The notes: generated from the sequence alone by a model not told the origin. A DNA stretch of 64,000 nt from Tsuneonella sp. CC-YZS046 (GCF_035581365.1 NZ_CP141590.1:1054001-1118000); one strand, 5' to 3'; counted from the first letter of the stretch, positions 1 to 64,000 are shown. Made by a program: numbers and translations.

Positions 1-413
1 ATATCATCGAAGGCTGGAATGTGGCCGAGCTGGACGGAATGGCCCTGCCGCCCTGCCACAAGACCTATCAATTCCATGTGGCCGGAAGCCGTCTCAACGG
101 ATTGCTCTATCAGCGCAGCTGCGACGTGGCGCTGGGATTGCCGTTCAACTTGTGGGGCGCGGCCCTGCTGGTCCGAATGCTGGCCCAGCAGAGCGGGCTG
201 GAGCCGGGCGAGCTTGTCTGGATGGGCGGCGATGTCCACCTCTATCTGAATCATGCGGCTTTGGTGGAAGAGCAGCTTTCACGCACCCCTTCGGGCGATC
301 CACGGATGGAGATACTGCGTTTGCCCGAATCGATCTTCGCCTACCGGATCGAGGATTTTCAGGTCAGCGGGTATGAGCCGCAGACCCATATTCCGGCGCC
401 CGTGGCGGTTTGA
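1..413 (+). CDS. thyA: Thymidylate synthase, C-terminal part (5' end outside window)
   Basis: The enzyme methylates dUMP to dTMP with methylene-tetrahydrofolate in the cytoplasm. The open frame enters from the left edge (first full codon at base 3) and stops at 411-413, giving about 137 residues, roughly the C-terminal half of the usual 264. The catalytic PPCH cysteine motif is present, followed by the YQRSCDVALGLPFN segment that binds phosphate and dUMP, and by GGDVHLYLNH, which matches the ThyA nucleotide-binding histidine/tyrosine region. The upstream half and promoter lie outside the window. The assignment is secure; only the start is unknown. The next gene converges on it with 6 bases between the stops. 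Confidence 0.95.
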   Translation, partial: IIEGWNVAELDGMALPPCHKTYQFHVAGSRLNGLLYQRSCDVALGLPFNLWGAALLVRMLAQQSGLEPGELVWMGGDVHLYLNHAALVEEQLSRTPSGDPRMEILRLPESIFAYRIEDFQVSGYEPQTHIPAPVAV

Positions 414-419
414 CCCGGT

Positions 420-881
420 TCAGCGCACGATTGCGCTGTAGGCTATCCTGCCGCTGCCGCGCGCGGCAGCCTGTGCGGGAATGCGCCACCTGACATGAGT
501 CACGTCTTCGGGCGTGGCGAGGCGGGCGCCTTCCGGATCACGGATGGTGAGCGCGCCCAAACGTCCCCAGTTCCGGCCGCCGTCGACGGAGATTTCCTCC
601 ATCCCGTTGCTGCTGCGCTCATAGGAAAGCGCCTTGGGAACCGGGCTGGTCAGGGTGAAGCCGCCCGGCTTGGCGGGCGAGCGCCAATCGAGCACCAGCA
701 CCACGCGGTCGCCCGGCGACATCTTGCCCGCCGGCTCCAGCAGGCGCACCGGGCGCAAGCCTGGAACATGGGATTTCTCGACATAGACCGCATGGGCAGG
801 ACGCCAGATCAATTCGGCCTGGGCCGGATGGATGGCTGCGCCAAGGCATAGCGCAAAGGCGGCGAACAAGATCGGACGCAT
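420..881 (-). CDS. Exported protein of unknown function
   Basis: A 153-residue protein. Residues 1-22 form a typical Sec signal peptide ending in HPAQA, so the mature protein should be periplasmic or secreted. The mature part is beta-rich by eye, with phrases such as GDRVVLVLDWRSPAKPGGFTLTSPVPKAL and an EEISVDGGRNWGRLGAL segment that resembles immunoglobulin-like or DUF11-like surface domains, but no family can be named with confidence. It converges with thyA and stands alone. No catalytic motif is visible. Function unknown. Confidence 0.75.
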   Translation of the reverse strand: MRPILFAAFALCLGAAIHPAQAELIWRPAHAVYVEKSHVPGLRPVRLLEPAGKMSPGDRVVLVLDWRSPAKPGGFTLTSPVPKALSYERSSNGMEEISVDGGRNWGRLGALTIRDPEGARLATPEDVTHVRWRIPAQAAARGSGRIAYSAIVR

Positions 882-1084
882 GCAATTCCCCCCGTCCGCT
901 CCCTTGCCGGACAGGCCGAGGCAATAGGCCGCAAAGCGCCAAGATATGGTTAACGATGCGGGTGAGGCGGGGCGTTTCGAGCGGTTCGGCGATTTGATTG
1001 CGCGCCGGTATTGAGAGGCGGTTGACAGCCGTGATGGGCTGCCCTAGTGGCGCGGCTCCCCAAGGGACGCACGCCCAGGAATAC

Positions 1085-1161
<77 letters not shown>

Positions 1162-1204
1162 TTGGGGAATTTCCGCGGTTCTGGGGTTGGTTCGGACGTC
1201 TCCC

Positions 1205-1420
1205 TCAACGCCAGCGGCCCGTCTCCATCCAGATCAGAAACCGCCGCAGCGGAAGCAGCCAGATCGTTCCCAGCACGATGTAGATCACCGTCTGCACCAG
1301 CACGGGCAGCCCTCCGATCGGGCCGGCTGCCCTGGATACCAGCAGGGCATAAATCGCGAGCGCCCCGAGTAGCCCGAGAATCCCGACCGGAATACGCCAG
1401 GTAGGGTCCTTACGCATCAT
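1205..1420 (-). CDS. DUF2842 small inner-membrane protein
   Basis: A 71-residue hydrophobic protein with two membrane helices, at about residues 10-30 and 38-58, and basic ends (N-terminal MMRKDPTWR, C-terminal RRFLIWMETGRWR). Size and pattern fit DUF2842, a family confined mainly to Alphaproteobacteria. No biochemical role is known. The start codon overlaps the stop of the upstream folate gene by four bases, so the two are translationally coupled. The family call is from recollection of its signature. Confidence 0.75.
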   Translation of the reverse strand: MMRKDPTWRIPVGILGLLGALAIYALLVSRAAGPIGGLPVLVQTVIYIVLGTIWLLPLRRFLIWMETGRWR

Positions 1421-1989
1421 AAAGCTCCAAAAAGGCGGGTCGGTGTGATGACGGCCGCAAGCGGGCGATCATGCGGTTCGACCGGCAGGCTGTCCAGCAG
1501 CTGGCAATCCCATGCCAGCCCTATTGCGATCGTATCGGGATGGGCGGCGAGCCAGCGGTCGTAATGTCCGCCCCCCTGGCCCAGCCGCTGGCCATCGGCC
1601 GTGAAGCCCAGCAGCGGCACGAAAACCGTATCGGGCACAAGTCGCCTGGCGTCTCCGGCAGGCTGAAGAATCCCGTAAGGCCCCATTTCGAGATCGGTGT
1701 CGCCGAACGGATCGGTCCATGCCCTGAATTCCATTCCGCTCTCCCGGTCGGCAAACCAGGGCAGGGCGATGTCGTGACCCGCTTCGAGGAAGAAGCGCGC
1801 ATAGGCCGAAGCCGGCGCCTCGAAGGAATTGGAGCGATAGACGCCTATCGTGGCCCGGGCAGGCAGATGGTCCATCACCAGCCGGGGCGGGCGCATGAAC
1901 ATCAGTCCACGCATGTTGTCCGGCAGGGCTTCGGCATATTCCCGCCGCAAACGGCGCAATCGGCTGCGTAGTTCCTGCTTGGAATCCAT
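1417..1989 (-). CDS. ygfA: 5-formyltetrahydrofolate cyclo-ligase
   Basis: This ATP-dependent enzyme converts 5-formyl-THF to 5,10-methenyl-THF and returns stored folate to the one-carbon pool. The 190 residues match the family length. The N-terminal helix is basic (KQELRSRLRRLRREYAE) and the diagnostic nucleotide-binding motif LGQGGGHYDRWLA lies near residues 136-148, preceded by PLLGFTADGQR. It follows zapA and the candidate 6S RNA on the same strand, the arrangement long known from E. coli zapA-ssrS-ygfA. The DUF2842 gene overlaps its end. Confidence 0.93.
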   Translation of the reverse strand: MDSKQELRSRLRRLRREYAEALPDNMRGLMFMRPPRLVMDHLPARATIGVYRSNSFEAPASAYARFFLEAGHDIALPWFADRESGMEFRAWTDPFGDTDLEMGPYGILQPAGDARRLVPDTVFVPLLGFTADGQRLGQGGGHYDRWLAAHPDTIAIGLAWDCQLLDSLPVEPHDRPLAAVITPTRLFGAL

Positions 1990-1999
1990 ATTTCACCGA

Positions 2000-2200
2000 T
2001 GGGCCGGTCCAGGCCGGCAAAAGAGGGTGACGGGACCACCATGGGCCGGTGCCGGGAAATCCTCTGACGCCAAAACGTCAGGTGGGAGCCATATGTGCCG
2101 AATCCCAATGCGAAAAAGTGACCCGGCCAGGGACAGCCCCCTTGGATTGCTTATAGCCTCAGGGATGTTCAAGCGGCGCGTACCGGGCAGTACCCGTCAT
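2000..2200 (-). ncRNA. ssrS: Candidate 6S RNA
   Basis: The 219 bases between zapA and ygfA have no plausible gene but are rich in pairing segments. Read on the minus strand, a stretch near 2150-2165 (CCCTGAGGCTATAAGC) resembles the conserved 5' bubble strand of 6S RNA (CCCUGAGCCGAUA in E. coli), and a 6-bp hairpin CTGACG/CGTCAG lies near 2070. 6S RNA sits at exactly this place in many Proteobacteria. The ends given are approximate, since I could not fold the RNA or run a covariance model. It could be only an untranslated region. Confidence 0.45.
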
Positions 2201-2208
2201 GGGTCTAC

Positions 2209-2541
2209 TTAGGGAGTGCCCGGCATCGTCTCAAGCTGTTCCGCAAGATTTTCGATGCGGTCGGCGATCCGTTCCAGCAAAGGCGCCAGATCCTCGCTCG
2301 GATCGGCAGGTGGTGCGGCAGCTTCGGAAGCGGAGGAGGCAGCGCGCGCTTCATGCAATTCGTCGGCCAGCAGCAGGCTCGCGAAAAGAAGCTGCCTGGC
2401 CTCGTTCTGCCCGACGGCATTGCCCATCCCGGAAAGCTTTTCCGCGATCATCTGTCCGAGCCGGGTGACATGGCTTTCCTCGCCTTCGGCACAAGCGACG
2501 GTGTAGTGGCGGCCGCCAATCGCCAGCGTGACATTGCTCAT
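2209..2541 (-). CDS. zapA: Cell division protein ZapA
   Basis: ZapA binds and bundles FtsZ filaments at the division ring. The 110 residues begin with the typical beta-strand segment NVTLAIGGRHYTVACAEGEE, then HVTRLGQMIAEKL and a long helix (LLFASLLLADELHEAR) that ends in the coiled coil ERIADRIENLAEQLE. Length and order fit the family. The C-terminal part has an Ala/Pro-rich insert near residues 67-82. The gene starts within the last four bases of a small coiled-coil gene upstream and precedes the candidate 6S RNA. Confidence 0.9.
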   Translation of the reverse strand: MSNVTLAIGGRHYTVACAEGEESHVTRLGQMIAEKLSGMGNAVGQNEARQLLFASLLLADELHEARAASSASEAAAPPADPSEDLAPLLERIADRIENLAEQLETMPGTP

Positions 2542-2750
2542 TTTTCGAGGGCTCCGATCAGGGCGTCCAATTCGGCAAGAGAGGCTCTCACGCTTTGCCG
2601 CAGCGCCTCATGGCGGATCAGGAGGCCTTCGTCGGGTTCGACGAGATCGGGTTCCGGTGCGTGCCGTTCTGTATCGCCTGCAGCGCTTTCTATGCGCGCC
2701 AAAGCGGACTCTATGCGCCTCACGGCGATGTCGATGCGGTCCCGAGACAT
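2538..2750 (-). CDS. Small coiled-coil protein coupled to zapA
   Basis: A 70-residue acidic helical protein. I chose the ATG at 2748-2750 because the longer frame upstream is the antisense of other sequence and shows no coding character. Heptad-like spacing is seen in IDIAVRRIESALARIESA and again in RQSVRASLAELDALIGALE. Its stop overlaps the zapA start (ATGA), so the two proteins are probably made together. A helper in divisome assembly is a reasonable guess from context only; no family is recognised. Confidence 0.65.
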   Translation of the reverse strand: MSRDRIDIAVRRIESALARIESAAGDTERHAPEPDLVEPDEGLLIRHEALRQSVRASLAELDALIGALEK

Positions 2751-2946
2751 GCGGTTTGTTAGCGTAAAGGCGGGCTGCCGCAAAGATTTGCACGCCGGAG
2801 CGGCAAACAAATCTGAGGAAAATCGTTGCGCATCTGCGAAAGCGCTGCGCTTGACGGCAGGCGGCGCGTCCGCAAAGGAAACCGCGCGCCGAATCGGCCC
2901 CCGATGATCGTTTTTCGCACGGCGCCTTCGCAGGAGCAGAATTCGC

Positions 2947-4920
2947 ATGAGCCTCGATCCGTCCCGCCTGGCGCCTATGGCCAATGCCATCCGCGCTCTG
3001 TCGATGGACGCGGTGCAGGCCGCCAATAGCGGCCACCCTGGCATGCCGATGGGCATGGCCGATGTAGCCACCGTGCTTTACTCGCGTTTCCTCAAGTTCG
3101 ATCCTGCGGCCCCCAAATGGCCGGATCGCGACCGTTTCGTGCTGTCGGCCGGTCATGGCTCGATGCTGATCTATTCGCTGCTGCACCTCACCGGCTATGC
3201 GAACCCGACGATGGAAGAGATCCGCAACTTCCGTCAGTTGACCAGCCCTTGCGCCGGCCATCCGGAGAACTTCCTGCTGCCGGGCGTCGAATGCACGACC
3301 GGCCCGTTGGGGCAGGGCCTGGCGATGGCGGTGGGCATGGCGCTCGCCGAACGGCACCTCAACGCCAGCTTCGGGGACGATCTGGTCGATCATCGTACCT
3401 GGGTGGTCGCCGGCGACGGCTGCCTGATGGAGGGGGTGAACCATGAGGCGATCGGCCTCGCCGGGCATCTCAAGCTGGGCCGCATGGTCGTGCTGTGGGA
3501 CGATAATCGTATCACCATCGATGGCGGTACCGATCTTTCCACCAGCGAAGATGTGTCGGCCCGCTTCCGCGCTGCCGGATGGCATACCGAATCCTGCGAC
3601 GGCCACGATTTCGCCGACATCGAGCGCGCGATTGCCGCTGCCGTGGCCGATGGGCGTCCGTCGCTTGTCGCCTGCCGCACGATCATTGGCAAGGGCGCGC
3701 CCAACAAGCAGGGCAGCCATAATGTGCATGGCTCGCCGCTTGGCGGGGATGAAATTGCGGCCACGCGCGAAGCCCTGGGCTGGACCGCCGCTCCCTTCGA
3801 GGTTCCGGGCGATGTGCTGGCCGACTGGCGCTCGCTTGGCGCGAAAGGTGCTTCCGCCCGCAGCGAATGGGAAGGGCGGCTTGCCGCCGATGCTCGCGGC
3901 GCCGAGCTTTCGCGGCGCATGAATGGCGATCTGCCTGCCGGGGATGCCGTCCAACAGGGGCTGCAGGCGCTGTTTGCCGAACCGCAGACTGTTGCGACCC
4001 GCAAGGCCAGCGAACTGGTGCTCGAAGTGCTGACTCTGCTGATTCCCGAAATGGTAGGGGGATCGGCGGATCTCACTGGCTCGAACAATACCAAGACCAA
4101 GGCGACCGGCCCGCTTTCCGCTGGCGATTATTCCGGCCGCTATCTCTATTACGGCATTCGCGAATTCGGGATGGCCGCTGCGATGAACGGCATGGCTCTG
4201 CACGGCGGAGTCATTCCCTATGGCGGCACCTTCCTGGTGTTTTCGGACTATTGCCGCAATGCGATCCGTCTCTCGGCCTTGCAGCATGCACGCGTGATCT
4301 ACGTTCTGACGCATGACAGCATCGGCCTCGGCGAAGATGGGCCAACTCACCAGCCGGTCGAGCATGTCATGTCGCTGCGGATGATTCCCAATCTGGAGGT
4401 GTTTCGCCCCTGCGACCTCGTTGAAACGGGCGAATGCTGGGAGCTTGCGCTGCAGAGCGGCGACAAGCCTTCGGTGCTGGCCTTGACCCGCCAGAACCTG
4501 CCGCAGTTGCGTCAGGGCGGTGAGAATCTGAGCGCGAAAGGCGGCTATCGGCTGAAGGGTGCGTCTGCTCCGCGCAAGGTCGTGATTGTTGCCACCGGCT
4601 CGGAAGTCGAACTCGCTGTGAATGTGCGGGAGGCGCTGGAGGCGGAAGGCATTGGCGTGGATGTGGTATCCATGCCGTCCATGTCGCGCTTCCTCGCTCA
4701 GGATGACGCCTATCGCGCCGATCTGCTGCCCGGGGATGTGCTCAAGGTCTCGATAGAGGCCGGCGTCACTCTGGGGTGGGAACGGATCGTCGGAAGCGAT
4801 GGTCTGACCGTCGGAATCGACAGGTTCGGGGCTTCCGCTCCGGCCGGCGATCTGTTCAAGCACTTCGGCTTCACCGTCGAAGCGATTGTTCCGCAAATCA
4901 AAGCTAAACTAGCCAGCTAG
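2947..4920 (+). CDS. tkt: Transketolase
   Basis: A thiamine-diphosphate enzyme that moves two-carbon units between sugar phosphates in the pentose phosphate and (where present) Calvin routes. The 657 residues match the family. The N-terminal [17 protein letters not shown], the TPP-binding [16 protein letters not shown] near residue 150-165, the substrate loop HNVHGSPLG and the pyrimidine domain ([17 protein letters not shown]) are all visible, as is the C-terminal [10 protein letters not shown]. The start has a good AGGAG site nine bases upstream. It opens the glycolytic gene run and is separated from gap by 14 bases. Confidence 0.97.
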
Positions 4921-4934
4921 CAGGAGTTCTTCAT

Positions 4935-5942
4935 ATGGCGACCAAGGTTGCGATCAATGGTTTCGGACGTATCGGGCGGCTTGTCGCCAGGGCTATCCTG
5001 GAACGGCCCGATTGTGGACTGGAGCTGGTTTCGATCAACGATCTCGCTGATGCGAAATCCAACGCCCTGCTGTTCAAGTATGATTCAACTCATGGGCGGT
5101 TTCCCGCCGAAGTAACGTCGGATGGCGACAGCATGACGGTGGGCGGCAAGAAAATCGTCGTCACGAAGGAACGCGATCCGGGCAAGCTGCCGCACAAGGC
5201 GATGGGCATCGATATTGCGCTCGAATGCACCGGGTTTTTCCAGTCGAAGGATGCGGCCAGCCCTCATCTCGAAGCCGGGGCGAAGCGCGTGCTGATTTCC
5301 GCGCCGGCCAATGGCGTCGACAAGACCATCGTGTTCGGCGTCAATCAGGACACTCTGACGGCCGACGATATCGTCGTTTCGAATGCCAGCTGCACCACCA
5401 ACTGCCTCGCCCCCGTGGCCAAGGTTCTGCATGAGGCGGTGGGCATCGAGCGTGGCTTCATGACCACGATCCACAGCTATACCAACGACCAGCGGATGCT
5501 GGATCAGATGCATTCCGACCTGCGTCGTGCTCGCGCCGGTGCGACCAACATGATCCCGACCACGACGGGCGCTGCTCGCGCTGTCGGTCTGGTATTGCCG
5601 GAACTCAACGGCAAGCTGGACGGCAGCTCGGTTCGCGTGCCCACGCCGAACGTCAGCCTCATCGATCTGGTCTTCACGCCTTCGCGGAATACGTCGAAGG
5701 AGGAACTCAACGCCGCCCTGAAGGCTGCGGCTGAAGGCGCCATGAAGGGCATTCTGGATTATACGGATGAGCCGCTGGTCTCGTCAGACTTCAACCATTA
5801 CCCGGCCAGCTCGACCGTCGACAGCCTGGAAACCGCTGTCCTCGAAGGGCAACTGGCGCGCGTTGTCAGCTGGTACGACAATGAATGGGGCTTCTCCAAC
5901 CGCATGCTGGATACGGCAGGAGTGATGGCGAGCTTCCTTTGA
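4935..5942 (+). CDS. gap: Glyceraldehyde-3-phosphate dehydrogenase, type I
   Basis: It oxidises and phosphorylates glyceraldehyde-3-phosphate with NAD. The 335 residues show the Rossmann motif INGFGRIGR at the N-terminus, the catalytic cysteine in [13 protein letters not shown] (Cys153) and the usual C-terminal [15 protein letters not shown]. An AGGAG site lies just before the ATG. It sits between tkt and a MOSC-domain gene whose ATG begins two bases after the stop codon, so the group is almost certainly one transcript. Confidence 0.97.
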
Positions 5943-5943
5943 A

Positions 5944-6414
5944 ATGTCCGGGCGCCTTGCCGGAATAGCACGGCATGCCCGCCCACGCGGCGAAATCGAA
6001 ACCCTGCAAACAGTTTCGGTAAGTCGCATGGGTGGAGTTGCCGGCGATTTTCGTGGGGCCATCCGTCCCGGCAAGAGCGCCCGCCGTCAGGTTTCACTGA
6101 TCGAGGCGGAAAGCTGGGGTGCGGCCATTGCCGATCTCGGCTTGATGGATGGGACGGCGCTGCCATGGTATGCACGCCGGGCCAATCTGCTGATCGAAGG
6201 GCTGCGCTTGCCGCGCGAGCCGGGTAAGGTGATCGCAATCGGCAATGCGCTTCGGATCGAAGTAACCTGCGAATGCGATCCTTGCAGCCGTATGGAAGAG
6301 ATTGTCCCGGGTTTGAAGGCGGCCCTGATGCCGGATTGGCGGGGCGGCGTGCTGGGCCGGGTGCTGGATGATGGCGAGATTGCCATCGGCGATGAAGTGA
6401 GGATCGAGGAATGA
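5944..6414 (+). CDS. MOSC domain protein
   Basis: A 156-residue protein with the features of a MOSC (molybdenum cofactor sulfurase C-terminal) domain. These are an early [13 protein letters not shown] segment, a middle [12 protein letters not shown], the conserved cysteine region [19 protein letters not shown] near residues 110-128, and the closing [30 protein letters not shown] proteins act in metal-sulfur chemistry or as molybdopterin-dependent oxidoreductase partners; the substrate here is unknown. It lies between gap and pgk with essentially no spacing and overlaps pgk by four bases, so it is co-translated with glycolytic enzymes. Confidence 0.85.
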
Positions 6415-7610
6415 GCGGTTTTCGCACTCTGGATGATATTGGTGACGTGAGCGGCAAGGTCGTTCTGGTTCGCGTGGACCTGAACCTTCCGATGCAGGAG
6501 GGCCATGTCACCGATACGACCCGGGTGAAGGCTTCCGCCCCCACTATCCTCGAACTGGCGGATGCGGGCGCTAAGGTGCTCCTGCTGGCTCATTTCGGCC
6601 GCCCCAAGGGCGCGCGTCACTCGACCATGTCGCTGAGCCTCGTGCAGGGTGCGGTGGAGCATGTGCTGGGGCGCGAAGTCATGTTCATTCCCGAGGTTTC
6701 AGGGCCTGTTGCCGCTCAGGCCATCGGCATCCTACGTCCGGGCGATATCGGAATGCTGGAAAATACCCGCTTCTGGCCGGGCGAGGAAAAGAACGATCCG
6801 GAATTCGCAAAGGCGATCGCCGCGAATGCCGACATCTACGTGAACGATGCCTTTTCCGCAGCCCATCGTGCCCATGCCACGACCGAGGGCTTGGCGCGCA
6901 TTCTGCCAGCCTATGCGGGGCGTTCCATGCAGGCGGAACTGGAAGCGTTGGAGAAGGCGCTCGGCAACCCACGGAAGCCCGTGGCGGCAGTGGTTGGCGG
7001 CGCCAAGGTTTCGACCAAGCTGGCCGTGCTCAAGCACCTCGTCGGCAAGGTGGGTCACCTTATCATCGGCGGCGGGATGGCCAACACGTTCCTCGCCGCA
7101 CGCGGGGTCGCTGTCGGCAAGTCGCTGTGCGAGCATGAACTGACCGGCACGGCCGAAGAGATCATGGAAACTGCCGACAAGGCGGGCTGCACGGTGCATT
7201 TGCCCTATGACGTGGCGGTTGCGCGTGAATTTGCGGCCAATCCCGCGTCGTTGCGGATTTGCAATGTCCATGAAGTCGGTGCCGACGAGATGATCCTGGA
7301 CGTCGGACCGCAAGCTGTTGAGGCGCTGGGCGATGTGCTGAAGACCTGCCGCACGCTGGTCTGGAATGGCCCTTTGGGCGCGTTCGAGATCGAGCCGTTC
7401 GACGCTGCCACCGTGGCCCTCGCCAGGACTGCGGCCGCACTCAGCCGTGAAGGATCGCTGGTTTCGGTCGCCGGGGGCGGCGATACTGTTGCCGCGCTCA
7501 ATCATGCGGGTGTTGCCGCCGATTTCACATATGTCTCGACAGCAGGCGGAGCTTTCCTCGAATGGATGGAAGGCCGGGAACTGCCGGGCGTGGTGGCCCT
7601 GGTGAAGTGA
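6411..7610 (+). CDS. pgk: Phosphoglycerate kinase
   Basis: It transfers phosphate from 1,3-bisphosphoglycerate to ADP. The 399 residues match the family. The N-terminal substrate segment [12 protein letters not shown], the [11 protein letters not shown] motif, the hinge and nucleotide part [30 protein letters not shown], and the terminal [15 protein letters not shown] are all present. The start overlaps the MOSC gene (ATGA) and has GAGG upstream. The stop overlaps the GTG start of the VOC gene. Confidence 0.97.
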
Positions 7611-8023
7611 TCTCGATCAAGGCCATCGACCATGTCGTGTTCCGCGCGAGAAACATGGAAGCGATGGTTCGTTTCTATGAAGATGTTCTGGGCGCCCGGA
7701 TCGAGCGTCAGGTCGAGGAGCTTGGCCTTGTGCAGCTTCGGGCCGGTGGTTGCCTGATCGATCTGGTCGATTGCGCCGGCAGGCTGGGGCAACGGGGCGG
7801 AGCGCCGCCAGGTGTAGAGGGGCGCAATATCGAACACGTATGCTTCCGGCTCGACCCGTGGAACGGAGAGGCTATACTTGCCTTTTTGGCTACGCATGGC
7901 ATTCCGGAGGCAGAAATCGCGCAACGTTATGGCGCGGAAGGCTACGGTCCCAGCATCTACCTTGCCGACCCGGAAGGCAACGTACTGGAGTTGAAGGGAC
8001 CATCCAGGGAATTGGATTCTTGA
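7607..8023 (+). CDS. Glyoxalase/VOC family protein
   Basis: A 138-residue single-domain vicinal-oxygen-chelate protein. I chose the GTG at 7607, which overlaps the pgk stop (GTGA) and directly precedes the family's opening strand ([25 protein letters not shown]). An earlier ATG lies inside pgk and would add unrelated residues. Two beta-alpha-beta-beta-beta modules are visible, with candidate metal ligands in AIDHVVF, NIEHVCF and the final GNVLELKG. The family includes glyoxalases, dioxygenases and resistance proteins, and the substrate cannot be deduced. Methylglyoxal disposal would fit the glycolytic neighbourhood but is only a guess. Confidence 0.85.
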
Positions 8024-8134
8024 GGCAGAACGCCGTGGCCCGTCACGAGGGCTTAACGGATATGGTTGACTGTGTTGCGGCAGCCTGCGCCGCTGGCTAA
8101 GGCGCGCAAGACATACAGAAGGCAGGAAGGCACG

Positions 8135-9037
8135 ATGACTCATCAGGACATGTTGGCAAAGATTTCCAATGGGAACGGTTTTATCGCGGCTCTGGATCAG
8201 AGCGGCGGCTCTACTCCCAAGGCGCTGCGTGGATATGGGATCGAGGAAACCGCCTATTCCAATGACGAGGAAATGTTTGGTCTGATCCACCAGATGCGCA
8301 GCCGGATCATCACCTCGCCCGCTTTCACGGGCGACAAGGTGATCGGCGCGATCCTGTTCGAGAAGACCATGGATGGCGCTGTCGATGGAAAGCCCACTCC
8401 GCAGGCGCTGATCGAACGCGGTGTCGTGCCGTTCATCAAGATCGACAAGGGTCTGGAAGACGAGGCGAACGGCGTTCAGTTGATGAAGCCGATGCCCGAA
8501 CTCGACGCTCTGCTTACCCGCGCAAAGGCGCTTGGCGTGTTCGGTACCAAGGAGCGTTCGGTCATCAACTCGGCCAATCGCGAAGGCATTGCCGCTGTCG
8601 TCAAGCAACAGTTCGAGGTGGGCGCGCAGGTGACGGCCCACGGCCTGATGCCGATTCTCGAGCCGGAAGTGAACATCAAGAGCGAGACCCGCGCCGAGTG
8701 CGACCAGATCCTGCTCGAGGAAATCCTCAACAATCTCGATGCCTTGCCGGATGGACAGCAAGTGATGTTGAAGCTGAGCCTGCCGGTCAAGCCGGGCCTG
8801 TTCGATCCTTTGGTGGATCATCCGAAGGTGCTGCGCGTGGTTGCCCTTTCCGGCGGCTACAAGCGGCCCGAGGCCTGCGTGGAGCTTTCCCGGAACCGGG
8901 GCGTGATCGCTAGCTTCAGCCGCGCGCTGCTGGAAGATCTGCGTGCCCAGATGAGCGACGAGGAATTCGACGCCTCGCTGGCCGGTGCGATCGACGAAAT
9001 CTACAAGGCTTCGGTGGCGGCTCCGGCCGACGCCTGA
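8135..9037 (+). CDS. fda: Fructose-bisphosphate aldolase class I
   Basis: A Schiff-base aldolase that splits fructose-1,6-bisphosphate. The 300 residues, counted from the ATG at 8135 with an AGGAAGG site seven bases upstream, match the bacterial class I enzymes of about 300 residues. Visible landmarks are GFIAALDQSGGSTPKAL at residues 14-30, FIKIDKGLED, and LKLSLPVKPGLF. The 111 bases before it hold no gene but contain a hairpin (GGCAGC/GCTGGC), so it may have its own promoter besides read-through from pgk. Confidence 0.93.
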   Translation: MTHQDMLAKISNGNGFIAALDQSGGSTPKALRGYGIEETAYSNDEEMFGLIHQMRSRIITSPAFTGDKVIGAILFEKTMDGAVDGKPTPQALIERGVVPFIKIDKGLEDEANGVQLMKPMPELDALLTRAKALGVFGTKERSVINSANREGIAAVVKQQFEVGAQVTAHGLMPILEPEVNIKSETRAECDQILLEEILNNLDALPDGQQVMLKLSLPVKPGLFDPLVDHPKVLRVVALSGGYKRPEACVELSRNRGVIASFSRALLEDLRAQMSDEEFDASLAGAIDEIYKASVAAPADA

Positions 9038-9040
9038 TCT

Positions 9041-9454
9041 CTAAATTCCTCCCGCAAAACGAAATCCGAAGCGATAGTCTTCCGGAGATATGCTCCGGTC
9101 GGCCTTCGCTTCGGGATATACTTCCACCAGATCGAGCGCCCCGTCGGCGACCGTTATCGGCTCGCCCAGCGTGAGTTCTCGCGTTTCGCTCCGCGATCCG
9201 AGATCGATACGCACCTCTATGCGTATCCGCCCGGCCCAGACGCATTGCACCTTGGCCGGACATCGGCTGTCTTCCAGCAGCTTTAGCGGCGTGACCCGTG
9301 GCCCATCGACATAGACTGTTTCACCCAGTCCCGCTCTGGCAATGCCGTCCTGCCTGACCTTGTAGCTCACGCATCCAGCCATGAGCGGGATGGTCAACAA
9401 CAGGAACATGCTTGCGGGCAAAGCCCGCCGTTTCGACAAAGTGACAATAGCCAT
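9041..9454 (-). CDS. Lipoprotein of unknown function
   Basis: A 137-residue protein started at the ATG at 9452-9454. The longer frame would place 27 extra residues before an otherwise normal signal peptide. A lipoprotein signal (LLLTIPLMAGC) gives Cys28 as the lipid anchor. The mature part carries VQCVWAGRIRIEVRIDLGSRSETRELTLGEP, a segment seen in a group of small sphingomonad lipoproteins, and ends in DYRFGFRFAGGI. Two cysteines (RCPAKVQC) could form a disulfide. Function unknown. It converges with the aldolase gene with three bases between stops. Confidence 0.75.
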   Translation of the reverse strand: MAIVTLSKRRALPASMFLLLTIPLMAGCVSYKVRQDGIARAGLGETVYVDGPRVTPLKLLEDSRCPAKVQCVWAGRIRIEVRIDLGSRSETRELTLGEPITVADGALDLVEVYPEAKADRSISPEDYRFGFRFAGGI

Positions 9455-9533
9455 CGCTCCATCATGCCCGATGATCGGCGCCTGCTCCAGAGCGGACTTG
9501 GCGGCCTGGCAAAGGCAGGATAGGGCAAAGTCC

Positions 9534-10157
9534 ATGCAGACTTGCCAACTTTATCTGATTTCTCCGCTGGAAGTGGGCGGCCCTTTTCCTGAACGGCTGG
9601 AGCGTGCGCTCCAGGCTGGCGCGGCGGCTGCCTTCCAGTTTCGCGTCAAGGGGCTGGACGAGCACGAAGCGGCCCGGCTCGCAGGCCCGCTGCAGGAAAT
9701 CTGCGCTGCGCATGATGTCGCATTCATCGTGAATGACAGCGTATCATTGACCCGCCGGATCAAGGCAGATGGAGTTCATCTCGGCCAGCAGGACGGCGAC
9801 GTGCGCGAAGCCCGCGAGTTGCTGGGCCGGGATGTGCAGATCGGCGTCACCTGCCATGCCAGCCGTCATCTGGCGATGGAAGCAGGGGAAGCCGGGGCCG
9901 ATTATGTTGCGTTCGGGGCGTTCTTCCCCAGTGTCACCAAGGAAACGAAGCACAAGGCGGAACCGGAGCTGTTGCGCTGGTGGCAGGATCTGTTCGAATT
10001 GCCCTGCGTCGCCATCGGCGGAATAACGCTCGGCAACTGCCGGCCCTTGATCGAGGCGGGAGCGGATTTCCTGGCGGTTTCAGCAGCCGTGTGGAGCGGC
10101 GATGAAGCGGAGGCGATGCGCGGATTTACCGAATTGTTGGGAGAGCGGAAGCATTAG
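9534..10157 (+). CDS. thiE: Thiamine-phosphate synthase
   Basis: ThiE joins the hydroxymethylpyrimidine and thiazole phosphates to make thiamine phosphate. The 207 residues form a TIM barrel with the expected motifs: [70 protein letters not shown] and the phosphate-binding CVAIGGI. The ATG at 9534 follows a GGCAGGATAGGG stretch; an upstream in-frame ATG would overlap the divergent lipoprotein gene. No TPP riboswitch is seen upstream. Confidence 0.9.
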
Positions 10158-10228
10158 CTGCCTTGCTCTCGCTACGGGCAGGCGCTAGGGGCGCGCAACC
10201 GCTTCCCTGTTTCTCGAAAGTATGGCCC

Positions 10229-10792
10229 ATGAAGATCAGTGGCGTTGACATTCGCCCCGGTAATATCCTCGAATATGAAGGCGGAATCTGGAAGGTTGCC
10301 AAGACCCAGCATACCCAGCCCGGAAAGGGCGGGGCGTTCATGCAGGTCGAGATGAAGAACCTGATCGATGGGCGCAAGACCAACGTCCGCTTCCGCAGCG
10401 CCGATACCGTCGAGCGCGTCCGGCTGGATACGAAGGATTTTCAGTACCTCTATGCCGAGGGCGATAATCTCGTGTTCATGGACAAGGAGACATACGACCA
10501 AATCCAGCTTCCCGCGGACCTTCTCGGCGATGCCGCCGCGTTTCTGCAGGATGGGATGGATGTCACACTGGAACTTTATGACGAGAGGCCGATCAGTGTT
10601 GAACTGCCCGAACAGGTCGAGGCGACCATCGTAGAGGCGGATGCTGTGGTGAAAGGCCAGACAGCCAGTTCCAGCTATAAGCCTGCGGTGCTTGATAATG
10701 GCGTTCGCGTGATGGTTCCCCCGCATATCGAAAGTGGCACCCGGATCGTGGTCGACGTTTATGCCCGCGAATATGTACGAAAGGCTGATTGA
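10229..10792 (+). CDS. efp: Elongation factor P
   Basis: EF-P enters stalled ribosomes and helps form peptide bonds at polyproline stretches. The 187 residues have the three beta-barrel domains; the tip loop in domain I reads QPGKGGAF with Lys33 at the position that is modified in many bacteria. The C-terminal [30 protein letters not shown] is typical. The ATG at 10229 starts the conserved [12 protein letters not shown]. It is followed almost without gap by an exported protein gene. Confidence 0.96.
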
Positions 10793-10794
10793 TT

Positions 10795-11235
10795 ATGCGT
10801 ACCTTCTCGATCGTCGCTACGCTTGCCGTCCTCGCGATTCCGCTCGCGCTCCATGCCGCAGAGCCGGCCAAGAATTCCAAGGAGGCGGCCAAGGCGCCGG
10901 CTCCCGCACAGACTGCACTCACGCCTGAACAGCAGAAGGCGAATGTGGAGCGCGGCGTCAAGATTTTGAGCCTCTTCAGCAGCGCCCTGCAGAACAAGGA
11001 AGTGCCGGAAGACCAGAAAGGCTATCTGTTCTCCTGCCTCTACAACAACAAGCTGGAGAACATCAGCGTCGCGACTGGCGAGGTTTTCACGAAGAATCCG
11101 AAGCTCGACGCGAATGATCCGAAGAACCTCTATCAGGCTGCTGCCACGATCTGCGGAGTGACCAAGGCTCCCTCGTTCGCCAAGGCGGAAAAGCCGGCTA
11201 CTTCGGCGACTCCCGCTCCCGCCAAGGGCCGCTGA
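10795..11235 (+). CDS. Exported protein of unknown function, downstream of efp
   Basis: A 146-residue protein with a Sec signal peptide (residues 1-22, ending LALHAA). An Ala/Lys/Pro-rich linker follows, then a folded middle (QKANVERGVKILSLFSSALQNKEVPEDQKGYLFSCLYNNKLENISVATGEVF), then another Ala/Pro-rich tail. The ATG at 10795 is two codons after the efp stop. Two cysteines in the middle part could form a disulfide. No family is recognised. Position suggests cotranscription with efp, but a functional link is not shown. Confidence 0.7.
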   Translation: MRTFSIVATLAVLAIPLALHAAEPAKNSKEAAKAPAPAQTALTPEQQKANVERGVKILSLFSSALQNKEVPEDQKGYLFSCLYNNKLENISVATGEVFTKNPKLDANDPKNLYQAAATICGVTKAPSFAKAEKPATSATPAPAKGR

Positions 11236-11287
11236 TCGCGTGAACTTGTATCGGGCGGCAACTGCATCGCGTAGGCTTGTAAATTAA

Positions 11288-12106
11288 ATGGCCGTTTCAG
11301 GACTTTTACGCGTGATGGAGCGCGCCGCCCGCCGTGCGGGCAGCCGATTGCGTCGGGACTTCGGAGAGGTCGAGCATCTGCAGGTCAGCCGAAAGGGGCC
11401 GGCGGATTTTGTGTCCAAGGCTGATCGGGCCGCCGAGCGCAGCCTATATGATGACCTCAAACAGGCCCGTCCCGATTGGGGTTTCCTGCTTGAGGAAAGC
11501 GGTGAGGTGGAAGGTGATCCGGGCAAGCCGCGTTGGATCATCGATCCACTCGACGGCACCAGCAATTTTCTCCACGGAATCCCGCATTTCGCCATCTCCA
11601 TCGCGGTTCAGGAGCCGAAGCTCGATGGCAGCGGTTGGGGGGAAGTTACGGCGGGGCTGGTCTACCAGCCGATTACTGACGAGAGTTTCTGGGCGGAAAA
11701 GTCGCGCGGTGCATGGCTGCAGGACGCCCGCCTGCGCGTGTCCGGGCGGCGCCATCTCGATGAAGCCCTGATCGCCACGGGCATCCCTTTCGCCGGTGCC
11801 GGCGATGTGGGCGAATGGAGCCGGATTTATCAGGCCATCGGGCCGCGCGTGGCCGGAATCCGCCGTTTCGGCTCCGCCGCGCTCGATCTCGCCTGGGTTG
11901 CCGCGGGCCGGTATGAGGCTTTCTGGGAAAGCAACCTCCAGCCCTGGGATACGGCGGCGGGTTGCCTGCTGGTGAGGGAAGCGGGCGGTTTTGTGACCGA
12001 TTGGCGAGGGCGGTCCCAGGCGATCTGCGATAGTCAGGTGCTGGCTGGAAATGATCCGCTTCATTCCCGTCTCCACAAATTATTGGTCGAAGCTCTCAAG
12101 GATTGA
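11288..12106 (+). CDS. suhB: Inositol monophosphatase family protein
   Basis: A Mg-dependent phosphatase of the SuhB/IMPase superfamily, 272 residues, as expected. The metal-binding motif reads IDPLDGTSNFLHGIPHFAIS (about residues 79-98), the first acidic ligand lies in LLEESGEV, and the C-terminal metal site is SNLQPWDTAAGCLLVREAGG. In bacteria such proteins act on inositol phosphates and, as SuhB, in rRNA transcription complexes. The ribosome-binding site is weak. It follows the exported protein by 52 bases. Confidence 0.92.
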   Translation: MAVSGLLRVMERAARRAGSRLRRDFGEVEHLQVSRKGPADFVSKADRAAERSLYDDLKQARPDWGFLLEESGEVEGDPGKPRWIIDPLDGTSNFLHGIPHFAISIAVQEPKLDGSGWGEVTAGLVYQPITDESFWAEKSRGAWLQDARLRVSGRRHLDEALIATGIPFAGAGDVGEWSRIYQAIGPRVAGIRRFGSAALDLAWVAAGRYEAFWESNLQPWDTAAGCLLVREAGGFVTDWRGRSQAICDSQVLAGNDPLHSRLHKLLVEALKD

Positions 12107-12171
12107 GGGCAAATTCCCTGATGCGGCTTGAAGGAGCCATGCGAGGCCGCTAGACGGCGGCAACCTCCGAA

Positions 12172-12256
12172 GCCCCTGTGGCGGAATTGGTAGACGCGCT
12201 CGACTCAAAATCGAGTTTCTTCGGAAGTGCCCGTTCGAGTCGGGCCAGGGGCACCA
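12172..12256 (+). tRNA. tRNA-Leu (anticodon CAA)
   Basis: Eighty-five bases with encoded CCA. The acceptor arms GCCCCTG (12172-12178) and CAGGGGC (12246-12252) pair perfectly. The anticodon stem CTCGA/TCGAG encloses CTCAAAA, giving anticodon CAA, which reads UUG. A long variable arm is present, as expected for a class II tRNA, and the discriminator is A. A long open frame that begins inside this tRNA is not a real start for the next gene. Confidence 0.96.
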
Positions 12257-12420
12257 GGCGGAAACGAAGCGGCCTTTACAGGAAAGCCGTTCATCCCCGC
12301 TGTTTTGCGTCCAAAACTCACCCCAGGATAGCGAACGGTTTCCCGTTCGATTGGAAGTGCTGGTTTTCGCCCTTTGTCGACGCCATTATCATCTCTCATC
12401 CGCAGGGAAGGGCATCGGAT

Positions 12421-14277
12421 TTGGCGTCGCAGGGGGAAGAGACGGAGCGCGCAAAAGCGCCGCTGATCCTGGTCGAACCGGAAACGGCATTCTGGCTGGC
12501 AGGTTCCATCCTTGGACTCATGCAATCGAGCGTGATTTGCGTCGTATCGCTTCAATCTCCGGCCGATCTGGAAATCGACCCGATCAAGGCCGCAATGACC
12601 CAACTGGTGCCTCATGCGCGATTGATGCCTCCGGATTCGGAGGCATCCCTGGAGGAGAATCTCTTGCAATGCGTCCATGCCTGGCAGGCGGCGGTCCAGC
12701 GGGATCGCAGCGTGCCGGTATTCGGCCCCTGCAGCATTTCGAGAATGAACGGCGGAGCCGAGGGAGCGACAAAAGTACGCTTTCGTTTTGCCGTTCCATC
12801 AGACCATCTGGAAGCGACCAGAATGGCGCTCGCCTGGACGATCATGGCGGTCAATCGCCTGGCCGCCGGCGTTGGCAATCTGGATGGCACATTAAGCGAG
12901 TTGGGCAATTCGCTCGCAGCAATGCAGAACAGTCTGATGCCTTACGCCATGAAAGGAACCAATGGTTTCCGCTTCATGGAAGCCGCCATGGAACTGGGCA
13001 TTCCGTATCATACCGTTGTCCATGATATGATAGCCTATGGCCAGGGCAAGAATTCCATTCGCCTGTTCAGCACTATCAGCGAACATACCACATGGATGGG
13101 TGGGATCTTTTCCAAGGACAAATATCTGACGGCTCAGGTCCTGCGCCGGTTCGGCTTGCCGGCGCCCAATCATCGGCTCGTATCCGATGAGGAAGCTGCG
13201 GTCGAAGCTGCGGCGGCTCTAGGTTATCCCGTGGTGGTCAAGCCAACCGATCAGGAACAGGGAGTCGGAGTTTTTCCATCCATAAGGACGGAAGAAGCGC
13301 TGCGCGCGCGTTATGCCGATGCCAGAAAGATATCGAAATTGATCCTCGTCGAACAGCACGTCGCAGGCGAGGATTTCCGTATCACCGTGATGAATGGCGA
13401 AGTCATAAAGATCATGAGGCGGCGTCCGGGCGGTGTGACGGGGGATGGAAAAAGGTCTGTCGCCCTATTGCTCGAGGATGTGCGGAAAGCATCGGAGAAA
13501 GAGTCCGGGCGCTCGTGGAAGAACCGTGTTTCCCTGAAGCTGGATGATGAAGCGCTCGCCATCCTGCACGAAGATGGATGCTCTCCCGACACTATTCCGG
13601 AAGAGGGCGTGTTCGTTCCCCTGCGCCGGAAGGCCAATGTGTCGGCGGGCGGTTTCCATGAACTGATCCCGTTCGATCAGGTTCATTCCGATAATCTGCG
13701 CATGGCTGTGCGGGTTGCCGAGATCCTGCAGCTCGATTTTGCGGGTGTCGATTTATTGATTCCGGATATTTCGAAATCGTGGCGCGAAAGCCATGCCATT
13801 ATCTGCGAGGTCAATGCGCAGCCCCAGATCGGCTATCGTGACACCCCCGAGATATTCAAGGAGATCCTGCGCAAGCTGATGCCCGGCAAGGCCACAATTC
13901 CTTTGCATCTCATCATACTTGAGAATGAGAAAGTGCCGAAATTCAATGCCGCCCGAATGGCGGCTAAGCTGGGCTGTAATGGATTGGCATTCCGCAATCG
14001 CAGCTGGATCGACGGTTTCGGCTGGTCCAGACCATTCGACAATGATCTCGCTGCGGCCAGGTCACTGCTTATCGACAAATCCTTGACCGGCGCGTTGATC
14101 GTGACAAGCGATGAGGAATTGAAGCGGCATGGCCTCGCGTCCGCGCATTTCGATACGATAAAAATTCTATTGGAATCCGCCGATACAAGCCAGGCTTTGA
14201 GCGGTTTGATCCGCCTCACCTATGATCTGGTCACTCCTCACTCTCGGCATGTGCAGATCGTTCGCCCTCCGGCCTGA
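12421..14277 (+). CDS. CphA2-like ATP-grasp amino-acid ligase with decayed Mur domain
   Basis: About 618 residues from a TTG at 12421, preceded by AGGGAAGGG; the open frame runs back into the tRNA and the first ATG is only at 12520, so the start is uncertain. An N-terminal cyanophycin-synthetase-like domain is followed by an ATP-grasp domain near residues 228-480 (FSKDKYLTAQVLRRFGLPAPN, YPVVVKPTDQEQGVGVFP, and the metal-binding ICEVNAQPQIG). The last 130 residues align by eye with the Mur-ligase half of CphA (ALIVTSDEELKRHGLASAHFD corresponds to the ETARGGILREGL region). The P-loop is gone: LENEKVPK stands where GTNGKTTT should be. Cyanobacterial CphA2, which joins beta-Asp-Arg dipeptides, is likewise shortened. 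Substrate here unknown. Confidence 0.75.
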   Translation: MASQGEETERAKAPLILVEPETAFWLAGSILGLMQSSVICVVSLQSPADLEIDPIKAAMTQLVPHARLMPPDSEASLEENLLQCVHAWQAAVQRDRSVPVFGPCSISRMNGGAEGATKVRFRFAVPSDHLEATRMALAWTIMAVNRLAAGVGNLDGTLSELGNSLAAMQNSLMPYAMKGTNGFRFMEAAMELGIPYHTVVHDMIAYGQGKNSIRLFSTISEHTTWMGGIFSKDKYLTAQVLRRFGLPAPNHRLVSDEEAAVEAAAALGYPVVVKPTDQEQGVGVFPSIRTEEALRARYADARKISKLILVEQHVAGEDFRITVMNGEVIKIMRRRPGGVTGDGKRSVALLLEDVRKASEKESGRSWKNRVSLKLDDEALAILHEDGCSPDTIPEEGVFVPLRRKANVSAGGFHELIPFDQVHSDNLRMAVRVAEILQLDFAGVDLLIPDISKSWRESHAIICEVNAQPQIGYRDTPEIFKEILRKLMPGKATIPLHLIILENEKVPKFNAARMAAKLGCNGLAFRNRSWIDGFGWSRPFDNDLAAARSLLIDKSLTGALIVTSDEELKRHGLASAHFDTIKILLESADTSQALSGLIRLTYDLVTPHSRHVQIVRPPA

Positions 14278-14372
14278 CCGTGAAGGCCGGTGGGGCGTTC
14301 CTGCTGCGGAGCCTGGTTCATGAGCTTCAGCTGCGAGCTTGCATGGCCGTCGATCTGAGATAGCATGGCATC

Positions 14373-15695
14373 ATGAGAAGGATACTTCTGCCTCTTCTGG
14401 TGCTGGCGGCATTCTCTGCTCCGGCGCGTGCGGATGATCTCAAGACGGCTGTCGCGGAAGATATGCTCGAGTTGATGGCGCTCTATCGCGATCTCCACAG
14501 TCAACCCGAGTTGAGCATGCAGGAGGTCGAAACCGCCGCAAAGCTCGCCGGGCAGATGCGCGGCCTTGGGTTCAAGGTGACGGAAAAAGTCGGAAAGACC
14601 GGCATAGTCGCGGTGCTGGCGAATGGCCCCGGGCCTACGGTGATGCTGCGCGCGGATATGGATGGGCTGCCGGTGGTCGAGCAGACCGGATTGCCCTTTG
14701 CATCCAGGCAGGTGGCCATACCGGCCTCCGGCCTCGAAACCGGGGTAATGCATGCCTGCGGCCATGATACCCATATGACCGCATGGATCGGCGCTGCGCG
14801 GCTTTTATCCGAACGCCAGGAGCAATGGTCCGGCACATTGGTGATGATTGCCCAGCCCGGAGAGGAGACCGGGGAAGGCGCGGCGGCCATGCTGGCCGAT
14901 GGCCTGTTCGAGCGCTTTCCAAAACCGGATTATGCGATTGCATTCCATAATGCCGCGCAATTTCCCGCCGGAATGATCGGCTATTCGCCGGGCTATGCCC
15001 TGGCGAATGTGGATAGCGTGGACATTCTGGTTTCGGGAGTGGGCGGCCATGGCGCGTATCCCCATACGACCAGGGACCCGATCGTCCTGGCCAGTTCGAT
15101 TGTAATGAAACTGCAGACCCTGGTGAGCCGCGAGAACGATCCGCTCGAACCTGCCGTGGTGACGGTCGGCAGCTTTCATGGGGGATCGAAGCATAATATC
15201 ATTCCCGATGAGGCGCGGCTGCAGTTGACGGTTCGCAGCTATAGCGACGAATCCCGCAAGGCCTTGCTTGAGGGAATTTCCCGCATCGCTCGGGGCGAGG
15301 CATTGGCCGCGGGTGTTCCGGAGGACCGGATGCCCAAGGTCACGGTTGCGGAAAGCTATACCCCGGCAACTTATAATGACCCGTCGTTCACCAGGGACAT
15401 CGCGGCTGTGTTCGCGTCGCGGTTTGGGGCGGAGCATGTCCGTGAAGTGCCATCCGTGATGGGCGGAGAGGATTTCGGCCGTTATCGTCGCGCGGACCCG
15501 GAGCACATCAAATCGCTGATTTTCTGGGTGGGCGGTGTGTCTGCAACTCAGTGGGAGGAAGCGCAGGCCGGCAAACGGGAACTCCCTTCGCTGCACAGCC
15601 CGTTCTGGGCGCCCGATGCCGAGAAGGTGATCGGCACGGCGGCCGAAGCGCTTGCGCTAGCGGCGCTCGAGTTGATGCCTGCTTCCTCCCCATAA
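14373..15695 (+). CDS. Exported M20 family amidohydrolase
   Basis: A 440-residue metallohydrolase of the hippurate/IAA-amino-acid hydrolase group (M20D), with a Sec signal peptide ending PARADD, so it acts in the periplasm. Metal ligands are visible in MHACGHDTHM (about residue 127) and QPGEETGEGAAAML, and the dimerisation domain has VSGVGGHGAYPHTTRDPI. The late GGEDFGRY carries the final ligand. It would remove acyl or aminoacyl groups from amides. It lies 95 bases after the CphA2-like gene on the same strand; whether it cleaves a product of that enzyme is open. Confidence 0.88.
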   Translation: MRRILLPLLVLAAFSAPARADDLKTAVAEDMLELMALYRDLHSQPELSMQEVETAAKLAGQMRGLGFKVTEKVGKTGIVAVLANGPGPTVMLRADMDGLPVVEQTGLPFASRQVAIPASGLETGVMHACGHDTHMTAWIGAARLLSERQEQWSGTLVMIAQPGEETGEGAAAMLADGLFERFPKPDYAIAFHNAAQFPAGMIGYSPGYALANVDSVDILVSGVGGHGAYPHTTRDPIVLASSIVMKLQTLVSRENDPLEPAVVTVGSFHGGSKHNIIPDEARLQLTVRSYSDESRKALLEGISRIARGEALAAGVPEDRMPKVTVAESYTPATYNDPSFTRDIAAVFASRFGAEHVREVPSVMGGEDFGRYRRADPEHIKSLIFWVGGVSATQWEEAQAGKRELPSLHSPFWAPDAEKVIGTAAEALALAALELMPASSP

Positions 15696-15729
15696 GCGAT
15701 CTGCCGGCAAGTAAGGGCTTGGAAACCTT

Positions 15730-15757
15730 CCAAGCGAATGCAATCGCTTGGATTTTT
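15730..15757 (+). terminator. Hairpin with T-run after the M20 gene
   Basis: Perfect 8-bp inverted repeat CCAAGCGA (15730-15737) and TCGCTTGG (15744-15751) with a 6-base loop, followed at once by ATTTTT. It is placed 35 bases after the M20 stop codon and before the next operon, as expected for a Rho-independent terminator. Confidence 0.7.
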
Positions 15758-15844
15758 AAAGTTCTGTAAAATTTACCGACAGTTCATTTCTCTCGGTTAA
15801 GGCGTCCTTTGTCGTCCTTGGGACGTGAAGGGTGAAGGGGAGCA

Positions 15845-17233
15845 ATGATCCGTCTCTTCAAGCATTACATCCCCCATGCCGTGCTGTTGCTGGGACTGGT
15901 CGATCTCCTGCTGCTGATGCTTGCGGGTGAATTGGCCTGGCAATTGCGCGCGGGGCAGTTGGATATGAATGCCGGGCATATTGGCGACCGCCTGTCCTCG
16001 CTTTCCGTGTTTGCCGGGATTGTGCTGATCGCCATGATCTCGGTCGGCGTCTACGGCGCGGAGGCGCTGCGATCCCTGCGCTATGCGCTGGCGCGTCTGG
16101 TCGTTGCGGTCAGCCTCGGGATAATTGCGCTATCCTTTGTCGATTTTGTCGTGCCGGGCCTCGATTTCTGGCGCTCCACCCTGGCCTATGCCATGGTGTT
16201 TTCGATCATTCTGCTGATCGTGAACCGCATCGTGGTGGGCGGCCTGCTGGGGACATCCGCGTTCCGCCGCAGGGTGCTCGTGCTGGGTGCCGGCCGGCGT
16301 GCCGAGAGATTGCGTGATCTGGCCAATCGCCAAGGCAGCGGTTTCGTGATCGTCGGCTTCATCGGCATGAGCGAAAATAAGCCGCTGATCGAGGAAGCCA
16401 TCAACCGTTCCGCTATTCACGATCTCAGCCGCTTTGTCGAAAATCTCGGCGTAAGCGAAGTCGTGCTCGCGCTGGAGGAACGGCGCAACGCTCTGCCTCT
16501 CAAGGATCTCCTGCGGATCAAAACCGCCGGTGTGCATGTCAATGATTTCTCGAGCTTCATCGAGCGCGAAACCGGCAGGGTGGATCTGGATTCCGTCAAT
16601 CCGAGCTGGCTTATATTTTCGGACGGTTTTTCCTCCGGCCGCATGATGTCGAGTATCTCCAAGCGGATATTTGACGTCACGGCCAGCAGCTTGTTGCTGC
16701 TTGTCACATGGCCGATCATCGCCTTGTTCGCCTTGCTGGTCAAACTGGACAGCAAGGGGCCGGCCTTTTTCAGGCAGACCAGAGTGGGGCTGTATGGCGA
16801 GAGTTTCGACGTAATAAAGCTCCGCTCCATGCGGTCGGATGCGGAAAAGGCCGGAGAGGCGAAGTGGGCGCAGAAAAACGATCCGCGCGTAACCCGGATC
16901 GGCCGCTTTATCCGCAAGGTGCGGATCGACGAGCTTCCCCAGGCCTGGACTGTGCTGAAAGGCGAGATGAGCTTCGTGGGGCCGCGCCCGGAAAGGCCCG
17001 AATTCGTTACGGACCTCGAGGACAAACTTCCGTATTATGCGGAAAGGCACATGGTGAAGCCGGGTATCACCGGATGGGCGCAGATCAACTATCCGTATGG
17101 CGCCTCGATCGAGGACGCCCGGCACAAGCTGGAATATGATCTCTATTACGCGAAGAACTATACGCCTTTTCTCGATCTACTGATCCTGTTGCAGACCTTT
17201 CGCGTCATCCTGTGGGGTGAGGGCGCGCGATGA
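15845..17233 (+). CDS. Polyprenyl glycosylphosphotransferase (PEP-CTERM-type sugar transferase)
   Basis: An inner-membrane enzyme, 462 residues, that loads the first sugar phosphate onto undecaprenyl phosphate for exopolysaccharide. Four or five membrane helices fill residues 10-135, then a Rossmann-like CoA-binding domain (RRVLVLGAGRRAERL), one more helix (ASSLLLLVTWPIIALFALL) and the catalytic sugar-transferase domain with FRQTRVG, DELPQAW, GPRPERPEF and KPGITGWAQI. It overlaps prsK by four bases, and the pairing with PrsK/PrsR is typical of exosortase (PEP-CTERM) regions. No exosortase is in the window. Confidence 0.88.
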   Translation: MIRLFKHYIPHAVLLLGLVDLLLLMLAGELAWQLRAGQLDMNAGHIGDRLSSLSVFAGIVLIAMISVGVYGAEALRSLRYALARLVVAVSLGIIALSFVDFVVPGLDFWRSTLAYAMVFSIILLIVNRIVVGGLLGTSAFRRRVLVLGAGRRAERLRDLANRQGSGFVIVGFIGMSENKPLIEEAINRSAIHDLSRFVENLGVSEVVLALEERRNALPLKDLLRIKTAGVHVNDFSSFIERETGRVDLDSVNPSWLIFSDGFSSGRMMSSISKRIFDVTASSLLLLVTWPIIALFALLVKLDSKGPAFFRQTRVGLYGESFDVIKLRSMRSDAEKAGEAKWAQKNDPRVTRIGRFIRKVRIDELPQAWTVLKGEMSFVGPRPERPEFVTDLEDKLPYYAERHMVKPGITGWAQINYPYGASIEDARHKLEYDLYYAKNYTPFLDLLILLQTFRVILWGEGAR

Positions 17234-19344
17234 GCGGCGGCAGCGTGTTCTGGATTGCGTTCGGCTATTGGAGCCATTTGATCGGCGCGGTTGCCTGCGT
17301 ATCGCTGGCGGTATGGCTGCTGGGCAGGAAGGAAGGGCAAGCCAATCGCTGGGCGATTATCGCCGCATTGGCATTGAGCGCCTTGTGGAGCCTGATAGCA
17401 GCCAGCACTTCTCCGATTTCCCCTGCCGCGCTGCTGTTTGAAAGCCTGCGGAATATAGGCTGGCTTGTCGCGCTGTATTTCCTGTTCGCGTCGGACGGCC
17501 GCCACGCGAGCTTGCGGCCGATCCGCCCGGTCCTGTTCGCGCTGGGTTTTGTCGAACTGCTGCTGCCCCTGGTGGTTCTCGCTTCGGTCCAGCCTGGTCT
17601 GGCCGCCTCCTTGAAGGATGCGATCTTCCATCTTCTGGTGACATTCCGCCTGATGGTCACGGTCGGAGCGCTCGTGCTTCTGCACAATCTTTACGTGGGT
17701 GCGGAGCAGGTGGCGCGCTCGATCCTGCGGTGGCCGGCGGCGGCGCTGGCCGCGATGTGGGTATACGACCTCAACTTCTACACGATCAGCTATCTGGGCG
17801 ATCGCTTTCCCATCGAACTGGCGGCGATGCGGGGATTGATTACCGCCGCCATGGTCGCGCCGCTCGCGATCGGGTTCAGCCGGCGCGCGTCCCAACTGAA
17901 ATTCAAGCCATCCCGCGTAGTGACCTTTCAGAGCCTCTCGCTGTTGGCGATCGGCGCCTATCTGGTGACCATGGTCGGGATCGCGCATTCCATCGCCCTC
18001 ATTGGCGGCGGTTTTGCCCGGCTGACCCAGATCGGTTTCGTGTTCGCGGCCAGCGTCTTTGCGCTCCTGTGGCTGCCGTCGGAGCATATGCGGCGATGGC
18101 TCCGGGTAACGGCGGTCAAGCATCTGTTCCAGCACCGCTACGATTACAGGGCGGAGTGGCTGCGTTTTACCCGGACCATCGGTCTCGCAGGAGAAGATGC
18201 GCCGCCGCTGCACGAGCGGGCGATCAAGGCGGTGGCGGATATTTGCGACAGCCCCAGCGGCCTGCTGCTGTTGCCTGGCGAAAACGGGAAGCTGGTGCTC
18301 GCCGCAAGCTGGCAATGGCCACTGGCGGATGTTCCCGCCGAGGCGATGCCGCCTTCGGCTGTTGAATTCTTCGAGCGGGAGAATTTCGTCTGCAATCTCG
18401 ACGATCTGAGGAATGGGCACGAGCAGCGCGGCGAGGCCGCGATAGTTCCGCAATGGCTGCTGGATGAAAGCAAGGCATGGACGCTTGTGCCCCTGCTCCA
18501 TTACGAGCGCCTCACAGGGCTGGTCGTGCTGGCTCATCCCCCTGTCGCCCGGCAACTGGACTGGGAGGATTTCGATCTGCTGCGCGTGGTGGGCCAGCAC
18601 CTCGCAAGCTATCTGGCCGAGCAGGCGGGGCAGGATGCGCTGAGAGAAGCCAGCAATTTCGACGAGTTCAATCGCCGCATCGCCTTCGTGATGCATGATA
18701 TCAAGAACCTTGCCAGCCAGCTTTCCCTGCTGGCACGGAACGCCGAACGCCATGCCGACAATCCTGAATTTCGGGCCGATATGCTGCTTACTCTGCGCAA
18801 CAGCGCCGACAAGCTGAATGGGTTGCTTGCGCGGCTTGGCCGCTACGGCAAGCATGGGGCCGAAACGCTCGAAGCCGTCAATCTGGACGAATGCGCCGCG
18901 GATCTCGCCAGGCGGTTCAGCGTAAGCAGCCAGATCATGGTTGTGGAAAGCCAGCCCTGCCTCGTCACCGCGAACCGCGAGGCTTTGGAGCAGGCGCTCG
19001 TGCATATCGTGCAGAATGCGATCGACGCCAGCCCGGACGATGCCTCGGTGTTCGTTCGAGTGCGGCGGGATCGCGTCGAGGGCGTGATAGAGATTGTCGA
19101 TTCAGGATGCGGAATGAGCCCTGAATTTGTCAGAACCCGCCTTTTCAAACCCTTCGTATCTTCCAAGCCTGGAGGCTTCGGTATCGGGGCCTTCGAAGCC
19201 CGCGAGTTGATCCGGGCCATGAAGGGAACTCTCGACGTGGAATCCCGGGAAGGGCTGGGCACCCGCTTCTTCATCCGCCTGCCCTTGGCCGAGATGGCGG
19301 ATCTCATCAGCAAGTTCGATTCCGGCAAGGCCGAGGTGGCATGA
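17230..19344 (+). CDS. prsK: PEP-CTERM system sensor histidine kinase PrsK
   Basis: A 704-residue membrane histidine kinase. The N-terminal 270 residues are a multi-helix membrane region. A GAF-like domain follows (about 310-460), then a short histidine box FVMHDIKNLASQL with the phosphorylated His near residue 489, and an HATPase domain with NIVQNAIDASP, DSGCGMSPEFV and the G-box KPGGFGIGAFEARELI. The layout matches the PrsK family linked to PEP-CTERM/exosortase exopolysaccharide loci. It overlaps the sugar transferase and prsR by four bases on each side. The signal it senses is unknown. Confidence 0.85.
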   Translation: MSGGSVFWIAFGYWSHLIGAVACVSLAVWLLGRKEGQANRWAIIAALALSALWSLIAASTSPISPAALLFESLRNIGWLVALYFLFASDGRHASLRPIRPVLFALGFVELLLPLVVLASVQPGLAASLKDAIFHLLVTFRLMVTVGALVLLHNLYVGAEQVARSILRWPAAALAAMWVYDLNFYTISYLGDRFPIELAAMRGLITAAMVAPLAIGFSRRASQLKFKPSRVVTFQSLSLLAIGAYLVTMVGIAHSIALIGGGFARLTQIGFVFAASVFALLWLPSEHMRRWLRVTAVKHLFQHRYDYRAEWLRFTRTIGLAGEDAPPLHERAIKAVADICDSPSGLLLLPGENGKLVLAASWQWPLADVPAEAMPPSAVEFFERENFVCNLDDLRNGHEQRGEAAIVPQWLLDESKAWTLVPLLHYERLTGLVVLAHPPVARQLDWEDFDLLRVVGQHLASYLAEQAGQDALREASNFDEFNRRIAFVMHDIKNLASQLSLLARNAERHADNPEFRADMLLTLRNSADKLNGLLARLGRYGKHGAETLEAVNLDECAADLARRFSVSSQIMVVESQPCLVTANREALEQALVHIVQNAIDASPDDASVFVRVRRDRVEGVIEIVDSGCGMSPEFVRTRLFKPFVSSKPGGFGIGAFEARELIRAMKGTLDVESREGLGTRFFIRLPLAEMADLISKFDSGKAEVA

Positions 19345-20723
19345 TGGCCCAACCGCAGATCAATGCAAGCAAACCGAAGATACTCGTCGTCGAAGACGAT
19401 CCGGGCCTGCAGGCTCAACTCAAATGGGCCTATGAGGATTTCGAGGTGATAGTTGTCGGGGATCGTCCGGCGGCTATCGCGGCATTGCGCGCCGAGGAGC
19501 CTGTCGTCGTCACGCTGGACCTGGGGCTGCCGCCCGATCCCGACGGAACCAGCGAGGGTTTCGCTCTGCTGGATGAGATCATGGCGATTAAGCCCGATAC
19601 CAAGGTGATTGTCGCATCCGGCCATGGCGCGCGGGAAAGCGCGCTGAAGGCAATCGATAGCGGCGCATACGACTTCTACCAGAAGCCGGTCGACATCGAG
19701 CAATTGGGCCTCATTGTTCGGCGGGCGATCAACCTGCATCGGATCGAGGAAGAAAACCGCAGGCTGGCGGCAAAGGCGGACGGCGGCAATCGCGTGCTGG
19801 GCGGGCTGATTACCGCTGCTCCGGAAATGATCCGCGTCGCGCGCACCATCGAGCGCGTGGCCAATGCCAATGTTTCCGTGATGCTGCTCGGCGCCAGCGG
19901 CACGGGCAAGGAATTGCTGGCTCGCGGGCTTCACGATGCGAGCGGCCGAAAAGGCGGGGCCTTTGTCGCCATCAATTGCGCAGCGATCCCGGAAAACCTT
20001 CTGGAAAGCGAGCTTTTCGGGCATGAGAAAGGCGCGTTCACCGGCGCCGTGAAAACCACCGAGGGCAAGATCGAGCAGGCCCATGGCGGCACCCTGTTTC
20101 TGGATGAGGTGGGCGACATTCCGCTGCCTCTTCAGGTCAAGCTGCTGCGCTTCCTGCAGGAGCGGACGATCGAACGGATCGGCGGACGTAAATCCATTTC
20201 CGTGGACACCCGGATCGTTTGCGCCACCCATCAGAATCTGGAAGCCATGATCGGCGATGGACGGTTCCGGGAAGATCTTTTCTATCGTCTCGCGGAAATC
20301 GTGGTGAAGATACCATCGCTTGCCGAACGGCCGGGCGATGCGACCTTGCTCGCCAAGGCATTTCTCAAGCGCTTCTCCCAGGAAATGAACCCGCAGGTGA
20401 AAGGGTTCGCCGCGGATGCATTGGCCGCGATCGATGGCTGGGGCTGGCCGGGAAATGTTCGCGAACTGGAAAACCGGGTCAAGCGGGCCGTAATCATGGC
20501 CGATGGCAAAATGATCCACGCATCCGATCTCGATCTGGAAGGCGAGGAAGACGAAGCGGCCCAACCCCTCAATCTCAAGAGTGCGCGCGAAGCGGCGGAC
20601 CGGAAAGTGATCCGTCATGCGCTCGCACGCAGCGAAGGCAATATCTCAAGCACGGCCAAGCTGCTGGGCATCAGCCGCCCCACCCTGTACGACCTCCTTA
20701 AGCAGTATGATCTGCAAGGCTGA
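19341..20723 (+). CDS. prsR: PEP-CTERM system response regulator PrsR (sigma-54 activator)
   Basis: 460 residues with an N-terminal receiver domain ([15 protein letters not shown], phospho-acceptor Asp in [13 protein letters not shown]), a central AAA+ sigma-54 interaction domain (Walker [22 protein letters not shown] loop in [10 protein letters not shown], Walker [10 protein letters not shown]) and a Fis-type helix-turn-helix end ([22 protein letters not shown]). It should activate RpoN-dependent promoters after phosphorylation by PrsK. No -24/-12 promoter is obvious in the 149 bases before the operon, so its targets probably lie elsewhere. Confidence 0.9.
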
Positions 20724-22524
20724 CCGCAAGCGATCGAGGCCCTGGCTTGTGGTGCTGCCGGCGATCCTGCTGGCCGGGCCAGCGCTGGGCGAAGGGCGGG
20801 GTAATCTGGCGGATGCCCGCGAGGCCTTGCGCCGTGGCGACGGCATCGCGGCAGAGGCCTTGCTGCGCGATGCGCTTCACCGTGGAACCCCCGCCCGCGA
20901 GGTAGCCGCGCAGATGGGCGAAGCGGAATTGCTGCAGCAAGATTTCCTGGAAGCGGGGCGCTGGCTTCGTCCGGGAGATTTCTCCTCATCGGAACAGGCT
21001 CACGGTTACCGGATGCTAGGCCGGTTGGAGATGATGGAAGGCGATCTCGAAGCGGCTGGCAAGGCCTTCGATGAAGCGCTGCGAGCCGCCCCCCGAAATG
21101 CAGTGCTCTGGGTCGATATAGGCCGTTTGCGTTATCTGGCTGGGGATCAGTTCGCCGCACTCGATGCCGCTGAACGTGCGCTCCAGATCGAACCCAAGGA
21201 GCCGGGCGCGCTGGAGTTTCGAGGCCAGCTCATTCGCGACAGCAAGGGCGCGCGCGCTGCCCTGCCATTCTTCGCCGCTGCGCTCAAGCAGGCGCCGGAC
21301 AACCTGAGCATCCTTGGCGAGTATGCCGCAACGCTGGGCGAGGCGGGCCGGGCCCGCGATATGCTCGCCATCACTCGCCGCATGATCGAAATCGATCGTC
21401 GCGATCCGCGCGCATTCTATCTGCAAGCGGTGCTGGCGGCCCGAGCCGGTAAGGACGATCTTGCCCGGCGGCTGCTGTGGCGGACAGGAGATGCCTATCG
21501 CAAGACACCGGCCGCGATGCTCCTGACAGGCGTGCTGGAACTGCGCGTGGGAAATGTGCAGACGGCGGCGGATGTCCTTGACGCCTTGTGGCGGATGCAG
21601 CCCGACAATGGGCAGGTCGCGGTGCTGGTGGCCCGGGCGCTGCAACTGGATGGAAGGCATGCCGAGCTTGTCAGCCGGTTTGCCGAGCTGGCGCGCAGGG
21701 GGGATGCATCGCCCTATCTGCTGGAAGTCGTGGGCCGTTCCTACGAAGCCCTTGAACGGCGCGACGAAGCGGCGTTTTTCCTGGATCGCGCCGCCATGTT
21801 GAAGGGTGGCCTCGTTGCCGCCTTACCTGATTCTGCTCCCCTCGATGTCCTGGAAGCCCGCTGGCGGGACGCCCCTGGCGAGCCGAGGCGAATACTTTCC
21901 TTGGTCCGGCAACTCCTGGCGTTCGGGCACTATGCGAAGGCGCAATCCATCGTGGCGGAAGTCCGGGGCAAGTTTCCCGGTTCGAGCGATGTCCTGTTTC
22001 TTTCCGGCGATGTCGAGTTGATGGCTGGCAATCCGCAAGCGGCTCTCGAACATTATCGCCGTGTCGCGCGTATTCGCATGTCCGGAATATTGATGGAAAG
22101 AATGGTTAAGGCCGAGCTTGCATTGGGCCAGGCCCAATCGGCGAAATCCATGATCGTCGCCTATTTCCTCCAGCACCCGATGGATGATTCGGCATCGTCG
22201 CGAATCGCGCAATTCGCGGCGGACAGGAAGGATTGGCAGCGCGCCGAGGCAGTGCTCGCATTCGCCTTGCGCCAAGGCGGCAATGCCCGCGATCCTTTGC
22301 TGCTTGCCAGATCCGCTCTGGCGCATGTCGGTTTGGGAGATAGCAAGGCGGCCCTGGCCGAGGCACGGAAGGCATATCGCTTGCAGCCGGGAAATGCCTA
22401 TATAACAAGAGTATATGGCTTGACTTTAAAGGCAGCAGGCGAAGAAGGCAGTTCTGGCACGATGCTGGCCAAGGCGGAGCGGCTTTCAACCGCAACCGGG
22501 AGCACTGCTCTGGGGCAGCCCTGA
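20707..22524 (+). CDS. TPR-repeat protein of the PEP-CTERM regulatory operon
   Basis: 605 residues from the ATG at 20707, overlapping the last 17 bases of prsR. A hydrophobic N-terminus (WLVVLPAILLAGPALGEG) looks like a signal peptide, so the protein is probably periplasmic. Most of it is helical tetratricopeptide-like repeats, for example AREALRRGDGIAAEALLRDALHRG, FDEALRAAPRNAVLWVDIGRLRYLAGDQFAALDAAERAL and ALAEARKAYRLQPGNAYITRVYGLTLKAAG. It resembles the TPR (PrsT-like) proteins of exosortase loci but is shorter than the about 900 residues I recall for those. Confidence 0.8.
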   Translation: MICKADRKRSRPWLVVLPAILLAGPALGEGRGNLADAREALRRGDGIAAEALLRDALHRGTPAREVAAQMGEAELLQQDFLEAGRWLRPGDFSSSEQAHGYRMLGRLEMMEGDLEAAGKAFDEALRAAPRNAVLWVDIGRLRYLAGDQFAALDAAERALQIEPKEPGALEFRGQLIRDSKGARAALPFFAAALKQAPDNLSILGEYAATLGEAGRARDMLAITRRMIEIDRRDPRAFYLQAVLAARAGKDDLARRLLWRTGDAYRKTPAAMLLTGVLELRVGNVQTAADVLDALWRMQPDNGQVAVLVARALQLDGRHAELVSRFAELARRGDASPYLLEVVGRSYEALERRDEAAFFLDRAAMLKGGLVAALPDSAPLDVLEARWRDAPGEPRRILSLVRQLLAFGHYAKAQSIVAEVRGKFPGSSDVLFLSGDVELMAGNPQAALEHYRRVARIRMSGILMERMVKAELALGQAQSAKSMIVAYFLQHPMDDSASSRIAQFAADRKDWQRAEAVLAFALRQGGNARDPLLLARSALAHVGLGDSKAALAEARKAYRLQPGNAYITRVYGLTLKAAGEEGSSGTMLAKAERLSTATGSTALGQP

Positions 22525-22805
22525 TCGCATCCCAAAAAGAAAGAGCGACCTTGGCGGCCGCCCTTTCCTCCTCTCCCAACTCTCTTCGAATATCTATGCC
22601 GGGGGATTCGGTAACTGGCAAGGGGGGCGCTGCAGTTCCCCCAGGCTGTGCCATACCGCACCGAATGCGCGGCATGAATGGCATGGCATGAATCGATTAA
22701 CCGTATCCACTGGACAGACCCGGCTAGTGCGGGCACGAGGCCCCAAAATTCAGGAAGGGCCGGGCAGGGGGCAATAGAATCAGTGAGAAAGCCGGTGGCC
22801 GCAAA

Positions 22806-23774
22806 ATGATCTTTCGAAATTTGTCCCGCGTCGATCCCTTGGTCAGGCTGATTTTCGCGGCATTGCTTCTTGCTTCCTTTCTCCCTGCCCGGGGCGATAT
22901 CCGTCCATATGCCCAGAGCGTTTCGGATTGCGCGATTTTCGTGCTGTTCTTTCTCAATGGCCTGCGGCTTCCGCGCGCGGAAGTGGTGCGCGGCATCGGG
23001 CATTGGCGTTTCCTGCTTCCTCTGGCTTGCTTTGTATTCCTGGCCATGACGCTGATTGGCTGGGGCATGGTGAAGGCCACAAGCCCATTTCTCCCGCCGA
23101 TGGTGGCTATCGGCTTCCTGTATCTGGGCGCTCTTCCTTCGACGGTTCAGTCCGCCACCGCCTACAGCTCCCTTGCTGGCGGCAATGTCGCGAATTCGGT
23201 GATCGCGGCGGCACTGTTGAATGTGATGGGGGTCTTCATCACCGCGCCGCTGTTTTCCGCGATTGCAGGCGGGGCGCAGAACGGCATGGGCGTGAACGGC
23301 CTGGTGAACGTGGTGGTGATGTTGCTGCTGCCATTCGCTATTGGGCAGTTCGCGCAAGGCTGGCTGCGAGGCTGGGTCGTCGATCATCGGTCGCTGGTGA
23401 CATGGATGGATCGCATGTCGATTGCAATCGCCGTCTATGTCGCCTTTTCCGGTGCTGTCGATGAGGGGATATGGACCCGGATCGGTCTCGGCGAATGGGG
23501 TATCCTGATCGCTGCAACGGGTGTCATGCTGATCTTCGCCTTCTACGGCGCGTGGTTTCTTGGCGGATCGATCGGGCTGGATCGTCCGGACCGCATCGCG
23601 TTTCTATATGCGGGGGCGCAGAAGAGCATTGCCATGGGGGCGCCGCTGGCAACCATCATGTTTCCCCATCACATTGCGGGGCTCGTGCTGTTACCGGCGC
23701 TTATCTATCACCTGGCGCAATTGGTGATTTCGGCGCCGCTCGCCAATCGCCTTCGCGCCGATTGGGCCAATTAG
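22806..23774 (+). CDS. Bile acid:sodium symporter (SBF) family transporter
   Basis: 322 residues with about nine to ten membrane helices. It belongs to the SBF-like/YfeH branch: the conserved segments ALPSTVQSATAYSSLAGGNVANSVIAAALLNVMGVFITAP (around residues 110-150) and AGAQKSIAMGAPLATIMFP (near 270) are the two signature crossing helices. The true substrate of this branch is unknown. It converges with the DUF475 gene, the two coding ends overlapping by four bases. Confidence 0.85.
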   Translation: MIFRNLSRVDPLVRLIFAALLLASFLPARGDIRPYAQSVSDCAIFVLFFLNGLRLPRAEVVRGIGHWRFLLPLACFVFLAMTLIGWGMVKATSPFLPPMVAIGFLYLGALPSTVQSATAYSSLAGGNVANSVIAAALLNVMGVFITAPLFSAIAGGAQNGMGVNGLVNVVVMLLLPFAIGQFAQGWLRGWVVDHRSLVTWMDRMSIAIAVYVAFSGAVDEGIWTRIGLGEWGILIAATGVMLIFAFYGAWFLGGSIGLDRPDRIAFLYAGAQKSIAMGAPLATIMFPHHIAGLVLLPALIYHLAQLVISAPLANRLRADWAN

Positions 23775-24814
23775 GAGATTGCCGGCGCTTTGCGATTGTG
23801 CCGCACCGACCACCACAGCGATATTCCGATGAGCGTTGCCCCGATCAGGCCGGTGATAGTCTCGGGAATATGGAATCGGGCCGAAAGCAGCATGATCGCG
23901 GCCAGGACCAGGATGGCCCAGAATGCGCCATGCTCCAGATAGCGATATTCCGAGAGCGTGCCTTTCTGGACCAGCATGATGGTCATCGACCGGACGAACA
24001 TTGCGCCGATCGACAAGCCCAGGGCTATCACGATCATATTGTTCGACAGGGCGAAGGCCCCAATCACGCCGTCAAAGGAGAAGCTGCTGTCCAGAACCTG
24101 CAGATAAAGAAATCCGCCGAGGCCCGAACGCACGACCGCGCCTTGCGCCTTGGCGGCTGCCTCGCGCAGCTCGAGGATCGTTCCAATGGCCTCGACCGTG
24201 ATGAAAGTGACAATTCCCAACATGCCCGCGACGAGGAAAGTATGCGCTTCATCGCTCGGCAGCATCGATGAAATGCCCCACAGGGTCAGCAGCAACAGTC
24301 CGATTTCCGCCGCGGGAACGGCGGATATGCTGGCAAGCCGTCTCTCGATCGCTGCAATCCAGTGAATCTCCTTGTCCGCGTCGAAGAAGAACTTCAATCC
24401 CACCATGGCAAGGAAGGCGCCGCCGAAACCGGCAATGCCGACATGAGCGGACGAAACGATCCGTTCATACTCCGCGGGCTGGTTGAGTGAGAGCCGGATA
24501 GTGTCGATCGGCCCCAGTCCCGCTGCAATCGCGACGATGGCGAGGGGAAACAGCACGCGCATGCCGAACACGGCAATCGCCATGCCCCAGGTAAGGAAGC
24601 GCTTCTGCCAGATCTCGTCCATCTCTTCGAGCACGGTCGCATTGACCACCGCATTGTCGAAGCTGAGGGAAACCTCGAGCACCGACAGCACGGCGACGAT
24701 CCACAAAAGCTGCGCGGTAGCGGTGAGATTGCCGCTTTGTGCCCATCCATACCATGCGGCGAGCGCAAAGCAGGTGAGGGTGAAGATGATTGAGCCGCGA
24801 TAAAAGCGAAGCAA
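23771..24814 (-). CDS. DUF475 (TerC-like) integral membrane protein
   Basis: 347 residues with about ten membrane helices. Acidic residues lie inside helices in the style of TerC/MntP metal exporters: LEVSLSFDNAVVNATVLEEMD at about residue 47 and SSFSFDGVIGAFALSNNMIVIALGL near 245. These paired S-F-D-(N/G) motifs define DUF475. A role in metal-ion export or membrane protein metalation is suggested for the wider superfamily; nothing specific can be said here. The gene overlaps the SBF gene end. Confidence 0.85.
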   Translation of the reverse strand: MLRFYRGSIIFTLTCFALAAWYGWAQSGNLTATAQLLWIVAVLSVLEVSLSFDNAVVNATVLEEMDEIWQKRFLTWGMAIAVFGMRVLFPLAIVAIAAGLGPIDTIRLSLNQPAEYERIVSSAHVGIAGFGGAFLAMVGLKFFFDADKEIHWIAAIERRLASISAVPAAEIGLLLLTLWGISSMLPSDEAHTFLVAGMLGIVTFITVEAIGTILELREAAAKAQGAVVRSGLGGFLYLQVLDSSFSFDGVIGAFALSNNMIVIALGLSIGAMFVRSMTIMLVQKGTLSEYRYLEHGAFWAILVLAAIMLLSARFHIPETITGLIGATLIGISLWWSVRHNRKAPAIS

Positions 24815-24924
24815 TTCCGGTTTCCCTTCGAAAAAATGCGGCTCGGGCTAGGAGGAGTTGTCGATCCGCGCAAGCACTTCCGGCTGGGATCTATCTGCTG
24901 AGGCGGCTTTTCCGGCAGCCTCGG

Positions 24925-25797
24925 TCAGCCCTTGGGTTGATATGTCTGCTCGGGGGCGGGAAATGTGCGGTCTTTCACTTCCTGGGCATAACGAACGACC
25001 GCGCGCTCTATCGTCTCCGCAATGTTTTCATATCGCTTCACGAAACGCGGGACCCGCTCGAACATGCCGAGCATGTCTTCGGTCACGAGGACCTGTCCGT
25101 CGCATTGGGCCGATCCGCCGATACCGATGGTCAGGCAGGAAACTGCCTTCGTGATTTCGATGGCGATGGGTTCCACCACCCCTTCCACCACGATCGCGAA
25201 GGCGCCGGCCTCGTCCAGGGCCACCGCATCGCTGACGATCTTCTGTGCTTCGGCATCGCTGCGACCCCGCGCCATATAGCCTCCGAGGATATTGACCGCC
25301 TGCGGGGTCAGGCCGACATGGCCCATCACCGGGATGCCGCGCGCATTAAGAAAGGCCACGGTTTCCGCCATCGCCGCGCCGCCTTCGAGCTTTACGGCCG
25401 CAGCCCCGCTTTGCTTGAGCAGGTAGGACGCATTCTCGAACGCCTGCTCGGGGGATTTTTCATAGCTTCCGAACGGCATGTCGACAGCGACCACGGTATG
25501 ATAGCTGCCCCGCACCACGGCGGCGGCATGATTGGCCATCATCTCGAGCGTGACCGGAATGGTGGATGGCAGGCCGTAGATCACCTGGCCGAGCGAATCC
25601 CCCACCAGCAGAAGATCGCAATGCGCGTCGAGCAATTGCGCTTGCCGCGCGGTATAGGCGGTCAGCATCACCACCGGCTCGGCCGTAACGCCATCCTTCT
25701 TGCGCTGGCGGATGGCCGGAACAGTGAGCCGCTTCATCGGCGCCGGTGTGGGGTTGGCGCGGCTGGTCGAGGTGTCGAGCTGGAAGGTCGTGGACAT
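24925..25797 (-). CDS. panB: 3-methyl-2-oxobutanoate hydroxymethyltransferase
   Basis: First step of pantothenate synthesis: ketoisovalerate plus methylene-THF gives ketopantoate. 290 residues forming a TIM barrel with the signature MLTAYTARQAQLLDAHCDLLLVGDSLGQVIYG near residues 45-75, AVKLEGGAA, VMGHVGLTPQAVNILGGY and AIVVEGVVEPIA. The N-terminal 30 residues are a less conserved extension. Its substrate comes from the ilv pathway encoded about 20 kb away. It is divergent from the amino acid permease gene. Confidence 0.94.
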   Translation of the reverse strand: MSTTFQLDTSTSRANPTPAPMKRLTVPAIRQRKKDGVTAEPVVMLTAYTARQAQLLDAHCDLLLVGDSLGQVIYGLPSTIPVTLEMMANHAAAVVRGSYHTVVAVDMPFGSYEKSPEQAFENASYLLKQSGAAAVKLEGGAAMAETVAFLNARGIPVMGHVGLTPQAVNILGGYMARGRSDAEAQKIVSDAVALDEAGAFAIVVEGVVEPIAIEITKAVSCLTIGIGGSAQCDGQVLVTEDMLGMFERVPRFVKRYENIAETIERAVVRYAQEVKDRTFPAPEQTYQPKG

Positions 25798-25949
25798 GGC
25801 TGCGTTCTAGCGCCAGTTCGGCGGTGGGGAAAGCCGTCGCGCCACGATATGCGTAAGCTGGGGAAATGCCATCGGTCCTCGCTTGTCAAAGATGCTGAGT
25901 CCGGTAGCTTCTTGCGCTTATCCATGCGTTCAGGGTTTCGGGGGGGCAT

Positions 25950-27545
25950 ATGCTCGGTCGCGTCAAATCGCTTGATGCCATTATGGCAACTGCGGAAAAG
26001 AAATCCCTCCACCGCTCCTTGGGTCCGGTGCAGCTGACCTTGCTGGGGGTCGGCGCTGTTATCGGGACCGGGATATTCGTCCTGACCGCGGCTGCGGCCC
26101 AGAAGGCCGGCCCGGGCATGGTGTGGAGCTTCGTTATCGCGGGCTTCGTATGCGCTGTAGCCGCCCTTTGCTATTCAGAGCTTGCCTCCATGGTCCCGGT
26201 GTCCGGCTCTGCCTATACCTACAGCTATGCGGTGATGGGGGAATTGATTGCCTGGACGGTTGGTTGGGCTTTGATCCTTGAATATGCCGTGGCCGCTTCG
26301 GCGGTTTCCGTCGGCTGGTCCGGCTATTTCATGGGGCTGGTCAAGAGTTGGACGGGATTTGAATTGCCCACGGCATTGGCGGCGGGGCCGACCTGGTCGA
26401 TGAACGGCTGGCTGCCGCATGCCGATTTTTCCACCGGGGTAATCAATGTGCCGGCCATTGTGGTGGCCCTGAGCGTAACCTGGCTGCTGATGATCGGAAC
26501 CAGGGAAAGCGCGGTTTTCAATGCAGTGCTGGTGGCCATCAAGGTCACGGCGCTGACGATGTTCATAGCGCTTACCCTCCCGATTCTGGAGCGTGAGCAT
26601 TTCGCTCCTTTTACGCCTAACGGCTGGTTCGGTCCGGCGGGAACCACCGGAATGGGCGTGGTTGGCGCGGCCGCCTCGATCTTCTTCGCATATGTGGGCT
26701 TCGATGCGGTTTCCACCGCGGCCGAGGAAACGAAGAATCCGCAGCGGAACGTGCCCATCGGCCTGATCGGCAGCCTGGGCATATGCACGGTGTTCTATCT
26801 GCTGGTCGCGGCAGGCGCGATCGGTGCGATCGGTTCACAGCCCACAGCGCTGGGGATCGCGCCCGGCTCGGCGGAATTCAACCAGCAATGCGCGGCGCTT
26901 GCGGCGCAGGGCAAGGAACCGCTGGTCTGCTCAAGGGAAGCGTTGGCGCATGTATTGCGCGCCATCAACTATACCTGGGCAGGCGACTTGATCGGCCTGG
27001 CCGCCAATCTTGCGCTGCCTTCCGTGATCCTGATGATGATGTATGGGCAGACCCGCATCTTCTTCGTGATGGCGCGGGATGGGCTGCTTCCGGAAAAGCT
27101 GGCCACCGTTCATACAAAGTGGAAGACGCCGCATGTGGTCACTCTTATCACAGGCATTGCCGTGGCGATTGCCGCCGCGCTTCTTCCGGTGGGCCAGTTG
27201 GCGGATATTTCCAATTCCGGCACCCTGTTCGCCTTCTTCATGGTAGCGATGGCGGTTATGATGCTCAGGCTGCGCGATCCGCATCGGGTGCGGCCGTTTC
27301 GCACACCCCTGATATGGATTGTAGGGCCGATCGCCACCGCGGGCTGTGTGCTGCTGTACTGGAATTTGCCCTATGACGCCAAGCTGGTCCTGCCGATTTG
27401 GGGCGCGCTCGGCCTGCTGGTCTATTTTCTCTATGGCTACCGCAAGAGCCATGTCGGCCGGGGCCTCGTGGAAGTGCACGAGGATGATCCGGAAACGCCT
27501 CCCCAACCCGTTCCACCTATGCCGGGCGGCACTCAACTGGATTAG
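25950..27545 (+). CDS. APC-family amino acid permease (CAT-like)
   Basis: 531 residues and about 12-14 membrane helices. The first helix carries LTLLGVGAVIGTGIFVLTAAAAQKAGPG, the glycine-rich substrate-binding motif of the APC superfamily, and a helix further on has FFAYVGFDAVSTAAEETKNPQRNVPIGLIGSLG, typical of cationic amino acid transporters. A loop near residues 300-330 contains two cysteines. The specific amino acid cannot be read from sequence. It stands alone, with a candidate promoter region of about 150 bases shared with panB. Confidence 0.88.
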   Translation: MLGRVKSLDAIMATAEKKSLHRSLGPVQLTLLGVGAVIGTGIFVLTAAAAQKAGPGMVWSFVIAGFVCAVAALCYSELASMVPVSGSAYTYSYAVMGELIAWTVGWALILEYAVAASAVSVGWSGYFMGLVKSWTGFELPTALAAGPTWSMNGWLPHADFSTGVINVPAIVVALSVTWLLMIGTRESAVFNAVLVAIKVTALTMFIALTLPILEREHFAPFTPNGWFGPAGTTGMGVVGAAASIFFAYVGFDAVSTAAEETKNPQRNVPIGLIGSLGICTVFYLLVAAGAIGAIGSQPTALGIAPGSAEFNQQCAALAAQGKEPLVCSREALAHVLRAINYTWAGDLIGLAANLALPSVILMMMYGQTRIFFVMARDGLLPEKLATVHTKWKTPHVVTLITGIAVAIAAALLPVGQLADISNSGTLFAFFMVAMAVMMLRLRDPHRVRPFRTPLIWIVGPIATAGCVLLYWNLPYDAKLVLPIWGALGLLVYFLYGYRKSHVGRGLVEVHEDDPETPPQPVPPMPGGTQLD

Positions 27546-27633
27546 GATGGGGGCTGCAAGCGGGGAATGATCTTCCTTGCAAGGCCGCCTTCCTGGAGAA
27601 GTCGCAGCCTTGCAAGGTCAGATGCTGGTAGTG

Positions 27634-28110
27634 TCAGAGCGCGGTTTCCGTATGCTTCGCCTTGTCTCTCACATCCATTCCCAAAGCCATTCGGGCGGCG
27701 GTGAGGATTCCAAGATTGTGATCCCAGATTTCGGCTGAACCGAGATCCATGCGCAGCATGGTGACGGCATTGGAATTCAGCCCTTTCGGGAACCATGCCT
27801 CCACATGGTTGCCCCAGTGTTTCTTGCGGCGTTCCGGACTGGTTTCCCGGGCCAATATGCCATGGAACCGCGCGAATATATCGTGATCCTGGCTTGCAAA
27901 CATTGCCGTGGCCGGGCCGGTCCGCGCCAGATGGCTGTCGCTCGCCACATAGAACCAGACCGCACTGTCGGCATCCTTGTCCAGATGCGCCCGCATGGGC
28001 ACGGCGCTTTCGGGGTTGCCATCGAGTTGAAGGAATAAAAGGGGCGAATCCGTCAATTCCAGCCAGAATTTGGTTTTCAGCCTGTCGGAATTTCCGCTTT
28101 CCTGTTTCAT
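27634..28110 (-). CDS. Pyridoxamine 5'-phosphate oxidase-like (general stress) protein
   Basis: 158 residues from the ATG at 28108-28110, which has a GAGAGG site six bases upstream; the longer frame lacks such a site. The split-barrel flavin fold is suggested by AVWFYVASDSHLARTGPATAMFASQDHDIFARFHGILARE and GSAEIWDHNLGILTAARMALG. These match the general-stress-protein-26 group, which binds FMN or heme without the full PNPOx active site. Its role is uncertain, perhaps redox stress. Confidence 0.75.
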   Translation of the reverse strand: MKQESGNSDRLKTKFWLELTDSPLLFLQLDGNPESAVPMRAHLDKDADSAVWFYVASDSHLARTGPATAMFASQDHDIFARFHGILARETSPERRKKHWGNHVEAWFPKGLNSNAVTMLRMDLGSAEIWDHNLGILTAARMALGMDVRDKAKHTETAL

Positions 28111-28261
28111 GGTGGCCTCTCGCTGTTTTGCTATCTGGCCAACCAACGGAAGCGGCAGGCCTTTGTTCCTTCCCGGAAGAGCCCATGGAAGTGCTGCACG
28201 AGAGAAATCTGATCGACCGATCCGCCCTCGGGTTGGATGGGAGGCGGCCAGCGGCGCCTAG

Positions 28262-29170
28262 TCAATTGCCGGCACGCTTTGCATTGGCGAGGGCGGACAG
28301 GAGCACGCCGGTCAGGATCAGCGCCATGCCGGCGCCGTGATAAGCCTGGAGCTTCTCGTTCAACAAGGCAGCCGCCAGCAGCGCCCCGAATAGCGGCATC
28401 AGGCTGATAGTCTGCCCAGCAGCTCCGGAGCCGATATTCGCTACCGTTGCATTGTAGAGGAAATAGGCGATGACCGAAGGGAAGATCGCGACATAGGCAA
28501 AGGCGGCGAAAATCTCGGGCTTCCAGGGAATTCGCGCAATTCTCTGCGCTTCACTCGCTGCCAGCGGAGCCATTGCAATCGCACCGATCGCAAAGGTGGT
28601 GAAGAGAAAGGAAAGCGGGTGAACCTGGGGCGCCAGGCGCAGACAGACCGTATAGACCGCCCAGGCCAGGCAACCGCCGAGGATCAGGCTATCGCCAAAG
28701 CCGAAGTGCAACCGCAGGATCGCCATGGGATCGCCGCGAAAAACGATGATCACGACGCCCAAGGTCGATAGCGCTACCCCTGCGACCTGTTTCCATGGCG
28801 AGCGATCGTGAAACAGCATTGCCCCGATCAGCAGCACCAGAGCCGGGATCAATGCCTGGATCAGGAGAGCGTTGCTGGCCGTGGTGTAGTGAAGACCGGA
28901 ATAAAGGAAGGCGTTGAAACCCGCCACACCTACAAGCCCTAACAGCAATATGACCGGCCATTTCCTGCGAATGGCGTCCCACTCGGCGATTACATGGCGC
29001 AAAGCCACCGGGGCCAGAATGAGCAAGGCGCCGACCCATCGGACCAAGGCCAGGGTAAAGGGCGGAATGTCGCCGCGCACGGCCCGGCCGACAATGGAAT
29101 TGCCCGCCCAGAACAGCATGACCAGCCCCAGCATGGCATAGGCGCGAAGTTCCGGTTTTTGCTTGATCAT
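28262..29170 (-). CDS. EamA/DMT-family transporter
   Basis: 302 residues with ten membrane helices arranged as two five-helix EamA repeats (about 10-145 and 155-295). The first repeat has LFWAGNSIVGRAVRGDIPPFTLALVRW and the second LILGGCLAWAVYTVCLRLAP and AYVAIFPSVIAYFLYNATVANIGSGAAGQTISLMPLFGALLA, characteristic of this family. Such proteins export amino acids, nucleosides or other small metabolites, and the substrate is not deducible. Confidence 0.88.
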   Translation of the reverse strand: MIKQKPELRAYAMLGLVMLFWAGNSIVGRAVRGDIPPFTLALVRWVGALLILAPVALRHVIAEWDAIRRKWPVILLLGLVGVAGFNAFLYSGLHYTTASNALLIQALIPALVLLIGAMLFHDRSPWKQVAGVALSTLGVVIIVFRGDPMAILRLHFGFGDSLILGGCLAWAVYTVCLRLAPQVHPLSFLFTTFAIGAIAMAPLAASEAQRIARIPWKPEIFAAFAYVAIFPSVIAYFLYNATVANIGSGAAGQTISLMPLFGALLAAALLNEKLQAYHGAGMALILTGVLLSALANAKRAGN

Positions 29171-29291
29171 ACGCCCGCTTAGATCATCGCACAGGGAAGT
29201 GCGAACCGCTTTTCCAGCATTGCATGAAAAGTGAAACCGGCATCAGATCATGCCGCGTGGCGGGGATTTCCTTGCGGCAGGCCGCGCGGGC

Positions 29292-29981
29292 TCAAACAGG
29301 CTCCAGCGAATAGCCGGCGGAACGCACGGTCCGGATCGGGTCCGGCGCTCCCTCCATTTCAATTCCCTTGCGCAAGCGTCTGATATGGACGTCGACAGTG
29401 CGTTCCTCGATCTCGCTGCCTGTCCCCCACACCGCATCGAGCAGCTGGTTGCGGGAGAACACCCGCCCGGGATGTTCCATGAAGAATTTCAGCAAGCGAT
29501 ATTCGGTCGGGCCCAGCGCGAGCTTGCGGCCGCGCCGTTCGACCCGATGCGCGGTGGGATCGAGGTTCAGGTCGCCCACCACCAGGCTTTCCCCGGCAAG
29601 CGCCGGCCTCACGCGCCGCAACACTGCGGACACCCGCGCCAGCAATTCGCGAGGGCTGAACGGCTTGGTCACATAATCGTCGGCGCCGGTATCTAGCCCG
29701 CGGATTCGATCATCCTCCGCGCCGCGCGCGGTAAGCATGATGATCGGCACATTGGCGGTTTCCTTGTTGCGGCGCAGGCGGCGGCATACCTCGATCCCGC
29801 TGGTGCCCTCGATCATCCAGTCCAGGATGATGAGATCGGGCAGATCTTCCACGGCAAGGATGAGGGCTTCGTCACCGTCGTCGGTGACTTGCACCTGATA
29901 GCCTTCGCCCTTGAAGCGGAACTCGAGCAGTTCGGCCAGGGCGGGGTCGTCTTCGACAAGGAGAAGTTTGGGTAGCGGCAA
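29292..29981 (-). CDS. phoB: Phosphate regulon response regulator PhoB
   Basis: 229 residues: receiver domain (LLVEDDPALAELLEF, phospho-acceptor Asp in LIILDWMIEGTSG, Lys in YVTKPFSPRELL) and an OmpR-type winged helix (RKLALGPTEYRLLKFFMEHPGRVFSRNQLLDAVWG, VDVHIRRLRKGIE). The start codon is TTG at 29981 with AGGA upstream. It lies last in the phoR-pst-phoU run, 48 bases after phoU. Phosphorylated PhoB should bind the Pho box before pstS. Confidence 0.94.
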   Translation of the reverse strand: MPLPKLLLVEDDPALAELLEFRFKGEGYQVQVTDDGDEALILAVEDLPDLIILDWMIEGTSGIEVCRRLRRNKETANVPIIMLTARGAEDDRIRGLDTGADDYVTKPFSPRELLARVSAVLRRVRPALAGESLVVGDLNLDPTAHRVERRGRKLALGPTEYRLLKFFMEHPGRVFSRNQLLDAVWGTGSEIEERTVDVHIRRLRKGIEMEGAPDPIRTVRSAGYSLEPV

Positions 29982-30029
29982 GGCAAATTCCTGACTTATC
30001 CGTCCCCATTCCGCAAAATTGTTACAAAG

Positions 30030-30728
30030 TTATGACACAATCGGGTCGTTGGATCGACCATCATCCTCCGATTCCGGCGGATAATTGCCGGTTGCGGCGT
30101 AATAGACCATTTCGGCCACATTCGTGGCATGGTCGCCGATCCGTTCGATGCTGCGGGCGACAAACAGCAATTGCGCCGCGCTGCTGATCGTCGCCGGGTT
30201 TTCCACCATGTATGAAACCAGATTGCGGAAGATGCTGTTGTAGAAAGCATCGACCTTCTCGTCCTGCTTGATTACCTCAAGCGCCAGCACTGGGTCCCGC
30301 GCCCCATAGGCGGTCAGGACATCGTGAACCATCTCCACGGCCAGTTCTCCCATCGCCGGGAGAAGGGTGAGAGGCTCGAACTGCTTCCGGCTCTCGATGT
30401 CGCCGATCCGCTTGGCAATGTTCTTGGCATAATCGCCGATCCGTTCCACCACGCCGGCGATCTTCAATGCGGCAATCACTTCGCGCAGATCGTCCGCCAT
30501 CGGCGCGCGCAAGGCGATGACGCGGACGGAAAGCTTGTCGACCTCGGTTTCCAGCAAGTCGATCTTCTTGTCCCGAGCGATCACCCCCCGGGCAATATCG
30601 TTGGAGCCCTTGACCAGCGCATCGAGCGCTTCCTGTATCGAGAGTTCGGCCAGGCCGCCCATTTCGGCGATCAGGCCGCGCAGACGGGTGATGTCCTCGT
30701 CGAACGCCTTAACTGTATGTTCCGCCAT
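30030..30728 (-). CDS. phoU: Phosphate transport regulator PhoU
   Basis: 232 residues forming two three-helix bundles, with the metal-binding ExxxD type motifs seen in AVEMVHDVL and VVERIGDYAKNIAKR and the equivalent IERIGDHATNVAEM near the end. PhoU links the Pst transporter to PhoR and keeps the regulon off when phosphate is plentiful. Its ATG touches the pstB stop codon, so the two are coupled. Confidence 0.94.
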   Translation of the reverse strand: MAEHTVKAFDEDITRLRGLIAEMGGLAELSIQEALDALVKGSNDIARGVIARDKKIDLLETEVDKLSVRVIALRAPMADDLREVIAALKIAGVVERIGDYAKNIAKRIGDIESRKQFEPLTLLPAMGELAVEMVHDVLTAYGARDPVLALEVIKQDEKVDAFYNSIFRNLVSYMVENPATISSAAQLLFVARSIERIGDHATNVAEMVYYAATGNYPPESEDDGRSNDPIVS

Positions 30729-31522
30729 CAGCCATACCGCCCTGTGATGTAATCCTTCGTGCGCTCCTCGCGCGGATTTGTGAAGATGTCGCTTGTTTGT
30801 CCATATTCCACCATCGTGCCGAGATGGAAAAATGCGGTGCGCTGCGATACTCGTGCGGCCTGCTGCATGGAGTGGGTTACGATCACGATGGCGTAGCGCC
30901 CGCGCAGCTCGTCGATCAGTTCCTCGATCTTGGCGGTGGCAATGGGGTCAAGCGCGGAGCATGGCTCGTCCATCAGGATCACTTCGGGATCGACAGCGAT
31001 GGCCCGCGCAATGCAAAGGCGCTGCTGCTGGCCGCCCGAAAGCGCCGTGCCGCTATCGGTGAGGCGATCCTTCACCTCTTCCCACAGGCCGGCCCGACGC
31101 AGGCTGCGCTCGACGATCGAGTCCAGATCCGCGCGGCTTTCAGCCAGTCCGTGAATGCGGGGGCCATAGGCAATGTTCTCGTAGATGCTCTTTGGAAACG
31201 GGTTGGGCTTCTGGAACACCATGCCCACTCTCGCGCGCAATTGCACCACGTCCATGCCGGAATGGTAGATATCCTCACCGTCCAGCGAGATCTCTCCTTC
31301 CACCCGTGCGCCCGGGATGGTGTCGTTCATCCGGTTCAGGCTGCGCAGGAACGTGGATTTCCCGCAGCCGGACGGGCCGATGAAGGCCGTGACGTAACTC
31401 ACGGGAATATCGATCGATACGTCGTCTATGGCTTTCTTGGCGCCGTAGAAGATGGAGACATTGCGGGCGCTCATCTTGGCGCCGTTGCTCTCGTCGATCT
31501 GGGGAAGTTCGTCTGTCACCAT
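30728..31522 (-). CDS. pstB: Phosphate ABC transporter ATP-binding protein PstB
   Basis: 264 residues from the ATG at 31520-31522. A longer frame is open upstream but overlaps pstA deeply. Walker [21 protein letters not shown]-loop, signature [14 protein letters not shown] and Walker [14 protein letters not shown] are all present, with the PstB-specific [16 protein letters not shown] region. It powers phosphate import through PstC/PstA. The start overlaps the pstA stop by seven bases. Confidence 0.96.
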
Positions 31523-32766
31523 TTTCTCTCGAAGCGATTGCGCAGGTATATCGCGAGCCCGTTCATAACCAGAAGGAACAGCAGCAGCACGATGATTGCA
31601 GCCGAGGTGCGTTCGACAAATCCGCGGTCGATCTCGTCGGACCACAGAAAGATCTGCACGGGAAGCACTGTTGCGGGGGAAGTGAAACTGTCGGGCGGCG
31701 TGGCGACGAAGGCCCGCATTCCGATCATCAGCAGCGGAGCGGTCTCACCCAGCGCGCGCGCCATTCCGATGATCGTTCCGGTGAGGATGCCCGGCAATGC
31801 GAGCGGCAGGACATGGTGGAACACCACCTGCACGGGCGATGCGCCGATGGCCAGCGCTCCGTCGCGAATGGAAGGGGGTACGGCCTTGATCGCATTGCGT
31901 CCGGAGATCACGATAACCGGCATCGTCATCAGCGCCAGGGTCATACCGCCGATCAGGGGGGCGGACCGGAAATTCGGGAAGATCGACAGGAATACGGCCA
32001 GGCCGAGCAATCCGAAAATGATCGACGGAACCGCGGCGAGATTGTTGATCGATACTTCGATTATGTCGGTCCAGCGGTTCTTCGGCGCATATTCCTCAAG
32101 ATAAAGTGCCGCGAGCACGCCGATGGGGAAGGCCAGGACGAGGGTTACGAGCATCGTGAGTATCGAGCCTTTGAGCGCGCCCCAGATGCCGACCATTTGC
32201 GGATCGGTGGCATCGGCGCGGTTCAGGAAACCCCAGTCGAACCGCCGTTCCAATACGCCTGCCTTGCTGAGTTTTGCCGCGAGGGGCTGCAGGTCGGCCT
32301 TGCCATCTCCGCGCAATGCGGTCGCCATGTCTTCTCTTGCAGGCAGCCAGAAGGTTGTTGTGCCTGCGAGGAGCGAAGGCTTTGCGATGATCTCTCTTGC
32401 CGCGTCGCGCCACGCATTCTGGCCAAGTTGGGCCGCTCCATCCGCCCCGAGTGCCTTTTCGGCCGCGGTCTGGATTACCATCGGCAGGCCTGATCTTTCG
32501 AGCACCCCTTGCGGATCAGGCTGTTCGAGCGCGCGAGGGTCGACGGTCATTCCCGCCTCGCGGAAATCGACCGGAACCTTCATTTCCACGCGCTGGAACC
32601 CGCCCACGCCATTCATCGTCATGTTGAAGATAAGCAGGGCGAGAACGGCCACGGAGAATAGAACCGCAAGCAGGCCAAGTATCTTGAAGCGCTTCTCGGC
32701 GGCATAGCGCTTCTTGAGCCGGCCCTCGAAAGCGGCCGTGCGGGTCGGGCGAATTTGCTCACTCAT
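31516..32766 (-). CDS. pstA: Phosphate ABC transporter permease PstA
   Basis: 416 residues, longer than the about 300 of E. coli because of an N-terminal extension (residues 1-170) with one membrane helix and a periplasmic domain, the DUF3333 type found in alphaproteobacterial PstA. The permease part has six helices and the EAA-like loop [29 protein letters not shown] chose the ATG at 32764-32766 (MSEQIRPTR); it overlaps the pstC end by eight bases. Confidence 0.93.
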
Positions 32767-34144
32767 ATGCTTCGCGGAACCGTTTGACGACGCGCAAGGC
32801 AATGAAATTAAGCCCGAGCGTGACGAGGAAAAGAACCATCCCGAGCGCGAACGCGCTGAGAGTGGCGGGATGATCGAAGCTGCCTTCGCCGGTCAGCATC
32901 GCCACGATCTGGAACGTGACCGTCGTCATGGCTTCCAGCGGATTGGCTGTGAGATTCGCCGCCGCGCCCGCCGCCATCACCACGATCATCGTTTCGCCGA
33001 TAGCGCGGCTGATGGCCAGCATCACTCCGGCGACGATGCCGGGGAGAGCGGCGGGAATGAGAACCCGGCGGATGGTTTCGGATCGGGTCGCGCCCATTGC
33101 CAGGCTGCCATCGCGCATGGCCTGGGGGACGGCGGCGATCGAATCGTCCGCCATCGACGACACGAAGGGAATGATCATCACGCCCATGACGAGGCCGGCG
33201 GCGAGCGCGCTTTCGCTGGATGCGTTGGAAATGCCGACGGCGAGGGCGGCGTCGCGGATCGCCGGCGCGACAGTCAAGGCGGCGAAATAGCCATAGACCA
33301 CCGTGGGAACGCCCGCGAGAACTTCCAGAGCCGGTTTGAGCCACTTGCGCCAGCTGGGGGCGGCATATTGGGTGAGATATATCGCGCTCATCAAGCCAAG
33401 CGGCACGGCCACCAGCATGGCGATTATGGCGCCTATGTAGATCGTGCCCCAGAAAAGCGGAATGGCGCCGTAACGGTCGGGGTCCGGATTGGCGGGGTTG
33501 CTCATCGGGTCCGGCCCCCAATGCGTGCCGAACAGGAAATCCGAGGGCGAGACCATGCCGAAGAAACGTATCGTCTCGAAAACGAGCGAAACGATGATTC
33601 CGAGCGTGGTGAGAATTGCGACCAGCGAGGCAAGCAGGAGAAACGCCATCACGGTGCGCTCAACCTGTGTCCGCGCCCTGAAATCCGGTTTCAGGCGCAG
33701 AAACGCCCAGGCGCCGCCGGCAAAGGCGATAATCAGCGTGATGGCAATGCCCATCAGGCGTATACGGAAGAAGGCAATGCGATATGGTTCGACCAGCGCT
33801 TCCGCCGCGGGGTTGAATACACCCCGGGCAGCGCCGCTCGCCACGGCCGCAGCCTCATTCAATACGTTCTGGCGCTCGAAGCCGAACTCGGGAAGATTGG
33901 CCGCCGCAGGATCGGCCAGCACCGAATTGGTTGCGATCTGCGGAGCCACCATGCTCCACAAGACGATGAAGATCAGAGTGGGAATCACCGTCCAGAGTGC
34001 GACATACCACCCATGATAGCTGGGCAGGGCGGCAATCCGCCCGCCGTCCGCCTGGCGGCGAAAGCTCCATGCCCGGCCGCGTGCCGCCAGCCACGCAACA
34101 AGCCCCAGCCCAAAGGCGAGGAGAAGCAGAATAGCTGGCGACAT
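32759..34144 (-). CDS. pstC: Phosphate ABC transporter permease PstC
   Basis: 461 residues, with an extra N-terminal region (two helices and a soluble part, residues 1-150) preceding the usual six-helix permease. The permease carries the cytoplasmic loop GSLAMGATRSETIRRVLIPAALPGIVAGVMLAISRAIGETM, the contact site for PstB. The long form is common in Alphaproteobacteria. It lies 16 bases after pstS. Confidence 0.93.
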   Translation of the reverse strand: MSPAILLLLAFGLGLVAWLAARGRAWSFRRQADGGRIAALPSYHGWYVALWTVIPTLIFIVLWSMVAPQIATNSVLADPAAANLPEFGFERQNVLNEAAAVASGAARGVFNPAAEALVEPYRIAFFRIRLMGIAITLIIAFAGGAWAFLRLKPDFRARTQVERTVMAFLLLASLVAILTTLGIIVSLVFETIRFFGMVSPSDFLFGTHWGPDPMSNPANPDPDRYGAIPLFWGTIYIGAIIAMLVAVPLGLMSAIYLTQYAAPSWRKWLKPALEVLAGVPTVVYGYFAALTVAPAIRDAALAVGISNASSESALAAGLVMGVMIIPFVSSMADDSIAAVPQAMRDGSLAMGATRSETIRRVLIPAALPGIVAGVMLAISRAIGETMIVVMAAGAAANLTANPLEAMTTVTFQIVAMLTGEGSFDHPATLSAFALGMVLFLVTLGLNFIALRVVKRFREAYE

Positions 34145-34160
34145 GGTTCTTCGGCAATCC

Positions 34161-35207
34161 TTACTTCAGGTCGTCGCCAGTCATCGGCGTGAATTTGGTG
34201 GCATTATCCAGGTTCTTGGCCAGCACGTCATCCGGTGACACGACCATGCCGACTTGCGCCAGCATTCCGCCTTTGCCCCAGCTTTTTGTCCATTCCGTGA
34301 CATATTGCTTGAGGCCCGGAATTGCGTCGAGATGCGCCTTCTTCACATAGATATAAAGCGGGCGGGCGCCTGGATAGGAAAAACTGGATATCGTCTCATA
34401 AGTCGGCTCGACACCGTTCATGGCCAGGCCGTTGAGCTTGTCGGCATTTTCTTCAAGGTAGCTGAAGCCGAAAACGCCAATTGCCTTGGGGTTGGCTTCG
34501 ATCTTCTGAACGATCAGATTGTCGTTTTCGCCCGCATCGACATAGCCGCCGTCATTGCGCACCTCGGTGCAGACCTTCTTGAACTCGTCCTCATCATTCT
34601 TCTTCAGCTCTTCCATGGCGGGGTCGGTTTTGCAGCCGACTTCGAGAATCAGCTCCTTGAGTGCATCGCGGGTGCCGGAAGTCGAAGGCGGGCCATACAC
34701 CAGTATGGGGTCGGCCGGCAGGGAGGGATCAACGTCCTTCCAGGTCTTCGCGGTCTGGTCCTTGCCGAACGGCTTGGCCGCCAGAGCCTTGTATATGATG
34801 GCTGGAGTCAGCTTGAGGTTCTGGCCGCGCTTGGCATCGGCAAAGGCGATACCGTCGAGGCCAACCTGTATTTCCACGATTTCCTTGACGCCATTGGCCT
34901 GGCACTCTTCGAATTCGGATTTCTTTATCCGGCGCGATGCATTCGCGACATCGGGATGTTGCGCGCCGACGCCGGCGCAGAAAAGCTTCATCCCACCGCC
35001 CGTGCCGGTCGATTCAATGATCGGGGACTTGATGTCGGGATTCGATCTGGCAAGAGATTCTGCAACCGCCTTGGCAAAGGGGTATACGGTCGATGATCCG
35101 ACTGCGCGGATCGAATCGCGTGTCGCGCTACCGGCGTTGCTGCCGCAGGAGGCAAGCAGAGCGCTGGCTGCGATAACGGGCAATGCCATTACAACCGACT
35201 TCTTCAT
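34161..35207 (-). CDS. pstS: Phosphate-binding lipoprotein PstS
   Basis: 348 residues from the ATG at 35205-35207, preceded by AGGGAG. A lipoprotein signal (ALLASC) anchors it in the periplasm. The phosphate-binding segments SSTVYPFAKAV, TGTGGGMKLFCAG and PSTSGTRDALKEL are visible. The sequence is of the SphX/extended PstS type, with Cys residues in GVGAQ-flanking and ECQANGV/EVGCKT regions. It delivers phosphate to PstC/PstA and is the first gene after the Pho box. Confidence 0.94.
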   Translation of the reverse strand: MKKSVVMALPVIAASALLASCGSNAGSATRDSIRAVGSSTVYPFAKAVAESLARSNPDIKSPIIESTGTGGGMKLFCAGVGAQHPDVANASRRIKKSEFEECQANGVKEIVEIQVGLDGIAFADAKRGQNLKLTPAIIYKALAAKPFGKDQTAKTWKDVDPSLPADPILVYGPPSTSGTRDALKELILEVGCKTDPAMEELKKNDEDEFKKVCTEVRNDGGYVDAGENDNLIVQKIEANPKAIGVFGFSYLEENADKLNGLAMNGVEPTYETISSFSYPGARPLYIYVKKAHLDAIPGLKQYVTEWTKSWGKGGMLAQVGMVVSPDDVLAKNLDNATKFTPMTGDDLK

Positions 35208-35271
35208 GATGAGGAGCTCCCTAGTCGGAACCGTCACACGGCGGCTCACAGCCGCGCGGTGTGTAGTTTTT

Positions 35272-35289
35272 GTGACGTCGTCATGACAA
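35272..35289 (-). promoter_or_regulatory. Pho box in front of pstS, overlapping the phoR 3' end
   Basis: On the minus strand, TTGTCAT-GACG-ACGTCAC gives two 7-base half sites 11 bases apart, matching the PhoB-binding pattern CTGTCAT-N4-CTGTCAC at 11 of 14 repeat positions. It lies about 65-80 bases before the pstS ATG and includes the phoR stop codon (35281-35283). Confidence 0.55.
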
Positions 35290-36480
35290 GTGCCCGGTGT
35301 CTTCCACAATCGTCGGGAAACGGACGGTTACAGTCGTCCCTTGTCCCTGCTTGCTCGAGATGTCCAGGCGTCCCCGGTGGCGCTCCACAATGTGCTTGAC
35401 GATTGCCAGGCCCAGGCCGGTTCCGCCCGCGGCGCGGCTGCGGCCGGGATCGGTGCGATAAAAGCGCCTCGTCAAATGGGGAATATGTTCCGGCGAGATA
35501 CCTTCCCCGCGATCCTTCACCGCGAGCCGGGCAAAGCCATTCTCGTCCTTGTCCAGGGTGACAGTGACTTTTTCGCCCGCCGCTCCGTATTTGAGCGCAT
35601 TGTCCACGAGATTGCGCACAAGCTGTTCGATTTGTTGCCGATCGCCGCGAATATAAAGCGGCGTATCGGACTTGATGACTTCGATTCGAGGCTTGTCTTC
35701 CGGCCTGCCGGCATCCCGCGCGGCCTGGGCGGAAGTTCCATTAAGCTCCAGCCGCTCGTTCGGCTGATCGTGTTTTTCCGCTTCGACGCGGGAGAGGGAC
35801 ATCAGATCGTCGACCAGGCTTTCCAGCCTCCGGGCTTCGTTCAGGACGATCTCGTAGAAGCGGGACTTGGTCTTTCCATCGACTTGCTGTTGCGAATCCG
35901 CCAAGGTTTCCATGTAACCGATGATGGAAGCCAGCGGGGTTCGCAGTTCATGGCTCGCGTTGGCGACGAAATCGGTATGCGCGCGGCTGATGTCCGCTTC
36001 AGCGGTCCGGTTGACGAGCTCCACCATCCAATATCGCTCATCAACCGGATATCGGCTGATTTGCCAGATGCTCCTCGGCCCTGTGAGACCGGCTATGGTC
36101 GCGCTTCCGCCTCCCTGCCGGTCGAGCAGTTCCACCGCGGCCGGATGGCGCAAGGCCACCCGCGCGTCCTGCCCCACCACATGCGGGCCGAGGGCTTCTC
36201 TGGCGGCGGAATTGGCGATCAGGATGCGGTTGCGGTCAAGCAACAGCAGGGGAAGGCCGGAATGCTCGATCAGGTCGCGCATATTGTCCCGGCTGATTTT
36301 GACGCCGAGCCGTTCCGAACTTTGCGCCTGCGGCGGTGGCTGGGTGATCCAGAGGGTGGCGATCCAGAGGACGACCACCGCCAGAACAAGGAACGGATCG
36401 CTGCCTGCAGCAAGCATGAAGCCGCCACTGGCAAGGGCCAGCAGGATGCCGGGCCAAGGCAGGGGACGGCGCTGATTCAT
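35281..36480 (-). CDS. phoR: Phosphate regulon sensor histidine kinase PhoR
   Basis: 399 residues from the ATG at 36478-36480 (a GTG/ATG seven codons upstream is possible). Two N-terminal helices (residues 8-45), a PAS domain (DLIEHSGLPLLLLDRNRILIANSAAREALG), the phosphorylation box FVANASHELRTPLASIIGYMETL with its histidine, and an HATPase domain (NLVDNALKYG, KDRGEGISPEHI, GGTGLGLAIVKHI). It phosphorylates PhoB under phosphate limitation. It heads the run phoR-pstS-pstC-pstA-pstB-phoU-phoB, all on one strand. Confidence 0.93.
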   Translation of the reverse strand: MNQRRPLPWPGILLALASGGFMLAAGSDPFLVLAVVVLWIATLWITQPPPQAQSSERLGVKISRDNMRDLIEHSGLPLLLLDRNRILIANSAAREALGPHVVGQDARVALRHPAAVELLDRQGGGSATIAGLTGPRSIWQISRYPVDERYWMVELVNRTAEADISRAHTDFVANASHELRTPLASIIGYMETLADSQQQVDGKTKSRFYEIVLNEARRLESLVDDLMSLSRVEAEKHDQPNERLELNGTSAQAARDAGRPEDKPRIEVIKSDTPLYIRGDRQQIEQLVRNLVDNALKYGAAGEKVTVTLDKDENGFARLAVKDRGEGISPEHIPHLTRRFYRTDPGRSRAAGGTGLGLAIVKHIVERHRGRLDISSKQGQGTTVTVRFPTIVEDTGHLS

Positions 36481-36523
36481 CGCGAGCGCCCTTAACGGCA
36501 AGGCTCTGGAAGAACCAGCCCAT

Positions 36524-36540
36524 TGTGACAGCTTGTGACA
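36524..36540. promoter_or_regulatory. Direct repeat TGTGACA-GCT-TGTGACA upstream of phoR
   Basis: Two identical 7-mers, ten bases apart, 43-60 bases before the phoR ATG. On the minus strand they read TGTCACA, close to a Pho box half site, but the period is 10 rather than 11. This may be an atypical PhoB site giving autoregulation. Confidence 0.35.
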
Positions 36541-36593
36541 TGACCTTGCGGAACTGCGCGGTCTTTACCGGGAACACAGGGGATCGGTCTGAA

Positions 36594-36668
36594 TGGTGAC
36601 CCCTACGGGAATCGAACCCGTGTTTCAGCCGTGAGAGGGCCGCGTCCTGACCGCTAGACGAAGGGGCC
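36594..36668 (-). tRNA. tRNA-Glu (anticodon CTC)
   Basis: Seventy-five bases with encoded CCA. On the minus strand the acceptor arm GGCCCCT pairs with AGGGGTC, the anticodon loop is CCTCTCAC-like with CTC (plus-strand GAG at 36633-36635), and the T arm contains GGGTTCGATTCCC. It is identical to the next tRNA except for one base, the wobble position. Confidence 0.95.
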
Positions 36669-36705
36669 TTGTGCCGGTGCGACAGAACTTGCTGTCTGCG
36701 CACCG

Positions 36706-36780
36706 TGGTGACCCCTACGGGAATCGAACCCGTGTTTCAGCCGTGAAAGGGCCGCGTCCTGACCGCTAGACGAAGGGGCC
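36706..36780 (-). tRNA. tRNA-Glu (anticodon TTC)
   Basis: Seventy-five bases with encoded CCA, same arms as the neighbouring tRNA. The anticodon is TTC (plus-strand GAA at 36745-36747). The two genes lie 37 bases apart on the same strand and are probably cotranscribed. This copy reads both GAA and GAG, while the other reads GAG only. Confidence 0.96.
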
Positions 36781-36825
36781 ACGTCGGTGGCGTGGCCGCG
36801 CACTTAGGGGGAGCGATTGGCAGGG

Positions 36826-38631
36826 TCAAGCCCTTGTCGCATTGTCCGCCCAGGCGGCATCCTCAATATGCAATTCCGCCTGGCGCTTGCTGGCCCAATC
36901 GTCGATTTTCGCACGCCCGACCAGCCAGAGCGCGCGGTTGCGGGAGCCATGCAGCAGTGTCTGGCCCAATTCACTTTCCGCTGCGCGAAACGCAACGGCC
37001 TTGAAAGAGGCGCCATCATTGCCCCTGGCGATCACGCGCACATGATCCTTCCCCACAATATCGGCCTTCAGCACGCGGATGGGACCGACCGCGACCCTCG
37101 GTCCGGGCCAGCCCACGCCAAAAGGACCGGCACGTTCCAGCGTCTCCACCAGCTCTGGCGTCAGCCCCCCAGGCGCCAGACCGATATCGACGAGCATTTC
37201 CTGATTTGCCGTGGCGCTTGCAACGGCGGAGCCGAGCCGGTCATCTAGCCAATCGGCCAGATGTGAAAGCTTGTCCGATTCGATCGTCAGGCCCGCAGCC
37301 ATCGCGTGTCCGCCGCCAGCCACCAGCAGGCCTTGCTCACGCGCACCGATGATCGCTGCCCCAAGGTCCACGCCCGTGATCGACCGGCCCGATCCCTTGC
37401 CCAGACCGTTTCCATCGGCGCCCAGCGCGATCACCAATGCCGGCTTGCCCGTCTTCTCCTTCAGGCGGCCGGCAACTATCCCGATCACGCCGGGATGCCA
37501 ATCGTAACCGGCTGCAACGATCACGGCCCGGTTATGCTGCGCATCCAGCTGGGCCTCGGCGGCTTCCTGCACAGCAGCCTCGATCGCTCGCCGCTCCTCG
37601 TTCAGGGCTGAAAGCTGTGTTGCGATAGCCCGTGCTTCTTCCGGATCTTCGGTGGTGAGAAGGCGGACACCGAGGGTCGATTCGCCGACACGGCCGCCTG
37701 CGTTGATTCTCGGCCCAAGGGCAAACCCCAGATCGCTGCACGTAGGCGCGCGGTTGAGGCGGCTTGCATCTATCAGCGCCGCCATGCCGGTGTTTTCCCG
37801 CCGGGCCATCACTTTCAGGCCTTGCGCTACCATCGCGCGATTCAGGCCATGGAGCGCGGCGACATCCGCCACCGTTCCAAGTGCGACGAGATCGAGCAGA
37901 GCGAACAGGTCCGGCTCGGCCCTGGTTTCAAAGAAGCCGCGATGGCGCAAGGTGCGCAACGTAGCGATGGCAAGCAGAAAGGCGACCCCGACCGCTGCCA
38001 GATGCCCATGCGCGGCGGCCAGATCGCTCTCGTCGAGCCGGTTGGGATTGACGAGAGCGGTGGCGACCGGAAGCTGCGCCGAACATTTGTGGTGATCCAC
38101 CACGATCACGTCCACTCCGGCTGCGTGTGCTTGGGCGAGGGCATCATGCGCCATCGCTCCGCAATCGACCGTGACGATCAGGCTGCTGCCATTGGCGGCA
38201 AGCCGGACGAGCGCTTCCGCGCTGGGGCCATATCCTTCCAGCAAGCGATCGGGAATGTAGAAATCCGCGCTGTGCCCCAGGGCTTTCACAAGCCTCACCA
38301 GCAAGGCGCTGCTGGTTGCGCCATCCACGTCATAATCTCCGTAGATCGTGATCTTCTCGCTGGTAAGGATTGCCTGGGCAAGCCGTTCCGCCGCGACATC
38401 CATGTCTCTGAAGGCGGATGGGTCCGGCAGGAATTCCCGCAAGGTCGGATTGCTGTGGCGGGCAATATCCTCGCGAGCTACGCCTCTTGCCAGCAGAAGC
38501 TGGGAAATGATGTCATCCTGCAGACCGGCGGCGCCTGCCGCCATGTCCATGTTGCCGCCGCGCCAGCGCCATGCCCGCCCGCCGAGCGAGCAGTCCACTC
38601 CCAATGCAGTCATTGCCACGCGAGAAACCAT
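36826..38631 (-). CDS. recJ: Single-stranded-DNA-specific exonuclease RecJ
   Basis: A 5'-3' exonuclease used in recombination and mismatch repair, about 601 residues. The DHH-family motifs are clear: IYGDYDVDGATSSALL, VTVDCGAMAHDAL, VVDHHKCSAQLP and, late in the core, GGGHAMAAGLTIE. The OB-fold C-terminal part includes FGVGWPGPRVAV and VIARGNDGASFKAVAFR. The start is uncertain: ATG at 38631 and 38613 and TTG at 38640 are all possible, and none has a well-spaced ribosome site. Confidence 0.93.
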   Translation of the reverse strand: MVSRVAMTALGVDCSLGGRAWRWRGGNMDMAAGAAGLQDDIISQLLLARGVAREDIARHSNPTLREFLPDPSAFRDMDVAAERLAQAILTSEKITIYGDYDVDGATSSALLVRLVKALGHSADFYIPDRLLEGYGPSAEALVRLAANGSSLIVTVDCGAMAHDALAQAHAAGVDVIVVDHHKCSAQLPVATALVNPNRLDESDLAAAHGHLAAVGVAFLLAIATLRTLRHRGFFETRAEPDLFALLDLVALGTVADVAALHGLNRAMVAQGLKVMARRENTGMAALIDASRLNRAPTCSDLGFALGPRINAGGRVGESTLGVRLLTTEDPEEARAIATQLSALNEERRAIEAAVQEAAEAQLDAQHNRAVIVAAGYDWHPGVIGIVAGRLKEKTGKPALVIALGADGNGLGKGSGRSITGVDLGAAIIGAREQGLLVAGGGHAMAAGLTIESDKLSHLADWLDDRLGSAVASATANQEMLVDIGLAPGGLTPELVETLERAGPFGVGWPGPRVAVGPIRVLKADIVGKDHVRVIARGNDGASFKAVAFRAAESELGQTLLHGSRNRALWLVGRAKIDDWASKRQAELHIEDAAWADNATRA

Positions 38632-38758
38632 TCCTCTCAACTAGACTACGCATAGGAATGCGCAAAGATTGATCGGTCAGTTTCCCCATACGAATTTGCA
38701 GGCGCGATGGCTGCGAATCGATTATGAAGCGATCATACTTTGTCAGGGAGTTGGGTGG

Positions 38759-39976
38759 ATGGGTGTTGCTCGCAAGGCGTTGCTTCTTTCGGCTGTGTGT
38801 GCGGTGGCTGGCGCTGCCGTGTCGGTATATGCTCAACAAAAGCCGTCCAGCGGCCCGATCGCGCGGTATGATATGCGTGCGGGCACGATTTCCGGCATGG
38901 GCAGCATGGGCGCCGGCTCCATGATGGGCATGATGTTCGGCGGGGGGCGATCGAACAACGCCCAGCATGAGCTGTTGCTGAGACTCGGCTCGTCGAGCGC
39001 TCCGGCGAAGGGAGCGCCAAAGGCGGATCACTTCATGCCTCCGGTCGCCAAGCTCGGGAAATCGGTGGCGCTGGTCACGCCTCGCGAGGAACGGGAAGCG
39101 ACCGACGAACTCCCGCAAAAGCCGAAGGGGCGCATTCTGGTCTATTGGGGATGTGGTGCCACCGCCCCGAAAGGGCAGCCGGTGGTGATCGATCTTTCCA
39201 AGCTTGCTGCAGGGCAGGTGCCGCCGGGGCTGTGGACATCGGCGATCGCGCGCGATCTCGGGCCGACCATCAACAACAGCCGGACGTTCGGGCGCTGGCC
39301 CGCGGAAGATGGGAAATACGCCAAGCCCGATAGCTCCCTGATCGGTGCGCACAGGATTGCCGGGAATTATTCGCCGGAGATTTCCTTCACTCTCACCAAG
39401 GATTTCATGGCCGCGCTCAATTCGTCGACAAGAACGCAGGCAGGCGGCGCCACAGTGCTGAGCTGGACGGGGATTCCCGATGCGACCGGCTATCTCGCTT
39501 TCCTGTTCGGCGGCCGCCAGGGTGCCAATGGCGAGATGACCGATATGGTGATGTGGTCGAGCAGCTCCACCCGTCAATTCGGCGGCGGTCTGGCCGATTG
39601 GCTTTCGCCATCCCAAGTCGCCGGCCTGGTCCGCGACAAGACGGTGATGGCGCCTTCCACCACGAGCTGCCTGATCCCGGCGGAAGTGAAACGGGATGCG
39701 CCGGATTTCCGCTTCGGCACGCTGACCGCGTTCGGCCCGGAAGAGAATTTCGCCTATCCGCCGCGTCCGACATCCGCATCCACGCCCTGGAATCTGGAAT
39801 GGACGGCGCGCATCCGGCATCGTTCCATGACTAGCTGGATGGAGGCGCAGGGAATGTCGATGGGCGGGATGGGTAACTCCTCCTCCGAAGGGCAATCCGC
39901 GCCCCAGCAGAAGTGCAAGCCGAAGGGCGGCTTTGGGGGTCTGCTCGGCGGAGTGATGGGTTCGTCCGGCTGCTGA
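38759..39976 (+). CDS. Exported protein with Met/Gly-rich segments, function unknown
   Basis: 405 residues from the ATG at 38759, with AGGGAG upstream. A signal peptide ends SVYAQQ (residue 25). Residues 46-63 are unusually rich in Met and Gly (SGMGSMGAGSMMGMMFGGG), and a second such stretch (GMSMGGMGNSSS) lies near the end, before a C-terminal GGFGGLLGGVMGSSGC. The core carries repeated beta-type segments (ILVYWGCGATAPKGQPVVIDLSKL, ATVLSWTGIPDATGYLAFLFGG). Similar proteins occur in sphingomonads without a known role. Metal binding by the Met-rich parts is only a thought. Confidence 0.75.
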   Translation: MGVARKALLLSAVCAVAGAAVSVYAQQKPSSGPIARYDMRAGTISGMGSMGAGSMMGMMFGGGRSNNAQHELLLRLGSSSAPAKGAPKADHFMPPVAKLGKSVALVTPREEREATDELPQKPKGRILVYWGCGATAPKGQPVVIDLSKLAAGQVPPGLWTSAIARDLGPTINNSRTFGRWPAEDGKYAKPDSSLIGAHRIAGNYSPEISFTLTKDFMAALNSSTRTQAGGATVLSWTGIPDATGYLAFLFGGRQGANGEMTDMVMWSSSSTRQFGGGLADWLSPSQVAGLVRDKTVMAPSTTSCLIPAEVKRDAPDFRFGTLTAFGPEENFAYPPRPTSASTPWNLEWTARIRHRSMTSWMEAQGMSMGGMGNSSSEGQSAPQQKCKPKGGFGGLLGGVMGSSGC

Positions 39977-39979
39977 TTC

Positions 39980-40453
39980 TTGCTGGCGATCATCTGGCAT
40001 AGCCGGACCGGGGCCGCGCAGGCCATGGCGCAAGCTGCGGCTGCTGGGGCAGGTTCGCGAGCATATCTGATTGGCGCGGAGCAGGTGCGGCCGGGCGATT
40101 TTCTGGCGGCGAAGGGCTATCTGTTCGTCTGCCCGGAAAACCTTGCGAGCATGAGCGGGGCGATGAAGGAGATGTTCGATCGCTGTTACTATCCGGTTCT
40201 CGGCCGGATAGAGGGGCGCGCTTACGCCACGGCGATTGCGGCGGGATCGGACGGCGCGGGCGCCACCGCGCAAATCGACCGGATCGTGACGGGGTGGAGA
40301 TTGAAACGTGTGGCCGATCCCCTGATCGTCAATCTTCAGGCGCAGACACCGGAAGAGATACTCGCCCCGAAGACCCTCTCCGAAGCCCAATTGCGCAGTT
40401 GCGCGGAGCTTGGCGCCGCTCTCTCGGAAGGATTGGCTTTGGGCATATTCTGA
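39980..40453 (+). CDS. Flavodoxin-like/NAD(P)H oxidoreductase family protein
   Basis: 157 residues beginning with LAIIWHSRTGAAQAMAQAAAAGA, the phosphate-binding loop of flavodoxin-like proteins (SxTGxxxxxA), and a second FMN-loop region FVCPENLASMSGAMKEMFDRCYYPVLGRIEGRAYA, as in WrbA/flavodoxin-like reductases. The only in-frame starts near the N-terminus are TTG at 39980 and weaker codons, with no clear ribosome site, so it may be translated by coupling with the gene four bases upstream. Substrate unknown. Confidence 0.75.
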   Translation: MLAIIWHSRTGAAQAMAQAAAAGAGSRAYLIGAEQVRPGDFLAAKGYLFVCPENLASMSGAMKEMFDRCYYPVLGRIEGRAYATAIAAGSDGAGATAQIDRIVTGWRLKRVADPLIVNLQAQTPEEILAPKTLSEAQLRSCAELGAALSEGLALGIF

Positions 40454-40552
40454 CAGATGCATCCGTAACGGGATCATCCCCCGTCGGAGGACTCGACCTG
40501 CCCATTCTTTGGCTTCACAAACCGGACCTGTTCAACAGGGCGATGGCAAAAC

Positions 40553-41338
40553 ATGAACGATTACAAAGGTGAGTATGGCGTTTCCCTGGCCTTCCCGCCG
40601 GGATTGCGCCCTGATCCCTGCCAGTTGGATGCTTGCGCCCAGGCAAGCGGCGGTTTCTCCATAAGCCAGCATCTGGGTGTCGGCGATTGTGCTGGTGCCA
40701 TTACTTCTTCCTATTTGAGCGAGAGCGGCAGCCCGGTTTCGGTCGAGGCGCTGATATGGGGCTTGACGTTCGATGTGATCGGCCTGGCCCCGGGAGAAGG
40801 CGCGCCCTTGCCTTCCTGCCCATACGACTTCGAGCTTCCGCCCGGGTTCGACATTGCAGGCCATGAAGCGGTCCGCATCCTGCCTGGCCCGCATTTGCGG
40901 GGAGGAGAGCGTCTTGTCCCCATCGTCCGCGCGATGGCTGGGCTTGCGGCGGCGCTGTGCAGCCTGCCGGATCTGGCTGCGGTGGTCTGGCATCCGGCAA
41001 GAAGCCGCATCGCCCCGGCTTATTTCTCCGCGATCGTCGCGAACTGGCTGGAAGGCGGCGTGTTTCCCGCAAGGGGTCTGGTCAGCCTGGGGGAAGTGGC
41101 GGATGGCGCGATGCAAACCGAAGGGGTAGGATTCTTCACCGGGCAGGAACTGCGGATCGAGCCGGAGCTTATGGGCGATCCGGCAGCGGCGACCAGGATT
41201 GCAGTCCGGCTGATCGATCATCTCGTCACGAATGGCTCCCTTGATCGGACCGTGGATATCGCCGGGCCGGAGGGGCGGCTGCTCAGAATAGAGCCTTCCG
41301 AAAACGGCCGCCTTGTCCGGGTCTGGAGCGCAAGCTGA
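40553..41338 (+). CDS. Conserved protein of unknown function
   Basis: 261 residues, no signal peptide or membrane helix. A distinct central part (ERLVPIVRAMAGLAAALCSLPDLAAVVWHPARSRIAPAYFSAIVANWLEGGVFPARGLVSL, residues 122-180) is followed by a TGQELRIEPELMGDPAAATRIAVRLIDHLV segment. The pattern recalls the DUF4261 group, but the likeness is weak and I do not rely on it. It is followed by a convergent leuA after 91 bases. Confidence 0.65.
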   Translation: MNDYKGEYGVSLAFPPGLRPDPCQLDACAQASGGFSISQHLGVGDCAGAITSSYLSESGSPVSVEALIWGLTFDVIGLAPGEGAPLPSCPYDFELPPGFDIAGHEAVRILPGPHLRGGERLVPIVRAMAGLAAALCSLPDLAAVVWHPARSRIAPAYFSAIVANWLEGGVFPARGLVSLGEVADGAMQTEGVGFFTGQELRIEPELMGDPAAATRIAVRLIDHLVTNGSLDRTVDIAGPEGRLLRIEPSENGRLVRVWSAS

Positions 41339-41359
41339 ACTTGGGGTTTCAGCAGTGGA

Positions 41360-41406
41360 GAGGGGCGGATCTTGCGCCCGAATTGCGCAAAACCCGCTCA
41401 CCCCTC
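41360..41406. terminator. Nested hairpin between convergent genes
   Basis: GAGGGG (41360-41365) pairs with CCCCTC (41401-41406), and an inner stem TTGCGC/GCGCAA (41372-41390) sits between. It is placed between the stops of two convergent genes, so it may end both transcripts. There is no good T-run on either side, which keeps confidence low. Confidence 0.35.
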
Positions 41407-41429
41407 GCTCTTCTCGATCTACCAGCGCT

Positions 41430-43109
41430 TCAATCTACCGATGCCGAGTTGGCGGCGCTCAGTATCGCCCTGACGCTTGCCGTGGCCACGTCCGGATCTA
41501 TGCCCACGCCCCATACGATCGTGCCATCAGGGCGCGCACATTCCACATACGCCGCCGCGCGTGCGTCAGTCCCCTTGCTGAGCGCATGTTCGCCGTAATC
41601 CAGCACTTCCATTTCCAGCCCGAAGGTGTCTTTCAGAGTGGCGAGGACGGATGAAATCAATCCATTGCCGCGCCCGCTTACCGATTGCGCTTCGCCATCG
41701 ACACGGATGGTCCCGCTGAACACGCGGGTGCCGTCGCTGGCGCGCGTCTCGTCATAATCGACGAGCTGGAACCGCCGGTTGGCGGTTTGCATATGGTAGG
41801 TCTTGCGAAAGACTTCCCAGATGTCCTCCGCATTCAGCTCGCGGCCCAACTGGTCGGCCAGATCCTGCACATGGCGGGAGAAATGCGCCTGCATCCGCTT
41901 GGGCAGCTTGAGGCCCTTGTCCTGCTCCAGAACCCAGGCGAAACCGCCCTTTCCGCTCTGCGAATTGACCCGGATGACCGCTTCGTAAGTGCGCCCCAGA
42001 TCGGCCGGATCGATCGGCAGGTAGGGCACTCGCCACAGCTCGTCGTTCTGGACTTCGTGCGCGGCGAAGCCCTTCTTGATCGCGTCCTGGTGGCTGCCCG
42101 AAAAGGCGGTGAAGACCAGTTCGCCGCCATAGGGATGGCGTTGATGCACCGGGATCTGGTTGCAATATTCGACCGTCTCGATGACCTTGTCGATATTCGA
42201 GAAATCCAGTCTGGGATCAACGCCTTGCGTATACATGTTGAGAGCTACTGTCACCAGGCAGCAATTACCCGTGCGCTCGCCATTGCCGAACAGGCAGCCC
42301 TCGACGCGATCGGCCCCGGCCATCATGCCCAGTTCGGCCGCCGCCACCCCGGTGCCCCGGTCGTTATGGGTGTGCAGGCTGATGACCACGCTGTCCCGCC
42401 GTGGAATGTTGCGGCAGAAATATTCGATCTGGTCGGCATAGATGTTCGGCGTCGCCGCCTCGACCGTCGCCGGCAGATTAAGGATCAGCGGATGATCGGG
42501 CGTGGGCTGCAGAATATCCATCACCGCTTCGCAGACTTCCAGGCTGAAATCGATCTCCGCGGTGGAGAAGGTTTCCGGGCTGTATTGGAAGTGCCAGTCC
42601 GTGCCGGGGCGGGCTGCGGCTTCGTCGCGCAGGACTTTTGCACCCTTGATCGCGATTTCCTTCACCTCTTCCAGGCTCATCTGGAAGACGATCTGGCGCC
42701 AGGCGGGTGAAACCGCATTATACAGGTGGATGATCGCGGCGCGCGCGCCCTCCAGGCTGTCGAAACTGGTGCGGATCAGGTCCTCGCGCGACTGGGTGAG
42801 GACCTGAACCAGGACATCGTCGGGAATCCGCCCCGAACGGACGAGGCCCTGGATGAAATCGAATTCGGTCGCTCCGGCGGCCGGAAAGCCGATCTCGATT
42901 TCCTTCAGACCGACATCGACCAGCAGGTCGAAGAAGCGGTTCTTCTTCGCGGCATCCATTGGGTCGATGATGGACTGGTTGCCATCGCGTAAATCGGTCG
43001 AGAGCCAGCGCGGCGGTGCGGTGATGACATGGTTCGGCCACTGCCGGTCAGGCAGGGCGATTTGCGGAAACGGCCGGTATTTGACCGATGGATCGGAAAG
43101 CATCGACAT
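41430..43109 (-). CDS. leuA: 2-isopropylmalate synthase
   Basis: It condenses acetyl-CoA with ketoisovalerate in the first committed step to leucine. 559 residues from the ATG at 43107-43109 match the longer LeuA class. The catalytic barrel has STDLRDGNQSIIDPMD, SLHTHNDRGTGVAAAELG and LFGNGERTGN. The C-terminal regulatory (leucine-binding) domain begins after residue 430 and ends GVGIDPDVATASVRAILSA. A Leu-rich leader peptide lies 83 bases upstream. Confidence 0.96.
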   Translation of the reverse strand: MSMLSDPSVKYRPFPQIALPDRQWPNHVITAPPRWLSTDLRDGNQSIIDPMDAAKKNRFFDLLVDVGLKEIEIGFPAAGATEFDFIQGLVRSGRIPDDVLVQVLTQSREDLIRTSFDSLEGARAAIIHLYNAVSPAWRQIVFQMSLEEVKEIAIKGAKVLRDEAAARPGTDWHFQYSPETFSTAEIDFSLEVCEAVMDILQPTPDHPLILNLPATVEAATPNIYADQIEYFCRNIPRRDSVVISLHTHNDRGTGVAAAELGMMAGADRVEGCLFGNGERTGNCCLVTVALNMYTQGVDPRLDFSNIDKVIETVEYCNQIPVHQRHPYGGELVFTAFSGSHQDAIKKGFAAHEVQNDELWRVPYLPIDPADLGRTYEAVIRVNSQSGKGGFAWVLEQDKGLKLPKRMQAHFSRHVQDLADQLGRELNAEDIWEVFRKTYHMQTANRRFQLVDYDETRASDGTRVFSGTIRVDGEAQSVSGRGNGLISSVLATLKDTFGLEMEVLDYGEHALSKGTDARAAAYVECARPDGTIVWGVGIDPDVATASVRAILSAANSASVD

Positions 43110-43158
43110 CTGGAAACAATCTCTTGCTGCGTGGTGTGGAGGGCTGATCGGTTCCCCC

Positions 43159-43176
43159 GGACGGCGTGCGCCGCCC
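43159..43176 (-). promoter_or_regulatory. GC hairpin in the leuA leader, candidate attenuator
   Basis: Between the leader peptide stop and leuA, GGGCGGCG and CGCCGTCC (minus strand) form an eight-pair stem with a GU pair and tight loop. A second stem can form from CCCCCGGGCG at the end of the leader peptide with the GCCCGCGGGC just before this hairpin. Alternative pairing is what attenuation needs, but no U-run follows. Confidence 0.4.
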
Positions 43177-43192
43177 GCGGGCAGCACAAGGT

Positions 43193-43258
43193 TCACGCCC
43201 GGGGGCGTGTAAGTCGCAGCAGCGGGCCAAGGGCCTGGATAGGATGTGTTTCCGTCAT
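43193..43258 (-). CDS. leuL: leuA leader peptide
   Basis: A 21-residue open frame from ATG at 43256-43258 to TGA at 43193-43195. Residues 10-16 are L-G-P-L-L-R-L: four leucines within seven codons (CTT, CTG, CTG, CTT), as in leader peptides that sense charged leucyl-tRNA. It ends 83 bases before leuA and is followed by GC-rich hairpins. The ribosome-binding site is poor. Leader-peptide attenuation of leuA is established in Proteobacteria; here it is inferred. Confidence 0.55.
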   Translation of the reverse strand: MTETHPIQALGPLLRLTRPRA

Positions 43259-43262
43259 GGCT

Positions 43263-43289
43263 GGCGCGCATATGGAGTATATGCGCGCC
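43263..43289. promoter_or_regulatory. Perfect 11-bp inverted repeat before the leuA leader
   Basis: GGCGCGCATAT (43263-43273) and ATATGCGCGCC (43279-43289) flank the five bases GGAGT. On the minus strand the loop side reads TATACT, a possible -10 box. An operator for a dimeric regulator at the leu promoter is the likely meaning; a transcript hairpin is the alternative. Confidence 0.5.
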
Positions 43290-43487
43290 AAAGTCCAGTC
43301 CGAAGCATTACGGAGAGGGGGTTGACACAGTTGACACTGTTCAAGGGTGAAAAAACCGTTCCCCCGGGACGGGGCGAAAGAAGGCGGGAAAACGGCTGAA
43401 ACAGGCAGGTTCATCGCCCGGCTTTAGCCTTTTTCCAGCGCTGTAGGAAAGTGCTGGCGCGCAAGCCGGGCGTTGAGAGATGCCGGG
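43290..43487. other. Non-coding stretch between leuA promoter and the YceI gene
   Basis: No convincing gene on either strand. It holds a tandem TTGACACAG/TTGACACTG (43322-43338) that resembles two overlapping -35 boxes on the plus strand, although no plus-strand gene follows. The rest, including the A-tract at 43350-43356, shows nothing clear. Confidence 0.4.
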
Positions 43488-44138
43488 TTATTTCTTCTCA
43501 AACGCGGCGGTGATGTCCAGTTCCACTTCATCCGATACCAGCGGGACGAAGCCGCTGATGCCGAAATCGGAACGCTTGATCTTCGCCTCGCCTTCAAAGC
43601 CCACGGTTTCGGCCTTGCTCATCGGGTTGGCTCCGGCGCCGGTGAATTCCGCCTCGATGGTGACGGGCTTGGTGATGCCGTTGATCGTCAGATCGCCGGT
43701 GATGAGGGCTTCCTTGCCATCCTCGCCGGGCTTGACCGAGGTGGAAACGAAAGTTGCCGCGGCAGGGGCGGGGCCGAAGAAATCGGGCTTGGCGCCATCC
43801 TTGCCCGGCCGGAAAAGATGCTCGGTCAGGCCAGCGCTGGCCGTGGTGACTTCGGCAATCGGGATCGTGACCGAAAGCCTGGCGGCCGAGAGATTGGCCG
43901 GGTCCAGCTCCAGCGTGCCGCTGACATTGCCGAAGATGCCGAAATAGTCATTGAAGCCCAGATGGTCGACGCGCCAGCCCACCAGGGTATGCGCGGGATC
44001 GGCGGCATAGGAACCGGCTGTGACCCGGCTGACATCCTCCACGCCCGGCAATGCGGGCTGCTGATGGTGATCGGCAAGAAGCGGGGTCGCGGCAAGCACA
44101 AGGACGGGGGCAACGGCGGCAAATGCAATCAGTCTCAT
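43488..44138 (-). CDS. YceI family periplasmic protein
   Basis: 216 residues from the ATG at 44136-44138, with a signal peptide ending LLADHH. The YceI lipocalin-like barrel is shown by SYAADPAHTLVGWRVDHLGFNDYFGIFGNVSGTLELDP (the opening D-x-x-H-T-x-x-x-x-x-V-x-H pattern), ALITGDLTINGITKPVTIEAEFTG and SDFGISGFVPLVSDEVELDITAAFEK. Members bind polyisoprenoids or act in stress. It stands between ilvC and leuA on the same strand, after the ilvC terminator, so it is probably a separate unit. Confidence 0.92.
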   Translation of the reverse strand: MRLIAFAAVAPVLVLAATPLLADHHQQPALPGVEDVSRVTAGSYAADPAHTLVGWRVDHLGFNDYFGIFGNVSGTLELDPANLSAARLSVTIPIAEVTTASAGLTEHLFRPGKDGAKPDFFGPAPAAATFVSTSVKPGEDGKEALITGDLTINGITKPVTIEAEFTGAGANPMSKAETVGFEGEAKIKRSDFGISGFVPLVSDEVELDITAAFEKK

Positions 44139-44263
44139 GATCTGGCTCCGAAATTTGCGATGGGAAGGCCCAAATTGAAAGGAAGATGGATGAGATGGCG
44201 CGCAAGCGGCCGTAATGCAACCGCATGACAGGACTGTAACATCGTTCGCCGAGAAACAGAAAC

Positions 44264-44309
44264 GCCCGCGCGTCGACCCCGCCGGTAATTTGGAGGGCAA
44301 CGCGCGGGC
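44264..44309 (-). terminator. Terminator of ilvC
   Basis: On the minus strand GCCCGCGCGT pairs perfectly over ten bases with ACGCGCGGGC (plus 44264-44273 and 44300-44309), followed by GTTTCTGTTTC. It lies about 45 bases after the ilvC stop. The loop is long (26 bases) but can fold further. Confidence 0.55.
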
Positions 44310-44354
44310 GCGGAAAATCGTTTCAGAGCGTGGCGCGATGAGCGCCCCGCCGGA

Positions 44355-46004
<1,650 letters not shown>

Positions 46005-46005
<1 letters not shown>

Positions 46006-47747
46006 TAGACCAGAGCCTTCGCTTCATCTTCCATAGTTCCGGCCACTTCGTCTCCGTAAAGGATCATGTCGGTATGCGCCGCCCCCGACGGGATCATCGG
46101 GAAGCAATTGGCCTCCTTGGAGATCAGGCAATCGACCATGACCGGGCCATCGTGCTCCATCATCGCCTTGATGCCCGCGTCCAGCTCGGCCTCGTTGTGG
46201 ATGCGGATGCCTTTCCAGCCATAGGCTTCGGCAAGGGCCACGAAATCGGGCAGGCTGTCCGAATAGGAATTCGAATAGCGGCTTTCATAGGTCAGCTCCT
46301 GCCATTGGCGGACCATCCCCATATATTCGTTGTTGAGGATGAACACCTTGACCGGCAGGCGATACTGGCTGGCGGTGCCCATTTCCTGAATGTTCATCTG
46401 GATCGAGGCTTCGCCGGCAATGTCGATCACCAGCGTGTCCGGATTGCCCAGCTGCGCGCCGATGGCGGCGGGCAGGCCATAGCCCATGGTGCCGAGGCCG
46501 CCCGACGTCAGCCATTTGTTCGGGCCGAAGAACCCGAAATACTGCGCGGCCCACATCTGATGCTGGCCGACTTCGGTGGTGATGATTGGGTCCTTGTCGC
46601 GCGTGAGGGCGAAAAGCCGTTCCACCGCCAGTTGCGGCATCAGGTCCGGCGTGTTTTTCGGATAGGCCAGGCTGTCGCGCGCGCGCCAGCCGTCGATCCG
46701 GGCCTTCCACTCCGTCAGGTCGGGGGTAGGGCGGTCGCCCCATGCCGCGATCAGCTGCTCCAGGACCTGGGCGCAGTCGCCGATGATCGGCAGATCGACC
46801 GGAACCGTCTTGTTGATGGAAGAACGGTCTATATCGATATGAATTTTCTTGGAATTAGGAGCGAAGGCATCGAGCCTGCCGGTAACCCGGTCGTCGAAGC
46901 GGGCGCCGACGCACAGGATCAGGTCGGCCCGGTTCATCGCCATGTTGGACTCATAAGTGCCGTGCATGCCGAGCATCCCGAGCCAGTCGGAATGATCGGA
47001 TGGGAACGCGCCAAGGCCCATCAGCGTCGAGGTCAGCGGAATGCCGGTCAGCGCCTGGAACTTGCGCAGAAGCTCCGTGGCGCGCGGCCCCGAATTGATG
47101 ATGCCGCCGCCGGTATAAAGCACCGGCTCCTTCGCCGCCGCGATCATTTCGATGGCGCGGGCGATCTCGTCCTGCGATCCTTCGAGGCGCGGGCGATACC
47201 GCGCCGGGCGCTGCGGCGCCTGGTCGGTCAGGCTGGCGGTCGCGACCTGGACGTTCTTGGGCAGGTCGATCAGAACCGGGCCGGGGCGGCCGGTGGTCGC
47301 GATCTCGAAAGCCTCGTCGATCGTCGCCGCCAGCTCCGAAGGGTCCTTCACCAGATAGTTGTGCTTGGTGCAGTGGCGGGTGATGCCGATGGTGTCCGCT
47401 TCCTGGAAGGCGTCGGAACCGATCAGGTTGGTGGCGACCTGCCCGGTGATGACGATCATCGGAATGGAATCCATGAAGGCGTCGGCGATGCCGGTGACGG
47501 CGTTGGTCGCGCCAGGGCCGGAGGTGACCAGCACCACACCCGGCTTGCCGGTGGAGCGGGCATAGCCTTCCGCCGCATGGGCCGCGCCAGCTTCATGGCG
47601 TACCAGGATATGCCGGATCCGTGGGTCGCTGAACAATTCGTCATAGATCGGCAGGACTGCCCCGCCGGGATAGCCGAACACGTATTCGACCCCCTGCCGC
47701 ACCAGGCATTCGACGAGAATGGCCGCGCCGCTACGCTCTTCAGTCAC
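46005..47747 (-). CDS. ilvB: Acetolactate synthase large subunit
   Basis: The ThDP- and FAD-dependent catalytic subunit, 580 residues, starting at GTG (47745-47747) with GAGGA seven bases upstream. Visible are [16 protein letters not shown] and the catalytic Glu in [39 protein letters not shown], the domain-linking [14 protein letters not shown] and the ThDP motif [18 protein letters not shown]. It forms a holoenzyme with IlvN. A hairpin with a U-run stands 40-70 bases before it. Confidence 0.96.
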
Positions 47748-47780
47748 GATAATTCCTCATTCACAGCTTTGGTCAGGAAC

Positions 47781-47816
47781 AAAAAGCGACCCGGCGCATG
47801 GGGGCTGCACCGGGTC
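47781..47816 (-). terminator. Hairpin plus U-run between miaA and ilvB
   Basis: On the minus strand GACCCGGTGCA pairs with TGCGCCGGGTC (plus 47788-47798 and 47806-47816, one mismatch) around a seven-base loop, then GCTTTTTG. It may end miaA transcription or act as an attenuator for ilvBN; the position 34 bases before the ilvB start allows either. Confidence 0.6.
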
Positions 47817-47842
47817 TTCTTGTACTGACAGAACGATGCGCG

Positions 47843-47869
47843 GGTATAAGAAAGGAAATGATATGTCAA
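47843..47869 (-). promoter_or_regulatory. Candidate promoter for ilvBN
   Basis: TTGACA (minus strand, 47864-47869) and TATACC (47843-47848) with a spacing of 15. The -35 is perfect but the spacing is short. If used, the transcript would begin just ahead of the hairpin at 47788-47816. Confidence 0.3.
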
Positions 47870-47872
47870 TCA

Positions 47873-48832
47873 TCAGGATTGGAATAATATTTCAAAATAG
47901 GAAATGTCGGAGAAATTAGGTGTCTCAATCCTTTTCCATTCGACAGGAGATTGCCCACGAAACCACGTATATTGCCGCTTCGCGTAATTTCGTGTCGCCT
48001 GCGCTCCTTGGGCAAGCGCCTCTTCCCGGCTCCATTCCCCGCGAATCCATCCGGTAATCTCGCGCACTCCGATCGCCCGCATCACCGGCAGGTCCGGGTC
48101 CAGCCTGCGGTCGAGCAGTTGCCGCACTTCCTCCGCCGCCCCGCCATCCAGCATTGCCTCGAAACGCCGGTCGCAGCGCTCATACAGCCAGTCCCGGGGC
48201 GGCAGGAGCAGGAGCGGATGGAGCGCCACGGCCCTCGCTATCCCGCCTTCCTTGCGTTCCTGCCAGTGGGCAAGCGGCTTGCCGGTGGAGCGGACCACTT
48301 CAAGCGCCCTTGCGATCCGGGCACTGTCGCCTGGGTCGAGCAGCGCCGCGCGACCGGGGTCTTCAAGCCCCAATGCCGCATAGGCATCCGGGGTGGGAAG
48401 GACGCGCACCTCATACCTTATAGCCGGATCGATCTCCGGCACGGGCGCGATGCCCTCGAGCAGGGTGCGAAGGTAAAGCCCGGTTCCCCCTGCCAGTATC
48501 GGAACCCCGCCTGTCGCATGAAGTTGCGCGATCTCGCGCCGCGCCGCCTGCGCCCAATCCGCGGCGGAGCAGGCGGCCGCGCCATCCCAGGCCCCGAACA
48601 GCCGATGGTCCACGCCCTGCATTTCTTCGGGCGATGGGCGGGCGCTCAGGATGCGCAGATCGCGATAGACCTGGGCGCTGTCGGCATTGATGATCGCCGC
48701 CGTCTTGCCGGTATCCTGCAGGGCCAGGGCGAGCCGGATCGCCAGATCGGTCTTGCCGCTTGCGGTCGGCCCTGCAATGAGCGCCAGCGGTGGCGCTGCG
48801 CCGCCCATGTCAGGAGAATTTCGCTTGCTCAT
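47873..48832 (-). CDS. miaA: tRNA dimethylallyltransferase
   Basis: It adds a dimethylallyl group to A37 of tRNAs that read U-starting codons. 319 residues from the ATG at 48830-48832, or 311 from the ATG at 48808. P-loop [18 protein letters not shown], then [33 protein letters not shown], and the C-terminal AIGVREI and [16 protein letters not shown] are all typical. An open frame continuing beyond the start is antisense to serB and not part of this gene. Both candidate starts overlap the serB start region head to head. Confidence 0.93.
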
Positions 48833-49709
48833 CGCCCGGCTGATAGCAAACTCGCAGGACCTTTCCGAAAAACTTGAAGTCGCGAAAGAAGATCTGGCGC
48901 GGCACGGCTTGCGTCTCGCCATGGCCGAAATGCTCGACTTCTGCGGAAATGTCCTCGAGCTGGAACTGCCGGAAGGCGATCCGGCGCTGCTGCGCATGCT
49001 GCTCGACAAGCATTTCACCCCCAGCGATCTGCTGGTCGCCGAACGGGACATCACCATTCCGCATGTGTTCGTTTCGGATATGGATTCGACCATCATCTCC
49101 GCGGAATGCATCGACGAACTTGCCGATTTCGCCGGCATCAAGCCGCAGATCGCGGCAATCACGGAACGGGCGATGCAGGGCGAACTCGACTTCGAAAGCG
49201 CGCTGCGCGAACGCGTCAGCCTGCTGCGGGACCTTCCGGAAAGCGCGATCGCCGAATGTCTCGAAACCCGCATCGCCGCGATGCCCGGCGCTGGCACTCT
49301 CGTGGCGACATTGAAGGAGAAGGGGTGCCGCACCATTCTGGTCACCGGCGGGTTTCACCAATTCGCCGATCCGGTTGCCGGGCAACTCGGCTTTGAACGG
49401 GTTGTCGCGAATCGACTCGAAGTAGATCAAGGGGTTCTTACCGGCGGCCTGGTCGGCTCGATCACCGATAGCGGGGTGAAGAAGGCGGTTCTTCTGGAAG
49501 AAATGGAATCGCTCGGCGCCTGGGCGGTCAGCCTGGCTGCGGGCGACGGAGCCAATGACATTCCCATGCTCGAGGCAGCCACTTTCGGCATGGCCTTTCG
49601 CGCGAAACCCAAGGCACGGGCGGCATCCGACGGGTGGATCGATCGCGGCGACCTGACATCAATCCTTCAACTTCTGGGTATACCTTCGGCGGATTGGGTG
49701 ACCCGATAA
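48825..49709 (+). CDS. serB: Phosphoserine phosphatase
   Basis: The last step of serine synthesis. 294 residues from a TTG at 48825, which has a well-spaced AGGAGA and gives the usual LLIARLIA N-terminus; an ATG at 48807 lacks such a site. An N-terminal ACT-like region (1-80) precedes the HAD domain with [53 protein letters not shown] and [23 protein letters not shown]. It is divergent from miaA, whose start codon lies inside this gene's first 10 codons or its leader. Confidence 0.93.
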
Positions 49710-49774
49710 GATACAGTCCGGCAATCCTGAAAAATTCCTTTTGGATTGCAAGGTTAATTCGTATGATATAGTGG

Positions 49775-50545
49775 ATGATCGGAGAATTGTCTCAATTCTC
49801 CCAAGAACGAAAAAATAAAATGGGTCGCCAAACTGACATCGGGGCCGGGCAAGAAACCGGTCAGGCGTGTTTTGGGGTAACCATAATGGCAGGGGCACTG
49901 AGAGGAAGCGAGTTCGAGGAACATGCTTGGCTGAGGCATTCCTCGGATATGGATAGCGGACAGGAATTGCTGTTCGATTTCAGCGAGCATCCCGAACAGG
50001 GATTTGAGCGCGCGCTGGATTGCTGGTCCAGGCTCGATGGCAAGGGGCGCCTGATTCTCCAGAGAGACGGCCGGTTGATCGCGTGCAGCGGTCTTGCCCG
50101 GCGGATTATCGATGACCGGGATTGCCTGCGCCTGGAGCATGGCTTCGTCGTCCCGGTCGACAGCCGCTATCGCGCCAGCTTCGACAAGCTGCTCATGGTG
50201 AACGCGCAGGGTGTGGAAACCTTGCTGCATCCCTGCCTGCGAACGGGCGGGCACTGGATATTCCGGGCGACCGCGTCGGAAGACCGGCAGGTGTTCGTCA
50301 CCCTGCAGCAAGCCGCGCCGGATCATCATGCGAAACTTGTCGATCTCCGCGAGGCCTTCGGGCTTACCCGCAGCGAGGCGGAGGTCGCCGATGCCTTGTA
50401 TAATGGTCTTTCCGCGCACGATGTGGCCGACAAGCTGGACATTTCGATCCACACGGTGAGGGCGCATCTCCGCCGGTGCTACGACAAGATGCATATAAAT
50501 TCCCGCGAGCAATTCTGGCATCGCGTAAGCGCCTACCAGCTCTAG
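49775..50545 (+). CDS. LuxR-type (GerE helix-turn-helix) regulator next to the Fap-like operon
   Basis: 256 residues from the ATG at 49775; later ATGs at 49820 and 49886 are possible. The C-terminal 60 residues form a LuxR/GerE DNA-binding domain (FGLTRSEAEVADALYNGLSAHDVADKLDISIHTVRAHLRRCYDKM). The N-terminal part (residues 50-185) has a PAS-like character (FDFSEHPEQGFERALDCWSRLDGKGRLILQRDGRLIACSGLARRII) but no recognised ligand motif and no receiver domain. It is 427 bases upstream of the amyloid-type operon on the same strand and is the natural candidate for its regulator; this is inferred from position only. Confidence 0.82.
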   Translation: MIGELSQFSQERKNKMGRQTDIGAGQETGQACFGVTIMAGALRGSEFEEHAWLRHSSDMDSGQELLFDFSEHPEQGFERALDCWSRLDGKGRLILQRDGRLIACSGLARRIIDDRDCLRLEHGFVVPVDSRYRASFDKLLMVNAQGVETLLHPCLRTGGHWIFRATASEDRQVFVTLQQAAPDHHAKLVDLREAFGLTRSEAEVADALYNGLSAHDVADKLDISIHTVRAHLRRCYDKMHINSREQFWHRVSAYQL

Positions 50546-50972
50546 GCGGACCGCGAAGACAGCCGCTTCTCCCTGTATGGAGCGGCCAGCGCTTCATCGG
50601 CAGTCGGCGGGAAATCGCCGGACTTGCCGGACTTTCCTTCGGTTCCTGTCGCAAATGGCAAACGCGAAGCGGCGGTCGGCATTGCCTGCGCCGTTTCTGC
50701 GGCCATGCGCATACCGACTAATCAAAATTGACTAGTGGATGCCATCTAATCATCATACCTTAGATGAAATTACCTAATATAGATAATATATACTTCGATG
50801 ATTAGGTTTTTATGGCGATGAAATAGAAAACGAATCGCCTTAACATCTCATTAACTAAATAAATCTTGGGTGAGGATTCTTCCTCATACTCTCTAATTGC
50901 GCGAACATTGGAGCATATCCGCTTCAGTGAACCAGACGACTTGTGCGTATGGATATTGGGTTGGGGATGGCG
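50546..50972. other. AT-rich control region before the Fap-like operon
   Basis: No gene. The stretch 50715-50890 is markedly AT-rich compared with the rest of the window. It contains the inverted repeats ATCTAA(N10)TTAGAT at 50744-50765, CTAATCAT/ATGATTAG at 50746-50753 and 50798-50805, CCTAAT/ATTAGG ending in TTTTT (50773-50811), and GGCGAT/ATCGCC (near 50814-50840). These could be operators, a weak terminator for the LuxR gene, or both. No sigma-54 type -24/-12 promoter is seen. Confidence 0.5.
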
Positions 50973-51455
50973 ATGAACAAGCAATCTCGTCAATATACCA
51001 ATTCTGTGGTCGGCATTGTCATTACATTGCTGATTACTGCGCTGGTTCCGGCAGGCGCAACGGCATCCCAGCCGGGCGACAATCTACCCTCGGGCAGCTT
51101 CATCACATTGCGGCAAGTGCCGACCCGCGCCGCGGAACTGCCCGCGCCGCCCGCGCCCCCCAATTATGTCGTGATGGGCGGCCGGGATGAAGTGGTTTCC
51201 GCGGTCGATCTGGGCCTGACGCCCCTGACCGATTCAGAGCAATCGGCGGTGCTGGCGCGCACCACGCCGATGTATCAGCAATTCTCCCAGGCCACCACGC
51301 AAGGCCTCGATGTCATGGCCAGCCAGCATGGGATGGACTCCCGGTCCATCGCGCAGGAACAGGCAGGCGGCGCCGGGGGAGTCATTCGCGACAATATGGG
51401 AGCATTGCCTTCGGCGCTGGGCGTCATGCGCGATGTCCTGGGAGGCGACAAGTGA
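50973..51455 (+). CDS. Exported protein in the fapA position, family unknown
   Basis: 160 residues from the ATG at 50973 (GGGG eight bases upstream; ATGs at 50949 and 50967 are alternatives). A hydrophobic signal segment (SVVGIVITLLITALVPAGATA) is followed by a Pro/Ala-rich stretch (RAAELPAPPAPPN, residues 52-64) and a helical part ending LGVMRDVLGGDK. No cysteine. No family is recognised. In Pseudomonas the first gene of the fap operon is the about 150-residue chaperone-like FapA, so position, length and export agree, though the sequence itself gives no proof. Its stop overlaps the next start (GTGA). Confidence 0.7.
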   Translation: MNKQSRQYTNSVVGIVITLLITALVPAGATASQPGDNLPSGSFITLRQVPTRAAELPAPPAPPNYVVMGGRDEVVSAVDLGLTPLTDSEQSAVLARTTPMYQQFSQATTQGLDVMASQHGMDSRSIAQEQAGGAGGVIRDNMGALPSALGVMRDVLGGDK

Positions 51456-52042
51456 ACCGCGCGGCGTCATGCCTTCTCGCCGGGCTGGCGCTGATCGCTC
51501 CCGCTGTCGCGATCGCCCAGGTTCAGGATGAGATCGTGATACCGGGCGACGGCAACGCAGGCGCGAACGGACGGATTGCGGTGAATGCGGCGGCGGGCAA
51601 CAGCAACCAGCAGGTCAACGCGGCAGTGGCCACGCTGGGCGATATTTCCTCCGGATTGGAGCGGGTCCACCAGAGAATGGCGGGATCGGGCAGCAGCGAC
51701 CGTTCCACGCGGATCGTGCTGGAAGGAAATGCTTTCGCGGAGTCCAGCGGCCTTGTCGGCATCAATGCCGCCGCTGGAACTCAGAACCAGCTGGCGAATG
51801 TCGCCGTCTTATCAATTGGCAGAATTGGGGCGATTTCGGATGAACTGCTCGAGCAGTCCCGCGCCTCTACCGAACCGAGCGGGTCTACTGGGGGCACTGG
51901 GGACCGGAACGATGCAATTGCCGTCGGCAAGGACGCGTTCCGGGACAGTAGCGGCCTAGTCCAGGTCAACCTGATCGGTGGCGAGAGGAACTCCTCCGCC
52001 AACACCTTCGTGCTGAATGTCTTGGCCGGGGGCACACCGTAA
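51452..52042 (+). CDS. fapB: FapB-like minor amyloid subunit or nucleator
   Basis: 196 residues from GTG at 51452, with GGAGG seven bases upstream. The signal peptide ends at AIA (residue 22). Three imperfect repeats follow: residues 38-63 (RIAVNAAAGNSNQQVNAAVATLG), 99-123 (LVGINAAAGTQNQLANVAVLSIG) and 167-192 (LVQVNLIGGERNSSANTFVLNVL), sharing hydrophobic-x-V/I-N-x-x-x-G-x-x-N-x-x-x-N. This is the repeat type of FapB/FapC functional amyloids. The mature protein has no cysteine. It is the shorter of the two repeat proteins and comes first, as FapB does. Confidence 0.75.
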   Translation: MNRAASCLLAGLALIAPAVAIAQVQDEIVIPGDGNAGANGRIAVNAAAGNSNQQVNAAVATLGDISSGLERVHQRMAGSGSSDRSTRIVLEGNAFAESSGLVGINAAAGTQNQLANVAVLSIGRIGAISDELLEQSRASTEPSGSTGGTGDRNDAIAVGKDAFRDSSGLVQVNLIGGERNSSANTFVLNVLAGGTP

Positions 52043-52063
52043 CCGCTACCAAGGAGAAATGAA

Positions 52064-53101
52064 ATGAAAGGCATGTTACTCGCTGCAGCCGCGGTTTCCG
52101 CGCTTGTAGTGTCATCTCCCGCGCTGGCCGATCGCCGGGGCGGAGATCCTCTCGACATTGAAATCGATTATGAAAACAAGATCGACACCAAGGTCGAAAC
52201 CGATGTTTCCTACACCAAGGAAGTAGCGCTGGAAGGCACCGTTACCCTCGCGGGAGCGATCAATGTCGACAGCTCGGCCGTGGCCGTCAATGACGTCAAG
52301 CAGCTTTCCGGCATCAATGCGGTGACCTATCGCGAAGAGAACGAACTCAATGCCGAAAATGGCTGGGTCGATGAAGTGTTCGGACAGGGCGTCAGTGAAG
52401 CCGGTCAGGATCCGAATGACGAACTGACGGATGGCGTCGTGCAGCCGCAGATTCGCGCAGGTTTCTTTGCGCCGATCATCAACAACGTTGCCACCTTCGA
52501 TATCAGCGGCTCCGGCAATATCGGGGTCAACCTGGCAGCGGGCTATCTCAACATGCAGTTGAACTCCGCGGTGCTTGCATCTTCGGAAGTCAACAATGCA
52601 GAAGCGGCCGGTGGCTGGGCGGAAGCTTCCACTACCTCGCTCCAGGCACTTGCAGGTGTGGGGCAGTTTGCCACTCCCGGCGAGATTCTCAATGAAGATG
52701 AGCAGGAGATTGGCGGTGGTGGAAACAACTTCCGCGACCGTAACACTGTCCAGGGCGGCGCGATCAGCGGTGACGGCAATATCGGCGTCAACGTTGCGGC
52801 GGGCAGCCTCAACCAGCAGGCCAACCTGATGACCCTGGCGGTGGCGACGGATGCGGCGCTGGCGGAAGCCAATGCCGGACTGATCCAGCTTGCCCTGTTC
52901 AACGGTGTCGAACAGCAGGACAGCATCAATCTGGTTGGGGCGGCTACCATTGCCAATGCTTCCGGCAATATCGGCCTGAACATGGCAGCCGGTGTCGGCA
53001 ACCAGCAGCTGAACTCGCTCACCATGGCGGCATCCTCGGTCGGCAGCACCGACGGGGGCGGCAATGGCGGCGGTGGCGGGGGCGGCACCGATCCAAGCTA
53101 A
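52064..53101 (+). CDS. fapC: FapC-like major amyloid subunit
   Basis: 345 residues, ATG at 52064 after AAGGAG. The signal peptide ends SPALA (residue 22). Three repeats with near-identical cores begin at residues 151, 238 and 301: SGNIGVNLAAGYLNMQLNSA, DGNIGVNVAAGSLNQQANLM and SGNIGLNMAAGVGNQQLNSL; the DNA GGCAATATCGG opens each. The linkers are of unequal length (about 87 and 63 residues apart) and acidic. The C-terminus is a glycine-rich tail. It has no cysteine at all, unlike Pseudomonas FapC, which I recall as carrying a C-terminal CxxC. Expected to be secreted and to form the fibre. Confidence 0.8.
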   Translation: MKGMLLAAAAVSALVVSSPALADRRGGDPLDIEIDYENKIDTKVETDVSYTKEVALEGTVTLAGAINVDSSAVAVNDVKQLSGINAVTYREENELNAENGWVDEVFGQGVSEAGQDPNDELTDGVVQPQIRAGFFAPIINNVATFDISGSGNIGVNLAAGYLNMQLNSAVLASSEVNNAEAAGGWAEASTTSLQALAGVGQFATPGEILNEDEQEIGGGGNNFRDRNTVQGGAISGDGNIGVNVAAGSLNQQANLMTLAVATDAALAEANAGLIQLALFNGVEQQDSINLVGAATIANASGNIGLNMAAGVGNQQLNSLTMAASSVGSTDGGGNGGGGGGGTDPS

Positions 53102-53114
53102 GCCTCGCGCATAG

Positions 53115-53144
53115 GAAGGAGAGGAGCTTCGGTTCCTCCCCTTC
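53115..53144 (+). promoter_or_regulatory. UUCG-capped hairpin between fapC and fapD
   Basis: GAAGGAGAGGA (53115-53125) pairs at 10 of 11 positions with TCCTCCCCTTC (53134-53144), closed by G-C-UUCG-G-U. No T-run follows. Such stable intercistronic hairpins often protect the upstream mRNA or lower expression downstream, which would suit a major subunit followed by assembly proteins. Confidence 0.6.
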
Positions 53145-53187
53145 TCATCCGCATTCCATTCAATTCCTCTCACGGGAGCGAACGCAG

Positions 53188-53937
53188 GTGCGCCCAAGGC
53201 TGAATCATACCCGACGCGGATCTTCTGGGAGACTCTGGGCCGCGATTGCCTTGATGGCTGGGACGCAGCTCGCAGGATGCGTCAGCGCTCCGCCGACTGA
53301 CGTGCCGATCTGGCTGGGTCAGGTCGGAATGGGCGCACCTGTCGTTACCCGGCCCGTCCAGAGCTGGAAGGATCTCAAATTCGCGGGCATCGTCCGCCAG
53401 AGGAGCGATTTCAGCTGCGGCGCCGCGGTGCTTGCGACCATCTTCAACGAGGCCTTCGGCCACGGCACCACCGAGCATCAGGTTCTGGTGAACATGCTCA
53501 AGGTCGCGGACCCGGACCTCGTGCGGGAGAAGGGCTTCTCCCTGCTGGACATGAAGACCTATGTGCAGCTGGTCGGCATGTCGGGCGAGGGTTACCGGCT
53601 CGATTACGATATGCTCCGGCAACTCAACCTGCCGGTGATCGCCCTGATAAACATCAAGGGCTACAAGCATTTCGTGGTGATCCGGAAGACATTCCCGGAT
53701 CATGTCGCGATCGGCGATCCGGCGCTGGGCAACCGGATCATGGAACGGCGCGCCTTCGAGGTCGCATGGAACCAGGTCGCCTTCGTCATCACCGGCGACG
53801 GCTACGATCCGGCCAATGCGCTGATCGACCCGCCCGAGCCGCTTTCCGCGAGCCGCCTGCTGAAGCAGCACGCGGTGATTCCCGGCGCGGAAACGGCCGA
53901 ATTCGGCTTCGGGCCGAAATATCAGTTCAGTTTTTAG
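53188..53937 (+). CDS. fapD: FapD-like C39-family cysteine protease
   Basis: 249 residues from GTG at 53188 with GGGAG upstream. A lipoprotein signal (TQLAGC, Cys31) should anchor it in the periplasm. The papain-like triad is visible: Gln71 and Cys77 in RQRSDFSCGAAVLATIF, His161 in GYKHFVVI, and Asp177 in AIGDPALGNRIM. This is the C39-like peptidase that defines FapD, which is needed for fibre export in Pseudomonas. The cleavage target is not known. Confidence 0.85.
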   Translation: MRPRLNHTRRGSSGRLWAAIALMAGTQLAGCVSAPPTDVPIWLGQVGMGAPVVTRPVQSWKDLKFAGIVRQRSDFSCGAAVLATIFNEAFGHGTTEHQVLVNMLKVADPDLVREKGFSLLDMKTYVQLVGMSGEGYRLDYDMLRQLNLPVIALINIKGYKHFVVIRKTFPDHVAIGDPALGNRIMERRAFEVAWNQVAFVITGDGYDPANALIDPPEPLSASRLLKQHAVIPGAETAEFGFGPKYQFSF

Positions 53938-53947
53938 GAGCAGGACA

Positions 53948-54823
53948 ATGGCCATGGCCAGCATTCGGACAGTCGTTCTGGTAAGCCTCGAAGCGATTGC
54001 GCTCGGCTTCGCCACGCCTGCGCTGGCTGCATCGCCGGATGCCGTCGCTCCCGCCGATGCCCGGAAGCCGGGCGCGGCTCAACCGGATATTCTCGCGGCG
54101 CTGGGCGCGCCTCTTGCCGACGACGAGTTGGGAGAGATGCGCGGCAAGTTCGTCAGCCCCGACGCGGTAAGCTATTTCGGCATTTCCCTGGTGACGAGCT
54201 GGCAGGACGAAGCCGGCGTCACCACCATTGCCAATCTGGCCTTCAACATAGATTTCCTGCCCGGAATGTCGGGTGCCGGCAGCGTTCCCCGGCTGATGGT
54301 GGGATGGGTCAGGGAAAATGGCGATCCCGACATGGATGTGCCTGGCATTCCGGCCGGTTATGTCGCGGTCACGCCCGATCCGGGCCAGATGGTGGCCATC
54401 GGCGCGCTCGATACGCTGACCGGGGCGGGGCAGGTCAATGTCGTCGCCGGGGCGGACAACAGCACCCGCAACACCATGCATATCGCGGTGGTGCCCCGCA
54501 GTGCGGTGCCGCAATTGCCGACCGCCGGACTGCAACCGATCTCCGGTTCGACCGCGATACGGTTCGAGGATGGCGACGGCGTGCAATTCCGGCTCGCCAA
54601 CAACGAGATCGGCCTGGCGCTGACCAGCGGCAACGGCCTGGACAGCAGCTTTCAGAGCCTTGGCGGGAATTTCAGCCAGTTCATCCAGCAGATCACGATC
54701 CAGAGCAATGGCAATGACGTGCTGAACAGCGCGTCGATCGTGCTCGGCATCGACCCGCTCCAGAGCTTCGACCGCATACGAACGGAGGGGGCTCGGCTGA
54801 GCATGAAAGGATTCGGCTTCTAG
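53948..54823 (+). CDS. fapE: FapE-like exported protein carrying an amyloid-type repeat
   Basis: 291 residues, ATG at 53948 after AGGAG. The signal peptide ends TPALA (residue 27). A segment DDELGEMRGKFVSPDAVSYFGISLVTSW (58-85) resembles the opening of FapE-type proteins. Residues 158-183 (GAGQVNVVAGADNSTRNTMHIAVV) match the fibre repeat pattern seen in the two preceding proteins, so it may join the fibre as a minor part or cap. The region NNEIGLALTSGNG and the FSQFIQQITIQSNGNDVLNSASIVLGI stretch add further beta-rich character. No catalytic motif. Confidence 0.7.
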   Translation: MAMASIRTVVLVSLEAIALGFATPALAASPDAVAPADARKPGAAQPDILAALGAPLADDELGEMRGKFVSPDAVSYFGISLVTSWQDEAGVTTIANLAFNIDFLPGMSGAGSVPRLMVGWVRENGDPDMDVPGIPAGYVAVTPDPGQMVAIGALDTLTGAGQVNVVAGADNSTRNTMHIAVVPRSAVPQLPTAGLQPISGSTAIRFEDGDGVQFRLANNEIGLALTSGNGLDSSFQSLGGNFSQFIQQITIQSNGNDVLNSASIVLGIDPLQSFDRIRTEGARLSMKGFGF

Positions 54824-54840
54824 CCTGAAAAGGGGGGAAC

Positions 54841-55437
54841 ATGCAGTTTGGAAGGATGGCCAGGGCGATGGCCCTTGCGGGCCTGGCGTCGGCGGCTCCG
54901 GCCCATGCCGAAGACGCGAACAAGCAGTTCGCGGTCGAGGGCGGGGGCAGGGCAAGCTGCCAGACATTCCTCAACGCCCGCAAGGATCAGGCTTCGGCGG
55001 AATACAGGCAGCTGATCGGCTTCGTGCAAGGCTATCAGACCGCGGCGAACCGCTATGAGCCGAACACATTCGACCTGTCGCCCTGGCATAATGAAGCCGC
55101 ATTCGGGCTGATCCTCGAAAAGCACTGCACGGAATACCCCAGGGAAACCCTGATCGGGGCGCTGCAGAAGCTGACCATCAGCTTCCGTCCCATTCGTATC
55201 GCCCAGTTTTCCCGGCTCCTCGAAGTGGGAGACGGCAAGAACAAGGCTTTCGTCTACGAAGCCATCCTCAAGCGTTCCCAGGCATTCCTGAGAGTGCGCG
55301 GGCTCTACAACGGCCCCGAGGACGGAGCCTATTCTCCGGCCCTGCGCGATGCATTCAAGCGCTTCCAGGAACAGCAGAAATTGCCGGCCACCGGCGTGCC
55401 GGACCCAGCCACATTGTGGACGCTACTCAATCCGTGA
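54841..55437 (+). CDS. Exported peptidoglycan-binding protein with Rap1a-like N-domain
   Basis: 198 residues, ATG at 54841 after GGGGGG. A signal peptide ends PAHAE. Residues 38-110 resemble the small Cys-paired Rap1a/HdeA-like proteins (C40 in SCQTFLNARK, YRQLIGFVQGYQTAAN, C96 in EKHCTEYPRETL), probably one disulfide. Residues 145-198 are a PG_binding_1 domain (LRVRGLYNGPEDGAYSPALRDAFKRFQEQQKLPATG). This gene has no counterpart in the Pseudomonas fap operon. It lies between fapE and fapF with 17 and 22 base gaps, so it is part of the operon and could anchor the export apparatus to the wall. Confidence 0.75.
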   Translation: MQFGRMARAMALAGLASAAPAHAEDANKQFAVEGGGRASCQTFLNARKDQASAEYRQLIGFVQGYQTAANRYEPNTFDLSPWHNEAAFGLILEKHCTEYPRETLIGALQKLTISFRPIRIAQFSRLLEVGDGKNKAFVYEAILKRSQAFLRVRGLYNGPEDGAYSPALRDAFKRFQEQQKLPATGVPDPATLWTLLNP

Positions 55438-55459
55438 AGCCAAGAAGGGGGAGAATATC

Positions 55460-56785
55460 ATGAGCTTGAGCAACCGGAAGCATCTGGCTTCGATAGGAGC
55501 GTCGCTGATGCTCTTCATCAGCCAGCCGGCATGGGCGCAAGCCGTGCCTGACGACATCGGAGCCTTGCAGCGGCAGGTGGAAGACCTGCAGCAACGCGAA
55601 GCGGCGGCAGTGCAGCGGGTAAACGAGCTGGAGGCCCGGCTCGAGCGGCTTGAACGATCCCGTATCAGCGATCTCGACGCCGCCGAACTGAGGGGCAAGT
55701 ATGCCTATCCGACCGCGCGTGCCTGGGCCGATGAGCCGTCTCTGGCCTTCTTCCAGAGGGAGGATGTGCCGGAGACGGGCAGGGGCCAGGGCATTTCCTC
55801 CGATAGCGCGGAGGAGGAGCGCAAGGCGCCCGCGCCGACGGAAGCCGTGACGGAACTCACCCAGCAGCGGCAGGGCCGTTTTGGCGATCGCATCGGCATC
55901 GAGCTTGGAGCGAGCTATACCCATTTCGACAATGCCCGTCTCAATCTCACCGGCTTTCTGGCGCTGGATTCCATCTTCCTCGGCAGGATCAGCATCGATC
56001 AGGTCACGGCGGATATTTTCTCTTTCGATCCCGTGCTGCGAATGGGGCTGAGCAACCGGCTCTTCCTGGATGCCAACCTCTCCTATCTCTATCGGACTTC
56101 CAACTTCCAGTCGGGCGGGGCCGGCGCCGACGCGAGCGGGCTGATCGAAAGGAGAGTGAAGGATCACGGCATCGGCGATCTCAACATCGGGGCCAGCTAT
56201 CGCTTGTTCCGGGAAACAAACGGGCGCCCCGACATTGTCATCAACACCCGCGTCAAGGCCCCCACCGGAAAGCATCCATACGGTGTGGAACTGATCGAAG
56301 TCGCCGGCAGCGAAGGCAATCTCACGGTGCCGGAGCGGCTTTCGACAGGCAGCGGCGTCTGGGGCGCCTCGATCGGCGTGTCGGCGCTGAAGACGCTCGA
56401 TCCGATGGTGGTCTTCGGCAGCGTCACCTATTTTCACAACTTCAAGCGCAACTTTGGCGACATCGACGAGGCTCCGGGCGAGCAGCCGGGCCGCGTGTCG
56501 GTGGGCAATGCGATCCAGATCGGGGCGGGCATGGCCTATGCCCTGAACGACCGTTCGAGCATCAGCATGTCCTATACCCAGCGCCTGGTCCAGCGCACCA
56601 AGGTCGGTCGGGAAGGGCAGGACATGCAGAGGATTGTCGGAAGCCAGGCCAATGTGGGGCTGGTCAATCTCGGCGCGACATTCTCCCTGAGTAATCGGCT
56701 GTCATTGATCACCAATGTGGGGATCGGACTGACCGATGATAGCCCGGATATGGCGGTAAGCATCAGGTTGCCTTACCGTTTCTGA
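55460..56785 (+). CDS. fapF: FapF-like outer-membrane export pore with N-terminal coiled coil
   Basis: 441 residues, ATG at 55460 after GGGGGAG. The signal peptide ends AWA (residue 26). Residues 31-69 form a coiled coil (DIGALQRQVEDLQQREAAAVQRVNELEARLERLER), then LRGKYAYP, then a beta-barrel with alternating strands to the terminal phenylalanine (IRLPYRF), the usual signal for outer-membrane insertion. A coiled-coil plug plus barrel of about 430 residues is the known layout of FapF, which secretes fibre subunits. It closes the operon. Confidence 0.82.
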   Translation: MSLSNRKHLASIGASLMLFISQPAWAQAVPDDIGALQRQVEDLQQREAAAVQRVNELEARLERLERSRISDLDAAELRGKYAYPTARAWADEPSLAFFQREDVPETGRGQGISSDSAEEERKAPAPTEAVTELTQQRQGRFGDRIGIELGASYTHFDNARLNLTGFLALDSIFLGRISIDQVTADIFSFDPVLRMGLSNRLFLDANLSYLYRTSNFQSGGAGADASGLIERRVKDHGIGDLNIGASYRLFRETNGRPDIVINTRVKAPTGKHPYGVELIEVAGSEGNLTVPERLSTGSGVWGASIGVSALKTLDPMVVFGSVTYFHNFKRNFGDIDEAPGEQPGRVSVGNAIQIGAGMAYALNDRSSISMSYTQRLVQRTKVGREGQDMQRIVGSQANVGLVNLGATFSLSNRLSLITNVGIGLTDDSPDMAVSIRLPYRF

Positions 56786-56796
56786 GGCTAAAACTG

Positions 56797-56839
56797 GAGG
56801 GGCCGAACCTGTGTACCCCCCGCCCGTGCTCGGCCCCTC
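56797..56839. terminator. Terminator closing the Fap-like operon (and purL)
   Basis: GAGGGGCCGA (56797-56806) and TCGGCCCCTC (56830-56839) form a perfect ten-base-pair stem with a 23-base loop, placed between the convergent fapF and purL stops. The plus side continues AACCTTTCTCC. Confidence 0.6.
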
Positions 56840-56875
56840 AACCTTTCTCCGGCACTGGCAGACGAGCCGAAAGGG

Positions 56876-59086
<2,211 letters not shown>

Positions 59087-59159
59087 GTCGCGCGCCTTAG
59101 CCGCGCCTGCGCGATCCCGCTAGCCCTGCGATGCTTGACCGGAGCGCTTTGGCCCGTCA

Positions 59160-59423
59160 ATGCTCGCGCGGATGGATGAACAGGCCCGGGACATCGCTGC
59201 CATGAGCTTCGAGGATGCGCTCCGCGCTCTCGAGGAAGTCGTGCGCAAGCTGGAGAGCGGGGAAGTTCCGCTCGATGATTCGATAGAGCTGTATGAACGC
59301 GGCGAACTGCTGCGCCAGCATTGCCAGGCCAGGCTCGATGCGGCCCAGGCGCGAATCGAGAAGATCGTGTCCGGGGGCGGCGGCAGGCCCGTCGGCACAG
59401 AGCCGTTCGGCACAGCCGATTGA
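59160..59423 (+). CDS. xseB: Exodeoxyribonuclease VII small subunit
   Basis: 87 residues with the family core MSFEDALRALEEVVRKLESGEVPLDDSIELYERGELLRQHCQARLDAAQARIEKI. The subunit joins XseA to degrade single-stranded DNA. The ATG at 59160 may be replaced by the one at 59172. xseB followed directly by ispA is common in Proteobacteria. Confidence 0.93.
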   Translation: MLARMDEQARDIAAMSFEDALRALEEVVRKLESGEVPLDDSIELYERGELLRQHCQARLDAAQARIEKIVSGGGGRPVGTEPFGTAD

Positions 59424-59431
59424 ACGCGATC

Positions 59432-60331
59432 ATGGCTGCGGTCGACAGCTTGCTGAAGCACGAACTGATTCGGATACAGCGGGAAGTCGATAGCCTGTTC
59501 GACGCCTTGCTCCCCATTCCATCGGATTTCCGCGTGCGCCTAGTAGAAGCCATGCGCCATGCCACTATCGGCGGCGGCAAGCGGGTGCGGCCCTTGCTGC
59601 TCACGGCCACGGCGCAGATGTATGGGGTGGATCGGGAGGTCGCGTTGCGCGCCGCCTGTGCGATCGAGGCGATCCATGCCTATTCGCTGATCCATGACGA
59701 TCTTCCCTGCATGGACGACGACGAATTCCGCCATGGCAAGCCGACCGTGCATCGCGCCTTCGATGAAGCCACAGCCGTGCTGGCGGGTGACGCGCTGCAT
59801 GCCCTCGCATTCGAGATACTGGCCGACCCCCGGACCAGCGGCGATCCTTTCCTTCGGGCGGAGCTTGTCGGCACGCTGGCTTCGGCCAGCGGTTTCAATG
59901 GCATGGCCGGGGGGCAGATCATGGACATAGCCGCCCAGACCGCCGCATTCGATCTTGCCACGATCACCCGCCTTCAGCAGCTCAAGACCGGCGCATTGCT
60001 CAGCGCTGCGGTGGAAATGGGGGCCATCCTGGGCCATGTTTCACCGGAAGGGAGAACCCATCTGCGCGGCTATGCCCGAGATGTCGGGCTGGCCTTTCAG
60101 ATCGCGGACGATCTGCTCGACCATGAAGGCGACGAGAGCAAGGCCGGGAAGGCGCTTCGCAAGGATGATACAGCGGGCAAGCAGACGTTTCTTACGCTGC
60201 TTGGGGCGGAGCGCGCCCGGGATCAGGCGCGCATCCTGGTGGAGCAGGCGATCGGCCATCTTTCGCAACATGGGGCCGAGGCCGATCTGCTGCGCAGCGT
60301 TGCCAGGTTTATTTTGGAAAGGGATCACTGA
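59432..60331 (+). CDS. ispA: Farnesyl diphosphate synthase (polyprenyl synthetase)
   Basis: It condenses IPP with DMAPP/GPP to give C15 chains. 299 residues from the ATG at 59432; a TTG at 59420 overlapping the xseB stop is an alternative, and neither has a clear ribosome site. GGGKRVRPLLLTATAQM, the first aspartate-rich motif SLIHDDLPCMDDDEFRHGKPT, GGQIMDI, KTGALLSAAVEMGAILG and the second motif FQIADDLLDHEGD are present. Its ATG follows xseB by eight bases and its stop overlaps coaD. Confidence 0.94.
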   Translation: MAAVDSLLKHELIRIQREVDSLFDALLPIPSDFRVRLVEAMRHATIGGGKRVRPLLLTATAQMYGVDREVALRAACAIEAIHAYSLIHDDLPCMDDDEFRHGKPTVHRAFDEATAVLAGDALHALAFEILADPRTSGDPFLRAELVGTLASASGFNGMAGGQIMDIAAQTAAFDLATITRLQQLKTGALLSAAVEMGAILGHVSPEGRTHLRGYARDVGLAFQIADDLLDHEGDESKAGKALRKDDTAGKQTFLTLLGAERARDQARILVEQAIGHLSQHGAEADLLRSVARFILERDH

Positions 60332-60858
60332 TGGGGGGCATAGGGCAGGGCGAGCGGGTAGGGGTCTACCCAGGAACGTTCGATCCGATTACGCGGGGGC
60401 ATTCCGACATCATCCGCCGAGGGGCCAAGCTGGTCGACCGGCTGATTATCGGCGTAACCACCAATCCTTCGAAAAATCCCATGTTCTCGCCGGAAGAGCG
60501 CATCGCAATGGTGGAGCGGGAGATCGCATCGCTCCGCCTTGCCAACGTAACCGTGACGGGGTTCAACGCCTTGCTCATGAAATTCGCGGAAAGGCAGGGG
60601 GCGACCGTAATCGTCCGGGGCCTGCGCGCCGTGGCGGATTTCGAATATGAGTATCAGATGGCCGGGATGAACCAGCAGCTGAATGCCGGGATCGAGACGG
60701 TTTTCCTGATGGCGGACGTCAGCCTGCAGCCCATCGCCTCCAAGCTGGTCAAGGAGATCGCGCTGTTCGGGGGCGACATATCCCCGTTCGTCAGCGCGCC
60801 GGTGCGCGACGAAGTGATTGCCAGAGTGCGGAAACTTGGCCGGCTTGGCGATTATTGA
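60331..60858 (+). CDS. coaD: Phosphopantetheine adenylyltransferase
   Basis: The penultimate step of CoA synthesis. 175 residues with the nucleotidyl-transferase motifs VYPGTFDPITRGHSDIIRR, FSPEERIAMVE, VIVRGLRAVADFEYEYQMAGMN and the late VSLQPIASKLVKEIALFGGDISPFV. The ATG overlaps the ispA stop (one base). Following residues are standard length for CoaD (about 160-170) with a short N-terminal extension. Confidence 0.95.
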   Translation: MGGIGQGERVGVYPGTFDPITRGHSDIIRRGAKLVDRLIIGVTTNPSKNPMFSPEERIAMVEREIASLRLANVTVTGFNALLMKFAERQGATVIVRGLRAVADFEYEYQMAGMNQQLNAGIETVFLMADVSLQPIASKLVKEIALFGGDISPFVSAPVRDEVIARVRKLGRLGDY

Positions 60859-60954
60859 CACCCGCCGGGCACAAACATGCATCGTTCATTGAACCGACAG
60901 TCGGCAGCCGGTAAGGCCCGTCGCCATCCTCCAAGCAGAGCAATCGAGACGCCA

Positions 60955-61623
60955 ATGTATAAAAGCCTGATCCGCCTGGCGCTTGCCCTTCTTATCGGTT
61001 TCATGCCGGGCCTTGCCCAGGCTCGCGATGAGCAGGCCGCTGCGGCTCCCAGGGTTTATGCTCAGGTGGACTACGATCTTTCCCATGATCCGGAAAACAT
61101 CCTGCTGCTCGATCTTTCCACCGGCCAGCGGGTAGCGATCAGGCTGATGGCGGATTGGGCGCCCAACCATATCGAACGGATCAAGACGCTGACCCGTCAA
61201 GGTTTCTACGACGGCGTCATCTTCCACCGCGTCATCGAGGGTTTCATGGCGCAGACCGGCGACCCCACCGGCACGGGCACGGGCGGCTCGCAGCTTCCCG
61301 ATCTGGCCGCGGAATTCAACGACCTGCCGCATGTTCGCGGGACCGTATCCATGGCGCGCGCGCAGGCGGAAAACAGCGCGAACAGCCAGTTCTTCATTGT
61401 GTTTTACCCGCGTTTCGCGCTGGATCGGAAATATACCAACTTCGGGCGCGTGATCGACAATATGGATGCGGTGGACGCCATCGCCCGGGGCGAGCCGCCG
61501 GCCAACCCCACCCGCATCCTGCAGGCATCCATTGCGGCCGACAACAAGCCGCGCCCCACCTTCGTGCCCCCGGCTGCGGAGCCGATCACTCCCGAAATGC
61601 TGAGCAACTCCCCGTCTCAGTAA
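60955..61623 (+). CDS. Exported cyclophilin-type peptidyl-prolyl isomerase
   Basis: 222 residues from the ATG at 60955, signal peptide ending LAQARD. The cyclophilin core reads [84 protein letters not shown], including the catalytic Arg/Phe/His positions. It helps fold exported proteins in the periplasm. The C-terminal 25 residues are Pro-rich. It precedes queA by 40 bases. Confidence 0.93.
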
Positions 61624-61663
61624 GCCTTGGCAATCGGGCGCGGCACCGCCTAAGGGCCGCGCC

Positions 61664-62692
61664 ATGCGTGTTGACCTGTTCGACTTCGACCTGCCGCCTG
61701 AGCGGATAGCGCTGCGCCCGGCGCGCCCGCGCGACAGCGCGCGGATGCTGGTGGCGCAGGGCGAAAGCGGGCTGACGGATGCCGTCGTCAGCGATCTGCC
61801 GAACTGGCTGCGCGCCGGCGATGTGCTGGTGTTCAACGACACCCGCGTCATTCCCGCCCAGCTCGAGGGAATGCGCGGCGATGCCCGGATCGGGGCGACA
61901 CTGCACAAGCGGATCGACCTGAGGCGCTGGCAGGCCTTCATCCGCAATGCCAGGCGCCTGCGCGAAGGCGATGCGATCCGCTTCCCGGCCGGGGTCGAGG
62001 CTATCGCGGAGAACCGCCACGACGATGGCAGCTGGACCCTGGCCTTCGCCGGGGACGAGTCGGTCGAAGTGCTGCTGGAGCGGGCGGGGCGAATGCCGCT
62101 GCCGCCTTATATCGCTGGCAAGCGCGCCACGGATGAGCAGGACCGGGAGGATTACCAGACCATCTTCGCGCGCGAGGACGGCGCGGTCGCGGCGCCGACC
62201 GCCGCGCTGCATTTCACGCCCGGGCTGCTGGCCGCGCTCGACGAGGCGGGAGTGAAGCGCGAAACGCTGACTCTGCATGTCGGCGCGGGTACTTTCCTGC
62301 CGGTCAAGGCGGACGATACCGAAGATCACCGCATGCATGCCGAATGGGGAAGGATCGACGCCGCCACGGCGGATCGGCTGAACCGCGCGCGGTCCGGCGG
62401 CGGCCGGTTGATCGCCGTGGGCACCACATCGCTGCGCCTGCTGGAAAGCGCGGCGGACGAGAGCGGGCTGATCCGCCCCTTCGCGGGCGATACCGCGATC
62501 TTCATCACGCCGGGCTATCGCTTTCGCGCTGTCGACGGATTGATGACCAATTTCCACCTGCCGCGTTCGACCCTGTTCATGCTCGTCAGCGCCTTGATGG
62601 GGCGCGAGAGGATGCAGGCGATCTACGCCCATGCGATCCGCGAGCATTACCGCTTCTACAGCTATGGCGACGCCAGCCTGCTGATCCCCTGA
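61664..62692 (+). CDS. queA: S-adenosylmethionine:tRNA ribosyltransferase-isomerase
   Basis: The enzyme makes epoxyqueuosine on tRNA from SAM. 342 residues with the family motifs [91 protein letters not shown] and [19 protein letters not shown]. Length as expected. The usual partner tgt is not in the window. Confidence 0.95.
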
Positions 62693-62800
62693 CGAGCCGG
62701 GCGCGGCAAGCTGTCGCATTGCCGCCACGCGCATCAGGCAACCGCGCGGGCAGGGCGAACGCCCCTTGCAAAGCGGGCGGCACACGCCAGATTGCGCTTC

Positions 62801-63727
62801 GTGGAACCGATTCTGGAATTGCGAGGCCTCACCAAGACTTATCCCGGTGGGCTGACCGCGCTCGACAATGTGGACCTGACCATCCGGCAGGGGGAAATCT
62901 TCGCCCTGCTCGGCCCGAACGGCGCTGGCAAGACGACGCTGATCGGCGCGGTCTGCGGCATGGTGCGGCCCAGTTCGGGCACCATTCATGCGTTCGGCAT
63001 GGATCTGGCGAGGGATTGGCGCCGCGCCCGTGCGCGGATCGGACTGGTGCCGCAGGAACTCGGCTTCGACATCTTCGAGAATGTGGAAAGAGTCGTGCGG
63101 CACTCCCGCGAGCTGTTCGGGCTTGCGCCCAGTTCCGCCCGCACCGAGGAAATCCTGCGGGCGCTGTCGCTGTGGGACAAGCGCAAGACCGAGATCCGCA
63201 ACCTGTCCGGCGGCATGAAGCGCCGGGTGCTGATCGCCAAGGCGCTGGCGCACGAACCGGAACTGCTGTTCCTCGATGAGCCGACCGCTGGCGTCGATGT
63301 GGAATTGCGGCGGGACATGTGGCGGCTGATCGGCCGGCTCCGCGACCAGGGCGTGACCATCATCCTGACCACCCATTACATCGAGGAAGCGGAGGAAATG
63401 GCGGACCGGGTCGGGGTGATCGACGGGGGCAGGATACTGCTCGTCGAGGAAAAGCACGCCCTGATGGCGCGCCTGGGCCGGGTCGAAGCGGTGCTGACGC
63501 TGGCGGAACCGCTGCCCGCCATCCCCGATTCCCTGTCCCCTTTCCCCGTCAGCCTGGACGACAGCGGGCGAGTGCTGTCCTATCGCGGCGCGGGGGACGG
63601 CGCGGACAGCGAGGTGGCCGCGCTGGTGCAGGCGCTCGTGAAACAAGGGATCGGCTTCACCGCGCTGGATATTCACGAATCAAGCCTGGAGGACATCTTC
63701 GTGGATCTGGTGGAGAAGCGGGCGTGA
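62801..63727 (+). CDS. ABC transporter ATP-binding protein (ABC-2 exporter)
   Basis: About 308 residues from GTG at 62801; a TTG at 62792 is the alternative, and there is no ATG. Walker [17 protein letters not shown], signature [16 protein letters not shown], Walker [15 protein letters not shown] and the switch histidine in [12 protein letters not shown]. The C-terminal 80 residues are the accessory domain common in drug, antibiotic or polysaccharide exporters ([14 protein letters not shown] ending). The next gene, its membrane partner, starts inside its stop codon (GTGA). Confidence 0.9.
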
Positions 63728-64000
63728 GCGGAATCTACTTCAACTGGCGCGGCGCATGGGCGATCTACAAATACGAGCTGTCCCGCGCCTGGCGCACCTT
63801 CTTCCAGACCATCCTGGCCCCGGTGCTGACCACCTCGCTCTATTTCATCGTCTTCGGCGCCGCGATCGGCGGGCGGATCGATGAAGTCGGGGGAGTGTCC
63901 TATGGCGCATTCATCGTGCCCGGGCTGCTGCTGCTGACGCTGCTGAGCGAAACCACCGCCAATGCGAGCTTCGGGATATATATGCCGCGCTTCACCGGCT
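63724..64000 (+). CDS. ABC-2 type permease, N-terminal part (3' end outside window)
   Basis: GTG at 63724 overlaps the ATPase stop. The 92 codons visible contain a basic amphipathic start ([25 protein letters not shown]) and the first two membrane helices ([21 protein letters not shown] and [15 protein letters not shown]), typical of ABC-2 permeases. The protein is cut by the window edge. Together with the ATPase it forms an exporter of unknown cargo. Confidence 0.85.

Follow-up and report, generated by a model that had tools for sequence, protein, structure and literature searches.

The seven open reading frames (ORFs) that follow one another head to tail on the plus strand at positions 50973-56785 of the window, i.e. 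the whole 64-kb stretch of Tsuneonella sp. CC-YZS046 DNA analysed here, very probably constitute an operon of the sphingomonad lineage that serves the export and assembly of Fap functional amyloid, the amyloid being predicted from the encoded sequences. The gene order is read as FapA-B-C-D-E-X-F, so that the fapABCDEF order is kept with one gene inserted. This gene, X, is a fixed seventh gene of which we found no description in the openly licensed literature. The sequence-only reading of this DNA had rightly counted seven consecutive genes, but named only six proteins; the unnamed one is the ORF at 54841-55437 between fapE and fapF, and the extra gene it had proposed is indeed conserved at this position across sphingomonad loci. 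The intergenic spacings are, in order, -4, 21, 86, 10, 17 and 22 bp (a negative value denoting an overlap), and this close spacing makes a single transcript for all seven ORFs probable. Scans for intrinsic terminators and sigma-70 promoters yielded no signal above that of shuffled sequence.

Fap identity of the encoded proteins

The profile search against Fap models that had been proposed as a check was carried out with the NCBIfam profiles, and B, C, D, E and F each matched their own model. FapB (51452-52042), the minor fibre subunit or nucleator, matched NF058557 (5.1e-24), FapC (52064-53101), the major fibre subunit, matched NF058558 (6e-17), the C39 cysteine protease FapD (53188-53937) matched NF058616 (2.6e-64), FapE (53948-54823) matched NF058559 over residues 56-265 (9.8e-20), and FapF (55460-56785), the outer-membrane export barrel with a periplasmic coiled coil, matched NF058560 (3.5e-110, 368 bits). 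None of the operon's proteins reached the NCBIfam equivalog cut-offs. For FapF this cut-off (700 bits) was passed in just 7 of the 398 genomes of a phylum-wide sample, all belonging to the Pseudomonas-type family f187, indicating that it delimits that subgroup and not the Fap system; beta- and gammaproteobacterial FapF proteins outside Pseudomonas-type genomes score 343-402 bits, an interval that includes the protein studied here.

Residues 125-441 of FapF match the FapF crystal structure 5o65 by sequence (6.6e-80), and the protein consists of a coiled coil and a barrel related to the 12-strand FapF structure, with Phe as C-terminal residue, as the sequence-only reading had described it. FapC matches FapC fibre structures by sequence (7.9e-11). 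Structure prediction of this fibre subunit also came out in favour of Fap and against the refuting outcome that the sequence-only reading had set out, fibre 9u4u being the sole PDB match below 0.001 (1.1e-6) to a model with pLDDT values mostly of 70-90 over the repeats and low elsewhere, and with confidence varying widely among five models. Fap fibre subunits are characterised by three imperfect repeats of the type GN-x-G-x-N-x2-AG-x2-N-x-Q-x-N. The NIGVN-type repeats typical of FapC occur exactly three times in FapB (residues 42, 102 and 170) and exactly three times in FapC (residues 153, 240 and 303); shuffled FapB and FapC gave at least one motif match in 24 and 51 per 20,000 trials, respectively (0.1-0.3%). 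Across 19 FapC sequences, N, G, A and Q at the core of the repeats are invariant in all three copies. The Cys/His/Asp triad of FapD is complete (C77, H161, D177) and accompanied by Q71. Curlin repeats (PF07012) were not found in the genome, with an E. coli positive control being detected.

The gene at the A position (50973-51455) showed no direct match to the FapA model in profile searches. An HMM built from its sphingomonad orthologues, however, matches the A-position gene in 4 beta- and gammaproteobacterial fap operons (29-45 bits), and the orthologue in locus L112 matches the FapA model NF058617 (1.5e-5). The most fitting reading of the first gene is that it encodes a strongly diverged FapA, a proposed periplasmic chaperone of FapB and FapC, linked to the family only through its relatives. 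A FapA homologue is often missing from genuine Fap systems. Taken as a whole, the earlier assignment stands for B to F by profiles, structures and order, and for A by way of these linking hits only.

The operon shares with Pseudomonas fapABCDEF the gene order, three-repeat FapB and FapC proteins, a C39-type FapD, FapE, a FapF made of coiled coil and barrel, and a gene at the FapA position. It differs in that X lies between E and F, FapD is a predicted lipoprotein, the FapF linker carries a FapE-like motif, a LuxR gene with its own palindrome adjoins the operon, and all proteins stay below the Pseudomonas-tuned cut-offs; moreover, FapC has a long N-terminal region and no cysteine, whereas two of the three FapC proteins examined from family f187 end in CxxC.

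The supposition that an alphaproteobacterial Fap system would be new or little described did not hold. It goes back to a 2013 survey that confined Fap to beta-, gamma- and deltaproteobacteria (PMC3792158), but a 2018 review lists Fap in Erythrobacter, Porphyrobacter and Novosphingobium (PMC6173800), and a 2025 update reports it across many Pseudomonadota families with more than 90% canonical synteny (PMC12822426). The Fap systems of these three genera, which belong to the same bacterial order and almost certainly to the same operon family, are known from survey presence only, and we found no description of their gene X, regulator or motifs. Surveys used models of FapA, B/C, D, E and F only (PMC12392863), so that an inserted seventh gene would escape notice.

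Gene X and its distribution

In X (54841-55437, plus strand) a signal peptide and an N-terminal helical domain, which contains the invariant cysteines C40 and C96, are combined with a C-terminal peptidoglycan-binding domain (PG_binding_1, 2e-12; 47.5 bits against a Pfam gathering score of 23), a family matched by 24/24 X orthologues. In a fold search with the predicted model (pLDDT 84) the peptidoglycan-binding part matched SltB3 (Z 10.1), and residues 31-118 matched YmgD (Z 8.0 over 81 residues), HdeA (Z 6.9 over 76) and the chaperone 2myj (Z 5.5), values that can arise by chance in helical folds, making the HdeA reading tentative. Pfam HdeA was found in 9 of the 24 orthologues, weakly (best 0.0038), and a sequence search against the PDB matched the peptidoglycan-binding half alone, again weakly. 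X would share the fold of its N-terminal domain, including a conserved cysteine pair, with HdeA, HdeB and YmgD (Z 5.5-8.0) while differing from them by the added peptidoglycan-binding domain and by marginal sequence similarity.

The FapF type of this operon occurs in 15 of 398 genomes of the family (at least 480 bits), and X lies between fapE and fapF in all 15. A genome-wide search by conserved peptide patterns, which may miss remote members, located 26 X loci in GTDB species genomes. Of these, 23 are sphingomonad fap operons and one is a fap operon in the MAG of a distant alphaproteobacterium (L129); the other two are relatives with no fap genes in their vicinity (L128:8983-9591 and L130:8836-9504, in Sedimenticola and Primorskyibacter), and no FapF matches were found in the genomes bearing them. 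Gene order is kept in the 24 fap loci carrying X, so that the neighbourhood survey in Sphingomonadales suggested beforehand revealed conservation of both order and X. Cultured carriers of the operon include Erythrobacter longus and Allopontixanthobacter sediminis. X was present in all alphaproteobacterial fap operons that were examined and in 0/11 beta- and gammaproteobacterial ones, in one of which a PAS-GGDEF (diguanylate cyclase-like) gene occupies the position between fapE and fapF (L094:6963-7889). Another variant layout was observed at L098:2237-11767 (genome G554), where tandem fapBCDE modules provide two sets of B, C, D and E next to a single fapF.

The most economical role for X, which we propose tentatively from its modelled fold, would be that of a wall-tethered periplasmic holdase. 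The resemblance of its C-terminal domain to that of wall enzymes such as SltB3 and SleB, together with the relatives in Sedimenticola and Primorskyibacter, could also be explained by a cell-wall or envelope-stress protein that is merely co-transcribed, acting for example in peptidoglycan repair or thinning at FapF trimer assembly. We regard this as less likely, as X lacks a catalytic domain, is single-copy in the source genome, and occupies the place between fapE and fapF in all sphingomonad fap operons examined as well as in the distant alphaproteobacterium.

In a FapF tree the sphingomonad Fap proteins form one clade (100/99), and horizontal gain of the operon from Pseudomonas was rejected since this supported clade is not nested in the beta/gamma proteins, although the deep branching is not settled by the tree.

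The adjoining LuxR-type gene and its candidate operator

The LuxR gene noted upstream of the operon by the sequence-only reading is present on the plus strand at 49775-50545 (R; GerE domain, 2.8e-11) and is a proposed operon activator. Its association with fap is conserved: in 16 of the 17 main-clade loci with enough flank, fapA is directly preceded by an R orthologue in the same orientation. Parasphingorhabdus flavimaris has a different ORF at this position, Crp-like by eye, and the E. longus group is devoid of R.

The candidate operator TAATCAAAATTGACTA at 50719-50734 agrees with the palindrome TAGTCA-N4-TGACTA at 11 of 12 positions. At a threshold of at least 10/12, 13 of the 17 R-bearing loci, the window among them, contain the palindrome, four R-bearing loci lack it, and it was detected in 0/4 loci without R; of the 19 such sites counted over 374 kb of loci, 16 fall no more than 260 bp 5' of fapA, counts to be read in the light of the palindrome having been derived from the same loci and of related loci not being independent. 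Two observations are less biased: loci without R have no such site, and across the 3.35-Mb genome 50719-50734 is the only site to match with one mismatch or none. Among 14 other fap-bearing genomes a site with at most one mismatch lies beside fap in four (G133, G878, G074, G849), and scattered sites elsewhere occur at about the rate of a reversed-pattern control. The palindrome is often doubled with a 14-bp spacing (L108:4870/4884, L116:1162/1176, L121:4803/4817, G133:C1:2411724/2411738), as if two dimers sat side by side. We found no prior description of R and the palindrome beside fap in the openly licensed literature.

R and the palindrome might be unrelated to fap, with control being exerted by another route such as CtrA, given that a CtrA-type TTAA-N7-TTAA box (TTAACATCTCATTAA, 50840-50854) lies 133 bp 5' of fapA and is the only one in the 64 kb. 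This appears improbable, as the palindrome tracks R and is unique in the genome and the box is missing from 21 other fap loci, for which reason it was discarded as a conserved control element.

The Fap protease, a related C39 system and a proposed mechanism

FapD carries a predicted lipoprotein signal (LAGC31), and a lipobox-like Cys is found in 24/24 sphingomonad FapD proteins, 46-47 residues ahead of the catalytic Cys. This Cys is missing from FapD of the L129 MAG and from most beta- and gammaproteobacterial FapD proteins, two being ambiguous. Sphingomonad FapD is thus predicted to be a lipoprotein, a feature of which no earlier description was found in the openly licensed literature.

FapE contains the C39-leader-like motif ADDELGEMRGKF. 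Motifs of this xDxELxxMRG[KR][FY] type occur in FapE of the sphingomonad operons and of 9/11 beta- and gammaproteobacterial ones, and resemble C39 leader sequences. A matrix derived from the sphingomonad FapE motifs, run unguided on the other Fap proteins, put its top-scoring site into the linker directly after the coiled coil for about 20 of 24 FapF proteins, corresponding to SDLDAAELRGKY at residues 70-81 of the FapF in the window. The mean best score was 7.0 for FapF and averaged -5 to -1 for the other Fap proteins; shuffled FapF gave a mean of -0.5 with a 95th percentile of 7.1, so that single FapF scores, which vary, lie in many cases within the shuffle tail and it is the repeated position that constitutes the evidence. 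No RG motif was seen in the linkers of beta- and gammaproteobacterial FapF in the alignment, and the openly licensed literature yielded no earlier description of a motif shared by FapE and FapF.

In Pseudomonas, FapC is no longer secreted when FapD carries the C38A change. The N-terminus of FapE and the linker of FapF appear to be processed there, mass spectrometry having given no peptides for the mature FapE N-terminus or the FapF linker; the substrate of the essential protease was called unresolved (PMC5557850). These gaps, the shared motif and the leader of a second C39 system described below together suggest that FapD probably cuts FapE and perhaps, in sphingomonads, also FapF.

This second system, a C39 protease with a FapF-like barrel (L060-L070 and L101-L104, e.g. 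L062:7305-9206 and L066:8205-11050), is more common, being present in 39/398 Sphingomonadaceae genomes and also in other Pseudomonadota, and is close to the putative pilus system FilB/FilC of NCBIfam (NF050078/NF050079). Both resemble Fap in combining a C39 protease with a FapF-like barrel, but an intact three-repeat FapB/FapC pair is absent from the loci examined. In the second system the double-glycine leader LSDxELxxxRGG[FY] (also seen as ...ELxxxRGG[FYI]) is located on a small E'-like protein, the neighbours are unlike FapB and FapC, gene order and strands vary, and the barrels form a separate FapF branch, sphingomonad and beta/gamma Fap grouping together against them (100/99). In a bridging locus, L063 (genome G061, 7685-13362), one weak FapB-like and two weak FapC-like genes accompany a C39 gene, a small protein with an RGGY leader and a FapF-like barrel on a long branch; upstream of them lies a regulator that looks Crp-like by eye. 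That the operon in the window is itself derived from Fap and secretes a non-amyloid surface layer, akin to this second system and in line with the abundance of C39-barrel pairs with unrelated neighbours in Sphingomonadaceae, is very unlikely, as its FapB and FapC repeats are intact with invariant amyloid core positions, its FapC model matches a FapC fibre and its FapF groups with true Fap.

For the Fap operon we propose the following sequence of events. R would bind TAGTCA-N4-TGACTA upstream of fapA and activate the operon, and FapA-F and X would cross the inner membrane via Sec. FapC and the nucleator FapB would be kept unfolded in the periplasm by FapA and probably also by X, whose HdeA/YmgD-like domain may act as holdase while its C-terminal domain fixes it to peptidoglycan below the FapF pore. 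Lipoprotein-anchored FapD would cleave FapE after the leader-like motif; it may also cleave FapF where this motif recurs, between coiled coil and barrel, and so switch the pore from one state to another, a step consistent with the mass-spectrometry hints from Pseudomonas. FapB, FapC and FapE would then exit by way of the FapF trimer, with the three repeats of each subunit stacking as a cross-beta fibre. That all of this holds at once, i.e. that sphingomonad Fap is a seven-component machine with an obligatory wall-bound HdeA-like chaperone, activated by FapD cutting FapE and FapF at one C39-type motif and controlled by a dedicated LuxR protein and operator, is a speculative proposal that we would not expect to be correct in every part.

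The motif in FapE and the sphingomonad FapF linker marks candidate cut sites for the Fap protease, and R with its candidate operator may offer a handle to switch on amyloid in phototrophic as well as biofilm-forming sphingomonads. Judging by the fixed seventh gene, Fap systems of one branch may include an additional periplasmic chaperone or wall anchor, invisible to the standard Fap models.
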